Positions 1 through 64,000 of a DNA stretch of 64,000 bases are shown one piece after another. The translations under genes were made by a program, and so were the position numbers. Source of the stretch: Ostrinia nubilalis (taxonomy: Eukaryota > Arthropoda > Insecta > Lepidoptera > Crambidae); contig NC_087114.1 in assembly GCF_963855985.1 (NCBI RefSeq), positions 2,753,001-2,817,000 on the forward strand, given 5' to 3'. How positions within the stretch are numbered: position 1 is the stretch's first letter; each line of letters starts with the position of its first letter. The notes below the pieces were generated by a model. It was given only the letters and a program-made list of their open reading frames with translations, did not search any database and was not told where the DNA came from.

Positions 1-1560
1 TGTTCTTTTATGTTAAAAATTATGATTTTGAAGGGGCCATAATATTTTATGTTAGTGTACTAAGTACTAACTATCATCTCATAAAAACTAACAAATTTAT
101 GTTATTTGTGTGTTTATTCGTAGATTTAATGTTTATTTAGCCTGTTATTGTTAATTTAAATATTATACTTGGTATAGTACATAGTTTATTGTTATTTAAG
201 TCAATGTTTTAGCAAGTAATTCGTTAAAAGCTAAGCAGATTGCTTTTTACATGAGAACCGTTATTCAAAATAAAAGAAATTGTATACAACCAAGTTAAAG
301 TAAAATATGATTAATCAAACAACAAAATTAAAATATGATAAATCAATTTGTGTTAAATTAGAGAAACAATAAAATTGTATTTCTGCTATTTAGTCCAACC
401 TAGGATGCGTGCGATGATAAAATTTCATCGACGATTTTAAACGACAAACGTATGGTTTTCTCGCGTACAATCGATAAAATGGCGCGATAAAAGCTTATCG
501 CGGCGCGCATTCTAGACCTAAAGTACGGCCAACTAGCAGCGATACAAAAGGTCGATACGACTGTCGAGTTTACAATATATTCTGTCTCTTCCCATCTTGT
601 GTATTTGTCGTAATGTCTCGTTCTCCCGCCAAAATATGTCAGTCAGACGGGTTCACCCATGACATTGGGTTTGTTTACATTTGGTATCGCTTCTCGTTGA
701 CCCTACTTTACATATGTCTTGGTTAAATACATCTCTCTTATCCATCTTGTCTAATGCGAGGTTTAGACTAACAATAAATTGATATCCGCCAGCAATTTAC
801 ACAGTGGTGACAGTTTGCGGAAGTCAACTTCTGCAAGTTTCATTGCTAGTCTAAACCTTGCTTAAAAACCATGAGCAAGCGCCTTCTCCACATTACTAGG
901 ATCGCCAGTTAAAATTATGTAAGTTATTGTAATATTTCGTTTATAAACTATGTTTGTTTATTCTAAGAAATCTTTCGTCTAAGCAAAATCAGTGATATGT
1001 TATATCCAATATGGCAGCTACAGCGTTTGCCACTATGAAATATACTTAGCTTTAATTGTTAAGTTTATATGTTAATTAATATATTATATTAGGCGCCGTA
1101 TATAGGGTGTCCGTGTTATTTGTATGTAATTTTTTTTTTTTTTTTTTTATCCACAACGAGGAAATGATATTGATGTATTATTGTTTAGGTATAATTCGTA
1201 AGGCTAATAGATAAATGTGATTAATCATGTTTTGTTTTCTTCTAGCCCATTGAGAAGGCAAATAATATGTGTCGTCACTACGTTCTAATGCTTTAAACAA
1301 TTTTAAAATGTTTTAACTACCTAATGGGCCTAAAAAAAAGAAGCATCATTCGTAATTGAATTATTTATTAGTCTTACGACAAAAACTAGATATTTAGCGT
1401 AAATATAGATCCCAAGTGCCTAAATGCGGCCTTCAATTGAGCGCTAGTTGCAATGGCGGAGTATTGAGTATATTTTGTAATAATTTACGTTAAGCTGTTA
1501 CATGTTCTAGTTGTAGTATGGTATATTGTAGTGAATAAATGTAAATAAAAGAAATGCGGT
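1..1560 (+). other. Left flank: possible 3' UTR of an upstream plus-strand gene
   Basis: No coding potential. AATAAA signals at about 1533-1547 (GAATAAATGTAAATAAAAG) followed by a T/G-rich TGCGGTGGTTTTATTG would suit a poly(A) site. Weak evidence. Confidence 0.25.
754..862. mobile_element. Small hairpin MITE
   Basis: AGGTTTAGACTAACA and TTGCTAGTCTAAACCTT are inverted ends around about 75 bp. Confidence 0.6.
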
Positions 1561-1699
1561 GGTTTTATTGAAATAACCTTAAAGTTCAGTTTTTGAGAAA
1601 AAAAATAATTAAGGTTCTAGGTTTCTTTTTCTTTCTTCATCATAAATGGAAAACTATACATCATAAATAGAATTCAAAATGTTAGTTAAACGCTTTCTA

Positions 1700-1906
<207 letters not shown>

Positions 1907-1999
1907 TTAAACCCTTTTAAAGAGAATTCGGTTTTGGGAAAAAAAATGCCGTAATAGGTAAAGGTTTTAGGTTTTTTTTCTTTCTTCGTCATAAATCGA

Positions 2000-2744
2000 A
2001 ACTACATACCTACTCATAAAAATAATTTGTTCAGGTTCAGTCCTTGAAATATTGGAGGGTAATCGCATATTTGCGTCGCCAACTTTATTTTCATACCTTC
2101 ATTCAAGCCTCAGTTGCACGGCACTCGTGAGTCGCGCATTTTAGCACATCTATGAGTGACGTTCATTCCTTCGAAAGACCGATTTTGCGTTGTTCGCGTG
2201 TGTAGCCGTGCTCCGCGTGCCATCATCATCATCAGCTCCGAGGATTCTCAGGCAGTGCTCCACCGCCCAGAACGCAGTGAGTCTGCAGGTTGGCTTCCGT
2301 CCGTGGTGGGGGAGAAGACTTTCAGGTAGGTGAAGCTCAGATTTGTCTCTGTATTGCGAGGACTGATAGAATTTTCGAGTTATGCAGGATATCAAAAAAC
2401 TGGACTGGTTTTATGCGGGACAGTGCAAACGCGATTTTCGTGTGAAAGTTAGTACACATTTTGAAACACGTGTTCAACTACAGTGTCAGGATCCTGCAAA
2501 AAACGGGATGGTTCCATGGGAAATAAAGCTAAAAGGTTTCGTTTTTTCCTTTTAAATTATTATCTATCAACAAGCTGGCCCGGTGAACTTCGTACAAATC
2601 GGTCTAGCCGTTTAGGAGTTGTGACAAAGACGTCCAGAAGAATTACATAGATATAAAATTCTCTCGTGTCAGCGTTTGTAACAAATGTCCTCATGAACGG
2701 CTAGACCGATTCTAACCAACTGAGATCAAAATAAAAGACAATAA
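2000..2744. other. No gene seen
   Basis: Mixed-composition DNA between the Helitron-like fragment and the probable Lasp 3' UTR. Short open frames here lack domains and splice context. Confidence 0.5.
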
Positions 2745-4793
2745 TATTGCTTACAAAATTTATTACATACAAAAGGCACTTTAACATCGGTCTTATAATA
2801 CTGTTCTCTTGCGTGACAATCATTGTGATGATATAGACAAAATCAATTGGTACATACTGTACAGTTATAGACCGAAACGAAATATTTTATAAGAAAGAAG
2901 CCGTGGCGAAGCATATTTTATTTTCTTCATAAATAGAGAGAATAGTGATGGAGAGAAACAGCGTTGTTATCTAGTAAAAGATATGACATCATTATTTGAA
3001 TCTGAGAATCAAAAAATCTTTATGTAGGTAGTGGCAGGTCAACCTAACACTTGCCATTCGATTTTAAACTTTACAATTAGGTGTTTAAAGTTCAAAATCA
3101 ATTGACAAAACTAGCAGAATCAACCCTAAAATAAAGGTTTATTTAACAAAGTAACTATAAAAACAAATACGTTCGTTCCAGTCTGGCGTAGCACGCATTA
3201 ATGACAATAAATAAATTTGCCTAGCCTAAGTGTGCACTAAATATTTATTATCTTCATTAAAAAGCAAAATGTTCGTGCTGACAACGAAAAATGGGCTAAA
3301 ATGGCGCGTGTATTTTATTTAAGGTTAAAAATCTCGGAATGTTTCGTAAAAACAATATTTACTTGCATTAGTTTAGTGCCTAATTTTATTATGCGAAAAA
3401 GCATTTTATAAAAATATAGTCTTAAATTACAACGAACGGGTATAAGGCTAAAATATATAAATATGTACAAGGAATTGACATCTTGCTACACCTCACATAC
3501 GTGCAGGTACTTAAAATAATAAATAAGTTTTATATTGAGTTTGTATAAAAATCTCTACTTAAAATCCGCAAAGATTTTTTAAATAAGTAAAAAAACATAA
3601 GGAATATTTAAAACTGCAATGTTTTCATAAAAAAAATCTTTTGCCAAAAGATATTTAAAAATCTACATCTAATAAAACGGAATGAATGTTGAATTTCTGA
3701 GATACAGTTTGGTCCGCTTATTTAAAACTTTTTAATGTAAATAGGTACAGAAAATAGTTATTGCAGTTCTCAACGTTATAGAGTATGCATTTGTAACAAA
3801 GTTGACAAGTTCAACACGTTGAAAATCGTCTTTATACTATGTTTAAATAACAATAGTACTTAAAAATACATATTTAACTATGTATGTATAAATATAAATA
3901 TTTTATAAAATATCTGTCCAGCTTTCTATTATTTTAATATTTATACACTTTAATCAAGGCAAAATATGGACTGAATTTATTATTAGTTACTTTGTTACAC
4001 ATTTTTGTAGTCATACAAAATACACAAGTCTGTACGAGAAAATTTGGAAGTCCTTGAAAGACAATACTAAATGCTGCATGCAACATAATAATGTTTACTT
4101 GCTATATTATGTAGAGATGATGAAAAAGCTACCAAAGCTATTGGCGGCATAAAAATGAGTATTTTTAATAGTGACTGAGTTTCAGCACTGGCCCATTTAT
4201 TGTCCCGAAGCAGTGGTAGGGTTAATATTGGGACGTGTAAAAGTGCTTTTGAAAAGCCAACTTGCATAAAAAATAGTTTTATGAGTTTTTTATTACGTTT
4301 TGTCGGTTTGTTAAAGTTTTTAATATGACTTTTTCAAGGACTAACATTTCTCATACACCCTGTATATTGTCTTCAAAAAGTGCTGTGACATGCTCATGAT
4401 TAGTAAATAATATAACAATTCTGGCAACAATTACATAATTTATTATAAGTAAGTAGTTCTAATTCGGCGAGCGCTCGCGTTCGATGTAATTTTTGATATT
4501 TATGTAATCAACTTATTTAAATTAATTTTGGATAATTTTTTGCAATACCTAAACACTACCCGACGTACTTTTGAATAATTTCGTCCCAAATTATATGTAT
4601 TTTGTGACTATAAAAATATGATTATAATGTTTCTTTTTAATAAAGTCAATAATTTTCGGCAACTTCTTACCAAACTTACTTGATTGTGATATTTTTTTTT
4701 TAATTAGTCATGAATGTAGTTGATGCTTCAATCAAGGCAATAATTCTCATCACGAGCGCTCGTGCCTTCGAGCCCTCTCTTCTCCAGGTGTCT
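2745..4793 (-). other. Probable Lasp 3' UTR and flank
   Basis: AT-rich and low in recognisable transposons apart from one interspersed-repeat fragment at about 4177-4290. Several minus-strand AATAAA signals occur, for example around 2759-2764 and 4439-4444. The poly(A) site cannot be fixed from sequence alone. Confidence 0.4.
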
Positions 4794-4803
4794 TTAGTCG
4801 TAC
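4794..4803 (-). CDS. Lasp: Lasp last coding exon (RYD, stop)
   Basis: The minus strand here has a strong acceptor, TTTCCTTTCTTTCATCCACAG, just before G-TAC-GAC-TAA. The G completes AGG from exon 8, giving ...APARYD and stop. The 3' UTR follows. The choice rests on the acceptor quality and phase. The rival is termination in unspliced exon 8 at 7627, which would put the minisatellite in the 3' UTR. Confidence 0.7.
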
Positions 4804-7800
4804 CTGTGGATGAAAGAAAGGAAATTAATGTTAAACTTGAAGGGGAGGCTAGGGGAAAGTAGGGGGTTTGCTAGCGGTACCTAGAAGGTGCGGCAATGCG
4901 CTACATTTAGTTGGTAAGCAGCTGCTAGTAGGATGAGGCTAGGAGCGAGTAGATGATTTCTAGGGGCCAATAGGTGAGGGCTAGGGACTAGTAAGGCGAG
5001 GCTAGGGGCAAGTAGGGGTTCGCTAGGGATACCTCGAAGGTGGGGCAATTCAATCCACATAGTAGGGCGTTGACACGCTGCACGTAGCGGGCAGCATGCC
5101 AGTGCGACTGCTAGTAAGAGGAGGCTAGGAACGAGTAGGGGTTTCCTAGGAGTGAGTAGGCGATTCGCTAGGGGTTTTTTTAGAGGCGAGTAGGAGTTTT
5201 CCTAGGGATGAGTGGGAGGATTCCTAGGTGTACCTGGCGGGCGCAGCGACGCGATCCACATAGTTGGTGGGCACCATACTGGTGCGGCCACAATTGAGAC
5301 GAGTAGGGGGTTTCCTAGTGGTGAGTAGGGGGTTTCCTAGGGGTGAGTAGGGGGTTTCCTGGGGATGAGTAGGGGGTTTCCTAGGAGTAAGTAGGGGGTT
5401 TCCTAGGGGTGAGTAGGGGTTTTCCTAGGAGTGAGTAGGGGGTTTCCTAGGAGTGAGTAGGGGGTTTCCTAGGGGTGAGGAGGGGGTTGCCTAGGGGTGA
5501 TTTAGCTAGGAGTATAGGTATACCTGGCGGGCGCAGCAACACGCTCCACGTAGTTAGCGGGCAGCATGCCAGAGCGACTGTTAGTAGGGGGAGGCTAGGG
5601 GCGAGTAGGGGAAGGCTAGGAGCAGGATTGTGAATCTGAATTTTTATTTTTGTGGCTAGTAGTGAGGCTAGGAACGAGTAGAGGGAGACTAAAGCCCGGT
5701 CCGTGAGCACGTAGAATTTTGTCCAATGACCCCTAGCTACCCATCCTTATCGTTCGCGCATAATTATATTGCTGTCGCGACTGTGCGACTGTCACCCGCA
5801 GTGAGTGTGCGAGCACGATAGCAACATAATTACGCGCGAGAGATAAGGATGGGGTCATTGGACAAAATTCTACGTGCTCACGGATCAGACTATAGAAGCG
5901 AGTAGAGGTTTTCTAGGGACGACTAGGGGTTTGCTATGTGTACCTGGCGGGCGCAGCAACACGCTCCACGTAGTTAGCGGGCAGCATGACAGTTCGGCCG
6001 TTAGTAAGGGGAGGCTAGGGACGAGTAGGTTTTCTATGAGTGAGTAGGGGGTTCGCTAGTGGTGCAGTGACACGCTTCACTTAGTTGGTGGGCACCATCC
6101 CGGTGCGGCTACTAGTAAGAGGAGATGGGGGTTTCCTAGGGGTGAGTAGGGGGTTTCCAAGGGGTGAGAAGAGGTTTTCCTAGGAGCGAGTAGGGGGTTT
6201 ATTAGGAGTGAGTAGGGGGTTTCTTAGGGGTGAGTAGGGGGTTTCCTAGGGGTGAGTAGGGGGTTTCCTAGGGATGAGTAGGGGGTTTCCAAGGGGTGAG
6301 AAGAGGTTTTCCTAGGAGCGAGTAGGGGGTTTATTAGGAGTGAGTAGGGGGTTTCTTAGGGGTGAGTAGGGGGTTTCCTAGGGGTGAGTAGGGGGTTTCC
6401 TAGGGGTGAGTAGGGGGTTTCCTAGGGGTGAGTAGGGGGTTTCCGAGGGGTGCGTAGGGGGTTTTATAGGGGTGAGTAGGGGGTTTCCTAGGTGTGTGTA
6501 GGGGGTTTCTTAGGAGTGAGTAGGGGGTTCGCTAGGGGTGCAGACACGATCCACCTAGTTGGTGGGCACCATACTGGTGCGGCCACAATTGAGACGAGTA
6601 GGGGGTATCTTAGTGGTGAGTAGGGGGTTTCCTAGTGGTGAGTAGGGGGTTTCCTAGGAGTGAGTAGGGGGTTTCCTAGGTATGAGTAGGGGGGTTTCCT
6701 AGGAGTGAGCAGGGGGTTTCCTAGGGGTGAGTAGGGGGTTTCTTAGGGGTGAGAAGGGGTTTACTAGGGGTGAGTAGGGGGTTTCCTAGGGGTGAGTAGG
6801 GGGTTTCTTAGGGGTGAGTAGGGGGTTTCCTAGGGGTAAGTAGGGAATTTCCTAGGGGTGAATAGGGGGTTGCCTAGGAGCGAGTAGGGGGTTTCCTAGG
6901 AGTTAGTAGGGGTTTCCTAGGGGCGAGTATGGGTTCACTAGGCGTACCTGGCGGGCGCAGCGACACGCTCCACGTAGTTAACGGGCAGCATGCCAGTGCG
7001 GCCGCTATTATGGGGAGGCTAGGGGCGAGTAGGGGAAGACTAGGAGCAGGATTTTGAATCTGAATTTTTATTTGTGTGGCTAGTAGTGAGGCTTTGAGCG
7101 AGTATGGGGAGACTAAAGCCCGGTCCGTGAGCACGTAGAATTTTGTCCAATGACCCCTAGCTACCCATCCTTATCGTTCGCGCATAATTATATTGCTGTC
7201 GCGACTGTGCGACTGTCACCCGCAGTGAGTGTGCGAGCACGATAGCAACATAATTACGCGCGAGAGATAAGGATGGGGTCATTGGACAAAATTCTACGTG
7301 CTCACGGATCAGACTATAGAAGCGAGTAGAGGTTTTCTAGGGACGACTAGGGGTTTGCTAGGTGTACCTGGCGGGCGCAGCAACGCGCTCCACGTAGTTA
7401 GCGGGCAGCATGCCAGTACGGCTGCTAATAGGGGGATACTAGGGGCGAGTAGGGGGTTTCCTAGGAGTGATTGGGGGTTTCCTAGGGGTGAGTAGGGGGA
7501 TTCCTAGGTGTACCTGGCGGGCGCAGCGACGCGCTCCAAATCCGGCTGCTAATAGGGGGAGGCTAGGGGCGAGTAGGGGGTTTCCTAGGAGTTAGTAGGG
7601 GTTTCCTAGGGGCTAGTATGGGTTCACTAGGCGTACCTGGCGGGCGCAGCAACGCGTTCCACGTAGTTAGCAGGCAGCATGCCGGTGCGGCCGGTGCGGA
7701 GGACCTGCCCCGTCATCCAGCCCGAGTCGATTGACGTCACGTTCGATATGTAGTCGCCTTCGCGGAACGACACCTGGAAATTAATAAATAATAATAATTA

Positions 7801-10800
7801 ATTAATTAAACATCCAATTAATGTGCACAAATGTTTTAAAAATACATACAAAAGAGTTCAATAGTTGCTTGACATCGTCAATCACTATTTGATGCCCCAA
7901 TAATTCAAAATCACAAACTGTGAATTATAATGCAATTATGATTTTTTTATTTATACTCGTAGTATTACACTACTATAAATAAAAAATATAAATCTTGTTT
8001 AATTTTACTGTTCTTTTAGTTAGAGAAACTGTGTTTGAATTATTGTAAAAGATGTCGGCTACAAAATGATAAGTAGAATCTATAGGTACATACGAAATCA
8101 AAGTTTTTAACCAAGTTTCAATAAATTTCAAATTATGATTTGATTTATCATGTTTTCCTCACCTCGTCACTGTCGGTCGCTTCGTAGTCGTACATCGCGA
8201 TGTAAACACTCTGAAACAAATTGACATAAATAACATTCATAAACAAAATAAATAAGTCGCTTTAGCAATATGCTTCTGGTTTGATATCCCATTACTGATA
8301 CATAGTTTTCATCATCATCAGGTCATTAACGTCCGTATTCACAAACATTACTATGAGGTCTCACAGTGCGCGTGGACGCACAGGGTGACACACGAACCTA
8401 TCAGACACGAACCTATCACAGAGCTCTATTCAACGGTGTGCGTTCGATTTGCTGCTTCACTTAAGCAAACATAATTTATTAGCGAATACGGGCGTAAGTC
8501 GGTTTAGCAATCTACTTTTGGTTTGATATCCCATTGCTGATATTATACGAGGAATAGTTAAGTAGTGTGATGGAGAATTCTGGCGACTAGTAAACTAGTT
8601 AGACAGCGTGGCTACCTGTATCTGGCGTGTTTTGGCGACTAGTAGGTTGGTTCTGGTGACTAGGCGACCGGTAATTTAGTTTCAACGACCAGTAGGGTGG
8701 TTTTGTGACTAGTAAGTTGTTCTCGTGACTAGTAACGTGGCTATGGTAACTAGTAAGTCGTTTCTGGCGACTAGTAAGGTAGCTCTGGTGACAAGTAACT
8801 AGTAGGGTGGTTCTGGCGACTAGTAGGGTGGTTTTGGTGACTAAAGCCGGGTCCGTGAGCACGTAGAATTTTGTCCAATGACCCCAAGCTATCCATCCTT
8901 ATCGCTCGCGCGTAATTATATTGCTGTCGCGACTGTGCGACGGGCGCCCGCAGTGAGTGTGCGAGCGCGACAGCAACATAATTACGCGCGAGCGATAAGG
9001 ATGGGTAGCTTGGGGTCATTGGACAAAATTCTACGTGCTCACAGACCAGACTATAGTAATAGTACTTTAGCTACCTGTGGCGGCGTGTTTTGGTGGTTAG
9101 CCGGCGGCGGCGCTGGTTCGTTCGCCAGCGGGTCCAGGTCGGTGACGCGGCCAATATGGCGGCTCGACTGCTGCTGCGGCTGGTGCGCGCCTGAAATGTT
9201 TGGAAACAAGTATTTAATGTTGAACCTTGAATTAGGAAAGGAAGGTTGAAAATAAAACGCTGGACTGCTGTCCCGGCTCGTGAGAGCATGATACGTCACA
9301 TTTAGGCTCAGTTTCGCGGAGCGGAGCGGAGAATTATTTTGGACTAGCTTTCCGCCCGCGGCTTCGCCCGCGTGGAATTTTGTTTGTCACAGAAAACCTT
9401 TATCGCACGCGTCCCTGTTTCAAAAACCGGGATAAAATCTATCCTGTGTCCTTTCCCGGGATTCAAATGAAATTCAAACATTCTCTATGCCAAATTTCAT
9501 CAAAATCAGTTCAGTGGTTTAGGCGTGAAAGCAAGACAGACAGACAGAGTTACTTTCGTATTTATAATATTAGTATAGATAAACCAATCAGATTTTATTC
9601 TGTCAATTTCATGAAACCGGGCCTTAGTCATTTTAAGTAAAAAAACAATCATTTTGCCGAGAGCCTGCAGTAAATAATTCATTGATTTTGAAACATTTTG
9701 AACTCGGTCAAGAATATTTTATGTACAGTGTGCCTACCATGAGTTTACGTTAGGTGTGCTCGCTAGCGACTGCGTAAAAAAATGACATTTAAATGTATGA
9801 CATATTGTGCAGCGCCCCTAGCGGCTACTTTCAAGAAATAAAATCTTCATAGAATTTTTTGACGTATTCGCTAACGAGCTCACCTAACGTAAACTCATGG
9901 TAGGCACACTGTTCTATCTTTGCAAAAACTGTATTCTTTGCAAAAAGTGTATGGCAATTTGCGAAAAATACTAACAATAGACATTAAAACGACATTTGAA
10001 CTAAAGTATTGAAAAAGATCTTGGCACATCTTTAATTGGAAAAAGAGTTGATGAAACAACCTATCTTCAATCAAATGAAAAAAAGAAGCTATTGCCAATC
10101 AGTGGTTTTTGCACTAAACTCAGTGATGCACTTCAAAAATTGCATTGTGCAGTAACTCGTAATTATGATATTGCACCTAAGTGAATTAGTAAATACCCTG
10201 TTTTTTATTCGTAATTCAATAACCAATTGGCTAAATAATCCTAAAGATTCTACAGTCAATAAACCTAAATTTTCGTTGCAAAATATCTTTTAGAGTAGGC
10301 GCACACCGCTGATTTTTAGTTGGCCGATAGTTGTGCCCGATTTTAAATTGTATGAAGAATCAGCCAAATCGAATCGGCGTAGTGTGCGCACTCCCATACA
10401 TGCCCATTCTGATCAAGTGCCCGACTAAACTATCGGCCGACGAAAAATCAACGGTGTGTGCCTACTCTTAAAGTCATAGCAGACTTATCAACTTGGAAAG
10501 GGATCAACCCCGTATCGTCTTTCGCGAGCTGTCATCGGTTTTCGCGCGCTGTCAACCGCGAGGCGAGGCGTTTACGTTACGGTGCGGATAAGTGTGCGTT
10601 GTAGTACGGAGTTTGACACAAAGAATACTGACCGCTTCGAGTTGATACGGTTACGATCCCTTTCTGGGTTGATAAGTGTGCTGCGTTCTTAAATGTAGGT
10701 CGCACCACAGAATAATAATAAGTACTACGTACAGAAGTTTTACTTCGCGAAGGTATTTAAAAAAATGTATGCTCAATGTCATTAACAATATGGTGTAATT

Positions 10801-13800
10801 TAGCTTGTCTCAAGAGTCAAGCAAGTTTGTCAGAAGTTTTGTTGACAAACGTCAGTGATCGGTACTGCGCCGAAGCTATAGGGCTGACTTCGGTAAAATG
10901 ATGTGACGTGAGGTGCCAATCTGCAGAAAATGGCGGAGGAAATACATGATTTAGCATGAATTATCATGAATAATATTAACTACTTATTTACCTCTCAGTG
11001 TCTTCAGGCAACTTAAAAAAGTACATTCTGTGTTTTTATTATTATTTAGGCAGTTAAATACTGCACAGTATTTAGTACACCATTTTCTTTATTTTTTTCC
11101 ATCATACACAAGAATACGCGTGCGTGAGTCAATTTTCGCTCGTATGTGAGGCCTTGTCGAATAGTACTCTTGTAGGGGGCAATCGTGCGTGTTTTGTTTT
11201 CGATGTAAACTCGCGGAGATGAACAGGCCTGGTCGCACAACGAAACTTGGGGCGAACATAAACTCACACCAGTGTAATATTTGAATTCAGAACACACAAA
11301 TCAGTCAGAGAACGCAAGACGTCGCGAGTAGCGTATACAGATACAAATATTTGCTTGTGTTGATCGCATCAACTCTTGCTGCGCGAACTATACAAAACAC
11401 AAGGTGTCATGGTGTTTATTTTAACCTGGGTTGTACCATCTTACTTTAACTATAACAAACGTCAAAAAAGTCTGTCAAACTCCATACAAAAGGATCGGTT
11501 AGGGTTGTAGTTACGGTTAAAGTAAGGTGGTGCAACCCACCCTTGTCTTGCCCATAACCAAAGCAGAATCAAAAACGCATGCATGACAAAATGGATGATG
11601 AAACAAACCTCTTTTTCCATCACTAGTGCTGTTATAAATGAGGGTAGCAGACGCCCTTTGGGTATTGGGCGGCGCCCTAGGCCCATCACTGACTGGATCG
11701 TAATCCTGAATCCTGCCAATCTTGGGCTGCCCGCCCGCCCCGTACTGATACTGATTCTGATTCTGGTACTGCTGAGGGTACTGATTCTGATTCTGGTACT
11801 GTTGAGGGTACTGATTCTGATACTCGTACTGGTATTCTTCGTACTTCTTGTACTGGTCAGGATATTGGTTCTGCCGTTGAGTCTGCTGCTGATACTGAGC
11901 GTTTTGCTGGTATTGGGGCGCTTGCTGGTATTGGGGCGGTGGTGGCTGAGTCTGGTATTGTACTGGGGGCTGGTATTGAGTAGTGGGCGTCTGGTAGTGG
12001 TTCTTGGGAGGCAGATTCGGCACTGGTACCGTAGGAGGCAGCATTTCTGTCGCGTAGTTCTCGATTTGCTGATGGTAGTTGTCGCTTGGCACTTCTTTAC
12101 ACATAAGCGGGACAAACCAAACGATTAGAACACAAATGGTGGTGGGGATTGGAGAAACTTGAGATAGCGTTGAACTAATGAAAAGTAGGTTCATTAATTA
12201 TCTAAAAAGCCGCTAGTGAGAGCCAGAAATTGAAAGAATACAAGTTACTAGTAGTCACGATAGCTGAACGGTGAAGGGGTCGGACTAGCCGACTCGAAAT
12301 CCGAGGAACGCGCGTTCGAATCCCGCCGCTCGACTATCGTGGTGAGTCCACTTGTAGGCATATTTAGCTTAGTACGAGGGGCTAACGAGACTGTAAGTTT
12401 GTGCAATATTCTCGTTGTAAATCAAGGACTAGCTAAATTAGTTTGGCTTAGCTCGCATAGCTGACGCATTTTCTCACAGCGTAATTTGCAGTCTGCACAC
12501 AACTATTGGAAACTGCTTTACTAACACAGCTTAGTTCTTGGTTTACAACCCACATTAATCCCCCGAAGCTAAATATTTGCTTGTGACACGTGGGTTCACT
12601 ACAATAGTCCAGCGGTGGCGGGGTTCCAAATGTTCCCCTTGGCAAGTCCGGAACAGGCATTCCGACATCGACACCGGCTATTGTCGCCTTTTAATAATAA
12701 GTATTTGTTCAAAACTCATAAAACTCATTTAGTTTTGCAAATAGGCTTTTAAAAAGCACCTTTACACGTTCCCGTACCACTGCTTCGTTACGTTAATGTT
12801 TTGCTATCTCAAATTTCTTCGATCAGAAACGAACAGTTAACATATAAATGAGACTCATCGCCATAATAATGTTGCCATGATGTATTGAATGGGTCCACAA
12901 TCCAACATTTATGGGGGTGTAACGATTTGTGTGGTTTAAAACATTGTGCGCTGTGAGAGAAGTGATATTATTGAATGAAACAAACCATGGCTGGCTTTTA
13001 AAAATGTTTCTCACATAAACTTTTGCTTTTCGTTCGATGGATCAAATTTTGGAAAAAAATATTAAGTAGTTACAAAGAAAAACACATTGAATCATTTACA
13101 ACAATGTTACAAAAAGTAAGTTGCTTCAATAATTTGATCATCGAATGAACAGCTTTATTGTGGTTAAAAATAAAAAACAATCCTCCACTTTAGACAAAAA
13201 CCAACGAATAATGTAAAAAATCACCAACTAGTTCAGGGGGGCTACTCTAAAACGCTGTTTACGTAGTTCGAGTCTGCTGTCACCATCGCTCATTCAGGCA
13301 GCTCGCTTTGTGTGAAAGAAATGGCGACATTTGAAACTTCGTATAACGAAGTAGACCCTCTGAACCTAACAAACTATAGATCGTTTCATCTACGAAGACG
13401 CGCCCCACTAATTTTTGGTCGAGGGAAACGCGGTGTGCGGGGAGTTTGATTCAAGCAATCTGAGCGTTATTATTGTAGTGTGCGTGTGCACTCATGGATG
13501 ATTTAGCGTGTACCGATAACACTCAAACATTAGCGGAAGGATGGCGGGGCGCGTCTTCGTGGATGAATCGATCTAAAGTCCAGTCGCCGAGTACGTAGAA
13601 TTTCATCCAATGACCCCAAGCTACCCATCCTTATCGCTCGCTCGTAATTATGTGCGACGGGCGGCCGCAGTGAGTGTGCGACCGCGACAGCAATATAGCG
13701 GTAGCTAGCTTGGGGTCATTGGACGAAATTCTACGTGCTCGGCGACCGGACTTTATAGTTCAAAACCTATCCAACTAGTAAAGGAACTCACCAACTAGTT

Positions 13801-16800
13801 CTCCATTCTCGTTGAGCGTCCTCTGCTTCTCCATCTGAGCCTTCTTCTCCAGATCTCCGTGGTAGGCCACGTTGCTGATGATCTTTGTGTTCGCCTTGAT
13901 TCTAAGGGTTTCTGGGTCGTCGGCGACCTGAAATACATTAGAGAAAATAATCAGCACAATGACCAATCGAATGACGGAATCGAAAGCAGCACTTACTCGT
14001 AGCCTCTTGGCTAAGTGCTGTTTTCGATTGCCTTGTAAAACTATCAGTTCAGGAAATCAGGCATTTAAAGATAAGATTTAGAGAGTATTAGTAAGAGAAT
14101 TTCTACCAGTGCTTATTATTATTCTGTGGTATGGTTGAGGATTCCAGGTGAATCTACTTTCCGCCTGATCATCACTGTTTCATTGTGAGATGCAGGTCAT
14201 TTTCGCGATTGCGAGTGACACTATATTGTGCCAACCGTGGAGTCTACTTCACTATAATTTCAATATTCTCTCTGCTTTGTGGAACCGATCAGTACACACG
14301 TGTGTTGAAATTATTTCGTATTTTTAATTATTCTAAGATTGTATTTTAGAATAATTTCAACAGACAGAGACAGAGCAAGCTGGAGTGGCAATAGGCAGGA
14401 CATATAGTACGCAGAACCGACGGCCGACGGGGCAGCAAGGTTCTGGAGTGGAGGCTACGTACCAGAAAGCGCAGCGTTAGACGTCCACCCACAAGGTGGA
14501 CCAACAACCTTATAAAGGTAGCAGGAAGGCGTTGGATGCAGGCCGCTACCATCCGGGAGATATGGAAATCATTGGGAGAGGCCTATGTTCAGCAGTGGAC
14601 GTCCTGTGGCTGAATTGATGATGATATAAGTGGTTACCTGTGTGAACTTCCCCTTGCTCTTCTCGAAGTCGGCGTGGTACTTGACGTTGCTCTGCAGCTT
14701 GGTGTTCTCCGCTATCCGCTTCAGCTCCGGCGTCTCCGCCATTGTGGTGGGCTTCGCTTTTGGCACGTGTCTGGAATGGCATTGATAAATATTAATAACT
14801 AGCTTTCCGCCCGCGGCTTCGCCCGCGTGGAATTTTGTCTGTCGCAGAAAAACAATATCGCGCGCGTATTTGCTCACCGTTTAGACCTACCCTGGACTAC
14901 GACAAACATTTTAAAACCAAAATCAGCTCAATCGGCCCAGCCGTTCTCGAGTTTTAATCAGACTAACGAACATCATTGACGAACATCAATTCATTTTTAT
15001 TTATTATAGAAGAAGAAGATGTGTGGTTTTGGCAGAGTACCGAAACAAAGACCTTCACTGGTTGGGTTTTTATTGGCAGTCAAGCTGTAGTTCCTGACTA
15101 CACAGGAGTTGCAGCTGTGGGAACGAGAGGTGGGAATAGTCCCGTTCTGGCAGTCGGCACTCCCTTTATGGAGGTCGTAAAAGGCAACAAAGGTACAATA
15201 AGTACGCGAACGTCAGGCCTCCCCAACCCGTCTGGCCAGCGTGGGGAGTGTAGGCCAAATCCTCCATTTGCCTCTGGTAAATTAGAGAGGGAGTGCTTCT
15301 GCAGTGAAGACTAAATGGCCTAAATATGATGCGAACTATAAAAAAAATATTCTATTAATTCTTTTAGAACGTAGGTGCTCACTAAGAACGGATTTTACGA
15401 AACTCCACCCCTAAGGGAGTAAAACGGGATCCACGCGTACGAAGTCGCGGGCGGCCGCAAGTATTTTTATAATTTTATAACGATTATACACGTTACATTT
15501 ACATATTTCACCACGTACACCAATAACTGGCAACAAAAAACCAATAAAAACAACTGCCGCTATAACGCGGCGTGACAGCAAAAATGGCAAAAAACAATTT
15601 CCCGGTGACAAAGTAAAAGTATACGAAATTGTCGCTGCTTTCGTTTGCACAGATAATCACGCGACTGTCGCAAAAACTGACAGGCGATATTGATCGATCA
15701 GTGTAATCTATATTTGACGCGAAAAGTGAGGATGGATGGATATTTTTTATTTCTTTAGGCAGACTAACTTTCATCATCATCATTTCAGCCACAGGACATC
15801 CGCTGCTGAACATGGGCCTATTTAAGATCGTTTCATCCTCGAAGACGCGCCCCACTACGTTTAGATCGAGGGAAGCGCGGGGTGCGGGGAGTTTGACCCG
15901 AGCAATCCGAGCGTCATTATTGTAGTGTGCGTGTGCACTCATGGATAATTTAGCGTGTACAGGATAACACTCGAACATTAGCGGAAGAATGGTGTCGCGT
16001 GCGACTTCGTGGATGAAACGATCTATCCTACCTATAATGTTTTTTCTGTCTGTCTCTACAACAAACCACTGAACCAATTTTGATGAAATGTAACACAGTG
16101 ATAGTTTTCATTCCGGTATTTGAAGACGGGCGCGAAAAATTTTTGATAGATCAAAATACACGCGGACGAAACTACGTAACTGCTAGTAAACTACTTTTGA
16201 TTAATTAATTAATGAAGTAGGTGCTTAATAAAAGAAAAAAAACTTAACTTATTTGGTACCAACAACAATAACTTAATTAGGCTACTTTTTATCAAGATTT
16301 ACGCGGGCTCAAATCGATAAAGTACCTATTTATAGTTTTGTCATTGCATTAATCGAATTCTTTGCCATGTTAATTAACCTACTTCGAACCAATCGATCTA
16401 CCGATATAGATTCTATCTTTCTTTTTTACTCTGCCTGTAAAAAACTCACTTATGCAAGTAGGCTTTTAAAAATCACTTTTACACGTCCCAGTATTAACCC
16501 TACCACTGCTTCGGGACAATAAATGGGCCAGTGCTGGTACAGTGGCACCCAAAGCAGCCAAAAAGTTCGCAACACGTCTTTGTTACAATTGGAATAAGGT
16601 TGTTGTCAACATTTTGGCCACTTTGGGTGTCACGAATTATTAAAATTTGATGCTGACTGTGTGTAAAAGATACAGTTATAAATAGAATATCGAAATCATA
16701 CTAAGCAGGACCTTCACTCCTAACCTCCTAACGGTACCGTGACATAATATCCATTGAATGTTTATTAAACTCAACTTTAAACTCATAAGCATAGAGCTGA

Positions 16801-18555
16801 TTATGACATGATTTTATAAGTCCATTCAATAAAAGGTGATAGCTATTACGAAAGACATAAGGTCGGTATTGTGCAATAGACTAAGAGCTAGTGAACGCCA
16901 GACCTACGTCATTTTATAAAAGCTGAAAGTTTGTCAGCGTATGCTCCCAATATATTAGGATAGAATGTTGGTGATCATGAAGTTTGGGTCATCGTGGCTT
17001 TGGCAGCTATCCCAAAAAACTGTCTGGCAAGGAATTGGAACTGTCAAAACTGTCTGGCTGATGAGGAAACTACTTCTAACTTTTACGGTGGCTTTTTCTG
17101 TATATTCAATAAACTGTAATTCTACTTAGGTTATACCATAAAAGCTGATTTTTTTATAAAATTTTAGGGCAATAATTAGAAGTTGTTTCCACATCAGCCA
17201 GACAGTTTTGACAGTTCCAACTCCTTGCCAGACAGATTTTTTAGGATAGCTGCCAAAGCCACGATGACCCAAACTTCATGATTCACCAACATTCTATCCT
17301 ATATTGGGAGCATACGCTTACAAACTTTCAGCTTTTATAAAATGACGTAGGTCTGGCGTTCACCAGCTCTTAGTCTACAAGTATACGCGGTCACTTTCAT
17401 TTTTGTTTCGCTACATCACATCACGTGTTGGTCAATCAACAGCATGTGGTGTTAGTGGGGAAAGTAAACAGAATGTTTTTTGCGCGGGAAAATTTTTCGC
17501 GCGCTGAGTTTTTTTTTCATGGCGATTCACGGCTTGGGACTATATCTTTTAGCACTGAGAATTTAGTAAGCATTTTTAGTTCTATTTTAAGCAAAAGTCC
17601 AGCAAAAGTTATGAATTGCATGGTTGAAAAAACCTTTACTAAAACTAAATTAGGAGAACCCTGTTCTTTGCCTGTTCTGTGGGTGCAACAGACAGCAGTT
17701 TTTCATTTTTTTAAACTAAACATAAAATAAAAAAGATCGTCTAAATGGCTTTCTGTAAAATAATTTATTAGTTTTAGAGCTGTCGCAAAAACATTTGTAC
17801 ACGTACTTACGGAAAATTAAGTTTTCCTTAAATGTTTCATACAAAACAGCATCAGTGTTAGGGTAAAGATTAAAGGATATCCTGAATTTTCATGACATCA
17901 AATTAAAGCATAGGTATTATTATTTTCTCCCTTTCCTTCCTTGTATCATTTTAAATGCACAGTCATAATTAATGTCATTTATCTTAAACATATTAGTTTA
18001 AATATTTTATTTTCCTGTTTTGTTCAAAAATACTTTTGGCTTGATAATGACCTTATTCCTCCTTTATTATTTTGTAGGTAACTAACGAAGGTAACAGAAA
18101 CATAATATCTATACTAATATTATAAAGCTGAAGAGTTTGTTTGTTTGTTTACTTGAACGCGCTAATCTCCGGAACTACTGGTCCGATTTGAAAAATTCTT
18201 TCAGTGTTAGATAGCCCATTTATCGAGGAAGGCTATAGGGTATACAACATCACGCTACGATCAATAGGAGCAGAGCAATAATGAACGGGTTTTCACGCGT
18301 ACGAAGTCGCGGGCACAGCTAGTATTAAATAAGGAAGTTAGTCATTCTTCAACAAACACTATTATTATTTATCTATTTATCATCATCATGAAATCACTCT
18401 TATTTACTAGAGATAAATGGAGGATTTGGTCCATGCTGGCCAGAAGGAGTCTTCCAGCGACTTGGCCCATTTTAGCATGGTCCACGCACGGGCCAAGTCA
18501 ATGGATTGAATTTTCAACCGACTTCAAAGGAGGAGGTTCTCAATTCGACCCGTAT

Positions 18556-18588
<33 letters not shown>

Positions 18589-21500
18589 CTATGTTTGTTA
18601 CGCGATAGCTCCGCCAATTATGAACCGATTTGAACAAATCTTTTTTCGGCGTATAGGTAATACCTCAAGGGTGGTCCCATTTAAATTTAATAATAAAAAA
18701 AACAACCCCCAAGGGTGGAAAATTGGGGATGAACTTTTTTATACGCAATATCTCCGCCGATTATAAACCAATTTGAACGATTATTTTTTTGTTGAATAGG
18801 TATTATCAAAAGGGTGGTTTCATGCGAATTTGAAGAAAATATTTCACCCCCAAGGGTGGAAAATTGGGGATGAACTTTTTTATACGCAATATCTCCGCCG
18901 ATTATGAACCAATTTTTTTTGGTCTCAGTGTACTGCCTACCTTAACATCAAGGTAATAATTAGTTAACTAAAAAGCAAGAAATAAGTAAAATTTTATAAA
19001 AAAAAATAAAACCGACTCCAAAAAACCTACACTAAAACGTAGAAAAATAATTACTAATTACCTACTTATTTATTAGGACGAATTATTAATATTTATGTAG
19101 GTATACCATGATTGATACTTTTGGAGTCGGTGCAGGCAAACTTTACATGTTTCATAATCTTGGCACCGACTCCAGAAGTATCAATCATGGTATACCTACA
19201 TAAATATTAATAATTCGTCCTAATAAATAAGTAGGTAATTAGTAATTATTTTTCTACGTTTTAGTGTAGGTTTTTTGGAGTCGGTTTTATTTTTTTTTAT
19301 AAATTTTTTTTTATATATTTTTTCTTCTAGTAATTGGGCCTACTTTAAGAGTATTTTTTTGTTGATTTAATGTTTAATTAATAAAACATTGAAGGAAGGG
19401 CCAGTTGCTGGAAAAAAAATAATTAAAAATTCAAACCAGCGACTTGGCTAAACTAAAATTGGTCCAAAACGTTAGAAGACTCACGAACGGCAATGCAAGG
19501 TAGGTTATTAATTCATATTTTATACGAATACCAACTATTACGTAAACTTATGACACCCCATCATGAGTTCGTGACTTCAATCAAAGCATTAGTCACACAG
19601 TAAAATCATTTGCAAAATTCCTACAGAGCTACGTGGTTATTTCAGTCTGTAAAACCACAGTACGTCATAGCACGCGTTTCAGTAGTTCTTAGAAGTTAAC
19701 AATTTCCTAATTTTGGATTGAAACTAATGGTGTTAATACATGCAACGCTGTGTGTGTAGTAAATAGGCATTTTTTCAAGGAAAAATTTAATATTCACTTG
19801 AAAATTGTAATTTACCTTTGCTACTGCATGTATTTTTATATTGCCCTTTGTTTTTTTTTTTAAGTTGTCAAATAAATAATTTTTCTTTCTTTCTTTCTTT
19901 CTTTCTTTCTATATCTCTTAGGCTCCCACATAAAATGGGACCCAAATTTTTTCAGTAGAAAAAAAAATGCTCTCATTACCAATATTTAACACATTCATAA
20001 TCATCATCATTTCAGCCACAGGACGTCCACTGCTGAACATAGGCCTCCCAAAATGATGGCCAGATTGACCGGTTGGTAGCGTTAATACATTAAATGCAGA
20101 CATCTCAATATCCTAATAGATTTTTTGATGGAAAAAAACTAAGCTAGTCTACTGGTTAGAAAATTTTTACGATATAGTTTTTTTTTTTATGCATCACAAG
20201 GCATGTATTGGACTGCAACTGCAATTGCACCTGGTGTTAAGTGAGATGCAGTCTAGGATGCCTATCATGCATATCTGCCCTGTAAGCGCCTATACACTCT
20301 CGAAACAAAATAAAAGTAAACACTCACGCTTCACAATAAGGTAGTTTTCCGTATCCCTTGTAGGTCCTCATGTTGAGTGTCATGCCGCACTCCTGACATT
20401 TGAAACAGCCTTTGTGCCAAACCTGGAACAATTATTATGTAATTAAATAAAGTTATTGAGTACTATTATTAAAGTTATTGTAACTAATCACTGGCATCTT
20501 AAGTCAATGTAAGTAGTAGGTAGATGCTGAAATTCAGCAAACATGTATTCGTATATTCTGTCGCTGTACAGTCAGCGTCAAATAATTCGTGATACTCAAA
20601 GTAGCCAAAATGTTCGCAAAAAGTCAGTTACAGTTGGAATAAGGTTGTGTTATCAACTTTTTGGTCACTTTGGGTGTCACCAAACGAATCTATACTAATA
20701 TTATAAATGCGAAAGTAACTCTGTCTGTCTGTCTCTCTTTCACGCCAAAACCACTGAACCGATTTTGATGAAATTTGGCATAGAGATAGTTCGAGTCCCG
20801 GGAAAGGACATAGGATAGTTTTTATCCCGGTTTTTGAAACAGGAACGTGCGTGATAAAGTTTTTCTGTGACAGACAAAATTCCACGCGGGCGAAGCCGCG
20901 GGCGGAAAGCTAGTTACCAATATTCCTGACAGCCTGTAGTCTTGGGCAATAATGATAGTAGTAATTAGTCTATTATTACGAACCTACAAGTGGTTTTCAA
21001 AAAGTTTAGTTTTCGTTTGGCATAAAAAAACTGATGCAAAAGCTTCCAAGGCAAAGAACGGGTTTACATCACATTTACACCACGACGACTATAAAACTAA
21101 CAATAATATAAATTGCCGCAATCAGACATCAAAATGGACGATAAAAATCTTCGCAACAATCCTGAAACGTTATGTGAACTTTTCACAAATTAACTTTGCA
21201 CATTGAAGCGTTACGTTATAATTTGTTAACAGATCTGTCTAGGTTACTGGCGACTACACAAATGGTTTGGAGACAGTAGGTTCGTCATCATCAGGTCATT
21301 TAGTTTCCACTGCAGGAGCACGATCCTCTCTATAGTCTGATCTGCGAGCACGTACAATTTTGTCCAATAACCCCAAGCTACCCATCCTTATCGCTAGTAT
21401 AAATGCGCGTCGCGACTGTGCGACGGACGCCCCCAGTGAGTGTGCGAGCGCGACAGCAACATAATTACGCGCGAGCGATAAGGATGGGTATAGGGCATGT

Positions 21501-24500
21501 AATATCGGAAGGTTTTCAATTCCGATATTGGATTCCGATATTAGATCTAAATATCGGAATTCCGATTTTAATATCGGAATTGAGTTTATGTGTTATAAAT
21601 TTTAAATATTTGGTTATATTCGTATAATTTCTCGATTGTATACAGTAAAATAATGATTTTAATCAAAATCTTTAATTTAGTACAAAATAACACTTCTTAA
21701 AATTATAATATTGAAGTATTTAAAACAATTTTGTATGTTATGGGTAACCATTGCATTTTGGTAACTGATAAAATGGGCCAATTATGGAAATGGACTAGCA
21801 AAAAATTTAAGTGTTTTTGTAAAACAGGTATCAAACAAACTTTTACTCCTTCAACCAATACTGGCGGAACTATTTGTAGAGTCATTCAAGTCACATGTTA
21901 CAAAAATTTTAGACAGTGGTATAAAATTTGAATATGCTTGTAATTTGTTCCTTTTTGATTACCGATGTACAACTCACAAAACCACGCGGTGTCATCATCG
22001 TCATCATTTCAACCCTATGACGTCCACTGCTGAACATAGGCCTCCCCCAATAATTTCCACAATGGCTGGTTGGTGGCGGCCTGCATCCAGCGCTTTCCTG
22101 CTACCTTTATGAGGTCGTCGGTCCACCTTGTGGATGGCAGCCTTATGCTGCGCTTTCCGATACGTGGTCTCCACTCCAGAACCTTGTTGCCCCATCAAGT
22201 CAAGTCAAGTCAAGTCAAGTCAAAATTTCTTTATTTGTTTAGACTAATAAATAGTTCTTACAAATCGTCATTTTGCTCTTAAGGAGCCTTTACATGTCTC
22301 ATAATCTTTTTACCCTACCAGCGCTTCGAGACCAACATTTGGCAAGTGCTGAGAAGAAGCACCGCAACAAACTCAGTCACCACTGTCTGCCGGTTAATAT
22401 AAATAAATAGAAATAGCAGTAGTAGATAGGTACATTCGATTCAGGAGCAGTTCACTGAATTTACCATGCATTCTTGTATAGTGTATCTTATAAGAATGGG
22501 TATACAAAATTGCGTGGCATATTAAACAAGGTAGTGACGTGCTAATATCTAGACTTACAGATTACATACCCAAATACTAGTAGAAATGACTCGCATACAT
22601 AAGTTGGAATAACTTGGATTGACCAGTCCCCGAAAGCAGCGCCTGTTCACAGACATGACGAGTGAACCAGCCATCGCTTCACTCGACCATATTAGAGGGA
22701 ATGTAACGACCCGCCTCACTACGCCACCACCCCAGAGACATTTTAGTGAGAATGACAATACCAAGTTATCTCTTAGAGAAAAAAAAAACAATAATAAAGC
22801 TAAGTAACAGTCCAGATTGAGAAGCATGACACTATAACATTTTAGAAAATTAGATTAGTTTATACATTACTTTTCATAGCACGATTTTAATTCTTTTTAG
22901 TGCGAGCATGAGAGGACCATAATCCTACTCCCAGGATGACTTATCATTAAGAAAATCTCGAGTTGTATAATAGGCTTTTTTAAGCATGTGATCTTTAACT
23001 ATACCTTTAAATTTATTGTACGGTAGCTCTTTATATTTATCAGGGACTTTGTTATAAAAATGGATACCTTGTCCCATAAAGGTGGCAAACACTTTATTAA
23101 GTCTAAAAGCGGGTATAGCCAATTTATTTTTATTTCTAGTATTGATTTGGTGAATATCACTTTTCTTTTTGAATTCATTAATATTTTGTTGAATAAATAG
23201 AATACAGTTTAAGATGTATTGTGAAGCGGCCGTGAGAATGCCAATTTCTTTAAACAATTCTCTAAGGGACGCTCTTGCTTTCATTTTATACAAGTATCTT
23301 ATGGCACGTTTTTGCAGAATAAATATTGTTTCAAAATCTGCAGCTTTGCCCCATAGCATGATTCCATATGACATTAGGCTATGAAAGTAGCTAAAGTAGA
23401 CTAAGCGAGCTGTTGAAACATCGGTTAATGACCGTATCCTTTTTATTGCATCGGCCGTCAGTTTTGCGTACTAGGGCGGAATCGCTGGAAGAACTCTGCA
23501 CAATGCTCGAAGACCTAATCGAGTCTCCCAACAGGTAGGCCTTGGACATGGACAAAGCGAAGCTTATGACCATGTTCCGCCCTACCCATTTTCGGTTGGG
23601 AGCCTGATTTTCGAGATTGTTGACAAGTATGTCAACCTCGGATAAACGATTCAGCTAAGTAGATTCAATTTCGAGAAAGCGGTAAATCGTCAAATCCTAC
23701 TCGGCTGGGCCGCGTTCGGGAAACTACACAACATCTTTTCGTCCAAAATACCTCAGTGCTTAAAGACGAAAGTCCTCAAACAATGTGTGTTACCAGTGAT
23801 AATATACGGCTCGGAAACGTGGCCTCTCAAAGTTGCACAGCGTGCTATGAAGAGGGCTGTGCTTGGTGTTTCTTTACGAGTTCGAATCAGAAATGAGAAG
23901 CCCTGTTTACGAACTAAAGTCGCTGACATAGCCCGACGGACTAGCAAGCTGAAGTGGCAATGGGCAGGGCACATAGTACGCAGAACTGACGGGCCATAGT
24001 CCAATTTTATTAATGTTTGGAAGGGAGTTGAAATGTCGTTTTTCATTGCTAAGACCAAGTACGGCAAGTGCTAAAATTGTTTTAGAACATGTTATGGTTA
24101 ATAATTATTTGCAGTGGGACAAAAAGTCATATTGAAAGACATGAGAAAATCATTGGTCTTTGCCAATCATGTACTTTGAGCTTTGTAGCAGGTTATGGCG
24201 CTTTTAAACGCTTTGTTTAAAGTCTTAATTAAAACCTTTATCTGATTCCGATATTACGATATTGGGTCGCTCAATATCGGAATTGTAATATCGGATCTCG
24301 TCTTCCGAGATTCCGATATTACGAGATTCCGATATTCATGCCCTAGATGGGTAGCTTGGGGTCATTGGACAAAATTCTATGTGCTCACAGACCGGGCTTT
24401 AATTTAATAGAGGTAAGTGGAGGATTTGGTCTACACTCCCCACGCTGGCCAATTTATACTCAATCAGGGTAGGGTTACCACTATTATTATCTCATGATTT

Positions 24501-27500
24501 ATCCTAAGAATCCAGTATTTATGAACTCTCTTCCATGCCAAGATTACGGAGAATGATAACAATAAATTAGATTTGTAGAATGAAAACCTGAATTGTGATA
24601 AATTCTTAGAATTTTTCGAAGAAAATCTAAGATTTCTTTTTTAAACGTTTTACCATCGTCGTTTTATTCAAATGAAGTCCACTGCTGGCACAAAGGCATC
24701 CCCCAAGGAGTTGTGGGCAGACACTCCACTAGGTGAACCGACGATTTTGTGAATATCACCGGTCACTTTATAGTATAACTTTGAAGTTTTAAACCAAAGC
24801 TACGTAACGCAAAGTAAGTAAGTCAGTAAAGTAGCAGTAAGAATACAGTATCTAAGCATGTGGGAAGATCAAGAGCTGTTTTGGGCTGACACTGTGTAGG
24901 TTTGTTGTCGACACGATAAGAAGAAGGGATGCTACTGAACATATATCAGCTGTGACAGTTAGCACACCGTCCCACTTCTCAGAGCATAATGCCGACACTT
25001 CGTTAGGTAACAATGGACTGCTGAGTCGACCGGTTGGTGCTGCGTACTCTTTGTGTTGGTGTTAAATGGGCTCTAAACTTTGGTGTTCAAGGGGTATCCA
25101 AAATTTCACGTTTCAATATCAAAGAACGAATCACCTAGAAGTTGGTCCACGATCATGGTTAGTTTTCTTTATATTCGAATAGCAAAAATGTAACTGTATT
25201 GCTTTTCATACATTGGTTTGGCTACTTGGGTTTTTTTGGCGTTCAATTCAAACAGTAGATTTTGGAATCTTGAAAGGGAGCTGCAGTGGTGTGAACAAGA
25301 GCTGGAAATAGTCCCCGCACTTCTACACTTTTTAGTAATTTGAATGAAAGAAAAAAGAAATTTTATTTGTTACCAAAAAGAAAACTATAATTAATTTGGG
25401 AGTATGTACTTAGTCGTTTTTTTTTATCAGTTACTCAAGAAATTATTGTTTTTTTTTCATCCTTCGACGTCGTTTCAGTCAAATGATGTCCACTGCTGGA
25501 CAAAGGCCTAATTTTTTTGTAAATTTTTTTATCCCATTCCATTAGAACTTCTAAACGGTCTTTTCATGCTGGTAGCCTGAATATAGCAACTAGTACTTCA
25601 ATGCTCCACATCCAGTACAAGCTCGCCGATTAGCGTTCCACACAATGCAAACGGCGAGCGAATTTGGAGCGAATTGCATCATCGGAAGTTGATCGAGTAC
25701 GTTCAATTCTTAATTTCGATCGCAATTAAACTCCTTTTTAGTTTACCCGATGAAAGAAAAAACAAAAAAAATGACTGAAAAGTGCAGCGTAGGACGTCCA
25801 CCCACAACGTGGACCGACGACCTCATAAAGGCAGCAGGAAAGCGCTGGATAAAGGCCGCTACCAACCGGTCATTATGGAAATCATTGGGGGAGTCTTATG
25901 TTCAGCAGTGGACGTCTTATTGCTGAAATGATGATGACGACAAAAGTGACAGATTCTAACACTGCTTCTTCTAAGCTCAATGAAATAGATGTTGACATGG
26001 ATGATTGAGTTTTTTGGCGCTGCTTCCTTCAAATTCAAATTCAATAATTTATTTGCTAGAATACATAATTACATGCTCGTTTTATAAAGCAGATCTTATA
26101 GCTAATATGATTCCCATGTATTCAGCCTGCAAGCAGACGTACAAATATTTTATCAGTCAGATTATTATTTAACATACAATGTCACAAATCAAATTAATGT
26201 ATTAATATTTCAGTTTAATAAATTCACAATGTCAAAAGTTAAATGTAGATGTCACAATAAAATTATTTAAGTTAAAATATTCGTCAATGCTATAAAAACC
26301 ATGGCTCAGTAACCAATTTATCAATTTCTTCTTAAATACATTCCCTTCAAGTACTTTTAGTTCTTCAGGTAAATTGTTATATATATTTCTCAGCACTGGC
26401 CTATTTTTTGTCCCGAAGCAGTGGTGGGGTTAAAATTATACTGGGACGTGTAAAAGAGTATTTTTTCCTAGAATAAATGAGATTTGTAAAGTCTACGAGT
26501 CGATAAAAGTGCTTTTCAAAAATCAAAATTATCTTTATTTGTGTATAGACTAATTAAATTAGTACAAGACTTACAAATCGTCAAATGCTCTTAAGGAGCC
26601 TATACATGTCTCATTCTTTTTTTGCTCTACCAGCGCTTCGAGACAAACATTTGCAAACAAAAGCCTAAAAAATAAATTGGCGACCTTTTTTAAGTCTATC
26701 AAAGGGACAGTCGGTTTGTCTGTCCCATAAAGTAATAGGTAGACACAATTTAGGCGGTCTTAAAGCCACGATGCTATCATTTCATCATTACATAAGTATC
26801 ATAGGACCAAATGATATTATGATTATGATTATACCTCTCTTGTGGTGTGAAAAACCTGCACAGAATGGACCTTCAAGACTAAAAATCTATTAATAGTACT
26901 CCGGTACATCAAGCTAAGTCAGTCTTTCCCAAAGTGGGCGATAACGCCCCCTTGTGGGCGCTGCAGGCTTAAAGGGGGGTGGTAAGAGACCCCGGAAAAA
27001 AATCGAGGCTTGGGAGGCGATTTATAATATCATCTACTAGGAGGACTCTTAGACACCGACTGAGCACTCGACTCTTGACTACAAAAATGGGGGCGCTAAA
27101 AAAGAATTTATTCTCAAAGTGGGCAATAGACAAAATAAGTTTGGGAACCGCTGAGCTAAGTGTTATCCTATGCAGTTCCAAACCAATACGGACTATATTC
27201 CAACAAAAATGCATAGTCCGATCTGCTGTTAACAGTTCACATAGGTTACACTACAATGCGCAAGCGTCGCATCTACTAAATTGGGGCATTACGTCATCTG
27301 GACCTTGCTGATAACTGATAGAGGAGTTAAATATCGTCCGAGCGATTATCATTAAGGCGATAATGACTTTGGAATTAAATGGATCAGAAAATGTTAGGTT
27401 ACAGTGGCATTTTAGTCTTTTAACTTTAAAATTCGTTTGGGACCAATTTTACCGGCTTTTGACTGGGTTTTAGTTGGATGGTTATTCGTCGTATCTAAGA

Positions 27501-30500
27501 AATGAAGGTTATGGTTGACGGTGACTTTTGCCAGATATTTATATCATGGACATTTCTTCAATTAACTCAGGTCTCAAAGAGAAATTTTACCTGAACAGAT
27601 AGGTTTTGAAAACGCTTTTTCAGGGACTTCAGCTATAAGCAAAAATTTTTTCTTCGTTTTATAACATAGCCAAAAATATCCAAATTGGTCCAGCAGTGCT
27701 CGGCTTTCGACTATTTTTTTTAATACATTACACAGAAACTAAAGGGTTAATTGAAGATGTGTTACCAATACGATAATTTCTAGTATTCATCAGGAGAGAA
27801 TCTCGCTAAAAACTACAGTATAATAAAGTACAGATACCTCACAAATTAAGGTAGCCTAACCAATCTGTAACTTGGTAGTGGTAGGTACTTACATTATAAA
27901 CGCTTTCATTTGAGGAAAAGCCTCTTAAATCGCAGAAACTGGAAATTTTTATTTTCTTACTTTTGTACCATCACATTTAAAGTAGCATGCGAAAGTTTTT
28001 GTTCTGTTTGTTACGATTTTACGCCTTAATCTTGGATCTATTTTGATGAACTCTGGCTTCACCCAACTTTATTTTCGTCGCCTTTGTTCACCTAGGAATT
28101 AATTCACCCAGGTGAACAGATGCGACTTCATTGATCAAGTGGACGTGTGTAGAAGAAAGTTTCTTCAAGAATTTCAATGAATGAATATACTGCGTTTTAT
28201 TACTATTTTATTGCCAAGTAATAACTTCACCATTAGAGCAAGTGCAGGCAATCTGCAGTGATTACTTAGGCCCGTATTCACAAACATTACTATGAGGTCT
28301 CACAGTGCGCGTGGACACACATGGTCACATACGAACCAATCATAGAGCTCTATTCAACGCTGTGCGTTCGATTTGCTGCTTCACATAAGCAAGCAAGTTT
28401 GTGAATACGGGCGTTACATTAATAGGTAGTAAACAAGTAAAACCAATAGCGGTGCTTAGAGCCGGGTGCACCGACAACCGTTAATTCCAGGTTTAAACCT
28501 ATGGTATGGGCTAGTTACTATAGTTTCCTCCCACTTACGGCGAGTGACGGAGCACCGGGGTCTTTTTAGTGGGTATGCCTCGTCCTTCTGACTTGGTGAG
28601 CCCCACATAACCTACCGTGTCCCCGCAGGGTAGGTATGCGATTCAACGCATTCTTTCCCCGTAAAAAAAAAGGTTTAAACCGTGGTAAATCGGGTCCTAG
28701 GAACAGATTATAGACTTCTTCTTCAGAAATCAGTGGAAGAGAATATTTTGATCATAGAAAACTTCTTCATCTTAAGAAATTAGTGGAAGGCAGTGGTTTG
28801 TAGGTACCAAAAATCTAGCTTATCATGATTCAGACTCGAGTCCTGTACAATTTTCCGTTGTCCCCTAGAAGATGGCAATTAAAGGGCGTCAAAAATAATT
28901 AAAGAATTGCATAATCAGAGGTATTCAAGATAATCAAAATAAATGTACAGAGTTTTAACAAAAAAGTATAATTATTTAATTACCAAGATTAAAGGCTTGT
29001 TGAAGAGAAAAGGAAAAGTTGTAGTAACTAATAAGTTGTAGGATGCAATAAATAATTGATTATATTATTTACATAGTCATCCATAGTTACTATGTTTTCA
29101 GATCTATCTATCGCTGTCACTCCTGCTGGCATCTCGCATTGAGTGAGGGGGATGGACAGATAACAGCTTCGCAAAAGAAATGCATGTACTGCTTTCATGA
29201 GAACAATACATTCATATCATGTCACAACAATACACAAGAAAGACAACAATAATGAAGCAATTAATTAAGAGCCTTAGTTCGTGTTATACATCCATAATAA
29301 TATTATAAAGCTGAAGAGTTTGTTTGCTTCAAGGCGCTAATATCAGAAACTAATGGTCCGATTTGAAAAATATTTGTGTTGGGTAGTCCATTTAGGCTAT
29401 AATATCAACAACCAATAGGGGCAGAGCAGTAAAGAAAAATGTTGCAAAAAACATAACCCTCCTTCTGGCGCAGTCAGGTAAAAACGGGAATATTCAAACA
29501 ATTTTCACGCGTACGTAGTACTAGTTAGTTTTAATTATTATAAAGTAAGTATTTGACCTTCATAAGTGTGCCAAAATATTGGTCTAAACTTAATAACAGG
29601 CCGCCACCAACCGGCCATTGTGGAAATCATTGGGGGAAGCCTATGTTCAGCAGTGGACGTCCTATGGCTGTAATGGTGATGATGATGAAACTGAATAAAA
29701 TATGTATTTTTGATTTTTATTGAAGTCGCCGGCACAGCTAGTCTATAGTAAACGTGTCCAACCCACAATAAACTGTATTGCTGCTTTTACACTGCGCGGA
29801 AATTAGCCAAGTCAAAAAACCAGTGGGGTGGGGATGAAAAATAAAGCTTGTATAGCCTGACCAGGAACATAAAAACCCTGGCATAGAGGCGCGTCAATTG
29901 CATTTGATAGTGCAACACTGAGTACAGTCGTACCTGTGTTAAATTAATAGGCTAACTTTATGTATCAGGATTCAGGATTACGGGCTAATTTGATATTTTC
30001 ATAAATTAACGAAAAAATATTATTATAGGTAACCTGGTTTAAATAAATTAAATGAAACCATCAATCGAGCTAGTAGGATTTATTTTATTATTCATCAATA
30101 ATCAAATTCAGAACTTGATTATTCAACTGCAATGTTTGCTCATGAACGCTTCAAACTCGGTACTTCTTTCCCAATTCCATAAAATTCAACACTTAGAAAG
30201 TGACAATTTTCTTTAAAATAGGTAGTTGAAACAAACCACAGCTAATTTTCATAGTGGACTGTACTATGCGATAAACATGTCAGTCAATTTGACAACCTTT
30301 GTCGGAAACATTATTCAATGAAAATATTGTCCGAACCCTTAGTATTTCTCTTCGACAAATACTTTAACACGTTGTAAACCACTTTTCTTTCACGACTATA
30401 AAAAGATTTTAGCAATTTAATTCACAAAATCAATAGCGCACATTTAAAATAAAGTTTGTTTACACTTTGACAGCAATAGACTGACATGCAAGGTGACATG

Positions 30501-33500
30501 TCAATGAAGTTTTCAGTTACTGTTGCCATTAAAAGAAATTAGTACCATTAGTTTTCCGCAACATGGCGAGGGTTTTTATGTTCCTGGTCAGGCTATAATG
30601 AATGAATTTCATCCCCACTCCACTGTTTTTTTGACTTGACTCGGCCAATTTCCGCGTAGTGTAAATCCGCCATATCAAAGTTTACTTAAGCTGTGCTATT
30701 TCACTGCCCAGTTATCTTCATTGTTAACATATTTATGGCAAAACAAGGTGATCGAATGCCCATAAAAGTAGTGGGTGTAGTCGTGACTCGTGATTTTATC
30801 ATTTTGTCATGACATAATTCTAGGTATGAATAATATTAACGGTGTGCTGTGATCATCATTCGACTGTAGTACGATTTTGTACGTCATTGAAGTTTCTGCC
30901 TTGGTCTAGAGAGAAAACCATACTCCATCAATGCATTTAAATTAGATCTAACGCTGAACAATGAACATGGCTGCCACATCGGTGACTTCTAACTTCCAAG
31001 ATATCTGTCCAGTTTTAAATAAAAAGGCTGCTAACTTTTACCAAACATAAAACCATAAGTTAGGCTGAGTTGCACTAACCTGACTTTAAAGTTAACCGGT
31101 TTTTTTGTATGGAGTTTAACAGATTTATGACGTTTGTTAATGGTGCAATTCTATTGCGGAACTTCATCGTCGTCGTCGATTGTGGAACTTCAGTAAACTA
31201 CCTCTGATAAACAAAGTCTAAATTAACCTGATGATGATTGACTAATCGCTACAAAACTGAGTTACGATTAGCAAGCTCTAGTCTGGATTCGGGCACTAAA
31301 ACTTAATTGTAACAGTATTTGACAGTTGGTTATTCTAACTGTGGATCAAAAAACTAGGTCTTATCCGTCGGTGCAACCGGCCTGTGTTCGACCTTACAAG
31401 CGCCATCTGCGCTTACGATCCAGGCCAACTCGCATTGCTTTCTACTGCGATCGTACAAATCGCTTTTATTTACCTTATTGCATTGGTTCCCAAACTTATT
31501 TGAGACGCGCCCTCTTTCGACCATACGAAAAATTCCGCGCCGATCAAGATTATTTATTGGTCGTATCGTCGAGCAGTCTGGAAAGCATTCTCATTTTTTT
31601 TTTCGCGCTGGTAGCTTGAAGAGCTTTTCCAGCTTCACCGGGCAGAGTAGCGAGTATAGAGGGTACTCTAGCCGTTTGGCGATCGTCGGTGCGCGTGCCG
31701 ACGAGGCCGAGTGTGGGCTTGTGGCCAGGCTCGTCCGCGTCGGTCGCAGACTGACGTTCGCGATCGGGCCGTATCGAGCGCATAAAGCCGGGTACACATT
31801 GGTGCAATGTAACATGTAATGCAACATGCAATGCAAGAATTTGACGTCCACATTGCTGCAATGTATCATGTAAAGTAACAGAATTCCCATAGTGTAGACG
31901 CCTTGCGCGCACGAACCGCGTCTACTACGCGCACAAACAGATTGTTGCAACTCTTGCGCGTAGCGACCCGAAATTTGTCGGTTTTTTCCCCGAACACAAA
32001 GAGGCGCGCAGTATGCGCGGAGCGTCAGTGTGGACAGGTTGTGTGGTGTGTACGGCTAGACGCGCGCGAACATGGAACAAGACGACGCTACTGCGGCGGA
32101 GGAGGCGGTTACATTTACGTGGAGTGAAGAAAAAGTGCTTCAATTAATTGAAGTGTACAGATCAAAGGAAATTTTGTGGAATCCACAACATGAGAATTTT
32201 TATAAAAAACATTTTAAAGAGGATGCATGGATGGAAATTGCTAATTTGATGGAAACAACACAAGAAAAATGTTACAGTAAAATGATTAGTATTTTATCAT
32301 CCTACCGTCGTGAAAAAGCGAAGGAAAAGAAATCGAAAGGAACAGGAAAAGGTAAATAAATAATAATAATTTACTATTTATTATTTATTCATATACTTTA
32401 TTCTTAGTACAATCGTAGGTTGGAAACCGCAAAAATGTTTGTGTATTGAAATGTAAATTGGCATAGCCGACTAATATTGAAATTGGCTTTTTTCTCTACA
32501 AAATGACAACTTTGACAACAACTACAATATTTTAATGGATTGAAATCACAAATTAATTATTAAATATTATTAATTATTATTAGTCAAGTTTACTTAAAAA
32601 CAACTATGTTTAAAACCTCAGATCATAGAAGGGAATAGATGTGAAACGGGGGCGTGGCGCGTGTCTCCGCGATATGCCCAGAAACGAACATCGGCCGCGT
32701 AGCTAGGTTAGTCGCGATTCAGTCGTACTAAGGAAATGTTCTCCGATATTTTGGATAATGCGTCGTTACGTGCAATAAAACAAGTGAAACGAAGAACTAC
32801 AGGAACAATGGAGTCATTTACTACATGTAAGTATTGCAAATCCATTGGTATTTTGCTTATAAATAAAAAAAACTAAACATTTTTACGAACGAATTCAGTG
32901 CCGTAACAGTTACTGCGATATCGAAATCAGCGGTGATAAAAATTCTAACACACTTGTACATTGACGATTTAGTTAGCAACCACTTTATGTCATGCTCAAC
33001 TACTGCGCAATGTATTTAATTTCTTCCGATATCCACTGTCGTGTGAAAATACACAGTACGGCCGCATGTGCCGGTCGTAACATAGTGCCGTGCTCGTGTT
33101 CTAATGCGGTTTCCTATTATCGATAAATAGAAGTAAATTATAATTTTCTATTTTGTAATTTTAAATAAAAAAATGATGGGTTACTTGCGATTATAAGATT
33201 TTACAAAAAAAAATAATAACAGTAGAAGTAATTAGTAACTGTCAACTATGTAATTACTATAAGAGCTAGTTGAAAGCCTAATATAGGCATTATTTTTGAT
33301 AAACATATGCGGTACGCAGATCGCCATAATTAAAAAGTAAATGCGTGATAGTAGTTAATAATAACGTATAATAATAAAAAGGTTTTCATACATAAGCATT
33401 TTGTGAAATCAGTTTCGAGCCTTGCCCCTAGCGATTTAAAGTATCGATATCTTGTCGACTCCATTTTGTCTTTGTTCTCTCACTAGTTTTCAAAGTGTGC

Positions 33501-36500
33501 GTCACGTCACGCGGCCATTGATTGGCCATAAGGCATGCCTTCTGGCCAATCACAGCACTTTTAAGCCGGTTGCACATGTTGTCGTAGACTCTCAGTCGCT
33601 TTGTTTTTACACAGTTGAATGTGTGTGTGGGAGCTGTGGTGGGGGAAATGTGGGGACACTGGTTCTCGTTGTAGTTACGCGCGACTTCATATCTATTCTC
33701 TTTCTATGATCTGAGTTTAAAACTGACTGAATTATGTTTTTTATTTTATTTTTTTCATGATTATTATTTTATTTTTTCAGGTGCCTCGGAGACGTACAAA
33801 AGTCGATGGTTTGCCTTTGATTCTTTGAAGTTCTTGGACAACCGTAACAAACCGAGAAAGAGAACGAACACGGTAAGTAAAACTGGATTGATTCTTTTAC
33901 GAACATCTGTCTTGCCAATGAACCTTCCCTTCTTTCATAAAATAATCGGAGAGCTCATCTCTTAACGCATTCAAATGTGCAGGCGATCGTCGAGGAATAT
34001 TTCTCATAGGTAGTAGTGATCTCATATCTTCATTATTTTGCCTACGTGTGTCTTCATTCGTAACTTCATCTTCAGTGTCATTCATATATGTATTTCTAGA
34101 GTGACGTCTCAAATAATTATGTAAAAGGACAATTGCCATAACCACTAGCTCAGCTTTATCAGGCTGTAAAAGCATTGGTTTTCTGAGAACTCTAAAGACA
34201 GACGATATGATACCAAATGCATTTTCAACAGTTCTTCTGGCTCTGCTTAGCCTGTAGTTGAATACTCTCTTTGAAGTGCCTTTTGGATGTGCCCCAGCAT
34301 ATGGTTTCATCAGATTTTCACTTAAAGCAAAGGCACTATCACCCACAAAGAAATATGGTATTGGAATATGTCTCCGTGGGAGTGAATCAGGTGATGGAAG
34401 GTTTATTGTACGATCTTCTATCATTTCACAGAGTTTTGTATCTTTAAAGATGCCACCATCTGAAATCCTTCCTTGGCATCCCACATCTACAAATAGAAAA
34501 TTATAATCGGCGTCAACCAAAGCAAAAAGAACGATGCTAAAGAAGTTTTTATAGTTGTAGAATTCAGTTCCACTTTTGATAGGTGCCTCAAGCACAACAT
34601 GTTTTCCGTCCAGTGCCCCTAAACAGTGTGGAAAATTCCACTTCTCTTCAAACTGTTTGCTTATGTTCAACCAAGTTTCTTCTGTCGTTGGAAGCTAAAA
34701 CAAAAAACTTTTATTTAATTTATGGCTACGAGACAGTCATTGTACTTAGTAGCCCAACACTCGCTGGTGACAATTTTTGAGGTGCCATTATAGTGAGCAT
34801 CTCTTGATTTTATTGCTAGCTATATTGAACTAGACTAAAAAACGAACTAAATATTTAGTCGTTTCGACATTTGTCCATCGGTGCCACGATACCTACCTTC
34901 CTGGAGAGTTATATCTACTATCTAGTAGTTTATATCAAGAGATGGGACCTACAGTTATAAATTATTTTTGTTTTTCAGGAGGCGGTTCAACAACCGATTA
35001 ATGAAGAAAATCTGCAGAACGAATTTGCTACTCCACGTACACGGTATGAACCTACGCGAGCTAAACAAGCAAAAAAAGATGAAAGCAGCAGTGTACTGGC
35101 CGATGTAGTGGGCATATTACAAACTACTGCCAATAAGTTGGGAAATTCAGGCGCTCCAGATTTAACTACAACTTTCGCTTCCTATATATCAGCTAAAATG
35201 AATACTTATTCCCTTCAAACCAGGAATTCGGTCGAACATGGAATTTTTGAAATTTTGATGAAGGCTGACAGAGGTTATTATGAATCATCATATCGACAGC
35301 AGGATAACTACCCCAGTTCATACCAAGAATCCTATTATGCATCACAGAAGAAAGGACAAGATTATGTGGATCTGACCGGATATGTTAATCGTCCTGGAAC
35401 TTCCGGATTTAATCGTCCCTCGCCTTCCGCGCAAACTCCAGATACAAATCAAGCCGGACGCTATGGCTATACCACGGCAAGGAACGAAGAATATATGAAC
35501 CAACAGCCATCGTCTGTAACGTCACTAGAATCTAACCAATCCTATGACGACTTTAATGATTTGATGTGATAATACTGTTCTTTAATTGACTTATTAAGAA
35601 TAAAACTTACCTTGATATAATCTTTTAATTCCTCAATTATGGCGGAGCATACTTCTGTAATAATGCCACTTATGGCTTGTTTTGATACTCTGAAGGTATA
35701 CTGTAAACTTGTGTAAGAGTCACCACTAGCTAAAAAACGAAGTGTTATTGCCAGTCTGTCTTGGATTGAAATTGGAGCCCTTAACTGTGTGCGATTCCGA
35801 AAAATTCTTGGTCCGACTAATCTGAGTAGATCTTCAAATGTCGTTGGACTCATCCTTAAGAAATTTTGAAATTGTCCAGTTAATCTCATATCGGCCATTA
35901 GTTTTGCACCAGCTCTCTGACTATACAACTCTGTACGCCACCAACGTCGATGTCTTCTGCGTTTTATCACATGATTCACTATTAATAATGAAGCACTGAC
36001 TATCATCAGAGCCCGCAATTGGTCGTCACGATCCATTCCTTTGCGTGTTCTTTTGCAGACTGAGCGATCCGTTCGCGCGCATCTCGGAAACAGATGTGAG
36101 TAGGTACATGCGCGGTTCGTGCGCACGTTGTGCGCGCCCCGCGTCTACACTGATGCAATGCTCGTTTCGTGTTGCATTGCATGTTGCGTTGCAGCAGTCT
36201 GTACCCGCCTTAAGGCGCCCGATCAGTGGCGTACCCAACTAGAGGGTTGCCCACCGCGATGTTGGACCAAAGTCCAGCCTACGGCGGGCTCACTCTAGTG
36301 GGCCTGATCGAGGGGAATGCGTTCTCTTAGCGGTCGCAGGTTTTTTATACTTATGTACACAGATGGCCCGCGCCCCCCTTTAAAGGTCTTTGCGCCTCCC
36401 CTGGGGGGCGCGTCCCCCACTTTGGGAACCAATGATTACTTTGATGCGATGTTCGCGGAAAAGCCGACGATTTTCCGAGATGCTGTGCGCCTGCACAAAT

Positions 36501-39500
36501 GCTTGTGAAACTCGTAATGATTGTGTCCATTTTGAAATGGGTGAATGGAAAAGTTAGGTTTAAAGTTAAAGTTGATGTTTGTTTTTAGTATGATCGGTAA
36601 AATGAATTCTGTTTTGTTTCGTTGAGGTTAAGAGTAGGCGCACACAGTTGATTTTTCGTCGGCCGATAGTTTATTCGGGCAGTTGACTGTTGATCAGTAT
36701 GGGCATGTATGGGAGTGCGCACACTACGCCAATTCGATTTGGCCGATTCTTCATACAATTTAAAATCGGGCACAACTATCGGCCAACTAAAAATCAACGG
36801 TGTGCGCCTACTCTTAGTTTTGTGCTATTGTATGAATCAAACTAAACGTTGTAGCATCTTATGTACTTATCGTATTAATATGATATATTTTTACCGACTC
36901 CAATAAAAAGAGGTTCTCAATTCAGTAGGTTTTTCTTTCTTTGTATGCTGCTTACACCGATTTCTGATCCGATTTACGCGATTCTTTTTTTTGTTCGATG
37001 CTATTCATTTTTATGAATGCAAATCAAATCATCAATTTAATTTAGTAGAGTAGTTTTTATGTAATAAATATGTAGTCTGTGTGTTACTGTCACCTGTACA
37101 TGGATATGTACATCTATGGTATGACATATTTATGGTTATGATCCATTATTATCGCAAAATAGAACTTATTAAAACTGCATAAGGTTACGAGGCACTGACC
37201 TATCAATAGCTCACTACATGTCTAACGCTTAAAAGTCAGTCAATGCCTGAGGAATGGGAGCGGCACGGGAGGGGTGACATTGACATATTATGACGTGACA
37301 GAGCATACAAATCTGAAGTCACAGTGACGCGTTTGACGTCACAAAAACACCTTACCGTGCCGCTTCCAGACTTCAGGCACTGACTGCAAGCGCTAGATTT
37401 ATAATTTAGATATTTTTGGTATAAAATTGTCCGGTTACATCTCGTCCTTGAAATAGGTCATTTTAAGCATTCGATGTTCCAGTTAAAGTAGAATTGTCAA
37501 TTCTTGCGGGCCAGGCCAAATTTAATTATCAAATCAATAAGCTAGTGGGCTTGGTCGCCGTGTAGGGTGACAACAATAATATAAATAGCTTAGGAAAATA
37601 GTATTTCTGTGCTAAGTTCAACAAGCGTGTGGATTCTGATCTGTTAAAGAAAGTCTTTATCAAAAACATCACTTTTTTAAGAAATAACATGATTATTCTT
37701 CTTCCTGTTTCTTGCAATGGACTGCAGGAGTACGACCCTCTCCAATTTACCAAGTGCAAATGAAGGATTCAGTCTGCAACTCCCACATTGTGGCCTAATT
37801 CACGTAGGTATTTTGACAGTCAAGATCTCGCTGACGTTCAGAAGTCGTCCCATTGAAAAACAGTTCTAAATCCATATTCACAAGGGCCATTTTGATAGAA
37901 CGATTACTCGATAGGATCGCAACTCAGCGATTTGTTGTCATTGAAGTTTTGTTACGTCGTCCCATTGGAAAACATTTCTAAATCCGTATTTACGAGGGTC
38001 ATTTTGATAGAACGATTACTCGATAGGATCGCAACTCAATGTTTTGTTTTCGTTGAAGTTTTGTTACGTGAATAAGGCTACTGGTCCCTTATTTAGGAAA
38101 CATAAAACAAGACACACTAGTTACTTCAATTAGGGATCTTGTGATACAATCCCTACTAAAAGGCTAAGTGTCAGATAAAGGTGACCGACCAGCAACCTTT
38201 ATTGTTAGACAGCATTACGTTAGATAACAATCTGAAGCGTTATCAGAAACCAGTGAAAATACTAGCCCATACTAAGAACTGAACGATCAATACTGACCGA
38301 AAAATATTATTAAAGATAATAACTAAGATGTGAATGCGGACGATGCTTCAGTTCAACACGCGAGCAACAAACTGGAAGTCTAAGAATTATTATAGAAAAC
38401 AGCAATTATAAAATAAATTGAGATAAAAAGTATTGTAACAATCGTTAAAATTGCATCTTGCTATGAGTATAGTTGGTTAGGTTTGCTTGATGTAAATAAA
38501 ACATTTTATTACGAAAGCTATACTGATAACTTTAAACTTGGAAACAAACATGTTCCACGCGAGAAAGAAATAATAGCTGGTCAAAAATAAAACACATTAT
38601 CCGGCCCGAAGGACCAATGTCCACCCTACACCGTCACGTTATATATTGTCCAGAAATGTTTTATAATTATAAACACAAGCAAGAATTGTATGCGAGAAAA
38701 ATGTAGACAAAAATAAAACCAATTATCCGGTTCAAAGGACCAAAGTTCACCCTACACCATCACTACGTCTTGTCCAGAAATGTTTGATAAATAAACAAGC
38801 GAGAAATCTAGACAAAAATAAACTATTATCCGGCTCGAAGGACCAATGTTCACCCTACACCGTCACGCTACGTGACAGTCGGCATAACGGCTTTGCCGCT
38901 CCGACGCACACCGATTATTGTCGTTCGCTCCTTACAGTTCACTGGATTCGGAGTTCGAACTTATTCGGGTATTCGTGTCTTTGTTTTTAACTGACTTCAA
39001 AAAAGGTGGAGATTTTCAATTCAGTTGCATATTTATTACCTTATTACGCTTTGAAAAAATCTCGGAGTCTATGCCAAATCTTGCCTTTTGTCTCTGGTAA
39101 TTTAGAGAGAGCAAGAAGACCTGCGGTGGAGACGACTATGAACTTATGAACCGACCGCCAATAAAAACCCAGCCAGTGAAGGTCAAGTTTGTCCTGGGGA
39201 AAGTTAAACTGTCATTGGACCAGCAACGAAATTAATCAGAAGAACAGAGGAGTTCAAAGTTAAAGATCGCATTGCAATCACTAGTAATGTTACACCTGAA
39301 CGCTTATCACGGGTCAAAGTTAACCGTTCCGGAGGCCGGGTTACAGTTATAGTTAACCGACTTAACGCCTCATTAACCCATTAGCGCGTTACGTACGATT
39401 AACGCTGATGTAGGATTAGATTTACCTGTTAACAAAGATTCGTAGAGTTGCATAGATCAAATGACTGTATGCCACTGAACTTCACTGGTTGGGTATTTAT

Positions 39501-42500
39501 TGGCGGTCAAGCTGTAGATCCTGGCTACACAGGAGTTGCAGCGGTGGGAACGAGAGGTGGGAATAGTCCCGTTTTGTATGCAAAAATTTGTTAAATGTAG
39601 CTAAGTGAAGTAATCTAGGTACACTCATTTTATAAAGAGGAAAGATTTGATTGTTTAGTTTGAATTGAATAGGCTCCGAAACTGCTGGACTGATTTGAAA
39701 AATTCTTTCACCATTAGAGTCCTACAAAAGCTACGAGGAACAGCGTATTTTTTTTTTGCATTTCGTTCCGCTGGTCTAGCTTGTGTTAAATATTATACAT
39801 ACTGAGTAGATTTTTCCTGCCCGCGACTTCTTACGCGTGGACCCCGTTTTACCTCCCTTAGGGATTGATTTTTGCAAAATCCCGTCTTAATAAGTACCTA
39901 TGTTCTAAAAGGAAGCATGCGCAGACTCCTAGCATTTTGTTTCTGAGATTTCGTGATGAGTGAGTCAGTCAGAGACCTTTCGCTTTTTATATAGATTTCC
40001 AAAATAGACAGTTTCTATAAAGAAACCTATAGAAATACACGCGGATAACTACATACAATATTTCAGCAGCAGGTGAGCTAACCACATTACGAACCATTAA
40101 TTGGCTATTAATTAATATAGATAATATAATCGCTACTCGAAGAAAAAGACATTAGAAAGAAGCTCTTTTAAAACCAATTAGTGACTTTAATGAGGTGTTA
40201 TGTCTGTATCATGATTGTATTATCTTTTCCGACACTGCATTTTTTTACTGGCAGAAAAAATACTTCTGACAGCATTATCCGAAGTTTCGAATGTTTATAT
40301 CTCTCCCACACAGGGAAATGCCAGCGTGAGTTGAATGAGTGGTTAAATAGCAGTAAAAAGCGTTTTTTAATCAATGCTTTACCTGATTTTTTGTAAAAAA
40401 ATAATTAAGTAGGTAGGTACACAGTTTGACAATTTTTTGTGTTAACTACGGATCAAAATACTAGCCCTTAGATGAGATAACTAGCACAATAGGCTAACTC
40501 GGGATCGAAAAACGACCCCATAAAGAAAGGTACGGGAAACGGGACTATTCCCGCCTCTCATTTCCACCGCTGCAACTCCTGTGTAGCCAGGATCTACAGC
40601 TTGACCGCCAATAAAAACCCAACCAGTGAAGGTCCAGTTTGTCCCGGGGACAAACCCATAAAGAAAGGAAGCTTTTAATTAAACTTAACAGTTAACGAAC
40701 GAAGAATGAAGTAGGCAGAAGCGATTAACGGTTTCGCCAAACCATTTGACCAAACAAACCAATGTTTGGTTACGAATTATGTAACAAGCATAGACCAAAT
40801 TAAAACATGTTCATACCAGAAGTCAATGTCGGCTTAATTGATCCAAATCACGCAACGTTAATGAATTGTTAGCATGCGACGATGTGAGGGGAAAATAATT
40901 AAGCTATTTCAGCTATTTTATAATTAAACAGCTGTTTTGTAAGTAACCTTGTGCGTGAAAGAGTTACCTTGTACGAGCGCATTGTACCTAAGTCACTATT
41001 TATGTATTAATTTTTCAGACTTAATTTTTCAACTTAATTTTTCTTACTACCAAAAACAAACGGGAAGCTCTTGGTCTGCATCTCACTTGATTTAGACTGA
41101 GTTGCAACCTCTAATTATAGTTATAGTTTGACAGAATTTTGACGTTTGTTATAGTTAAAGATGGTGCAACCCACCCAGCTTTTAAGTCAGTTTATGATAA
41201 ACTAGCTATCCGCCCGCGCGTCCCTGTTTCAAAAACCGGGATAAGAACTATCCTATGTCCTTTTCCGGGACTAAAACTATCTGTATGCCAAAGGATGATG
41301 GGCACAAATGTATGGAAAGTGGTACCCGCTCCAATAGCCATAACCAATATATATTTCAAAAGGCCTTTAGATGTAGAAAAATGTCTGCTATGGGGCCAGT
41401 TCTAATTCACGTTTTGAAAGCAGTAATTCCACTAAGTATTATAATGAAAGTATAACACAATCATCCATGTATACGAGTATGTACTATGACTACAATCTAT
41501 TAATATAACTAAAAGAAGCCTTGCAAAGGAAAGGATTATACCTACGATGAACTACCCAAGCTATTAGCCCTTTATTCGCTTTCATCATCATCATCATGAT
41601 CATTTTAGCCATAAGACGTCCAGTTGAACATAGGCCTCCCCCAATGATTTCCACAATGGCCGGTTGGTGGCGGCCTGCATACAGCGCCTTCCCGCTACCT
41701 TTATAAGGTCGTCGGTCCATCTTGTGGGTGGACTTAATGGGTCTTGTGGGTTTATTCGCTTTAGCAACCCATAATAAAACCCTTAAGAAATAATAAAACT
41801 CCAACCCTTTTATTAATAAAAGTTACACCCTAGTTGAACTCTGATTTAACCTCCTAAGCCCGGATGTGCCTCACAAGGAACTTAAACTTTGTAGTCAGTA
41901 ACGCCGAGACATTTTCGGAGGTGAATTGTAAGTATCGCCGGATGTGCCTTCAGAGGAACTAAAACTTTAGCGATAATTTTAAGTTCAAAAATTTGCGCCT
42001 ATCGAAAAAAAAGAGTGATAGTCTATGGCTTAAAGTATTCAAAATCAGGTATCCGAACTTATTAATGTAAAAAAAACAAAATGTCACTGTCAAATTATCA
42101 TTTTTCTTTGACAAGGTGGTTCGTCCGAGAGGACGTGATGTGCGATTAATTTTTTTTCTCCACGTAAACGTAGTTTAATTGAAAAACTAACCAGTATAAT
42201 TTAAGTTAAAATACTGCTTAACAAGCAAAAAAAATATTTTTACCAATTCGAAGAAGATTTGTACGATTTTTTTTCGTTTGAAAATAATAGTTCTTTGCAA
42301 GGAACATTCGGTCTTGATGGTGAAAGTTTTATTTTTGTATATTTTTTCTATTGAGATGGATTGAGTATTGGACTTTTAAAATTATGATATGATTGAGAAA
42401 ATTTACCATGAGAACGTTCTGATTTTTAGTTTAATAAATATTATAATTAACATGAATATTCACTTTACTTCTTATACATTCTAACCTATCATTATTGTAT

Positions 42501-45500
42501 GTTATAAAACCGATAGTACTTTTAAAAGTACTAATTATGAAACTTTAAATAAAATTAAATTACAAGATTGTGCCTTTTCAGTTACATTTATTAATATCAT
42601 TATTGTATCTTTATGTAGTAATAATTTATTAAGGAGTTTACATATATGTTTTACTTTAAAGTATAAAATACAAATTATTACTTTTTCTTTTTAAAGTCTG
42701 TAATACTGAATGTTCTTTTAAAAGAAAACATTTATTTTTTATTTTTTACCTAAAATAAGCTCTATGCACTATTATATAGGGTCCCTGAAAATATGAGTGC
42801 AAAAGAAAATCTCTAACATAGAAAATTTTTTACTCGAAGTGCTCGGCGTTTACGACTTCAAAATATTCGTTCTTCTGAAAGCACATTCGGCGATACTTAG
42901 AAGTCGACAAAATTTACTCTTCGGTCTTACGAGGTTAAATTGTCATTTGGTATGGAAATGTCATTTTAATCCAAGGTTCATCCTAGGTATAACTTTTTTT
43001 AAATAAGGGGGTAGTAGTTCTTCAAATAAAAACATTTATTTCACAATTATCTCTATCAATAATTATAGAGTTAAGGAAGGATGCTGGAGCAGTAAACCCT
43101 TCATGCCTCGCATAACCTAAGTATCATAAGATGGACACGTATGATACTTCGGTTACACAAAAAGTATGTTTATCTTCGAACGCAACCAGATCTGAGGCTG
43201 GTGGCCATAGTAAATGTTGTTCGTCTTGGTAAGACCTTTCAAATGACACTACAAACGTAACTATTGGAGCCGGGTACCATTTTGCAAAAAAGTATGTTTA
43301 TCTTCGAACACAACCAGATCTGAGGCTGGTGGCCATAGTAAAAGTTGTTCGTCTTCGTAAGACCTTTCAAACGACACTAGAAGCATATCTATTGGAGCCG
43401 GGTACCATTTTGCCCATTGTCCTTTCATCAAAATCGCTTGTGGTTTAGGCGTGAAAGCGTGACAGACAGACAGACAGAGTTATTTTCGCATTTATAATAT
43501 TAGTAGAAGTAAATTAATTTTGTCTTTTTTTATTATTGTTTTTTATTTTTTCGACCAATTGTAACCTTAACCTTTAACTGGTGACAAGCGGTCTCACAGG
43601 CCGGGCGGCGTCAGTGAAACATCGTTTCACCCCCTTCCCCGTTCTTCCTATATTTCTCCGCTTCAGTAGCTTCGATTTTAGTTACATCTACGCCGTAGAG
43701 AAGAATATTTGCATCATTCAGCTCCAAATAGGCAAGTTACATTGATGTAAAGTTCAGCAGCGGTCTCTCAGACCGCACGTCACCAGTTACGTAACATTTT
43801 TTCCATACAGTTTTTTCGTATTTTTACAGTTTTTAGTTATAATTGATATTTATATACCTCCAAAAAGAGGCGTAGGGTCATTAGTTGGCCATACTTTATG
43901 AAACGACTTGAAAATTCGGAAGTTGAAAAATATCTGGAACAGGAAGACTCAAGTGAGTCGGAAGCCGAATATGTTCCTGAAAACATCGTCCTGGAGCAAA
44001 GTGACCATGATTCGGAAGCCGAAGAAAGTGTTTTTGAAGATGAAGGACCAATTGACGAGAATCAGTCAGAAAGTGAAAATGACGGTCTACCTTTATGCCA
44101 AACAATAAATGCCCTGACAGCCAATAAAAAATACAAAAGTTTCACCACTGCCAGTTTTCTAAAATGATAGGTTACCTACGTGTGATTAGGTTTTTTAAAT
44201 TGATTAATATTTGAACTATAATAAAAATACTATTTTTGTTATAATTTGTTGTTTTAAATTTATTTGTTTGTGATTATCGATCTCATCTGTAATTTTTTGA
44301 TTTTTGTTACTACATATAATTTAACAGCAAGTTCTGCATTAAAAATGATATTTAAAGTTTATTATTTTAGTCACATTTTATTCTTCTTTATGCTAAGAAC
44401 CTGTTTTTAAAGATTGCAGTATGCTACCTTACCTAGGTTCTATGCTATATACCTGATACGGTAGCGGCCTCTCAGACCGCACGTCACCAGTTACGTTACA
44501 CAAAAACCATGTCACCAGTTAAAGGTTAAAAAAAAGAAAATGAAGCATGGGGCGTTACATTTTAACCAAACTCATATAACTGTAGTGTAATAGAGAAAAT
44601 GTGCTAAGGTCGCAATATGAAATGCCTTTTTAAGATTACAAGTTATTACTTCGTCATATTAGTTGATCTTTATAAGCAAGGGCTACCAAATAGGGCAGAT
44701 GTCAAGATAAACTGCTTAGAAAAGGCAAGCATGAACTGTTTTTGCAATAAAACGACTTATTTCATGTGTGATTTAATGCTTATTTTGCGATAGTCAATCA
44801 AAGTCCAAGTTTCTTTATTTACATTACAATAGTGCTTACAAATCGTCAAATATTAAAATAAAAAAGAATAAAAAATATAGGATTAATTAAAAAAATCTAT
44901 AAGTTTGGCTCTAAGGAGCCTTCGAATTGTCTCATAAATCTTTTTGCCCTACCATAGATAACAAGTGAAAGTACCTACTCGTACAAAAAAATCGCTTACA
45001 CATCGCTCGTTAATTTACACTATTGTCGGTCTTATTACATTTAAATAGAGCACAGATTCAGTTTGTGAAAACTAGGTCAGTAAGCAGAGTTCGATCGCCG
45101 CGCGATGTGGACCTAAATTTAGAGCATCAAGCCAACTGGTTCCGTGGTGTAGTGGTTATCACATCTGCTTTACACGCAGAAGGCCGCCAGTTCGATCCTG
45201 GCCGGAATCACACTTTTTGCATCTTTTTATTTATTTTTATTTTGAATTTTAGTATCAAAAATTCACGTTACATTGTTAAAATATTTTTTTTTTAATGAAA
45301 TATGGTTAGATAAACGTCTTGGATGACAAAAAAAACTTTGTATATTGTTAAAATTAAAAAAAAAATGGCTGTAACAAACTTCTTGAATGACTGAAAAAAA
45401 AACACTTTTTTTTTAAACTGTACATACATTTACGATTTTATTAATGCATTTTATTTATTAAAACCGTGTTTGACCATTTGTTAAACTTAAGAAAGTTTAT

Positions 45501-48500
45501 TCTATACAGCAGTGTGAAAGATCGTTTTTCTTTATTACCAGTCTATGTCCGATTATCCGAATTTTTTGATAATCCGAATCGACCCCGGTCCCAATTAATT
45601 CGGATAATCGGCGTTCTACCCACCGTAATTTCATTTCTAATTTACTGAGAACTCATTTTTATACTTTTGTTACGTAATAAATAAGTATTTTTGCGCTTGA
45701 AAAACGCTCAGCTAGAATTTCTGTGACAATCTAAAATCCAAGCAATAAAACAGCTGAAACGACTTTTTTGTTTTGTAATTCAGTAACAACTTCGCCGACA
45801 ATATACTGCACGCCAGATACTAACTTTTAAATAGCAACATTACAAAATTAACGATTAATTAATAGTTGATGAAATGGTCTAAAAATAAACGTGCAATACA
45901 CTTTCGTTCATTTACAACAAATTGGGATATTTGTTACTTTCACATGTTTTTACCGCCCCAACAATATTGTGGCGGATGCAGCAATTTTTTTACACAATAG
46001 TTTGGCAAAGTGGTCCACAATTTTTTGGGTTCATGGACCACTTGTTACGTTTGATGTAATTAAGTAATTGAGATTTAGTACGGAAATGACATTATAAACA
46101 AGTGTTCCACGCGCATTTATTTTTTTCGCGAGGGAGTGAGGTATATGGTAGGTATATTGCTTAAATTCGTAGAAAGAAAATCTCATGAACTTTTATATGT
46201 AGATGGAGAAAAGGATGAAAAAAAATATCCCATAGATCACGCCTAAAAGTTTTAGAGTAACAAAGCACCAGAGTCCTTTCAGATAAAACTAATTAGAGTA
46301 TTAATTTAGACAATGGTTTTTCATAATCAATAGTCGCTATCCATGGCGTTTAATCAGTTAATTAAAATATTAGCTAAAAATTAGCAATAGAAATGACTAA
46401 ACAAACTACTTAAATGGTGGTTGATAATGTGCATCCAATAATGAGCATGATGATGATGTTTTCCTATGTAATGGATCATCATCTAATGGTAGGCAATCAA
46501 CACTGTAATGAACTAAGCCATTGTTTAAGTACATACAATTTAAACTAGTACATTAAGTTAATGACATGATATTAACTTTTAGAATAAATAAATAAGTTTA
46601 AAAAACATGCAACTTAAAATTCTTATAAGTTATATTTCGTGCCAACTTTCTACTAAATTGTTACAAAAAAATTAATCATAATTATATCAGAAGTCAGAAC
46701 TTTAATTTTAAAAATAATTAACAGACAAAGAAAGAATTCATTGAGAAATATTAAGACAGTGCCTTTTGTTATTTGAAAATTCGTATAATTTCTGTTTGGA
46801 AATCATGAATAAATAATTTAGCAGATGACTTGAGGACTACCTATCTACACCTGGTGCATATTTATCGCCCATAAGTTAAATAATCCATAAAAAGTGATAA
46901 TAAAAATACCTGTTCTCCAACAATCAGGAATGTAATTTCTCTACATATTCGGAGTGGATACCGACGTCCGCCAAGTTTTCTATGATATAACTAACATGCT
47001 TTAATCTGAGGAAATTAAAACTGGTATTACCAGTTCTCTAAGTATGGCCAATTTGAAATGAGGTCTATCTTGACCAAATGAGGACATAGCAGAAATTTTG
47101 CATTAGTTTTTGACTAATTTAGTTTTCAAGATAAATAGTAATTCCTCTGTGGTTGGATTTAGGGTGATGCTTCTATTTTCGGCCTAATCATCACGATCCA
47201 TCAGGTGAGGAGACGCAGGTCAAGAGTTTCTCTAGTAGGCCAGTAGAATTAAACACAAAAATTGATTAAATCGGAAATAATTCCTACAAAAGATTTATTT
47301 GCTTTAATGGCTTCATTGGTTGCCCATTAAGACTCTCCTAAGTTTTCGACTTCGACGGAGTTGTGCTTAAGTGGTGGGGGCCCCCGAAAGGGGCGTTTTT
47401 TCGGTTTTCCGGTTATACCGCGTAAAGGACTTACCCTATCGAAAAGTGGTCTTCATGACGGTTAAAGGGCACTTAATCCTGCATTGAATAAGACCAAATT
47501 CATATGTTTTGGACAAACCGTTCTCGCGCTAAAGTTCGGCAAAGTAGAAAATATACGTATAATTAATGACCCTCTCCACGTCCAATGGCTTGTTACCCAC
47601 ATGCTTCCAAGCCTTGTAAAGGGTCGCCTTAACCAGTGTAACCCTAACAAGGCTCACGAGTTTGATTCGCTTATCCTTGTTCGTCCCAGTCGTTCCTTAA
47701 CTGCGGTTGCTGCACCTCTTCCTGGCACTCTCCTGAACGACTCTGTGTTACCTAATGTGGCTGCCCCTCTTCCTTGTACCCTCCTGTACGATTTCATTGC
47801 TTAGCCATATGCCTGGTCCAAGGTTCGACGCCACAAAATCAACTTCGTACGAGTGAAAATAGTTTAAATACTATTTCCCGTGCTTGCAACATTTTTCTTT
47901 ACTGCTTCGCCTCTATTAGTCGTAGAGTGATTGTATATATCCTATAGCCTTCCTCAATGTATGAGCTATTCAACACAAAAATAATTATTTCAATCAAACT
48001 AGTAATTCTTAAGATTAGCGCGTTCAAACAAACAAACAAAAAACTCTTCAGCGTTTTAATATGAACTTGTTGTTGTTGATTTTTGGCGTCGAACCTTAGA
48101 CCAGGCATACGGCTAGGCAACGTAGTCATGCAGGAGGACACAAGGATGAGGGGCAGCCACAGTAGGTAACACAGAGTCGTTCAGGTGAGTGCCAGGAAGA
48201 GGTGCAGCAACCGCAGTTAAGGAACGGCTGGGACGAACAAGGATAGGCGCATCAAGCTCGTAAGCCTTGATAGGGTTACACTGGTTGAGGTGGCCCTTTT
48301 CAAGACTTGGAAGCCTGTGGGTAACAAACCATTGGACGTGGAGAGGGTCATTAATTATACGTATATTTTCTACTTTGCCGAACTTTAGCGCGAGAACGGT
48401 TTGTCCAAAACATATGAATTTGGTCTTATTCAATGCAGGATTAAGTGCCCTTCAACCGCCATGAAGACCACTTTTTGATAGGGTAAGTCCTTTACGCGGT

Positions 48501-50658
48501 ATAACCGGAAAACCGAAAAAATGCCCCTTTCGGGGGCCCCCACCACTTAAGCACAACTCCGTCGAAGTCGAAAACTTAGGAGAGTCTTAATGGGCAACCA
48601 ATGAAGCCATTAAAACAATAAAATCTTTTGTAGGAATTATTTCCGATTTAAAAGCTAATTCTACTGGACTATAGGGTAGTAAAAAACTTTTTAGAATAAC
48701 AACCATGTAGTTTGATGAGTTTTAGGGAAGATATTTTTAACACGCTTATAAATACAGACGAGGTCACAGATAGTGACTAATATGAGTAATTGTGATGAGG
48801 TAAACAAACATAATAAGTTGATTCATCTTCCTGTGCCCGTAAACACAATTTGGTACACATTTTATTGAATTAGGTACATTGACATATCATCATCATTAAA
48901 AAGATGGAATTCACTTAGTTTGGTAATTGTATGTTGGAGAGTGAATAGAGAAAATAATGTGCATATAAACAAAATGGATGAAATAAAGAATGGAATAAAA
49001 AGTGTTGATCTTTATTTTACGTTTTTTTTTTGTGCAAAACGCGCATAATGGCCCAATCATGAGGCTAAGTGTGGTATTCGATTGCCCTGCAAAACTAACT
49101 AGATTACTATTTTATTGAAGTTTATGGTTTACAGAAAAACTACTTTTTTCAATTATCTTTTGATGTTTTTATTTATTTTTCCCTAAAAACAGATTTTGTC
49201 TTCTTATCCACCCAGATGAGGGTCTACATTTAGCATGATGTAAGGAAATTAAATGAACTGGTGTCTAGTCACTGGTAATATCCTGTTTGAGTCAGGAATT
49301 AATATACAATTATGAGTTCGTACAATAAGGAAGTCGAAATGGGTTCTACAACTAACAAAATTTCCCATTTGTATTACTTGCTAATCCAGTTATTTGCTGG
49401 TTAAGTGTACAAGTGTAATAGAATTACACACTGTTTTAAATTATTAGCTGCAAACAAATTACTGATTGATCTGATTTTTTTTACTAGTGTCTCTAAGATG
49501 AAGTGAGAATTTTCTGAAAATAATGATGTTTTAAACCAATATTACAGTATTTTATTAGTTAAAATTTTGCCGAAGTTAATAATTCCTTGTATTGTTAGTC
49601 ATAAATTCCATACTGCCTCATACCACACGAGTTATTCAACTCTGTAAAATTATACACAGGTGTTTCAATTAACATTTATATTGCCATTGATGCATTCTTT
49701 TATGACAATAATAGTAACAAATGGGAGAAAGGTCTATAAACTGAGAAAATAAGTTTAAACTACAACCACTTGTAATACAGAAAAGTAATAATGTTTTTTT
49801 AGGGTATTATACCAAATAATGTCAAGAAAAGGGTGTCAAAAAGTTACGTGTGTTGAACACTACTTTAAAATTACATTTCCACACTAAAAGTCAATTTAAA
49901 CTAGTGTTCAACGCGCATTTAACTTTTTGTGCAAGGGCTAAGGGGATTTTTGTTTAAATCTTTAAATCTTCAAGGGAAGAGTTAAATCTTTAAATGCATA
50001 GTGTACATAATAGCAAAGTGATAAAAGTACAAGCTAAAAAACATGAAAAAATAAATTCACAAGTTTCTTATCTCCGCAAACTAGGTGCTACCTCACAAGC
50101 TAAGGTGATAATTGCTTTATTATCATACAACAGCATTATAGCACTTCTTATCGGCAAATTCTTGAAGATAAAGGAGTAAACAACCTTTATCTTTAATTAA
50201 AAAATATTTCTTCATCACCAACCATGATTGGCAAAGAAATATGCTATCATACCGCCTCTGGGAACCAATATTTGAATACAATGCAAAGTATCTGACCCAA
50301 GGTCGCCCATTGCCTAAGATGCCTCTAATTAGGGGAAAGGTCGAGATGTACAACGCGGCTTATAGTGCGCCCGCAATGATATCAGTCGCAATTTATATAA
50401 TTTAGTGAGTCACTCGGACTGTCCATTTGATGTACCGGTCAACCACAATGAGATCCAAAATGTTGACATCACTACCGAAACGTTACGAGGGTTAATAGCC
50501 CAACAACGGAAGTGTCTGTTTTATTTTAATAACCGTTACATTTCCGTGTTACAAAAACTTAACATTAAAGCAAAAACGAAGAATATTACCTTGTCTAAAC
50601 ATTTCAATTCCTCCGTGGGATAAACTGTTTTCTCGCACCTTGCGCAAGTTTTATTCAT
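4794..50658 (-). CDS. Lasp: Lasp, LIM and SH3 domain protein (nine coding exons)
   Basis: Actin-binding cytoskeletal adaptor of the LASP/nebulin family. I joined nine minus-strand exons in frame: 50658-50590, 20422-20328, 14770-14638, 13927-13792, 12094-11609, 9190-9075, 8210-8163, 7773-7637 and 4803-4794, about 409 residues. Domains in order: one LIM zinc-binding domain (residues about 5-56, with C5, C8, H26, C29, C32, C35, C53, H56), two nebulin repeats (about 65-145), a Q/Y/P-rich linker, and a C-terminal SH3 with ALYDY-like AMYDYEA and the GMLPANYVE end. This order and length are typical of LASP. Intron phases agree at every junction. Least certain are the 3' end of the linker exon (donor at 11608, or an alternative at 11689) and the acceptor at 12095. 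Intron 1 is about 30 kb and transposon-rich. The final intron contains a tandem array of copies of the SH3 exon end. Confidence 0.92.
5692..5891. mobile_element. Fold-back MITE, family 1, copy 1
   Basis: About 85-bp arms with GAGCACGTAGAATTTTGTCC and ATCCTTATCG. The centre is GC-rich. Sits inside the Lasp array. Confidence 0.85.
7116..7317. mobile_element. Fold-back MITE, family 1, copy 2
   Basis: Nearly identical to copy 1, including both flanks, so it arose by segmental duplication rather than a new insertion. Confidence 0.85.
7637..7773 (-). CDS. Lasp: Lasp coding exon 8 (main SH3 exon, source of the intronic copies)
   Basis: 137 nt. It encodes [20 protein letters not shown], then [20 protein letters not shown] and VAAPA, ending AG before a GTACGC donor. 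If not spliced, the frame reads RYA and stops at 7627. If spliced to the acceptor at 4804 it reads RYD and stops. The 3' half of this exon plus its donor recurs about ten times in the following intron. Confidence 0.9.
8163..8210 (-). CDS. Lasp: Lasp coding exon 7 (start of SH3 domain)
   Basis: A 48-nt microexon encoding [16 protein letters not shown], the first SH3 beta strand with the ALYDY-type motif. Flanked by TTTCAG and GTGAGG. It is in phase with both neighbours. Confidence 0.93.
8318..8485. mobile_element. MITE, CCGTATTCACAAAC family, copy 1
   Basis: CCGTATTCACAAACATTACT at the left and GCGAATACGGGCG at the right. Shares the body with 28271-28424. Confidence 0.7.
8843..9055. mobile_element. 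Fold-back MITE, family 1, copy 3
   Basis: Arms of about 85 bp with the same ends, TAAAGCCGGGTCCGTGAG and CAGACCAGACTATA. Confidence 0.85.
9075..9190 (-). CDS. Lasp: Lasp coding exon 6 (proline-rich linker)
   Basis: 116 nt. It encodes [20 protein letters not shown] followed by [19 protein letters not shown], a linker ahead of the SH3. Acceptor TTTCAG, donor GTAGCT. A fold-back MITE (8843-9055) lies 20 bp past the donor. Confidence 0.85.
9344..9579 (-). mobile_element. Non-autonomous Helitron (Lep1-like)
   Basis: On the minus strand: A, then TCTATACTAATATTATAAAT, a GACAGACAGA region, hairpin GCGGGCGAAGCCGCGGGC and CTAG, then T. Typical TC...CTRR between A and T. Confidence 0.85.
9725..9912. 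mobile_element. MITE with 30-bp perfect terminal inverted repeats
   Basis: CAGTGTGCCTACCATGAGTT opens and its exact inverse closes the element, about 188 bp. Confidence 0.8.
10291..10469. mobile_element. Fold-back MITE, family 2, copy 1
   Basis: AGAGTAGGCGCACACCG at one end and its inverse at the other, with TGGCCGATAGTTGTGCCCGA inside. Confidence 0.85.
11428..11540. mobile_element. Small fold-back MITE
   Basis: GGGTTGTACCATCTTACTTT and AAAGTAAGGTGGTGCAACCC are inverted ends. Related pieces at 31068-31150 and 41095-41170. Ends 69 bp from the Lasp linker exon. Confidence 0.7.
11609..12094 (-). CDS. Lasp: Lasp coding exon 5 (Q/Y/P-rich linker)
   Basis: About 486 nt, open in one frame, encoding a low-complexity linker. 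It starts [18 protein letters not shown] and continues with P, Q and Y-rich stretches including three [12 protein letters not shown] repeats, then [19 protein letters not shown]. The acceptor (AAAG, with AA completing the previous codon) and the donor (GTTTGT, leaving one base) were chosen because they keep phase with the neighbours. A shorter form using the donor at 11689 also keeps phase and would remove the last 27 codons. The long plus-strand open frame across this exon is only the antisense of the repeats. Confidence 0.8.
12256..12450 (+). repeat. tRNA-derived SINE-like element
   Basis: 12256-12341 folds as a tRNA-Ser-like head with CACGATAG/CTATCGTG ends, CTCGAAATC (anticodon CGA) and B-box CGTTCGAATCC. 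Followed by a non-tRNA body. The internal promoter boxes suggest a SINE rather than a working tRNA. Confidence 0.6.
13375..13575. mobile_element. MITE, GATCGTTTCATC family, copy 1
   Basis: TAGATCGTTTCATCTACGAA and ATGAATCGATCTA inverted ends, with GACGCGCCCC just inside. Directly abuts fold-back family 1 copy 4. Confidence 0.75.
13571..13756. mobile_element. Fold-back MITE, family 1, copy 4
   Basis: Same arms, with ends TAAAGTCCAGTCGCCGAG and CTCGGCGACCGGACTTTA. One arm is shortened near the centre. Confidence 0.8.
13792..13927 (-). CDS. Lasp: Lasp coding exon 4 (second nebulin repeat)
   Basis: 136 nt. It encodes [20 protein letters not shown] followed by [13 protein letters not shown], a second nebulin repeat. 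The donor is GTGAGT, and the exon ends one base into a codon. A fold-back MITE ends only about 35 bp past the donor. Confidence 0.92.
14376..14632 (+). repeat. RTE-like LINE 3' end, 5'-truncated
   Basis: Reads [20 protein letters not shown] with later [20 protein letters not shown] and [16 protein letters not shown], then a GATGATGAT tail. It stops about 5 bp from the end of Lasp exon 3 (14638). Confidence 0.75.
14638..14770 (-). CDS. Lasp: Lasp coding exon 3 (first nebulin repeat)
   Basis: 133 nt. It encodes [10 protein letters not shown] and then a nebulin repeat with the hallmark [20 protein letters not shown] and the DFEKSKGK end, the actin-binding module of the family. The donor is GTAACC. 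An RTE-like LINE tail ends about 5 bp past the exon in the following intron (14376-14632). Confidence 0.92.
14799..14985 (-). mobile_element. Helitron 3' end, truncated
   Basis: CTAGCTTTCCGCCCGCGGCT on the plus strand is the inverted Helitron end. The 5' TC end is lost. It lies 29 bp upstream of Lasp exon 3 in gene sense. Confidence 0.65.
14996..15320 (+). repeat. Interspersed repeat, TTCACTGGTTGGGT family
   Basis: The open frame here is not a host gene. The block CACAGGAGTTGCAGCTGTGG and neighbours recur at 39465-39580 (plus), 40545-40655 (minus), near 39150, and at 58398. Confidence 0.6.
15768..15822 (-). repeat. RTE-like LINE tail fragment
   Basis: Only the last 55 bp of the family, next to a GATCGTTTCATC MITE. 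Confidence 0.6.
15825..16027. mobile_element. MITE, GATCGTTTCATC family, copy 2
   Basis: Same element as 13375-13575, about 200 bp, sharing GTAGTGTGCGTGTGCACTCA. Confidence 0.75.
16020..16196 (+). mobile_element. Diverged Helitron-like fragment
   Basis: TCTATCCTACCTATAATG, TCTGTCTGTCTCTACAACAA and ending CGGACGAAACTACGTAACTG then CTAG. Confidence 0.5.
16878..17376. mobile_element. Fold-back element with about 200-bp terminal inverted repeats
   Basis: AGACTAAGAGCT and AGCTCTTAGTCT ends flanked by TA. Arms include CGCCAGACCTACGTCATTTT and CAGCCAGACAGTTTTGACAG. Tc1/mariner-type MITE by its TA flank. Confidence 0.75.
18108..18322 (+). mobile_element. Non-autonomous Helitron (Lep1-like)
   Basis: TCTATACTAATATTATAAAG to GCGGGCACAGCTAG, between A and T. 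Confidence 0.85.
18520..18925 (+). repeat. Lepidopteran ACCGACTTCAAAGGAGGAGG repeat with internal tandem units
   Basis: Begins CAACCGACTTCAAAGGAGGA, has a long T run at 18557-18588, then units of about 130-150 bp with AAGGGTGGAAAATTGGGGAT and ATCTCCGCCGATTATGAACC. Confidence 0.7.
18994..19302. mobile_element. Fold-back MITE with about 125-bp arms
   Basis: TAAAACCGACTCCAAAAAAC at the left and its inverse at the right. The arms are almost perfect, including GTAGGTATACCATGATTGAT. The loop is about 40 bp. Confidence 0.85.
19998..20080 (-). repeat. RTE-like LINE tail fragment
   Basis: Last about 80 bp of the family, with ATGATGATTATGA at its end. Confidence 0.65.
20328..20422 (-). CDS. Lasp: Lasp coding exon 2 (second half of LIM domain)
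   Basis: 95 nt encoding [18 protein letters not shown] and on to LPYCEA. It provides the H, C, C, C, C ligands of the LIM finger. Flanked by a CAG acceptor and a GTGAGT donor. It ends with two bases of a codon that exon 3 completes. Confidence 0.92.
20689..20913 (+). mobile_element. Non-autonomous Helitron (Lep1-like)
   Basis: TCTATACTAATATTATAAAT to the hairpin GCGGGCGAAGCCGCGGGC and CTAG. About 270 bp upstream (in Lasp sense) of coding exon 2. Confidence 0.85.
21990..22195 (-). repeat. RTE-like LINE 3' end, 5'-truncated
   Basis: Same family as 14376-14632 on the other strand, with CCTATGTTCAGCAGTGGACG and an ATGATGACGATGATGA tail. Lies inside the hAT-like element. Confidence 0.75.
22215..22390 (+). 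repeat. Interspersed repeat, CTTTACATGTCTCATAA family
   Basis: TCTTTATTTGTTTAGACTAA, CTTACAAATCGTCA and CCTACCAGCGCTTCGAGACC recur at 26535-26660 and, more diverged, at 44800-44960. Probable LINE 3' end. A GTCAA pentamer run precedes it. Confidence 0.6.
22925..23455 (-). pseudogene. C-terminal fragment of a Jockey/CR1-type LINE reverse transcriptase
   Basis: Minus-strand reading with [55 protein letters not shown] and IRFYNKVP-like [13 protein letters not shown]. These are standard for the end of the reverse-transcriptase ORF in this LINE group. The rest of the ORF is missing. Confidence 0.75.
23470..24000 (+). pseudogene. Decayed RTE-like LINE ORF end
   Basis: Reads [17 protein letters not shown], several stops, then [34 protein letters not shown] and [16 protein letters not shown], the conserved end of lepidopteran RTE-like endonuclease/RT proteins. 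Breaks include in-frame stops near 23530-23660. Confidence 0.75.
25783..25945 (+). repeat. RTE-like LINE 3' end, 5'-truncated
   Basis: GTGCAGCGTAGGACGTCCAC to the GATGATGACGA tail. Same family. Confidence 0.7.
26380..26535 (+). repeat. Interspersed repeat, CCCGAAGCAGTGGT family
   Basis: CTGGGACGTGTAAAAG and TGTCCCGAAGCAGTGGTGGG recur at 4177-4290, 12690-12790, 16440-16540 and 59090-59160 in both orientations. Likely a SINE or LINE tail. Confidence 0.6.
26920..27153. mobile_element. hAT MITE with 8-bp target duplication
   Basis: CAGTCTTTCCCAAAGT and GTTTGGGAACCGCTG ends. AGCTAAGT duplicated at 26912-26919 and 27154-27161. Confidence 0.85.
28271..28424. mobile_element. MITE, CCGTATTCACAAAC family, copy 2
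   Basis: CCCGTATTCACAAAC and GTTTGTGAATACGGG are exact inverses. Confidence 0.75.
29291..29524 (+). mobile_element. Non-autonomous Helitron (Lep1-like), diverged ends
   Basis: TCCATAATAATATTATAAAG to CACGCGTACGTAGTACTAG. Confidence 0.75.
29594..29690 (+). repeat. RTE-like LINE 3' end, very short
   Basis: AGGCCGCCACCAACCGGCCA to the GATGATGATGA tail. Same family. Confidence 0.7.
29788..30665. mobile_element. Non-autonomous DNA element with about 90-bp terminal inverted repeats
   Basis: TTTACACTGCGCGGAAATTA and its near-inverse at 30640-30663. Both arms also have TATAGCCTGACCAGGAACAT. Interior AT-rich, no ORF. Confidence 0.7.
32072..35569 (+). CDS. Harbinger MADF/Myb-like DNA-binding protein (three exons)
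   Basis: Accessory protein of PIF/Harbinger elements, which helps bring the transposase to the ends. Exons 32072-32351, 33781-33872 and 34979-35569 join in frame to about 320 residues. Residues about 14-112 form a MADF-type domain, from [20 protein letters not shown] through [14 protein letters not shown] to [20 protein letters not shown]. The C-terminal part is polar, with a [12 protein letters not shown] helix and a Tyr/Ser/Gln-rich tail. Junctions are GGTAAAT, TTTTCAG, GGTAAGT and TTTTTCAG. Exon 3 lies inside the transposase intron on the opposite strand. Intron 1 contains a nested hAT-like element. Confidence 0.85.
32617..33715. mobile_element. hAT-like element nested in the Harbinger MADF gene intron (1099 bp)
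   Basis: Terminal inverted repeats CTCAGATCATAGAA...; perfect 8-bp duplication TTTAAAAC at 32609-32616 and 33716-33723. Internal palindromes with ATTGGCCATAAGGCATGCCT lie near 33515. A short open stretch [16 protein letters not shown] then MESFTTC from 32735, followed by GTAAGT, may be a leftover first exon. No transposase core. Confidence 0.8.
33897..36036 (-). CDS. Harbinger DDE transposase (two exons, about 407 residues)
   Basis: Exons 36036-35611 and 34694-33897 join at a GTAAGT donor and a TTGTTTTAG acceptor, both phase 0. Start taken at [11 protein letters not shown]; an upstream in-frame Met at 36126 is possible. The N-terminal part has the [18 protein letters not shown] helix-turn-helix region. 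The catalytic part has GALDGKHV (D about 171), GRISDGGIF (D about 221), VGDSAF, and VENAFG (E about 299), the DDE triad of DDE_Tnp_4 Harbinger transposases. No stop or frameshift interrupts it, and length is normal. The MADF gene exon 3 lies within its intron, antisense. Confidence 0.9.
36629..36815. mobile_element. Fold-back MITE, family 2, copy 2
   Basis: AGAGTAGGCGCACACAG to TGCGCCTACTCT, same body in reverse orientation. Confidence 0.85.
37841..38073 (+). repeat. Two tandem copies of a roughly 121-bp unit
   Basis: GTCGTCCCATTGAAAAACAG and GATAGAACGATTACTCGATA occur in both copies. Confidence 0.85.
38580..38880 (+). repeat. Three tandem copies of a roughly 110-bp unit
   Basis: ATTATCCGGCCCGAAGGACC, ATTATCCGGTTCAAAGGACC and ATTATCCGGCTCGAAGGACC mark the copies, each followed by CACCCTACACC. 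Confidence 0.85.
41578..41735 (-). repeat. RTE-like LINE 3' end, 5'-truncated
   Basis: Minus-strand copy with the ATGATGATGATGA tail at 41582-41597 and the CCAACCGGCCATTGTGGAAA block. Confidence 0.7.
41850..42934. mobile_element. TTAA-flanked non-autonomous element (about 1085 bp)
   Basis: TTAA at 41846-41849 and 42935-42938. Ends CCTCCTAAGCCCGG and CGGTCTTACGAGG are imperfect inverses, and the second motif CGGATGTGCCTC/GCACATTCGGCG recurs inside. Interior AT-rich without a meaningful ORF. Confidence 0.65.
43157..43412 (+). repeat. Two tandem copies of a roughly 126-bp unit
   Basis: AAAGTATGTTTATCTTCGAA to GAGCCGGGTACCATTTTGC, twice. A partial Helitron follows at 43425-43505. Confidence 0.85.
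43571..44525. mobile_element. piggyBac-like element, internally deleted (955 bp)
   Basis: TTAA at 43567-43570 and 44526-44529. Ends CCTTTAACTGGTGAC and GTCACCAGTTAAAGG are exact inverses. A second inverted block (CTCAGACCGCACGTCACCAG) lies at 43768 and 44469. It retains only the N-terminal part of a transposase ORF. Confidence 0.85.
43898..44167 (+). pseudogene. N-terminal remnant of a piggyBac transposase (89 residues)
   Basis: Starts [20 protein letters not shown] and is very acidic, with [13 protein letters not shown] and [10 protein letters not shown], as in the disordered N-terminus of PGBD-type transposases. It ends [17 protein letters not shown] and stop. The catalytic domain is absent, so it is a deletion derivative. 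Confidence 0.65.
45138..45210 (+). tRNA. tRNA-Val (anticodon TAC)
   Basis: 73 nt with a 7-bp acceptor stem (GGTTCCG with CGGAATC), A box TGGTGTAGTGG, anticodon loop TTTACAC with TAC at 45171-45173, B box AGTTCGATCC and A as discriminator. A T5 run three bases later is a normal Pol III stop. Intron-less. Lies in Lasp intron 1 on the opposite strand. Confidence 0.92.
47240..48672. repeat. Long inverted repeat with about 590-bp arms
   Basis: 47240-47835 is mirrored at about 48083-48672, from CCAGTAGAATTA through GGGGGCCCCCGAAAGGGGCG to CCTGGTCCAAGGTTCGACG, with a spacer of about 250 bp. Each arm contains the same 106-codon open frame (47484-47804 plus, 48433-48113 minus) starting [20 protein letters not shown]. 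The two frames differ at many amino acids, so I do not treat them as genes. Confidence 0.85.
50590..50658 (-). CDS. Lasp: Lasp coding exon 1 (start codon, first half of LIM domain)
   Basis: Reads MNKTCARC and runs to LDK (23 codons), then a GTAATA donor. It gives the first two zinc ligands (C5, C8). The ATG is the first in frame and places the LIM domain at the extreme N-terminus, as in all LASP proteins. The next exon starts VWHKGC, which completes the LIM spacing. Confidence 0.9.
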
Positions 50659-51016
50659 TTTGAAAGTTTTTTCACACACAGAACACTAAAAAACAGATGT
50701 ACACCTGCTTCACAGAGTAACACAAGTTTTCACAATTCACAAACAAAGTTTAGAGTTTACTTTTCATGAAAAACACTCGTGAGCACGATTCTCGTTGCTC
50801 TCCCCTACGCGCATGCCAAAAAAATGACAAATGGCGGCCACCGTTGGTGTTGCAAGAAACAGAAATAAAAACTACTACCAAAATCTACTACTGAATGATT
50901 GAACTACCAATGAACTTCCGGTTATCCGGGTTGATTATTCAAAACGAAATCAATAAAACAACTATGCTAATTAATTAAAATAAAATATATTGAAATAAAT
51001 AAACATACTAATAAAT
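50659..51016 (-). promoter_or_regulatory. Lasp 5' UTR/promoter and end of the coiled-coil gene
   Basis: A 358-bp gap between the Lasp ATG and the stop codon of the upstream coiled-coil gene. It must hold the coiled-coil 3' UTR and Lasp promoter and 5' UTR. AT-rich at 50940-51016 and GC-richer near 50780-50850. No TATA box can be assigned. Confidence 0.5.
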
Positions 51017-51799
51017 CTACGAACAAAGACATTTCTCTCTTTGTAAAACAGCCAACGCTTCGTTAAACAATTGCTTCGAAGTTTGAATCATATCCGTTAG
51101 ATGATTGTAATCTTCTTGCTTCTCTTCTTCAATCATCTTTAGTTTATCTTCCATGATCTTGAGTTTTTCTTCTGATAGTTCGAGCTTGTATTTTAGATCC
51201 TCTTTATCCAATGAATCGTAGTCGACTGGTTGGGATTCAGATGAAGACTCGCTGGGTTTCTCGGCAACAGCAGTGATAGAAGAATGCTTTTTTGTGACAG
51301 AAGTTGATGTCATACCAAATTCATACTGCTGTTCTTTAGCCACAGAAGTTTTTGAAACTCTTGATGCTCTTTTGGACTCTCTCAATGTCTTTACTTCTTC
51401 ATCAAGAGCAGCAACTCGTCTTTCTAGCCTGCGCTTCTTCTCTTTAAGTTTTCGTTGAGTGATCTCAAGCTCTTCCCATTTGTGACGCTCAGCATCTAGC
51501 CTCTCATTAAGAACGACTACCAATTCAGACAACTTCTTAATTTCGTTGTCAGTGGCAGTCTTCATAGGTGTAAAGAAGACACTTTGTAGTGAACACTCTT
51601 CGTACCTCAACAGTTGGGCTCTCAGTTCGTCAATTTTGGCTGATTTCTCAGTCGCTTGTTTCCTGAGAGCATCTATTTTGGCGTCAGTATTTTTCATCAG
51701 TTTCTGATACTCAGCCATTTCACTGTTCATTTTGTTCATTTTTGCTGTGTTTTCTTTGAGTATTTCTTGATAATATAATTCTAGGCTTTTGATTTGGTT
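51017..51799 (-). CDS. Coiled-coil gene exon 4 (stop)
   Basis: 260 codons plus stop, NQIKSLELYYQEILKEN to REKCLCS, with acceptor TTTCAG. The early part is heptad coil, the middle is Ser/Thr/Lys-rich (SKTSVAKEQ to SSSESQPVDYD), and a final coil follows. Confidence 0.87.
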   Translation of the reverse strand, partial: NQIKSLELYYQEILKENTAKMNKMNSEMAEYQKLMKNTDAKIDALRKQATEKSAKIDELRAQLLRYEECSLQSVFFTPMKTATDNEIKKLSELVVVLNERLDAERHKWEELEITQRKLKEKKRRLERRVAALDEEVKTLRESKRASRVSKTSVAKEQQYEFGMTSTSVTKKHSSITAVAEKPSESSSESQPVDYDSLDKEDLKYKLELSEEKLKIMEDKLKMIEEEKQEDYNHLTDMIQTSKQLFNEALAVLQREKCLCS

Positions 51800-53165
51800 C
51801 TGAAATGGAAAAGTTCTTTATGGCATAGTGGTAAACAAGAAGGCTAAGAAATAAAAGAAATAAAAATATGAAGGTACAAATACAAACTTACTCTTTGTTC
51901 AGTAATCAACAAATCATCATGATTGCTTTTTTCCACCAATGTTTGCATTTTTTGTCTAATGGTGATTGCATCACATTCTAGATTCCTGATTCTGCATTTA
52001 GCTCCATCCAACTTCTTTTTTATGTCGTGATTTTCCTCTTTTAGACACTCGAGCTCTTTCATCGACATTTCCATCTCTTTCTTTCTTTTATTTTCTATTT
52101 CTCGTATAATCTGAAACAGATTCCGCTATAGAAGTATTGACTAACTATATGTTAAAAATCAAGAGAAAGCAGAGAGATTGTCACCTGAGTTTGATCCTTT
52201 CTCTTAGCATCAATCAAATCCTTGTGCTTTCCATTCAGCTTCTCTTCCAGCTCGCTAATTCTCGCTTGCAACAATACTATTTGCTGTGCCCTACCTTTCC
52301 AGCCAGCCAAATCATTCTGCAGTTCTTTGATACTTGTAAACTTATCCCCAAGCTCTTGCTGTAGAATTTTTGTAGCAATGAGGATATCGTTCTTCAATTC
52401 TAAATTTCTATTCTTACTATCGTATAACTTTTTATTCACCGCATTCAGTTTATTATTAAGATCTTTCAGTTCATCAGAGGTTGTGTCCGGCGGTTCTTCT
52501 TTACACAGACACATGTCTAATTTCTCATTTTCTTTGTTAATCAAGTCTAGTTGCATGATTTTCCTTTCAAGGGCTGAATTTTTTGTTTTGTAGCCTTCTA
52601 CTTCTGCGACCAAATGGCGGTTTTGCTTGCACAGTTCAGTTATTTTAGAGCTGATAATTCCAGCGGATTTTGAGGATATGGCTGGGCCTGTGCCAGATAT
52701 GATATCGCGGATGCGCTGGTTTAAATCAGTCACAGTTTTATTCAATTCTTTAATCTCTTCGTCTTTAGTAAAGACGCATTTGCGTAGTTGATTGTTCTCG
52801 CATGTCATAACCTGTGATTGAAATAGAAACTGATACATTCTACCTACATAGTACTTACTTAACGCTAACTTTGCCCCTCATCTGGGAATCGAACCCGGGT
52901 CCTCTGGGTTGAAGCAGGTGGTCTTACTACTAGACCAGAGACCGTTATCATGGTTTTGGTTACGTACCTTTAATTGCTCAATTAAATGAGCATTCAACTC
53001 CGGAGGATATAAAACATCATCAGATTCCGGCTTATCAAGGGCCGCTAACATTTTGAGCTTCATCTCATCTGTCTCATCGATCTTTGCAGCCAAATCAGTA
53101 ATCTTTTCGTCTCTTAGATTTGGCTTAGACCGAACTTTGGTCGAAGAACTCATTTTCTTACTCAT
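51017..53165 (-). CDS. Coiled-coil protein, CCDC13-like (four exons, about 608 residues)
   Basis: Four exons join in frame, all phase 0: 53165-52968, 52811-52185, 52110-51892 and 51799-51017 (stop). The product is about 608 residues, largely charged heptad coiled coil, with no signal peptide or membrane segment. It starts MSKKMSSSTKVRSKPNL and ends LQREKCLCS. Landmarks are SSKITELCKQNRHLVAEVEG, WKGRAQQIVLLQARISELEE and MQTLVEKSNHDDLLI. These, and the length, recall CCDC13, a centriolar-satellite/ciliary coiled-coil protein, but that is from memory and not certain. Intron 1 is only 156 nt and about half of it is a tRNA-like SINE. The gene ends about 360 bp upstream of the Lasp ATG and starts head to head with WDR7. 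Confidence 0.85.
51892..52110 (-). CDS. Coiled-coil gene exon 3
   Basis: 73 codons, IIREIENK to LLITEQR, flanked by an AG acceptor and a GTAAGT donor. Contains the QTLVEKSNHDDLLI landmark. Confidence 0.85.
52185..52811 (-). CDS. Coiled-coil gene exon 2
   Basis: 209 codons, VMTCENNQ to AKRKDQTQ, with acceptor CACAG and donor GTGACA. Strong heptad pattern. A small CLCKEEPPD segment breaks the coil. Confidence 0.85.
52878..52953 (-). repeat. tRNA-Glu-like SINE head inside a 156-bp intron
   Basis: Minus strand: GGTCTCTGGTCTAGTAGTAA, CCTGCTTCAACCCAG and GGACCCGGGTTCGATTCCCA resemble tRNA-Glu boxes. The acceptor ends do not pair well, so it is a tRNA-derived repeat. It fills about half of intron 1 of the coiled-coil gene. 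Confidence 0.65.
52968..53165 (-). CDS. Coiled-coil gene exon 1
   Basis: 66 codons, MSKKMSSS to LIEQLK, followed by GTACGT. A second Met at codon 5 is an alternative start. The first Met is the most upstream in frame. Confidence 0.82.
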
Positions 53166-53530
53166 TTTTTCTACATTCGAACAAAATTATTAAACTCGTA
53201 AAGGTCAAGATGCAAACGCCATTTCACAACAATGTCAAAAAATTCCAATTAGGTTTTATTCTAAAATAATTCGAAATAATCCTAAAAAGGTTTTACATTT
53301 TTCAGATTTGGGTCTCTCATCATACTCGGATGGGGAACCGGAAAACCGGACTTTCAAACTAATGCCTACATCCCTAAATATTGACGTGAGCAATGGTGCC
53401 AACTTTTACATAATAGTAGCTGTCAGCAGCTGTCAGTCAGTTGATCAGCTGTCAAAATCTTGCAGCAGATTTTTGTCGATATCGAAGTTGAATATTGTTT
53501 TTTATAATTAAATCTGATTTGTTCGGCTTT
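53166..53530. promoter_or_regulatory. Probable bidirectional promoter region (coiled-coil gene / WDR7)
   Basis: About 370 bp separate the coiled-coil ATG (minus) from the WDR7 first exon (plus). It contains two CAGCTG sites near 53430-53455 and no clear TATA box. Sharing is inferred from the spacing only. Confidence 0.45.
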
Positions 53531-53602
53531 TGTTGCAGCCCATGGGTGCTTGATATTTATCCGCGCAAATACACGCCAGTTTGCGATCACTGCTATTACC
53601 AG
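53530..53602 (+). other. Rbcn-3B: WDR7 non-coding first exon (5' UTR)
   Basis: The sequence up to a CCAG/GTAAGT donor at 53602/53603 is the best candidate 5' UTR exon. The next acceptor is at 54929, five bases before the ATG. The 5' boundary is a guess. Confidence 0.5.
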
Positions 53603-54552
53603 GTAAGTAATAAATTGATTTGTCCCTGACTACGTAAATAGGTAATGATTCTAGCTCTTATCATTTTGTTACACAAACAATACTGCTTCACGCCTTATTT
53701 ATTTACTATTGTGAACTATTACTTAACTCTCGCCTACTTCTAAGATCATTCTAATTAGGTAGGTAGCATGTTATTCCCTTTAAACGTTCGGGTATGGAAA
53801 AAAAAGGAAAAAACATTAGAAAACTGCTATCGTAGATTATATCAGTCAGTAACACAGTATTTACTTAATTAGAAAATCGTAACATCATCCTATCGTCAGT
53901 TATTTTAGGGCGTAGTTTTGTAAGCAATTTATACCCACCCTAATAAAAAAATCCATCTACCCTTTTTTAATGTCTTGTTGGATTGGGTTTGTTTTTGAGT
54001 ACTATATTCAAGTACGTACCACCGGCCGTTTGAAAAAAAAATTGCGCAATCAATACCTGCTTCTGTTTTGATGCAATCAAAGTAAATTTCCCATTTTAGG
54101 TGGTGGTTTTAGGTTTTTTTAAAAAAAAAAGGGGAAGAGACTGCAGCATTATCTAAAAAATTACTGAAGCGGACTAAAGTATGTGTCTCCTTAAACACTT
54201 GTCAAAAATCTATGACTATGACTTGACATTGGCAGAATCACCGCGGCAATAAATCCGCGGGATAGTCCCAAAAAAAAACCCATCTATCCTTAATTTTGAA
54301 CTCTTATTTTCCTGCTTTACCAAATCTTACATTATTATTGCTCATGCATGGGCAGCTGCCCATTGCTACCCCCTGCCACTTTGAATCATTCATTTATAGA
54401 GTATAGACCAGAGCATTTGCTTGTAACAGAACAACGAGCTGCTCTATGAAATATCTAGTGTATCACCCTTTCACGAACCAACATCATACTTTTTACCTGT
54501 AATATACTATTCGCAAGTACGTTACATTACATAGAAATGCTTGGGAAAATGC

Positions 54553-54772
54553 TCTATAATCTGGTCTGCGAGCACGTAGAATTTTGTCCAATGACCCCAA
54601 GCTACCCATCCTTATCGCTCGCGCGTAATTTTGTTGCTGTCGCGTTTGCGCACTCACTGCGGGCGCCCGTCGCACAGTCGCGACAGCAATATAAGTACGC
54701 GAGAGCGATAAGGATGGGTAGCTTGGGGTCATTAGACAAAATTCTACGTGCTCACAGACCGGGCTTTAGTCT
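54553..54772. mobile_element. Fold-back MITE, family 1, copy 6
   Basis: In the WDR7 5' UTR intron, 160 bp upstream of the coding exon. Same arms. Confidence 0.85.
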
Positions 54773-54934
54773 ATACTCACCTTAATAGGACTACCATCAA
54801 GACATTAATCCTTCAAGGCCCGCGAATCTAGACACAATAGATAATCAATTGTTATGACATTAATTAATGCCGTCTGGAACTCAAGCGGTTAAACTAATCA
54901 TACTCTTATGCATCTTTCCTCATCCACAGACAAA

Positions 54935-55168
54935 ATGCCAGGCACAAATCTCATAGTGCCGGTAGTGCTATGGGGCAAGCATGCTCCTACCCACTGCATT
55001 TCCTCCATCTACCTGTCCCGCGACCAGAAGACACTCGTAACCGGCTGCTATGACGGCCAGATCTGTATCTGGCAGGTGCACCCGGAGACGTTGAAAATGA
55101 CACCTAGGTGTTTGCTGGTCGGGCACACCGCTCCGGTTACGTGTTTGTCCAGAGCTTCGATTATACAG
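54935..55168 (+). CDS. Rbcn-3B: WDR7 coding exon 1
   Basis: Exon begins at 54930 after TTTCCTCATCCACAG, with ATG at 54935. It encodes 78 codons, including TGCYDGQICIWQ and LLVGHTAPVTCLS, a WD blade. The donor is GTTTGT. Confidence 0.94.
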
Positions 55169-58100
55169 GTTTGTGTTATTGATTGTGACTTCTAATCATT
55201 AGTTAAAGACTAATGAACTCCCAATAAACTGGTTGTGGCTTGTGTAATGTGTACAGTATACAGCAGTGGTTCTTAACCTTTAAGTCACGAGGGACCATTT
55301 TACCAAATTTCTGTCTGGACCACTTTTTTTTTTCATAATCCATTGAAAGGGGAGGTCGATTTCTCGCCCACTGTGCGCCGTTTGCGTTGTGTTGACTCGA
55401 CTCATCACGTCACGTCACTTGTTTATTACGATGTCTTCGCCACTAGGAATGCCTCCAGGGACCACCAGTGGTCCGCGGACCACCGGTTAAGAACCACTGG
55501 TATACAGAAATAAACAATAGTGTGTTGTTTAATCAACAGCACATCAGACTACATATTTTTGTTGCAAACTTGCATTTACGCCTAGTATACAGGGTGTCAC
55601 ATAAACATAGGAGTTAAATCTATAAGCATTAGTGTTCTCTAAACCAGACAGCTGCTGTTACACCCTTCATGGGACACTCTGTATAAGATTTCACAGTGTG
55701 ACGTCGCTGTACTATAAATTATTTGTTTTTTACTTATAAAACATATTATCTAATGCTAATCTTTAATGTTTTCCAGGATAACAACTTCATCGTGAGCTCT
55801 TCGGAAGCCGGTGAGATGTGCACTTGGGATCTGGTCGATGGGAAGTGTAGAGAGAGTGTTAAACTGACTCAAGTACACACTAATATTCAGGTAAGGAATA
55901 CATTGAATAATTAGTGCATGTTAAAAAAAAAATTCAGGGTCAGAAATGCGATTCAGTCGCGATGCAGCATGTCCCAATCGCAAAATCTACCTTTATACAC
56001 ATGCATTACTAAAAGCACCGACACAATCGCCATGCAGTCGTGCGACTGTTGAACGCGCGTTTGTATCGCTGCAAAGAACCTCCTTCTTTTGTTGAAGTCG
56101 GTTAAAAAAGTCGCATGTGTAAGCTTAGCTTGGGGAGCTTACACATGGCGACGCTATGAGTGCCTTTTTTCCTGTGAATGATGATTTCGGCACGCGTGCG
56201 GAATTAATCCTCATGTTTGCTGTCCGCATTTCATTATTTCATACATCTTTTTCTTATTACGCGGGCTACACGCATGCGTAATGCGGATTGGCTGCGGGCA
56301 CACAATACGAAATCTTTACAACGACAACGTACGTGGAACACAGGGAAAAGGCACTAAGTTTATTATAGAAGAGATTACATAAGATATTTAACATACAGGG
56401 TGTCCCAAAATTAGCACGTCACACTGACACTGGAGGTAGCTGAGTCTAAGACGCATCGAACAAGCTTAATATGTCCATAGAAAAGTTTCCTAAGTTTTAA
56501 GATATGACCAATTTTATTTATTCATTTCCATAGCAAAGTTTTATGAGTTTTGAAATATGACTCATATTAGTTATTTTTAAAAATGGACTTTATATACTTG
56601 TTATGCGTATGCGTCTTAAGCTCATTTACGTGTGACGTGCAAACGCGCTGTATATTTTATATTTTTCCTCCCCAGGCTTACCACATGTGCAATAGTGATG
56701 ACCTCAGGCTCTTCTGCAATGGATATTATGCGGAGATACTTATCATGGATCCATTTTCACTGGAGATTCTCTTCTCGCTCAGCTCCAAAATGAATCCTGA
56801 TTGGATATCTGCATTGCATGTAAGTTTTTTATCCTACTATCCTACTAATATTATAAATGCGAAAGTTTGTGTGGATGTCTGGATGTTTGTTACTCTTTCA
56901 CGCAAAAACTACTGAACGGATTTTGATGAAACTTTACAGTGTTATTCTTTATAACCCAGAATAACGTATAGGCTATAATTTATGACGATATGTGACAAAC
57001 TAAATTTCACGCGGGTGAAGCCGCGGGCAAAAGCTAGTCTAAAATAATATTTACTTTTCGAAAAAAAATATGTATATGAAAATGCAGAGATGCAGAGATT
57101 TTCTGGGGGCACGGCAGTGCCCCCACCAAGTCGAGCAAAAAAGCGGCACGGCCGTACCATCCTTTTCTCGAAGCAATTCAGGCCATTTTCGACTGCCTGT
57201 AACTTCGTTGTGGATGAAACTAGAAGGCTGAATTTTCATTAGCTATGCAGGCATTGTGAAGACACGGTATATTTAAAATTTCATTCAATTTGAACCAGTA
57301 GTTTAAGAATTATAACGGGTCAAAGTTACTTAATTTTGTCACTCACTGACTCACTGACTCACCGATCATCAAAACTCTAAAGCACTTCTAGCAGACCTAG
57401 AAGCTTCAAATTTGGAATATAAGTAGTGTTTGGTGTATGAATCAAGGAAAAACTAAAATATTTGGGGGCACGGTAGTGCAACCGCCAAGTCGAGTAAAAT
57501 TTTTCAATTTCGGTCCAGTTTTCTAGATACATAACTGCTGTCTACAAAATACAAAAAGAAATGAGATCCCATCAAAAACAATACTTGTCAAAAAAACCAA
57601 GTCTCGCAACTAGAGATGAAACGGATAGTTGTTTGGCCGGATACCGGATATCCGGCCGAATTTATATATTTCGAAATTCGAATCCGTCCGAATATAATGT
57701 CCGATTTTGCCACTTGTCTAGGGGGCAGAACAATTCGGGCGGTTTTGGTTGCCATCGTGAGTGTGTCTTTGAATAGCGAAAATTAAATTAGTTTACTTGC
57801 TGCGTAATCTGACTGAACTGCATCATGTCATCAGACCACCAGTGAAAAAAGATCGCCTATTTTATTTGGCAATTTTTCGACATTATTAACAGATATTTAC
57901 TATTTATGCATTCGTCATTAGAGTGAATAGCCCAGAAAAATAAATTGGTTTTTTGAAAGGCCTTAATTTAATATGGCTTTTTTGTAACTTTTTGGACTTT
58001 AATTATAAGCCGTCATTATTATAAGCAATTTTATTATTATTTACCTCGAAGATTAATGTATTTCATTTTATTAGGAAATTGTCGTAGTTTTTTAATATCC

Positions 58101-61100
58101 GGTATCCGGCCGGATAGTGAGTTACTATCCGGTATCCGGCAGGATAGTAATTTTAGGCCGGATATCCGGCCTACCGGATAGTTACCGGATATCCGTTTCA
58201 TCTCTACTCGCAACTCAGTTGTTCTACGGTAAAAAGTTGTGAGATCCATGTAATACCAAGTCCAGGCCAGGAAATCTTTAACGTTTTACATAAATATATT
58301 GACTTGGCCATCGCACTAAATAATTTAATTTACACGTGTTTTCATGGTCATGGACTTGGTTTTTTTGACAAGTATTGTTTTTGATGGGTTCAACTTTCTG
58401 TAACTCCTGTGTAGCCAAGATCTACTGTTATGTATGTTACAGTAAAAACTCATAATCAGTCCAAACCCTTTTAACTGCAAAAATCTGACAAAAGTGGTAA
58501 CTAATGCCCCTGATTATTATCACTTTTAACTGATTTTTCCAGTCAAAAGTGGTCCGTGGCGTTAGTCAAAAAATTATAATAAAAATAAACTTTTTTAAAA
58601 ACAAGCTTTTATTCTGAATTTCGAAAGTTTGTATCGCGCATGGAATTTATTCCTCTTTTTCTCTGTTTGCGCTACAAGCTTTCGAAATTCAGAATAAAAG
58701 CTTGTTTTTAAAAAAGTTTATTTTTATTATAATTTTATTTTACACTTTTTAGTTATATCTTAATCTCAGGACCCTGGACATTATCTAATACTAAAGTGCT
58801 CGAAAAGACAAATCCAACGAACCCAAACTCGATGAGTTTCCGCCGTTTTGTTTAGGAGTTCCTATGGCCACCTCCCGACTCCATCATCAGACCAGCTCAA
58901 TGGTACCATAATATTGCATTGTCATCGTACTTACATAAGTATACCAAATTTCAGCTCAATCGGTTGAGGAGAACTGGTCTTAAATTCAGTTGCAAGATTT
59001 GTCCCACACATACTAACAAGTGAAGTCAATATAAAGCTTGTAAAAAGCTTGTAAAAATCAAAATCACTTTTGACCGCACAAAATCGTGGTAGGGTTAATA
59101 CTGGGACGTGTAAAAGTGCTTTTTAAAAGCCTACTTGCAAAATAAAATGAGTTTATGACCCTCTCAATTTGATCTGTATTCTTGATCTATGTTTTTCATT
59201 TCAGGTTTTACGCCCATCATCTCGTAAAGACGACGTCGTTCTCGCTATATCCATTACTGGGACTGTTAAGGTATGCCCTTTTAATGTTTCTACACTCGAC
59301 ATCAAATAAATTGCACCACCCGCGACAAGCATTTTCAAACGTATGCATCCCTACTTCCCACCAATATTGGCACCATTTAAAAGCCTAGTTCTAAACTTCA
59401 TTTTATTAAAGGAAAGGTTTTTACCCCAAAAATGTGTCTTTACAAGGATCCAGAGTCACTTCTTCAAAAAATAGCCATTTTTTATGACTATAAAACTGTT
59501 AAGTTGGGATTAATCGCTATCCATCTGTTAAAGAGGACACGTGTGATCATTATTTGGTTTTATAACCATAAAATTTGGTCTAATTGATCCCAGATGTGAG
59601 CCCAAAGTGAGGTCTTTTTTCAAGTCACATTTATGGTATATGTTAATCATTTATGAAGAAATTAAATGTGTTTTTCTTTAAGGATATTTATTGGGCTTTC
59701 AAATAACACCAATATTGTTGGGGCACCATGATTGTGTCAGAAGAAAATCTTTAAAGTTCGCGTCGAGGGTGGTGCGGTTTATTTGCTGTCGAGTCTATTT
59801 TATGTGTTGTCACTCACAATGTGTATGAATTTTTAATACCTAATACTCTACCAATTTTCAAACTCAGCGGCAAAATAGTCGCCCGGCAAGCAATAGGCTT
59901 TTGGTTCTACTATTATTACATAAACTAATTGATAATTTCAGGTAAAAAAAAGCAACAGTCACTGTTATTATTACCGTTGTTTTTTCAACATTCTTCTTCT
60001 CAATTCTATCCACCCGTTTCTTTTTTTCAAAATGTACTGTTCACTGTATACGGTGGACAATATTTACGATACGGAACTCAAGTCGGTCTTTTCAACATCT
60101 TTTAATTCCAAAACGGGGTCTCAACGAGTTTTCTCTTTAATTGTAATAGAACGCGTATCTTCACCTTAAAGGCCGGCAACGCACCTGTAACGCCCCTGGG
60201 TGTCTATGGGCGACGGTAATCACTTACCATCAGGTGATCCGTCTGCTCGTTTGCCTCCTGAAAAAAACGCAAAATTTTATAGGTTAAACGCTATTATCTG
60301 TGTCAGTGCACGAGGTATGAGAGCGGATGATGTATTTTTAAGACTTTAAGAGTAGGCGCACACCGTTGATTTTTCGGCGGCCGATAGTTTAGTCGGGCAG
60401 TTGATCAGTATGGGCATGTATGGGAGTGCGCACACTACGCCGATTCGATTTGGCCGATTCTTCATACAATTTAAAATCGGGCACAACTATCGGCCAACTA
60501 AAAATCAACGGTGTGCGCCTACTCTAAATGTCTGCTAGATTTTAGATTTGTATGCTCTCTTATGTTATAACATTGTCAATGTCACCCCTCCCGTGCCGCT
60601 CCTATACCTCAGGCACTACTGAGTTATGCGTTAGACCTTACGTTATAATACCTTATTATATCTCTCCAGGTCTGGTCACTCCTAGGCCACGAGAACAAGC
60701 AGTCGGAGCCGATATACGAGAACGAGTCGAAGCAGATCCGTTGCCTCAACGCTTTGTCTCTTAACTGCTGCGCATACAACCAAAGGACCGTGCTAATCGT
60801 GTGCGCCAAGTATTGTCAGATATACGACGCAGGTTAGTAACTTTTCATCCATCCCTTTTTTTCCCTTTTCCCTTTTCTCCTTTTCCCCCTTTTTCTCCTT
60901 CCCCTTTTCCCCTTTCTCCCCTTTTCCCCTTTCCCCTTTCCCTTTTCTCCCCTTTTTCTCCTTCCCCTTTTCCCCTTTCTCCCCTACCCCCTTTTCCCCT
61001 TTCTCCCCTTTCCCCTTCCCCTTTTCTCCCCTTCCCACCCTCCGTATACGAGAACGAGTCGAAGCAGATACGCTGCCTCAACGCTTTGTCTCTTAACTGC

Positions 61101-62879
61101 TGCGCGTACAACCAAAGAACTGTGCTAATCGTGTGCGCCAAGTATTGTCAGATATACGACGCAGGTTAGTGTTTCTACCTCTTACCTTTCCGGTTTTTTC
61201 CTTTTCCCTTTCCTCCCCTTTCCCCTTTCTCCCCTTCCCCTTTTTCCCTTTCTCCCCTTCCCCTTTTCCCCTTTCTCCCCTTTCCTCTTATCCCCTGTCT
61301 CCCCTTTCCCCTTTTCCTTCCATTTAATCTTTATCCCCTTCCCCTGTTCCCCATCCCTTTTCTCCCCTTCCCCCTTTCACCGCTTCCCCTTGCCAATCCC
61401 CGCCTTTCTCCCCTTCCCCTTTTTCCCTTTCTCCCCTACCCCTTTTCCCCTTTCTCCCCTTTTCCCCTTTCTCCCCTTTCCCCTTCCCCTTTTCCCTTTT
61501 CTCCCCTTCCCCCTTTTCCCCTTTCTGCCCTACCCCCTTTTCCCCTTTCTCCCCTTTTCCCCTTTTATCCCCTTCCCCTTTTTCCTCTATTTCATCTTTC
61601 TCCCCTTCAATATTTCTCCCCTTCCCACCCTCCACATACGAGAACGAGTCGAAGCAGATCCGCTGCCTCAACGCTTTGTCTCTTAACTGCTGCGCGTACA
61701 ACCAAAGAACTGTGCTAATCGTGTGCGCCAAGTATTGTCAGATATACGACGCAGGTTAGTAACTTTTCATCCATCCCTTTTTCTCCCCTTCCCCTTTTCT
61801 CCCCTTCCCCCTTTTCCCCCTTCCCCCTTTCCCCTTTCTCCCCTACCCCCTTTTCCCCTTTTATCCCCTTCCCCTTTTTCTTCCATTTCATCTTTCTCCC
61901 CTTCCCTTTTCTCCCCTTCCCACCCTCCATATACGAGAACGAGTCGAAGCAGATCCGCTGCCTCAACGCTCTGTCGCTGAACTGCTGCGCGTACAACCAA
62001 AGGACCGTGCTGATCGTGTGCGCCAAGTATTGTCAGATATACGACGCAGGTTAGTAAAAATACTTCCCCTTACCTTTTCTTTCTTTGCCGTTTCTTCCCC
62101 TTCCCCTTTTTCCCTTTCTCCCCTTCCGCCCTTTCCCCTCTCACACCTTCCCCCTTTTCCCCTTTCTCCCCTTCCCCTTTTCCCCTTTCTCCCCGTTCCC
62201 CTTCCCCTTTTTCTTCCATTTCATCTTTCTCCCCTTCCCCCTTTCACCGCTTCCCCTTGCCAATCCGCGTCTTTCTCCCCTTACCCTTTTTTCCTTCCCT
62301 TTTTCTCCCCTTGCCAATCCGCGGCTTTCTCCCCTTCCCTTTTTCTCCCCTTCCCACCCTCCATATACGAGAACGAAGGAGATCCGCTGCCTCAACGCTC
62401 TGTCGTTGAACTGCTGCGCGTACAACCAAAGGACCGTGCTGATCGTGTGCGCCAAGTATTGCCAGATATACGACGCAGGTTAGTGTTTCCCCTTTTCTCC
62501 TTCCCTTTTCTCCTTCCCTTTTCTCCCCTCTTATTGTAACCCGCACATTTACCTCTCTTACTATCGCTCAACTGCCGCGCAATAACTAAATGTAAGTGTT
62601 GCTCGAACTTGCGAGAACCAGTCAAAGCGGATCCGCTGCCTTTTGTTTTTTTTCTTCATTTTTGTGTAGCGGTGAGTCCCCAAAGATGATTATTTATATA
62701 GTATATTTTTTAAGATAACAAATAGACCACCTATTTTTCTTTCCAGGCGATTTCTCAGTCCTCTGCTCGATACAAGCGCCCCAAGGCGAGCGTTGGATGT
62801 CAGGGGACTTCCTAGCACCGGACCGGATCCTCGTATGGTCCACAGAAGGCAAGGGATATTTGTACAAACTGCCCGCCAA
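54935..62879 (+). CDS. Rbcn-3B: WDR7 / Rabconnectin-3 beta, 5' part (six coding exons, continues off the window)
   Basis: WD-repeat partner of DMXL (Rabconnectin-3 alpha), which promotes V-ATPase assembly and vesicle acidification. Coding exons 54935-55168, 55777-55890, 56676-56819, 59205-59270, 60670-60832 and 62747-62879 join in frame to about 284 residues. The start reads MPGTNLIVPVVLWGKHAPTH, and diagnostic stretches include TGCYDGQICIWQ, SSEAGEMCTWDLVDGKC, NPDWISALHV and YCQIYDAGDFSVLC, which match the start of WDR7 proteins. The WD-type GH...IW/TW patterns give the first blades of the N-terminal propeller. The ATG lies 5 nt into the second exon and a non-coding exon precedes it. The last exon in view ends with a GTAAGT donor, so most of the gene lies to the right. 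Intron 6 carries repeated copies of the end of the preceding exon. Confidence 0.94.
55264..55499. mobile_element. hAT MITE with 8-bp target duplication
   Basis: CAGTGGTTCTTAACC and GGTTAAGAACCACTG exact inverted ends. GTATACAG at 55256-55263 and 55500-55507. In WDR7 intron 2 (between coding exons 1 and 2). Confidence 0.9.
55777..55890 (+). CDS. Rbcn-3B: WDR7 coding exon 2
   Basis: 38 codons, DNNFIVSSSEAGEMCTWDLV to HTNIQ, a WD blade ending in TWDL. Acceptor TTTTCCAG, donor GTAAGG. Confidence 0.95.
56676..56819 (+). CDS. Rbcn-3B: WDR7 coding exon 3
   Basis: 48 codons, AYHMCNSDDLRLFCNGYYAE to NPDWISALH, followed by GTAAGT. A Helitron begins about 20 bp past the donor. Confidence 0.95.
56840..57037 (+). 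mobile_element. Non-autonomous Helitron next to WDR7 exon donor
   Basis: TCCTACTAATATTATAAATG to GCGGGTGAAGCCGCGGGC and CTAG. Starts 20 bp after the exon-3 end. Confidence 0.8.
57565..58387. mobile_element. Palindromic element interrupted by a hAT MITE
   Basis: CATCAAAAACAATACTTGTC and its inverse at 58360-58387 bracket the hAT MITE. The upstream 57040-57560 is another interspersed repeat with GGCACGGCAGTGCCCCCACC. Confidence 0.65.
57611..58206. mobile_element. hAT MITE with 8-bp target duplication (596 bp)
   Basis: TAGAGATGAAACGGATA ends and CCGGATATCCGG-type subterminal repeats. CTCGCAAC duplicated at 57603-57610 and 58207-58214. Inserted inside another palindromic element (57565-58387). 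Confidence 0.85.
58566..58732. repeat. Fold-back repeat
   Basis: AAATTATAATAAAAATAAAC opens and its inverse closes, with AAGCTTTTATTCTGAATTTC in both arms. Arms about 65 bp. Confidence 0.8.
59205..59270 (+). CDS. Rbcn-3B: WDR7 coding exon 4
   Basis: 22 codons, VLRPSSRKDDVVLAISITGT and VK, between TTTCAG and GTATGC. It ends exactly on a codon boundary, so in principle any phase-0 exon could follow. Confidence 0.92.
60349..60526. mobile_element. Fold-back MITE, family 2, copy 3
   Basis: AGAGTAGGCGCACACCG to GTGCGCCTACTCT. In the WDR7 intron 140 bp before the repeated exon. Confidence 0.85.
60670..60832 (+). CDS. Rbcn-3B: WDR7 coding exon 5 (the repeated exon; called exon 6 if the 5' UTR exon is counted)
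   Basis: 163 nt, VWSLLGHENKQSEPIYE then NESKQIRCLNALSLNCCAY and NQRTVLIVCAKYCQIYDAG. Acceptor ATCTCTCCAG, donor GTTAGT. It completes the WD motif begun in the previous exon (TVK-VWSL). The last 112 nt are repeated four times downstream. Confidence 0.95.
61053..61164 (+). repeat. Exon copy B (WDR7 112-nt exon end plus donor)
   Basis: Matches 60721-60832 with five differences (ATC to ATA, CGT to CGC, GCA to GCG, AGG to AGA, ACC to ACT), all silent. The GTTAGT donor is retained. Preceded by more than 200 nt of C/T tract without an AG, so the first AG is the one just before AACGAG. Confidence 0.95.
61643..61754 (+). repeat. Exon copy C (WDR7 112-nt exon end plus donor)
   Basis: Four silent differences from the functional exon (CGC, GCG, AGA, ACT) and no replacement. 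GTTAGT donor retained. The preceding C/T tract is about 470 nt. Confidence 0.95.
61938..62049 (+). repeat. Exon copy D (WDR7 112-nt exon end plus donor)
   Basis: Six codons differ from the functional exon (CGC, CTG, TCG, CTG, GCG, CTG), all silent. GTTAGT donor retained. It shares most changes with copy E. Confidence 0.95.
62372..62478 (+). repeat. Exon copy E (107 nt, frame-shifted)
   Basis: Seven codons differ silently. A 5-nt deletion near its start (after AACGA) breaks the frame. GTTAGT donor retained. Confidence 0.93.
62555..62645 (+). repeat. Decayed remnants of further exon copies
   Basis: TATCGCTCAACTGCCGCGCA near 62563 resembles the middle of the exon copy, and GAGAACCAGTCAAAGCGGAT near 62610 resembles its start. 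Both carry replacement changes and lack the donor. Confidence 0.7.
62747..62879 (+). CDS. Rbcn-3B: WDR7 coding exon 6
   Basis: 133 nt, (G)DFSVLCSIQAPQGERWMSGD to YLYKLPA, between TTTCTTTCCAG and GTAAGT. It takes up the one base left by the repeated exon to give DAGDFS. Last exon visible. Confidence 0.94.
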
Positions 62880-62918
62880 GTAAGTGAAATGTATTCTTGT
62901 CACTATTTAGAATACGTA

Positions 62919-63252
62919 TAGATGACCCACGCTGAACTGTCCCACCAAACTCAATGACAGGGGGGCGCCACTATAGTTCAACTATGTGGTTTCCAACATG
63001 GCAAAAATTGGAACCAGCGATCCGGTATTGACGGTGGCGCCCCGCTGTCAATGTCATGGCTAAGACAGTTCAGTTTAATGGAACTATAGATGACCCACGC
63101 TGAACTGTCCCACCAAACTCAATGACAGGGGGGCGCTACCATCGTTCAACTTTATGGTTTCCAACATGGCAAAAATCGGAACCAGCGATTCGGTATTGAC
63201 GGTGGCGCCCCAGTGTCAATGTCATGGATAGGACAGTTCAGTATTTTGGAAC
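62919..63252 (+). repeat. Two tandem copies of a 167-bp element
   Basis: ATAGATGACCCACGCTGAAC begins each copy. Inside each, GGTGGCGCCCC and the GGGGCGCCACTA-type start form an inverted pair, so the unit is itself MITE-like. Confidence 0.85.
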
Positions 63253-63259
63253 TATATAT

Positions 63260-64000
63260 GAATTAATTGAGATGTATTTTTGGGCATTCCATTGTGTCAA
63301 GTCAAAGTGTTCACCACTGATCGGATTTTGAATAATCTAAAAGTTATTACGTCATATTTATGAATAAAATAAAATATTTTGCACTACCCTGTGTCAAAAA
63401 TACTTTGTGATAGTAGAAAATCACAAATAAAATCATCATTAGAACTTCATCGGAGCACAATCGCCTAAGTTTTGAACACATATTTCAATTATACTTTACT
63501 TATCGCTCGATATAAATATTTTTGTTTGCGAAAAAAGACTGAGAAGTAAGGTATGATCGAAATGAAAATACAATACAATGTCATTAAAGAAAAATGACTG
63601 GAGACTTGTTACAAAATAAAATTATGACATGACGAATCCAAAATACAGTGTTTTTACTGTATCGTATAATTATATTTTATGTATAATTTAAATGTATTCT
63701 TACTAAGTGAGGTGTATTCTTCATTCATTGGCGTATGCTACATAACTGCCGATATAAATATTATGTATTCTAACTCCTGTAGTTACGAAAAAGCCTCCTG
63801 CCATTTCTTGAGCTAAACAAAACATTTCTGTTATAGCAAACTGCGTGGACGGGCTATAAGTAGGTCAGCACCACTTTGTTTGTCTGTAAATTGAACCCTT
63901 GTATTTATAGAATAGACCCCGTATTTATTATTTGCTTTGCACATTTTAGAACGCTTCGTATTTTGAATTTGAGTGCGTTTACTTTTGATTATGAATATTT
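63260..64000 (+). other. WDR7 intron, no further feature seen
   Basis: AT-rich sequence after the last visible exon and the 167-bp tandem repeats. No exon with good splice sites was found before the edge. Confidence 0.6.

What the first reader, a model, noticed from the sequence alone, without database searches (positions are those of the whole stretch)
60721..62478. Exon-end copies in WDR7 intron differ only at silent positions
The last 112 nt of the coding exon ending at 60832, with its GTTAGT donor, recur at 61053-61164, 61643-61754, 61938-62049 and 62372-62478. Read in the WDR7 frame, copies B to E differ from the functional exon at 5, 4, 6 and 7 codons, and every one is synonymous (for example ATC/ATA, CGT/CGC, TTG/CTG, TCT/TCG, CTA/CTG, TGT/TGC). 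Dead intronic copies should collect mostly replacement changes. So either the copies are translated in some transcripts, or they are repeatedly converted from the functional exon, or they are alleles of the one functional exon joined by the assembler. Each is informative.
Basis: seen in the sequence. Interest (0 to 1): 0.88.

Follow-up and report, generated by a model that had tools for sequence, protein, structure and literature searches.

The report
Silent-only exon-end copies in introns
Inside one intron of an insect WDR7 gene lie four copies of the end of the preceding exon that differ from it almost only at silent positions, and the same pattern recurs at five other exons nearby; the copies are likely kept protein-like by repeated exchange with the working exon rather than by being translated, but this is not proven.

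Summary
Two relics (62561-62580, 62612-62641) have decayed. Eleven of 12 variable sites in the 112-nt block are silent (chance below 1e-4), so plain dead copies are rejected. It is not unique: in 314 kb around the window I found eight exons, five of them in WDR7, whose 3' end plus donor is repeated downstream. In six, 17 near-full copies carry 90 silent and 5 replacement differences (KS 0.18, KR 0.004; adjacent intron 0.16); one family is nearly identical, one is decaying (34 silent, 22 replacement codons). None of the 17 has a usable acceptor by a crude score, so translation is poorly supported. Exchange with the working exon, which filters replacement changes, gives the right kind of pattern in simulation, but too little silent divergence, most of all for two-copy families. 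I commit to exchange at 0.4, translation being the main rival. Transcripts, population data or a sister species would decide.

The parts
59205..59270 (+). WDR7 upstream exon (inferred), ends ...ISITGTVK in phase 0
   Evidence: translation motif and donor GTATGC; ends inferred
60670..60832 (+). Functional WDR7 exon (copy A), phase 0 in, phase 1 out, acceptor ctctccag, donor GTTAGT
   Evidence: acceptor score 6.1; homologues incl. a protein named WDR7 in Apis cerana and a 97% match in Spodoptera littoralis
60712..60832 (+). Part of the exon that recurs downstream
60839..61043 (+). Pyrimidine tract between A and B
   Evidence: TRF arrays; no AG before 61051
61044..61164 (+). Copy B: 5 silent, plus ATA>GTA at its first codon
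61171..61633 (+). Pyrimidine tract between B and C
61634..61754 (+). Copy C: 4 silent, plus ATA>ACA at its first codon; right flank shared with A
61761..61928 (+). Pyrimidine tract between C and D
61929..62049 (+). Copy D: 6 silent, no replacement
62056..62362 (+). Pyrimidine tract between D and E
62363..62478 (+). Copy E: 7 silent codons, CAG>GAG, 5-nt deletion
62561..62580 (+). Decayed relic F of the exon middle (Cys>Arg)
   Evidence: shuffle p 0.002 against D, 0.01 against A
62612..62641 (+). Decayed relic G of the block start (Glu>Gln, Gln>Arg)
62747..62879 (+). Next WDR7 exon (GDFSVLCS...)
   Evidence: ends inferred

Best explanation
An intron of WDR7 holds four downstream copies of the last 121 bases (116 in one) of the preceding exon with its splice donor, and these copies likely stay protein-like because they are repeatedly exchanged with the working exon, which selection keeps free of replacement changes, rather than because they are themselves translated. 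Step 1 (copies and junction shown, history inferred): a segment running from codon 60712 across the donor into a pyrimidine-rich tract was duplicated in tandem; all four copies have the same 20 bases (TTCTCCCCTTCCCACCCTCC) just left of the block, so they probably descend from one founding duplication that was amplified later. Step 2 (inferred): unequal exchange or gene conversion in the 120-bp block moves sequence between exon A and the copies; replacement changes die whenever they sit in A, silent ones pass. Step 3 (decay shown, cause inferred): pieces that lost length or homology leave the exchange and decay, such as relics F and G, the deletion in E and the decaying copies at other WDR7 exons. 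The same process would act at the other exon-end arrays nearby.
For: Silent-only divergence of the five copies and of 17 copies in six families, 90 silent to 5 replacement. Dead-from-birth model rejected. Copies lack usable acceptors: 0 of 17 reach the lowest functional score of 2.0 in phase and open, 6 of 6 functional exons do. Relics and most of the short or rearranged copies carry replacement changes or stops. Replacements gather at the left edge of a block, where homology with the exon ends: in WDR7 B, C and E, and in family 8, where 15 of 22 replacement codons lie in the first 33 of about 91 bases (counted by hand; copies are not independent). Exon tree and flank disagree: C is 1 difference from B but shares its right flank with A. 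In family 7 the exon block of one copy differs at 2 of 122 sites while the adjoining intron differs at 10 of 56. Simulated exchange with a filter gives silent:replacement 1283:37 among diverged copies for five copies at diversity 0.043 and 2Nc 30.
Against: In that simulation the mean KS is only 0.08 (five copies; 0.02 if the working exon is the only donor) and 0.01 (two copies), against 0.18 observed; with KS near 0.17 for two copies there are about 6.6 replacements per copy. Two-copy families (WDR7 second exon, 7 silent and 0 replacement; myosin V, 5 and 1) fit worst. Diversity 0.043 is the highest of 38 butterflies (PMC6672018, passages). Mosaicism is weak evidence: no incompatible sites in the WDR7 block; five incompatible pairs in family 3, four of them involving one site, so one or two recurrent changes could explain them. 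KS about equals intron divergence, which direct constraint on the copies explains more simply.
Confidence: 0.4

Rival explanations
1. The copies are translated: some transcripts skip exon A and splice to a copy, or reach it by a route not recognised here, so each copy is under ordinary coding selection.
For: KS 0.179, intron 0.163, KR 0.004 is the classic signature of coding constraint on both sides. In WDR7 each copy follows a long pyrimidine tract with no AG until the GAG at its start, and that AG is in phase with exon A's acceptor in B, C and D, so skipping A would give an in-frame protein 17 residues shorter. Family 3 copies c1-c3 also have an in-phase open AG, scored 0.3-0.4.
Against: 0 of 17 copies have an in-phase open acceptor as good as the weakest working one; family 6 copies c1-c4 have stops before the block for each of the four best acceptors listed; GAG is a poor acceptor (recalled). 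E would be frameshifted from its first AG. Several redundant copies of the same peptide would each have to matter. Adding a copy to A instead of replacing it shifts the frame.
Confidence: 0.27
2. Recent capture: the copies come from diverged functional haplotypes (old alleles or hybridising lineages) joined by unequal crossing-over and have hardly had time to decay.
For: In WDR7 all 8 deep changes are silent while private ones are mixed (3 silent to 1 replacement, or 3 to 3 with the left edge; Fisher p 0.33 and 0.055, tree by hand). A model with stems functional and tips dead fits nearly as well as full constraint (-12.9 against -11.5). KS is in the same range in most families.
Against: Needs pairwise silent divergence of at least 0.08 among functional haplotypes, about twice the top butterfly value of 0.043. 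Copy-private changes are almost all silent in families 3 and 4 too.
Confidence: 0.17
3. Independent dead intronic copies; the silent-only pattern is chance plus selective reading.
For: Some replacement changes and a frameshifting deletion are present. The first survey favoured silent-rich pairs. Family 8 and the short copies do decay.
Against: Likelihood -20.6 against -11.5; pooled 90 to 5; a second scan by donor, not by silence, found the same families, and among 21 WDR7 exon pieces picked by homology or position the copies of four of the five copied exons are mainly silent.
Confidence: 0.04
4. Assembly artefact: alleles of one exon joined in tandem.
For: Alleles would differ silently.
Against: No N in 314 kb, 495 Mb in 52 contigs, copies embedded in different flanks, relics present, same anatomy at eight exons.
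Confidence: 0.05

Closest known systems
Tandem duplicated, mutually exclusive exons (Dscam and others; PMC9013439 and PMC3236188, start of abstracts in search listings only)
   Same: Tandem copies of exon sequence in one gene, in the same orientation, with donor and reading frame kept.
   Different: Here only the exon's 3' part is copied, no good acceptor precedes the copies, and the encoded peptide is the same in nearly all.
[quoted passage not shown]
   Same: Partial exon duplication that includes a splice site; that paper cites tandem duplications of a few hundred bases as frequent in natural Drosophila populations.
   Different: No new intron is made; the copies lie inside an existing intron and are repeated many times.
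Concerted evolution by gene conversion in small tandem families (recalled)
   Same: Copies stay alike in the coding block and may exchange.
   Different: Silent divergence is higher than the simulated exchange reaches.

Membership tests
Mutually exclusive tandem exons | Each copy has its own acceptor and donor | tested here: not met
   Donor present in the five WDR7 copies; acceptor of functional quality in 0 of 17 copies of six families (crude score from a recalled consensus)
Mutually exclusive tandem exons | Exactly one copy appears in each mRNA | not testable with these tools
   no transcript data
Gene family under concerted evolution | Exchange between copies leaves mosaics or conflicting trees | tested here: inconclusive
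   flank/exon conflict in WDR7; 0 incompatible pairs in the WDR7 block, 5 in family 3
Neutral intronic pseudo-exons | Replacement changes at the neutral rate | tested here: not met
   KR 0.004 against intron 0.163; replacements are common only in relics, several short or rearranged copies and family 8
Assembly artefact | Copies share flanks or lie at contig joins | tested here: not met
   different intervening tracts, no N; only A and C share a right flank

The most novel reading that the evidence does not exclude
This genome carries a class of intronic exon ends, with the donor in every family seen, that have no recognisable acceptor yet evolve under coding constraint about as strong as real exons (KR/KS 0.02), so they are read at the protein level by a route not yet described, such as splicing to unusual acceptors or replacement of the exon end in body cells.
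Probability: 0.22. Interest if true: 0.88.

Novelty: new variant of a known kind. Interest (0 to 1): 0.6.

Why it matters
If exchange explains it, intronic copies act as a reservoir of silent variants for a working exon, and a single filtered copy can protect its dead neighbours from decay; that can be tested at several exons of one gene. If translation explains it, part of an insect's coding sequence is hidden inside introns. Either way, near-silent divergence is not by itself proof that an extra exon copy is used, which matters for exon annotation.

Tried and rejected
Rejected: plain dead copies, assembly joining, a paralogue as source for WDR7 (none among the five scored matches). Exchange was simulated at the top of butterfly diversity and does not reach the observed KS; I kept it as best explanation because the alternatives fail on anatomy, and gave it only 0.4. 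The B/D flank likeness is not above that of other tract pieces, so I do not use it. A search for pyrimidine-preceded copies in other species: I read all 65 protein hits and saw none, but that is protein data only. PDB and Pfam gave nothing for the exon pair; for a longer piece the PDB search matched 335 sequences, and the 60 shown are WD40-type proteins, not WDR7. Paper searches for intronic exon-end copies and for WDR7 splicing gave no match that I saw in their listings; that is no proof of absence from print. The family 3 exon found no homologue in the protein database and only a GRHL_C hit below Pfam's cut-off; the second WDR7 exon found two unnamed homologues. One search timed out and was rerun; one search ended in a file error after printing the result used. 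In one search the anchor for copy E was one base off; corrected by hand, its best in-phase acceptor is the one scored -4.1. Wrong frames: family 4 (right), families 7 and 8 (right).

Ascertainment: one search listed 236 repeat pairs with at least 4 mismatches and I looked at those at least 60% silent in the best frame; one search then scanned by conserved donor without a mismatch floor, leaving out repeats with more than one distant match. The eight exon families were picked by eye (an open frame and an acceptor, or homology); the remaining rows had no open frame, mostly replacement differences or identical sequence, or were ordinary gene duplicates, and I did not test each. As a less biased check I took 21 WDR7 exon pieces located by homology (20) or by position (family 7): five have downstream copies, and four of these five are mainly silent in their near-full copies. 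The pooled count leaves out families 7 and 8, the short copies and relics, E upstream of its IRC codon (its deletion and CAG>GAG) and the first codon of B and C. Copies of one family are not independent. Intron divergence is from ungapped matches in tracts that slip, and includes family 7, so it is rough.

Full report
What is there. The window is G000:C27:2753001-2817000 of a 495-Mb, 52-contig genome. WDR7 runs on the + strand; its exon pair here finds 65 homologues, the best a 97% match from Spodoptera littoralis and one named WDR7 in Apis cerana, so the host is probably a moth. Exon A is 60670-60832, phase 0 in and phase 1 out. Its last 121 bases and GTTAGT recur at 61044-61164 (B), 61634-61754 (C), 61929-62049 (D) and, 5 bases shorter, at 62363-62478 (E), separated by pyrimidine-rich tracts. 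These five places are the only matches the own-genome search scored.

Check of the claim. Counting codons against A: B 5, C 4, D 6 and E 7 silent. In the 112-nt block there are 12 substituted sites, 11 silent. Under random mutation about a quarter would be silent, so 11 of 11 has a chance of 5e-8 to 6e-7 if all changes fell in dead DNA, or at most about 8e-5 if one partner is the working exon. Two relics downstream have decayed, with replacements, so copies do die.

Where the changes fall. The silent sites give a tree without conflict: 2 changes on A, 2 on the stem of B and C, 4 between D/E and the rest, 1 private to B and 2 to E (tree drawn by hand). The relics share the D/E state at 60754 and 60759 and the copies' state at 60741, which suggests that A changed there. 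So part of the silent changes arose in the working exon. Still, a clock model with one working lineage and copies dead from birth fits far worse (-20.6) than uniformly constrained copies (-11.5 to -12.1 for KR/KS 0.03 to 0.12), while stems functional and tips dead is close (-12.9).

It is not alone. In the 314 kb from C27:2653001 to 2967000 I scanned for near copies within 5-6 kb and found eight exons whose 3' end is repeated downstream together with the donor. Five lie in WDR7, which runs at least from window 54935 to C27:2966222: exon A; 2820969-2821097; about 2828395-2828557 (by position only); 2953912-2954076 (family 6); and 2959040-2959203 (family 8). The other three are a myosin V exon, an exon with a weak grainyhead-like hit and an Ala-rich cuticle-like exon on the other strand within the WDR7 span. 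In six of the eight, 17 near-full copies show 90 silent and 5 replacement differences; KS 0.179, KR 0.004. The intron just past the donor differs at 59 of 362 ungapped sites, 0.163 (counts, family 7 included). Family 7 has two near-full copies with 2 silent, and 1 silent plus 1 replacement, and further pieces with deletions, replacements and a stop. Family 8 is decaying: five copies, 34 silent and 22 replacement codons including two stops, with 15 of the 22 in the left third of the block. I saw no matching family of exon starts with acceptors among the silent-rich pairs.

Are the copies exons? A crude acceptor score, built from a recalled consensus, finds an open in-phase acceptor for 6 of 6 working exons (2.0 to 10.2) and for 0 of 17 copies at that level. 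The WDR7 copies B-D have signals worth noting: a 20-base pyrimidine run identical in all four copies, no AG until the GAG at the copy, and that AG in phase for B, C and D, though its score is only -2.2 to -2.7. Skipping A would then give WDR7 lacking 17 residues. This keeps translation alive as the main rival, but redundancy, the deletion in E and the other families speak against it.

Can exchange do it? In a forward simulation in which replacements are lethal in the working copy and neutral elsewhere, diversity 0.03 gives KS 0.045 with 0.14 replacements per copy (five copies, 2Nc 30), and KS 0.175 only with about 6.6 replacements per copy (two copies, 2Nc 0.3). At 0.043, the top of 38 butterflies (PMC6672018, passages), five copies and 2Nc 30 give KS 0.08, 0.2 replacements per copy, and 1283 silent to 37 replacement among copies with at least four silent differences; but only 22% of copies are that diverged, and 0.5% for two copies; with the working exon as only donor KS is 0.02 and 0.01. 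In the pooled set 15 of 17 copies have at least four (the first survey favoured such copies). So the model makes the right kind of pattern and too little of it. Direct signs of exchange are modest: C is one difference from B but has A's flank; family 3 has five incompatible site pairs, which one or two recurrent changes could also explain; family 7's exon block is far more alike than its intron.

Verdict. Real, not chance, not an artefact as far as the sequence shows, and not confined to one exon. Exchange with a filtered working exon is my best mechanism at 0.4; translation 0.27; recent capture of diverged haplotypes 0.17. Shown: the copies, the silent bias, the recurrence at other exons, the poor acceptors. 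Inferred: exchange, its direction and its rate. Untested: transcription, population state, other species.

Noticed in passing
L006:4002-4105, copy 4398-4501 (C27:2821002-2821501): Second WDR7 exon end with donor GTGAGT copied once downstream: 7 silent, 0 replacement; the worst case for simple exchange.
   Followed up: yes
L020:5509-7204 (C27:2748509-2750204): Exon end RLTVYVCPPGAAVYSALYLHACRAPELMRRLHALLHE (weak grainyhead-like hit) with four longer and two short downstream copies; the longer ones have 6-7 silent and 0-1 replacement differences.
   Followed up: yes
L011:5578-7511 (C27:2658578-2660511, minus strand): Myosin V motor-domain exon end with one intronic copy 1.8 kb downstream: 5 silent, 1 replacement.
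   Followed up: yes
L029:6954 to L030:739 (C27:2953954-2957739): WDR7 exon end MAEPPHTMEIAQ... with five near-full downstream copies, one with donor GC instead of GT; shorter pieces carry mainly replacements.
   Followed up: partly
L009:27-1568 (C27:2847027-2848568, minus strand): Ala-rich cuticle-like exon end in three copies with silent-only differences plus several shorter ones; a distant related match exists, so a paralogue origin is possible.
   Followed up: partly
L007:1395-2435 (C27:2828395-2829435): Exon end with donor GTATGT, probably WDR7 by position: two near-full copies almost identical to it while the introns differ by 12-18%; other pieces have deletions and a stop.
   Followed up: partly
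L030:2040-2858 (C27:2959040-2959858): WDR7 exon end ...LLATSDLPPELLKQEKLTR with five decaying copies; replacements gather at the left, the part next to the donor is best kept.
   Followed up: partly
L006:4904-5080 (C27:2821904-2822080): WDR7-like stretch (GHNGRVNCLLYPHH...) with a stop, shortly after the second copied exon; exon with read-through or a broken piece, not resolved.
   Followed up: no
60341-60533: Inverted repeat with 49-nt arms, 90% complementary, just upstream of exon A; looks like a small transposon.
   Followed up: no
62917-63261: 168-nt unit twice in tandem in the next WDR7 intron, with internal inverted repeats.
   Followed up: no
proteins P0004, P0034, P0039: Read-through fragments from other genomes suggest an extra intron between ESK and QIRC, at the CAG just inside the copied block.
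   Followed up: no
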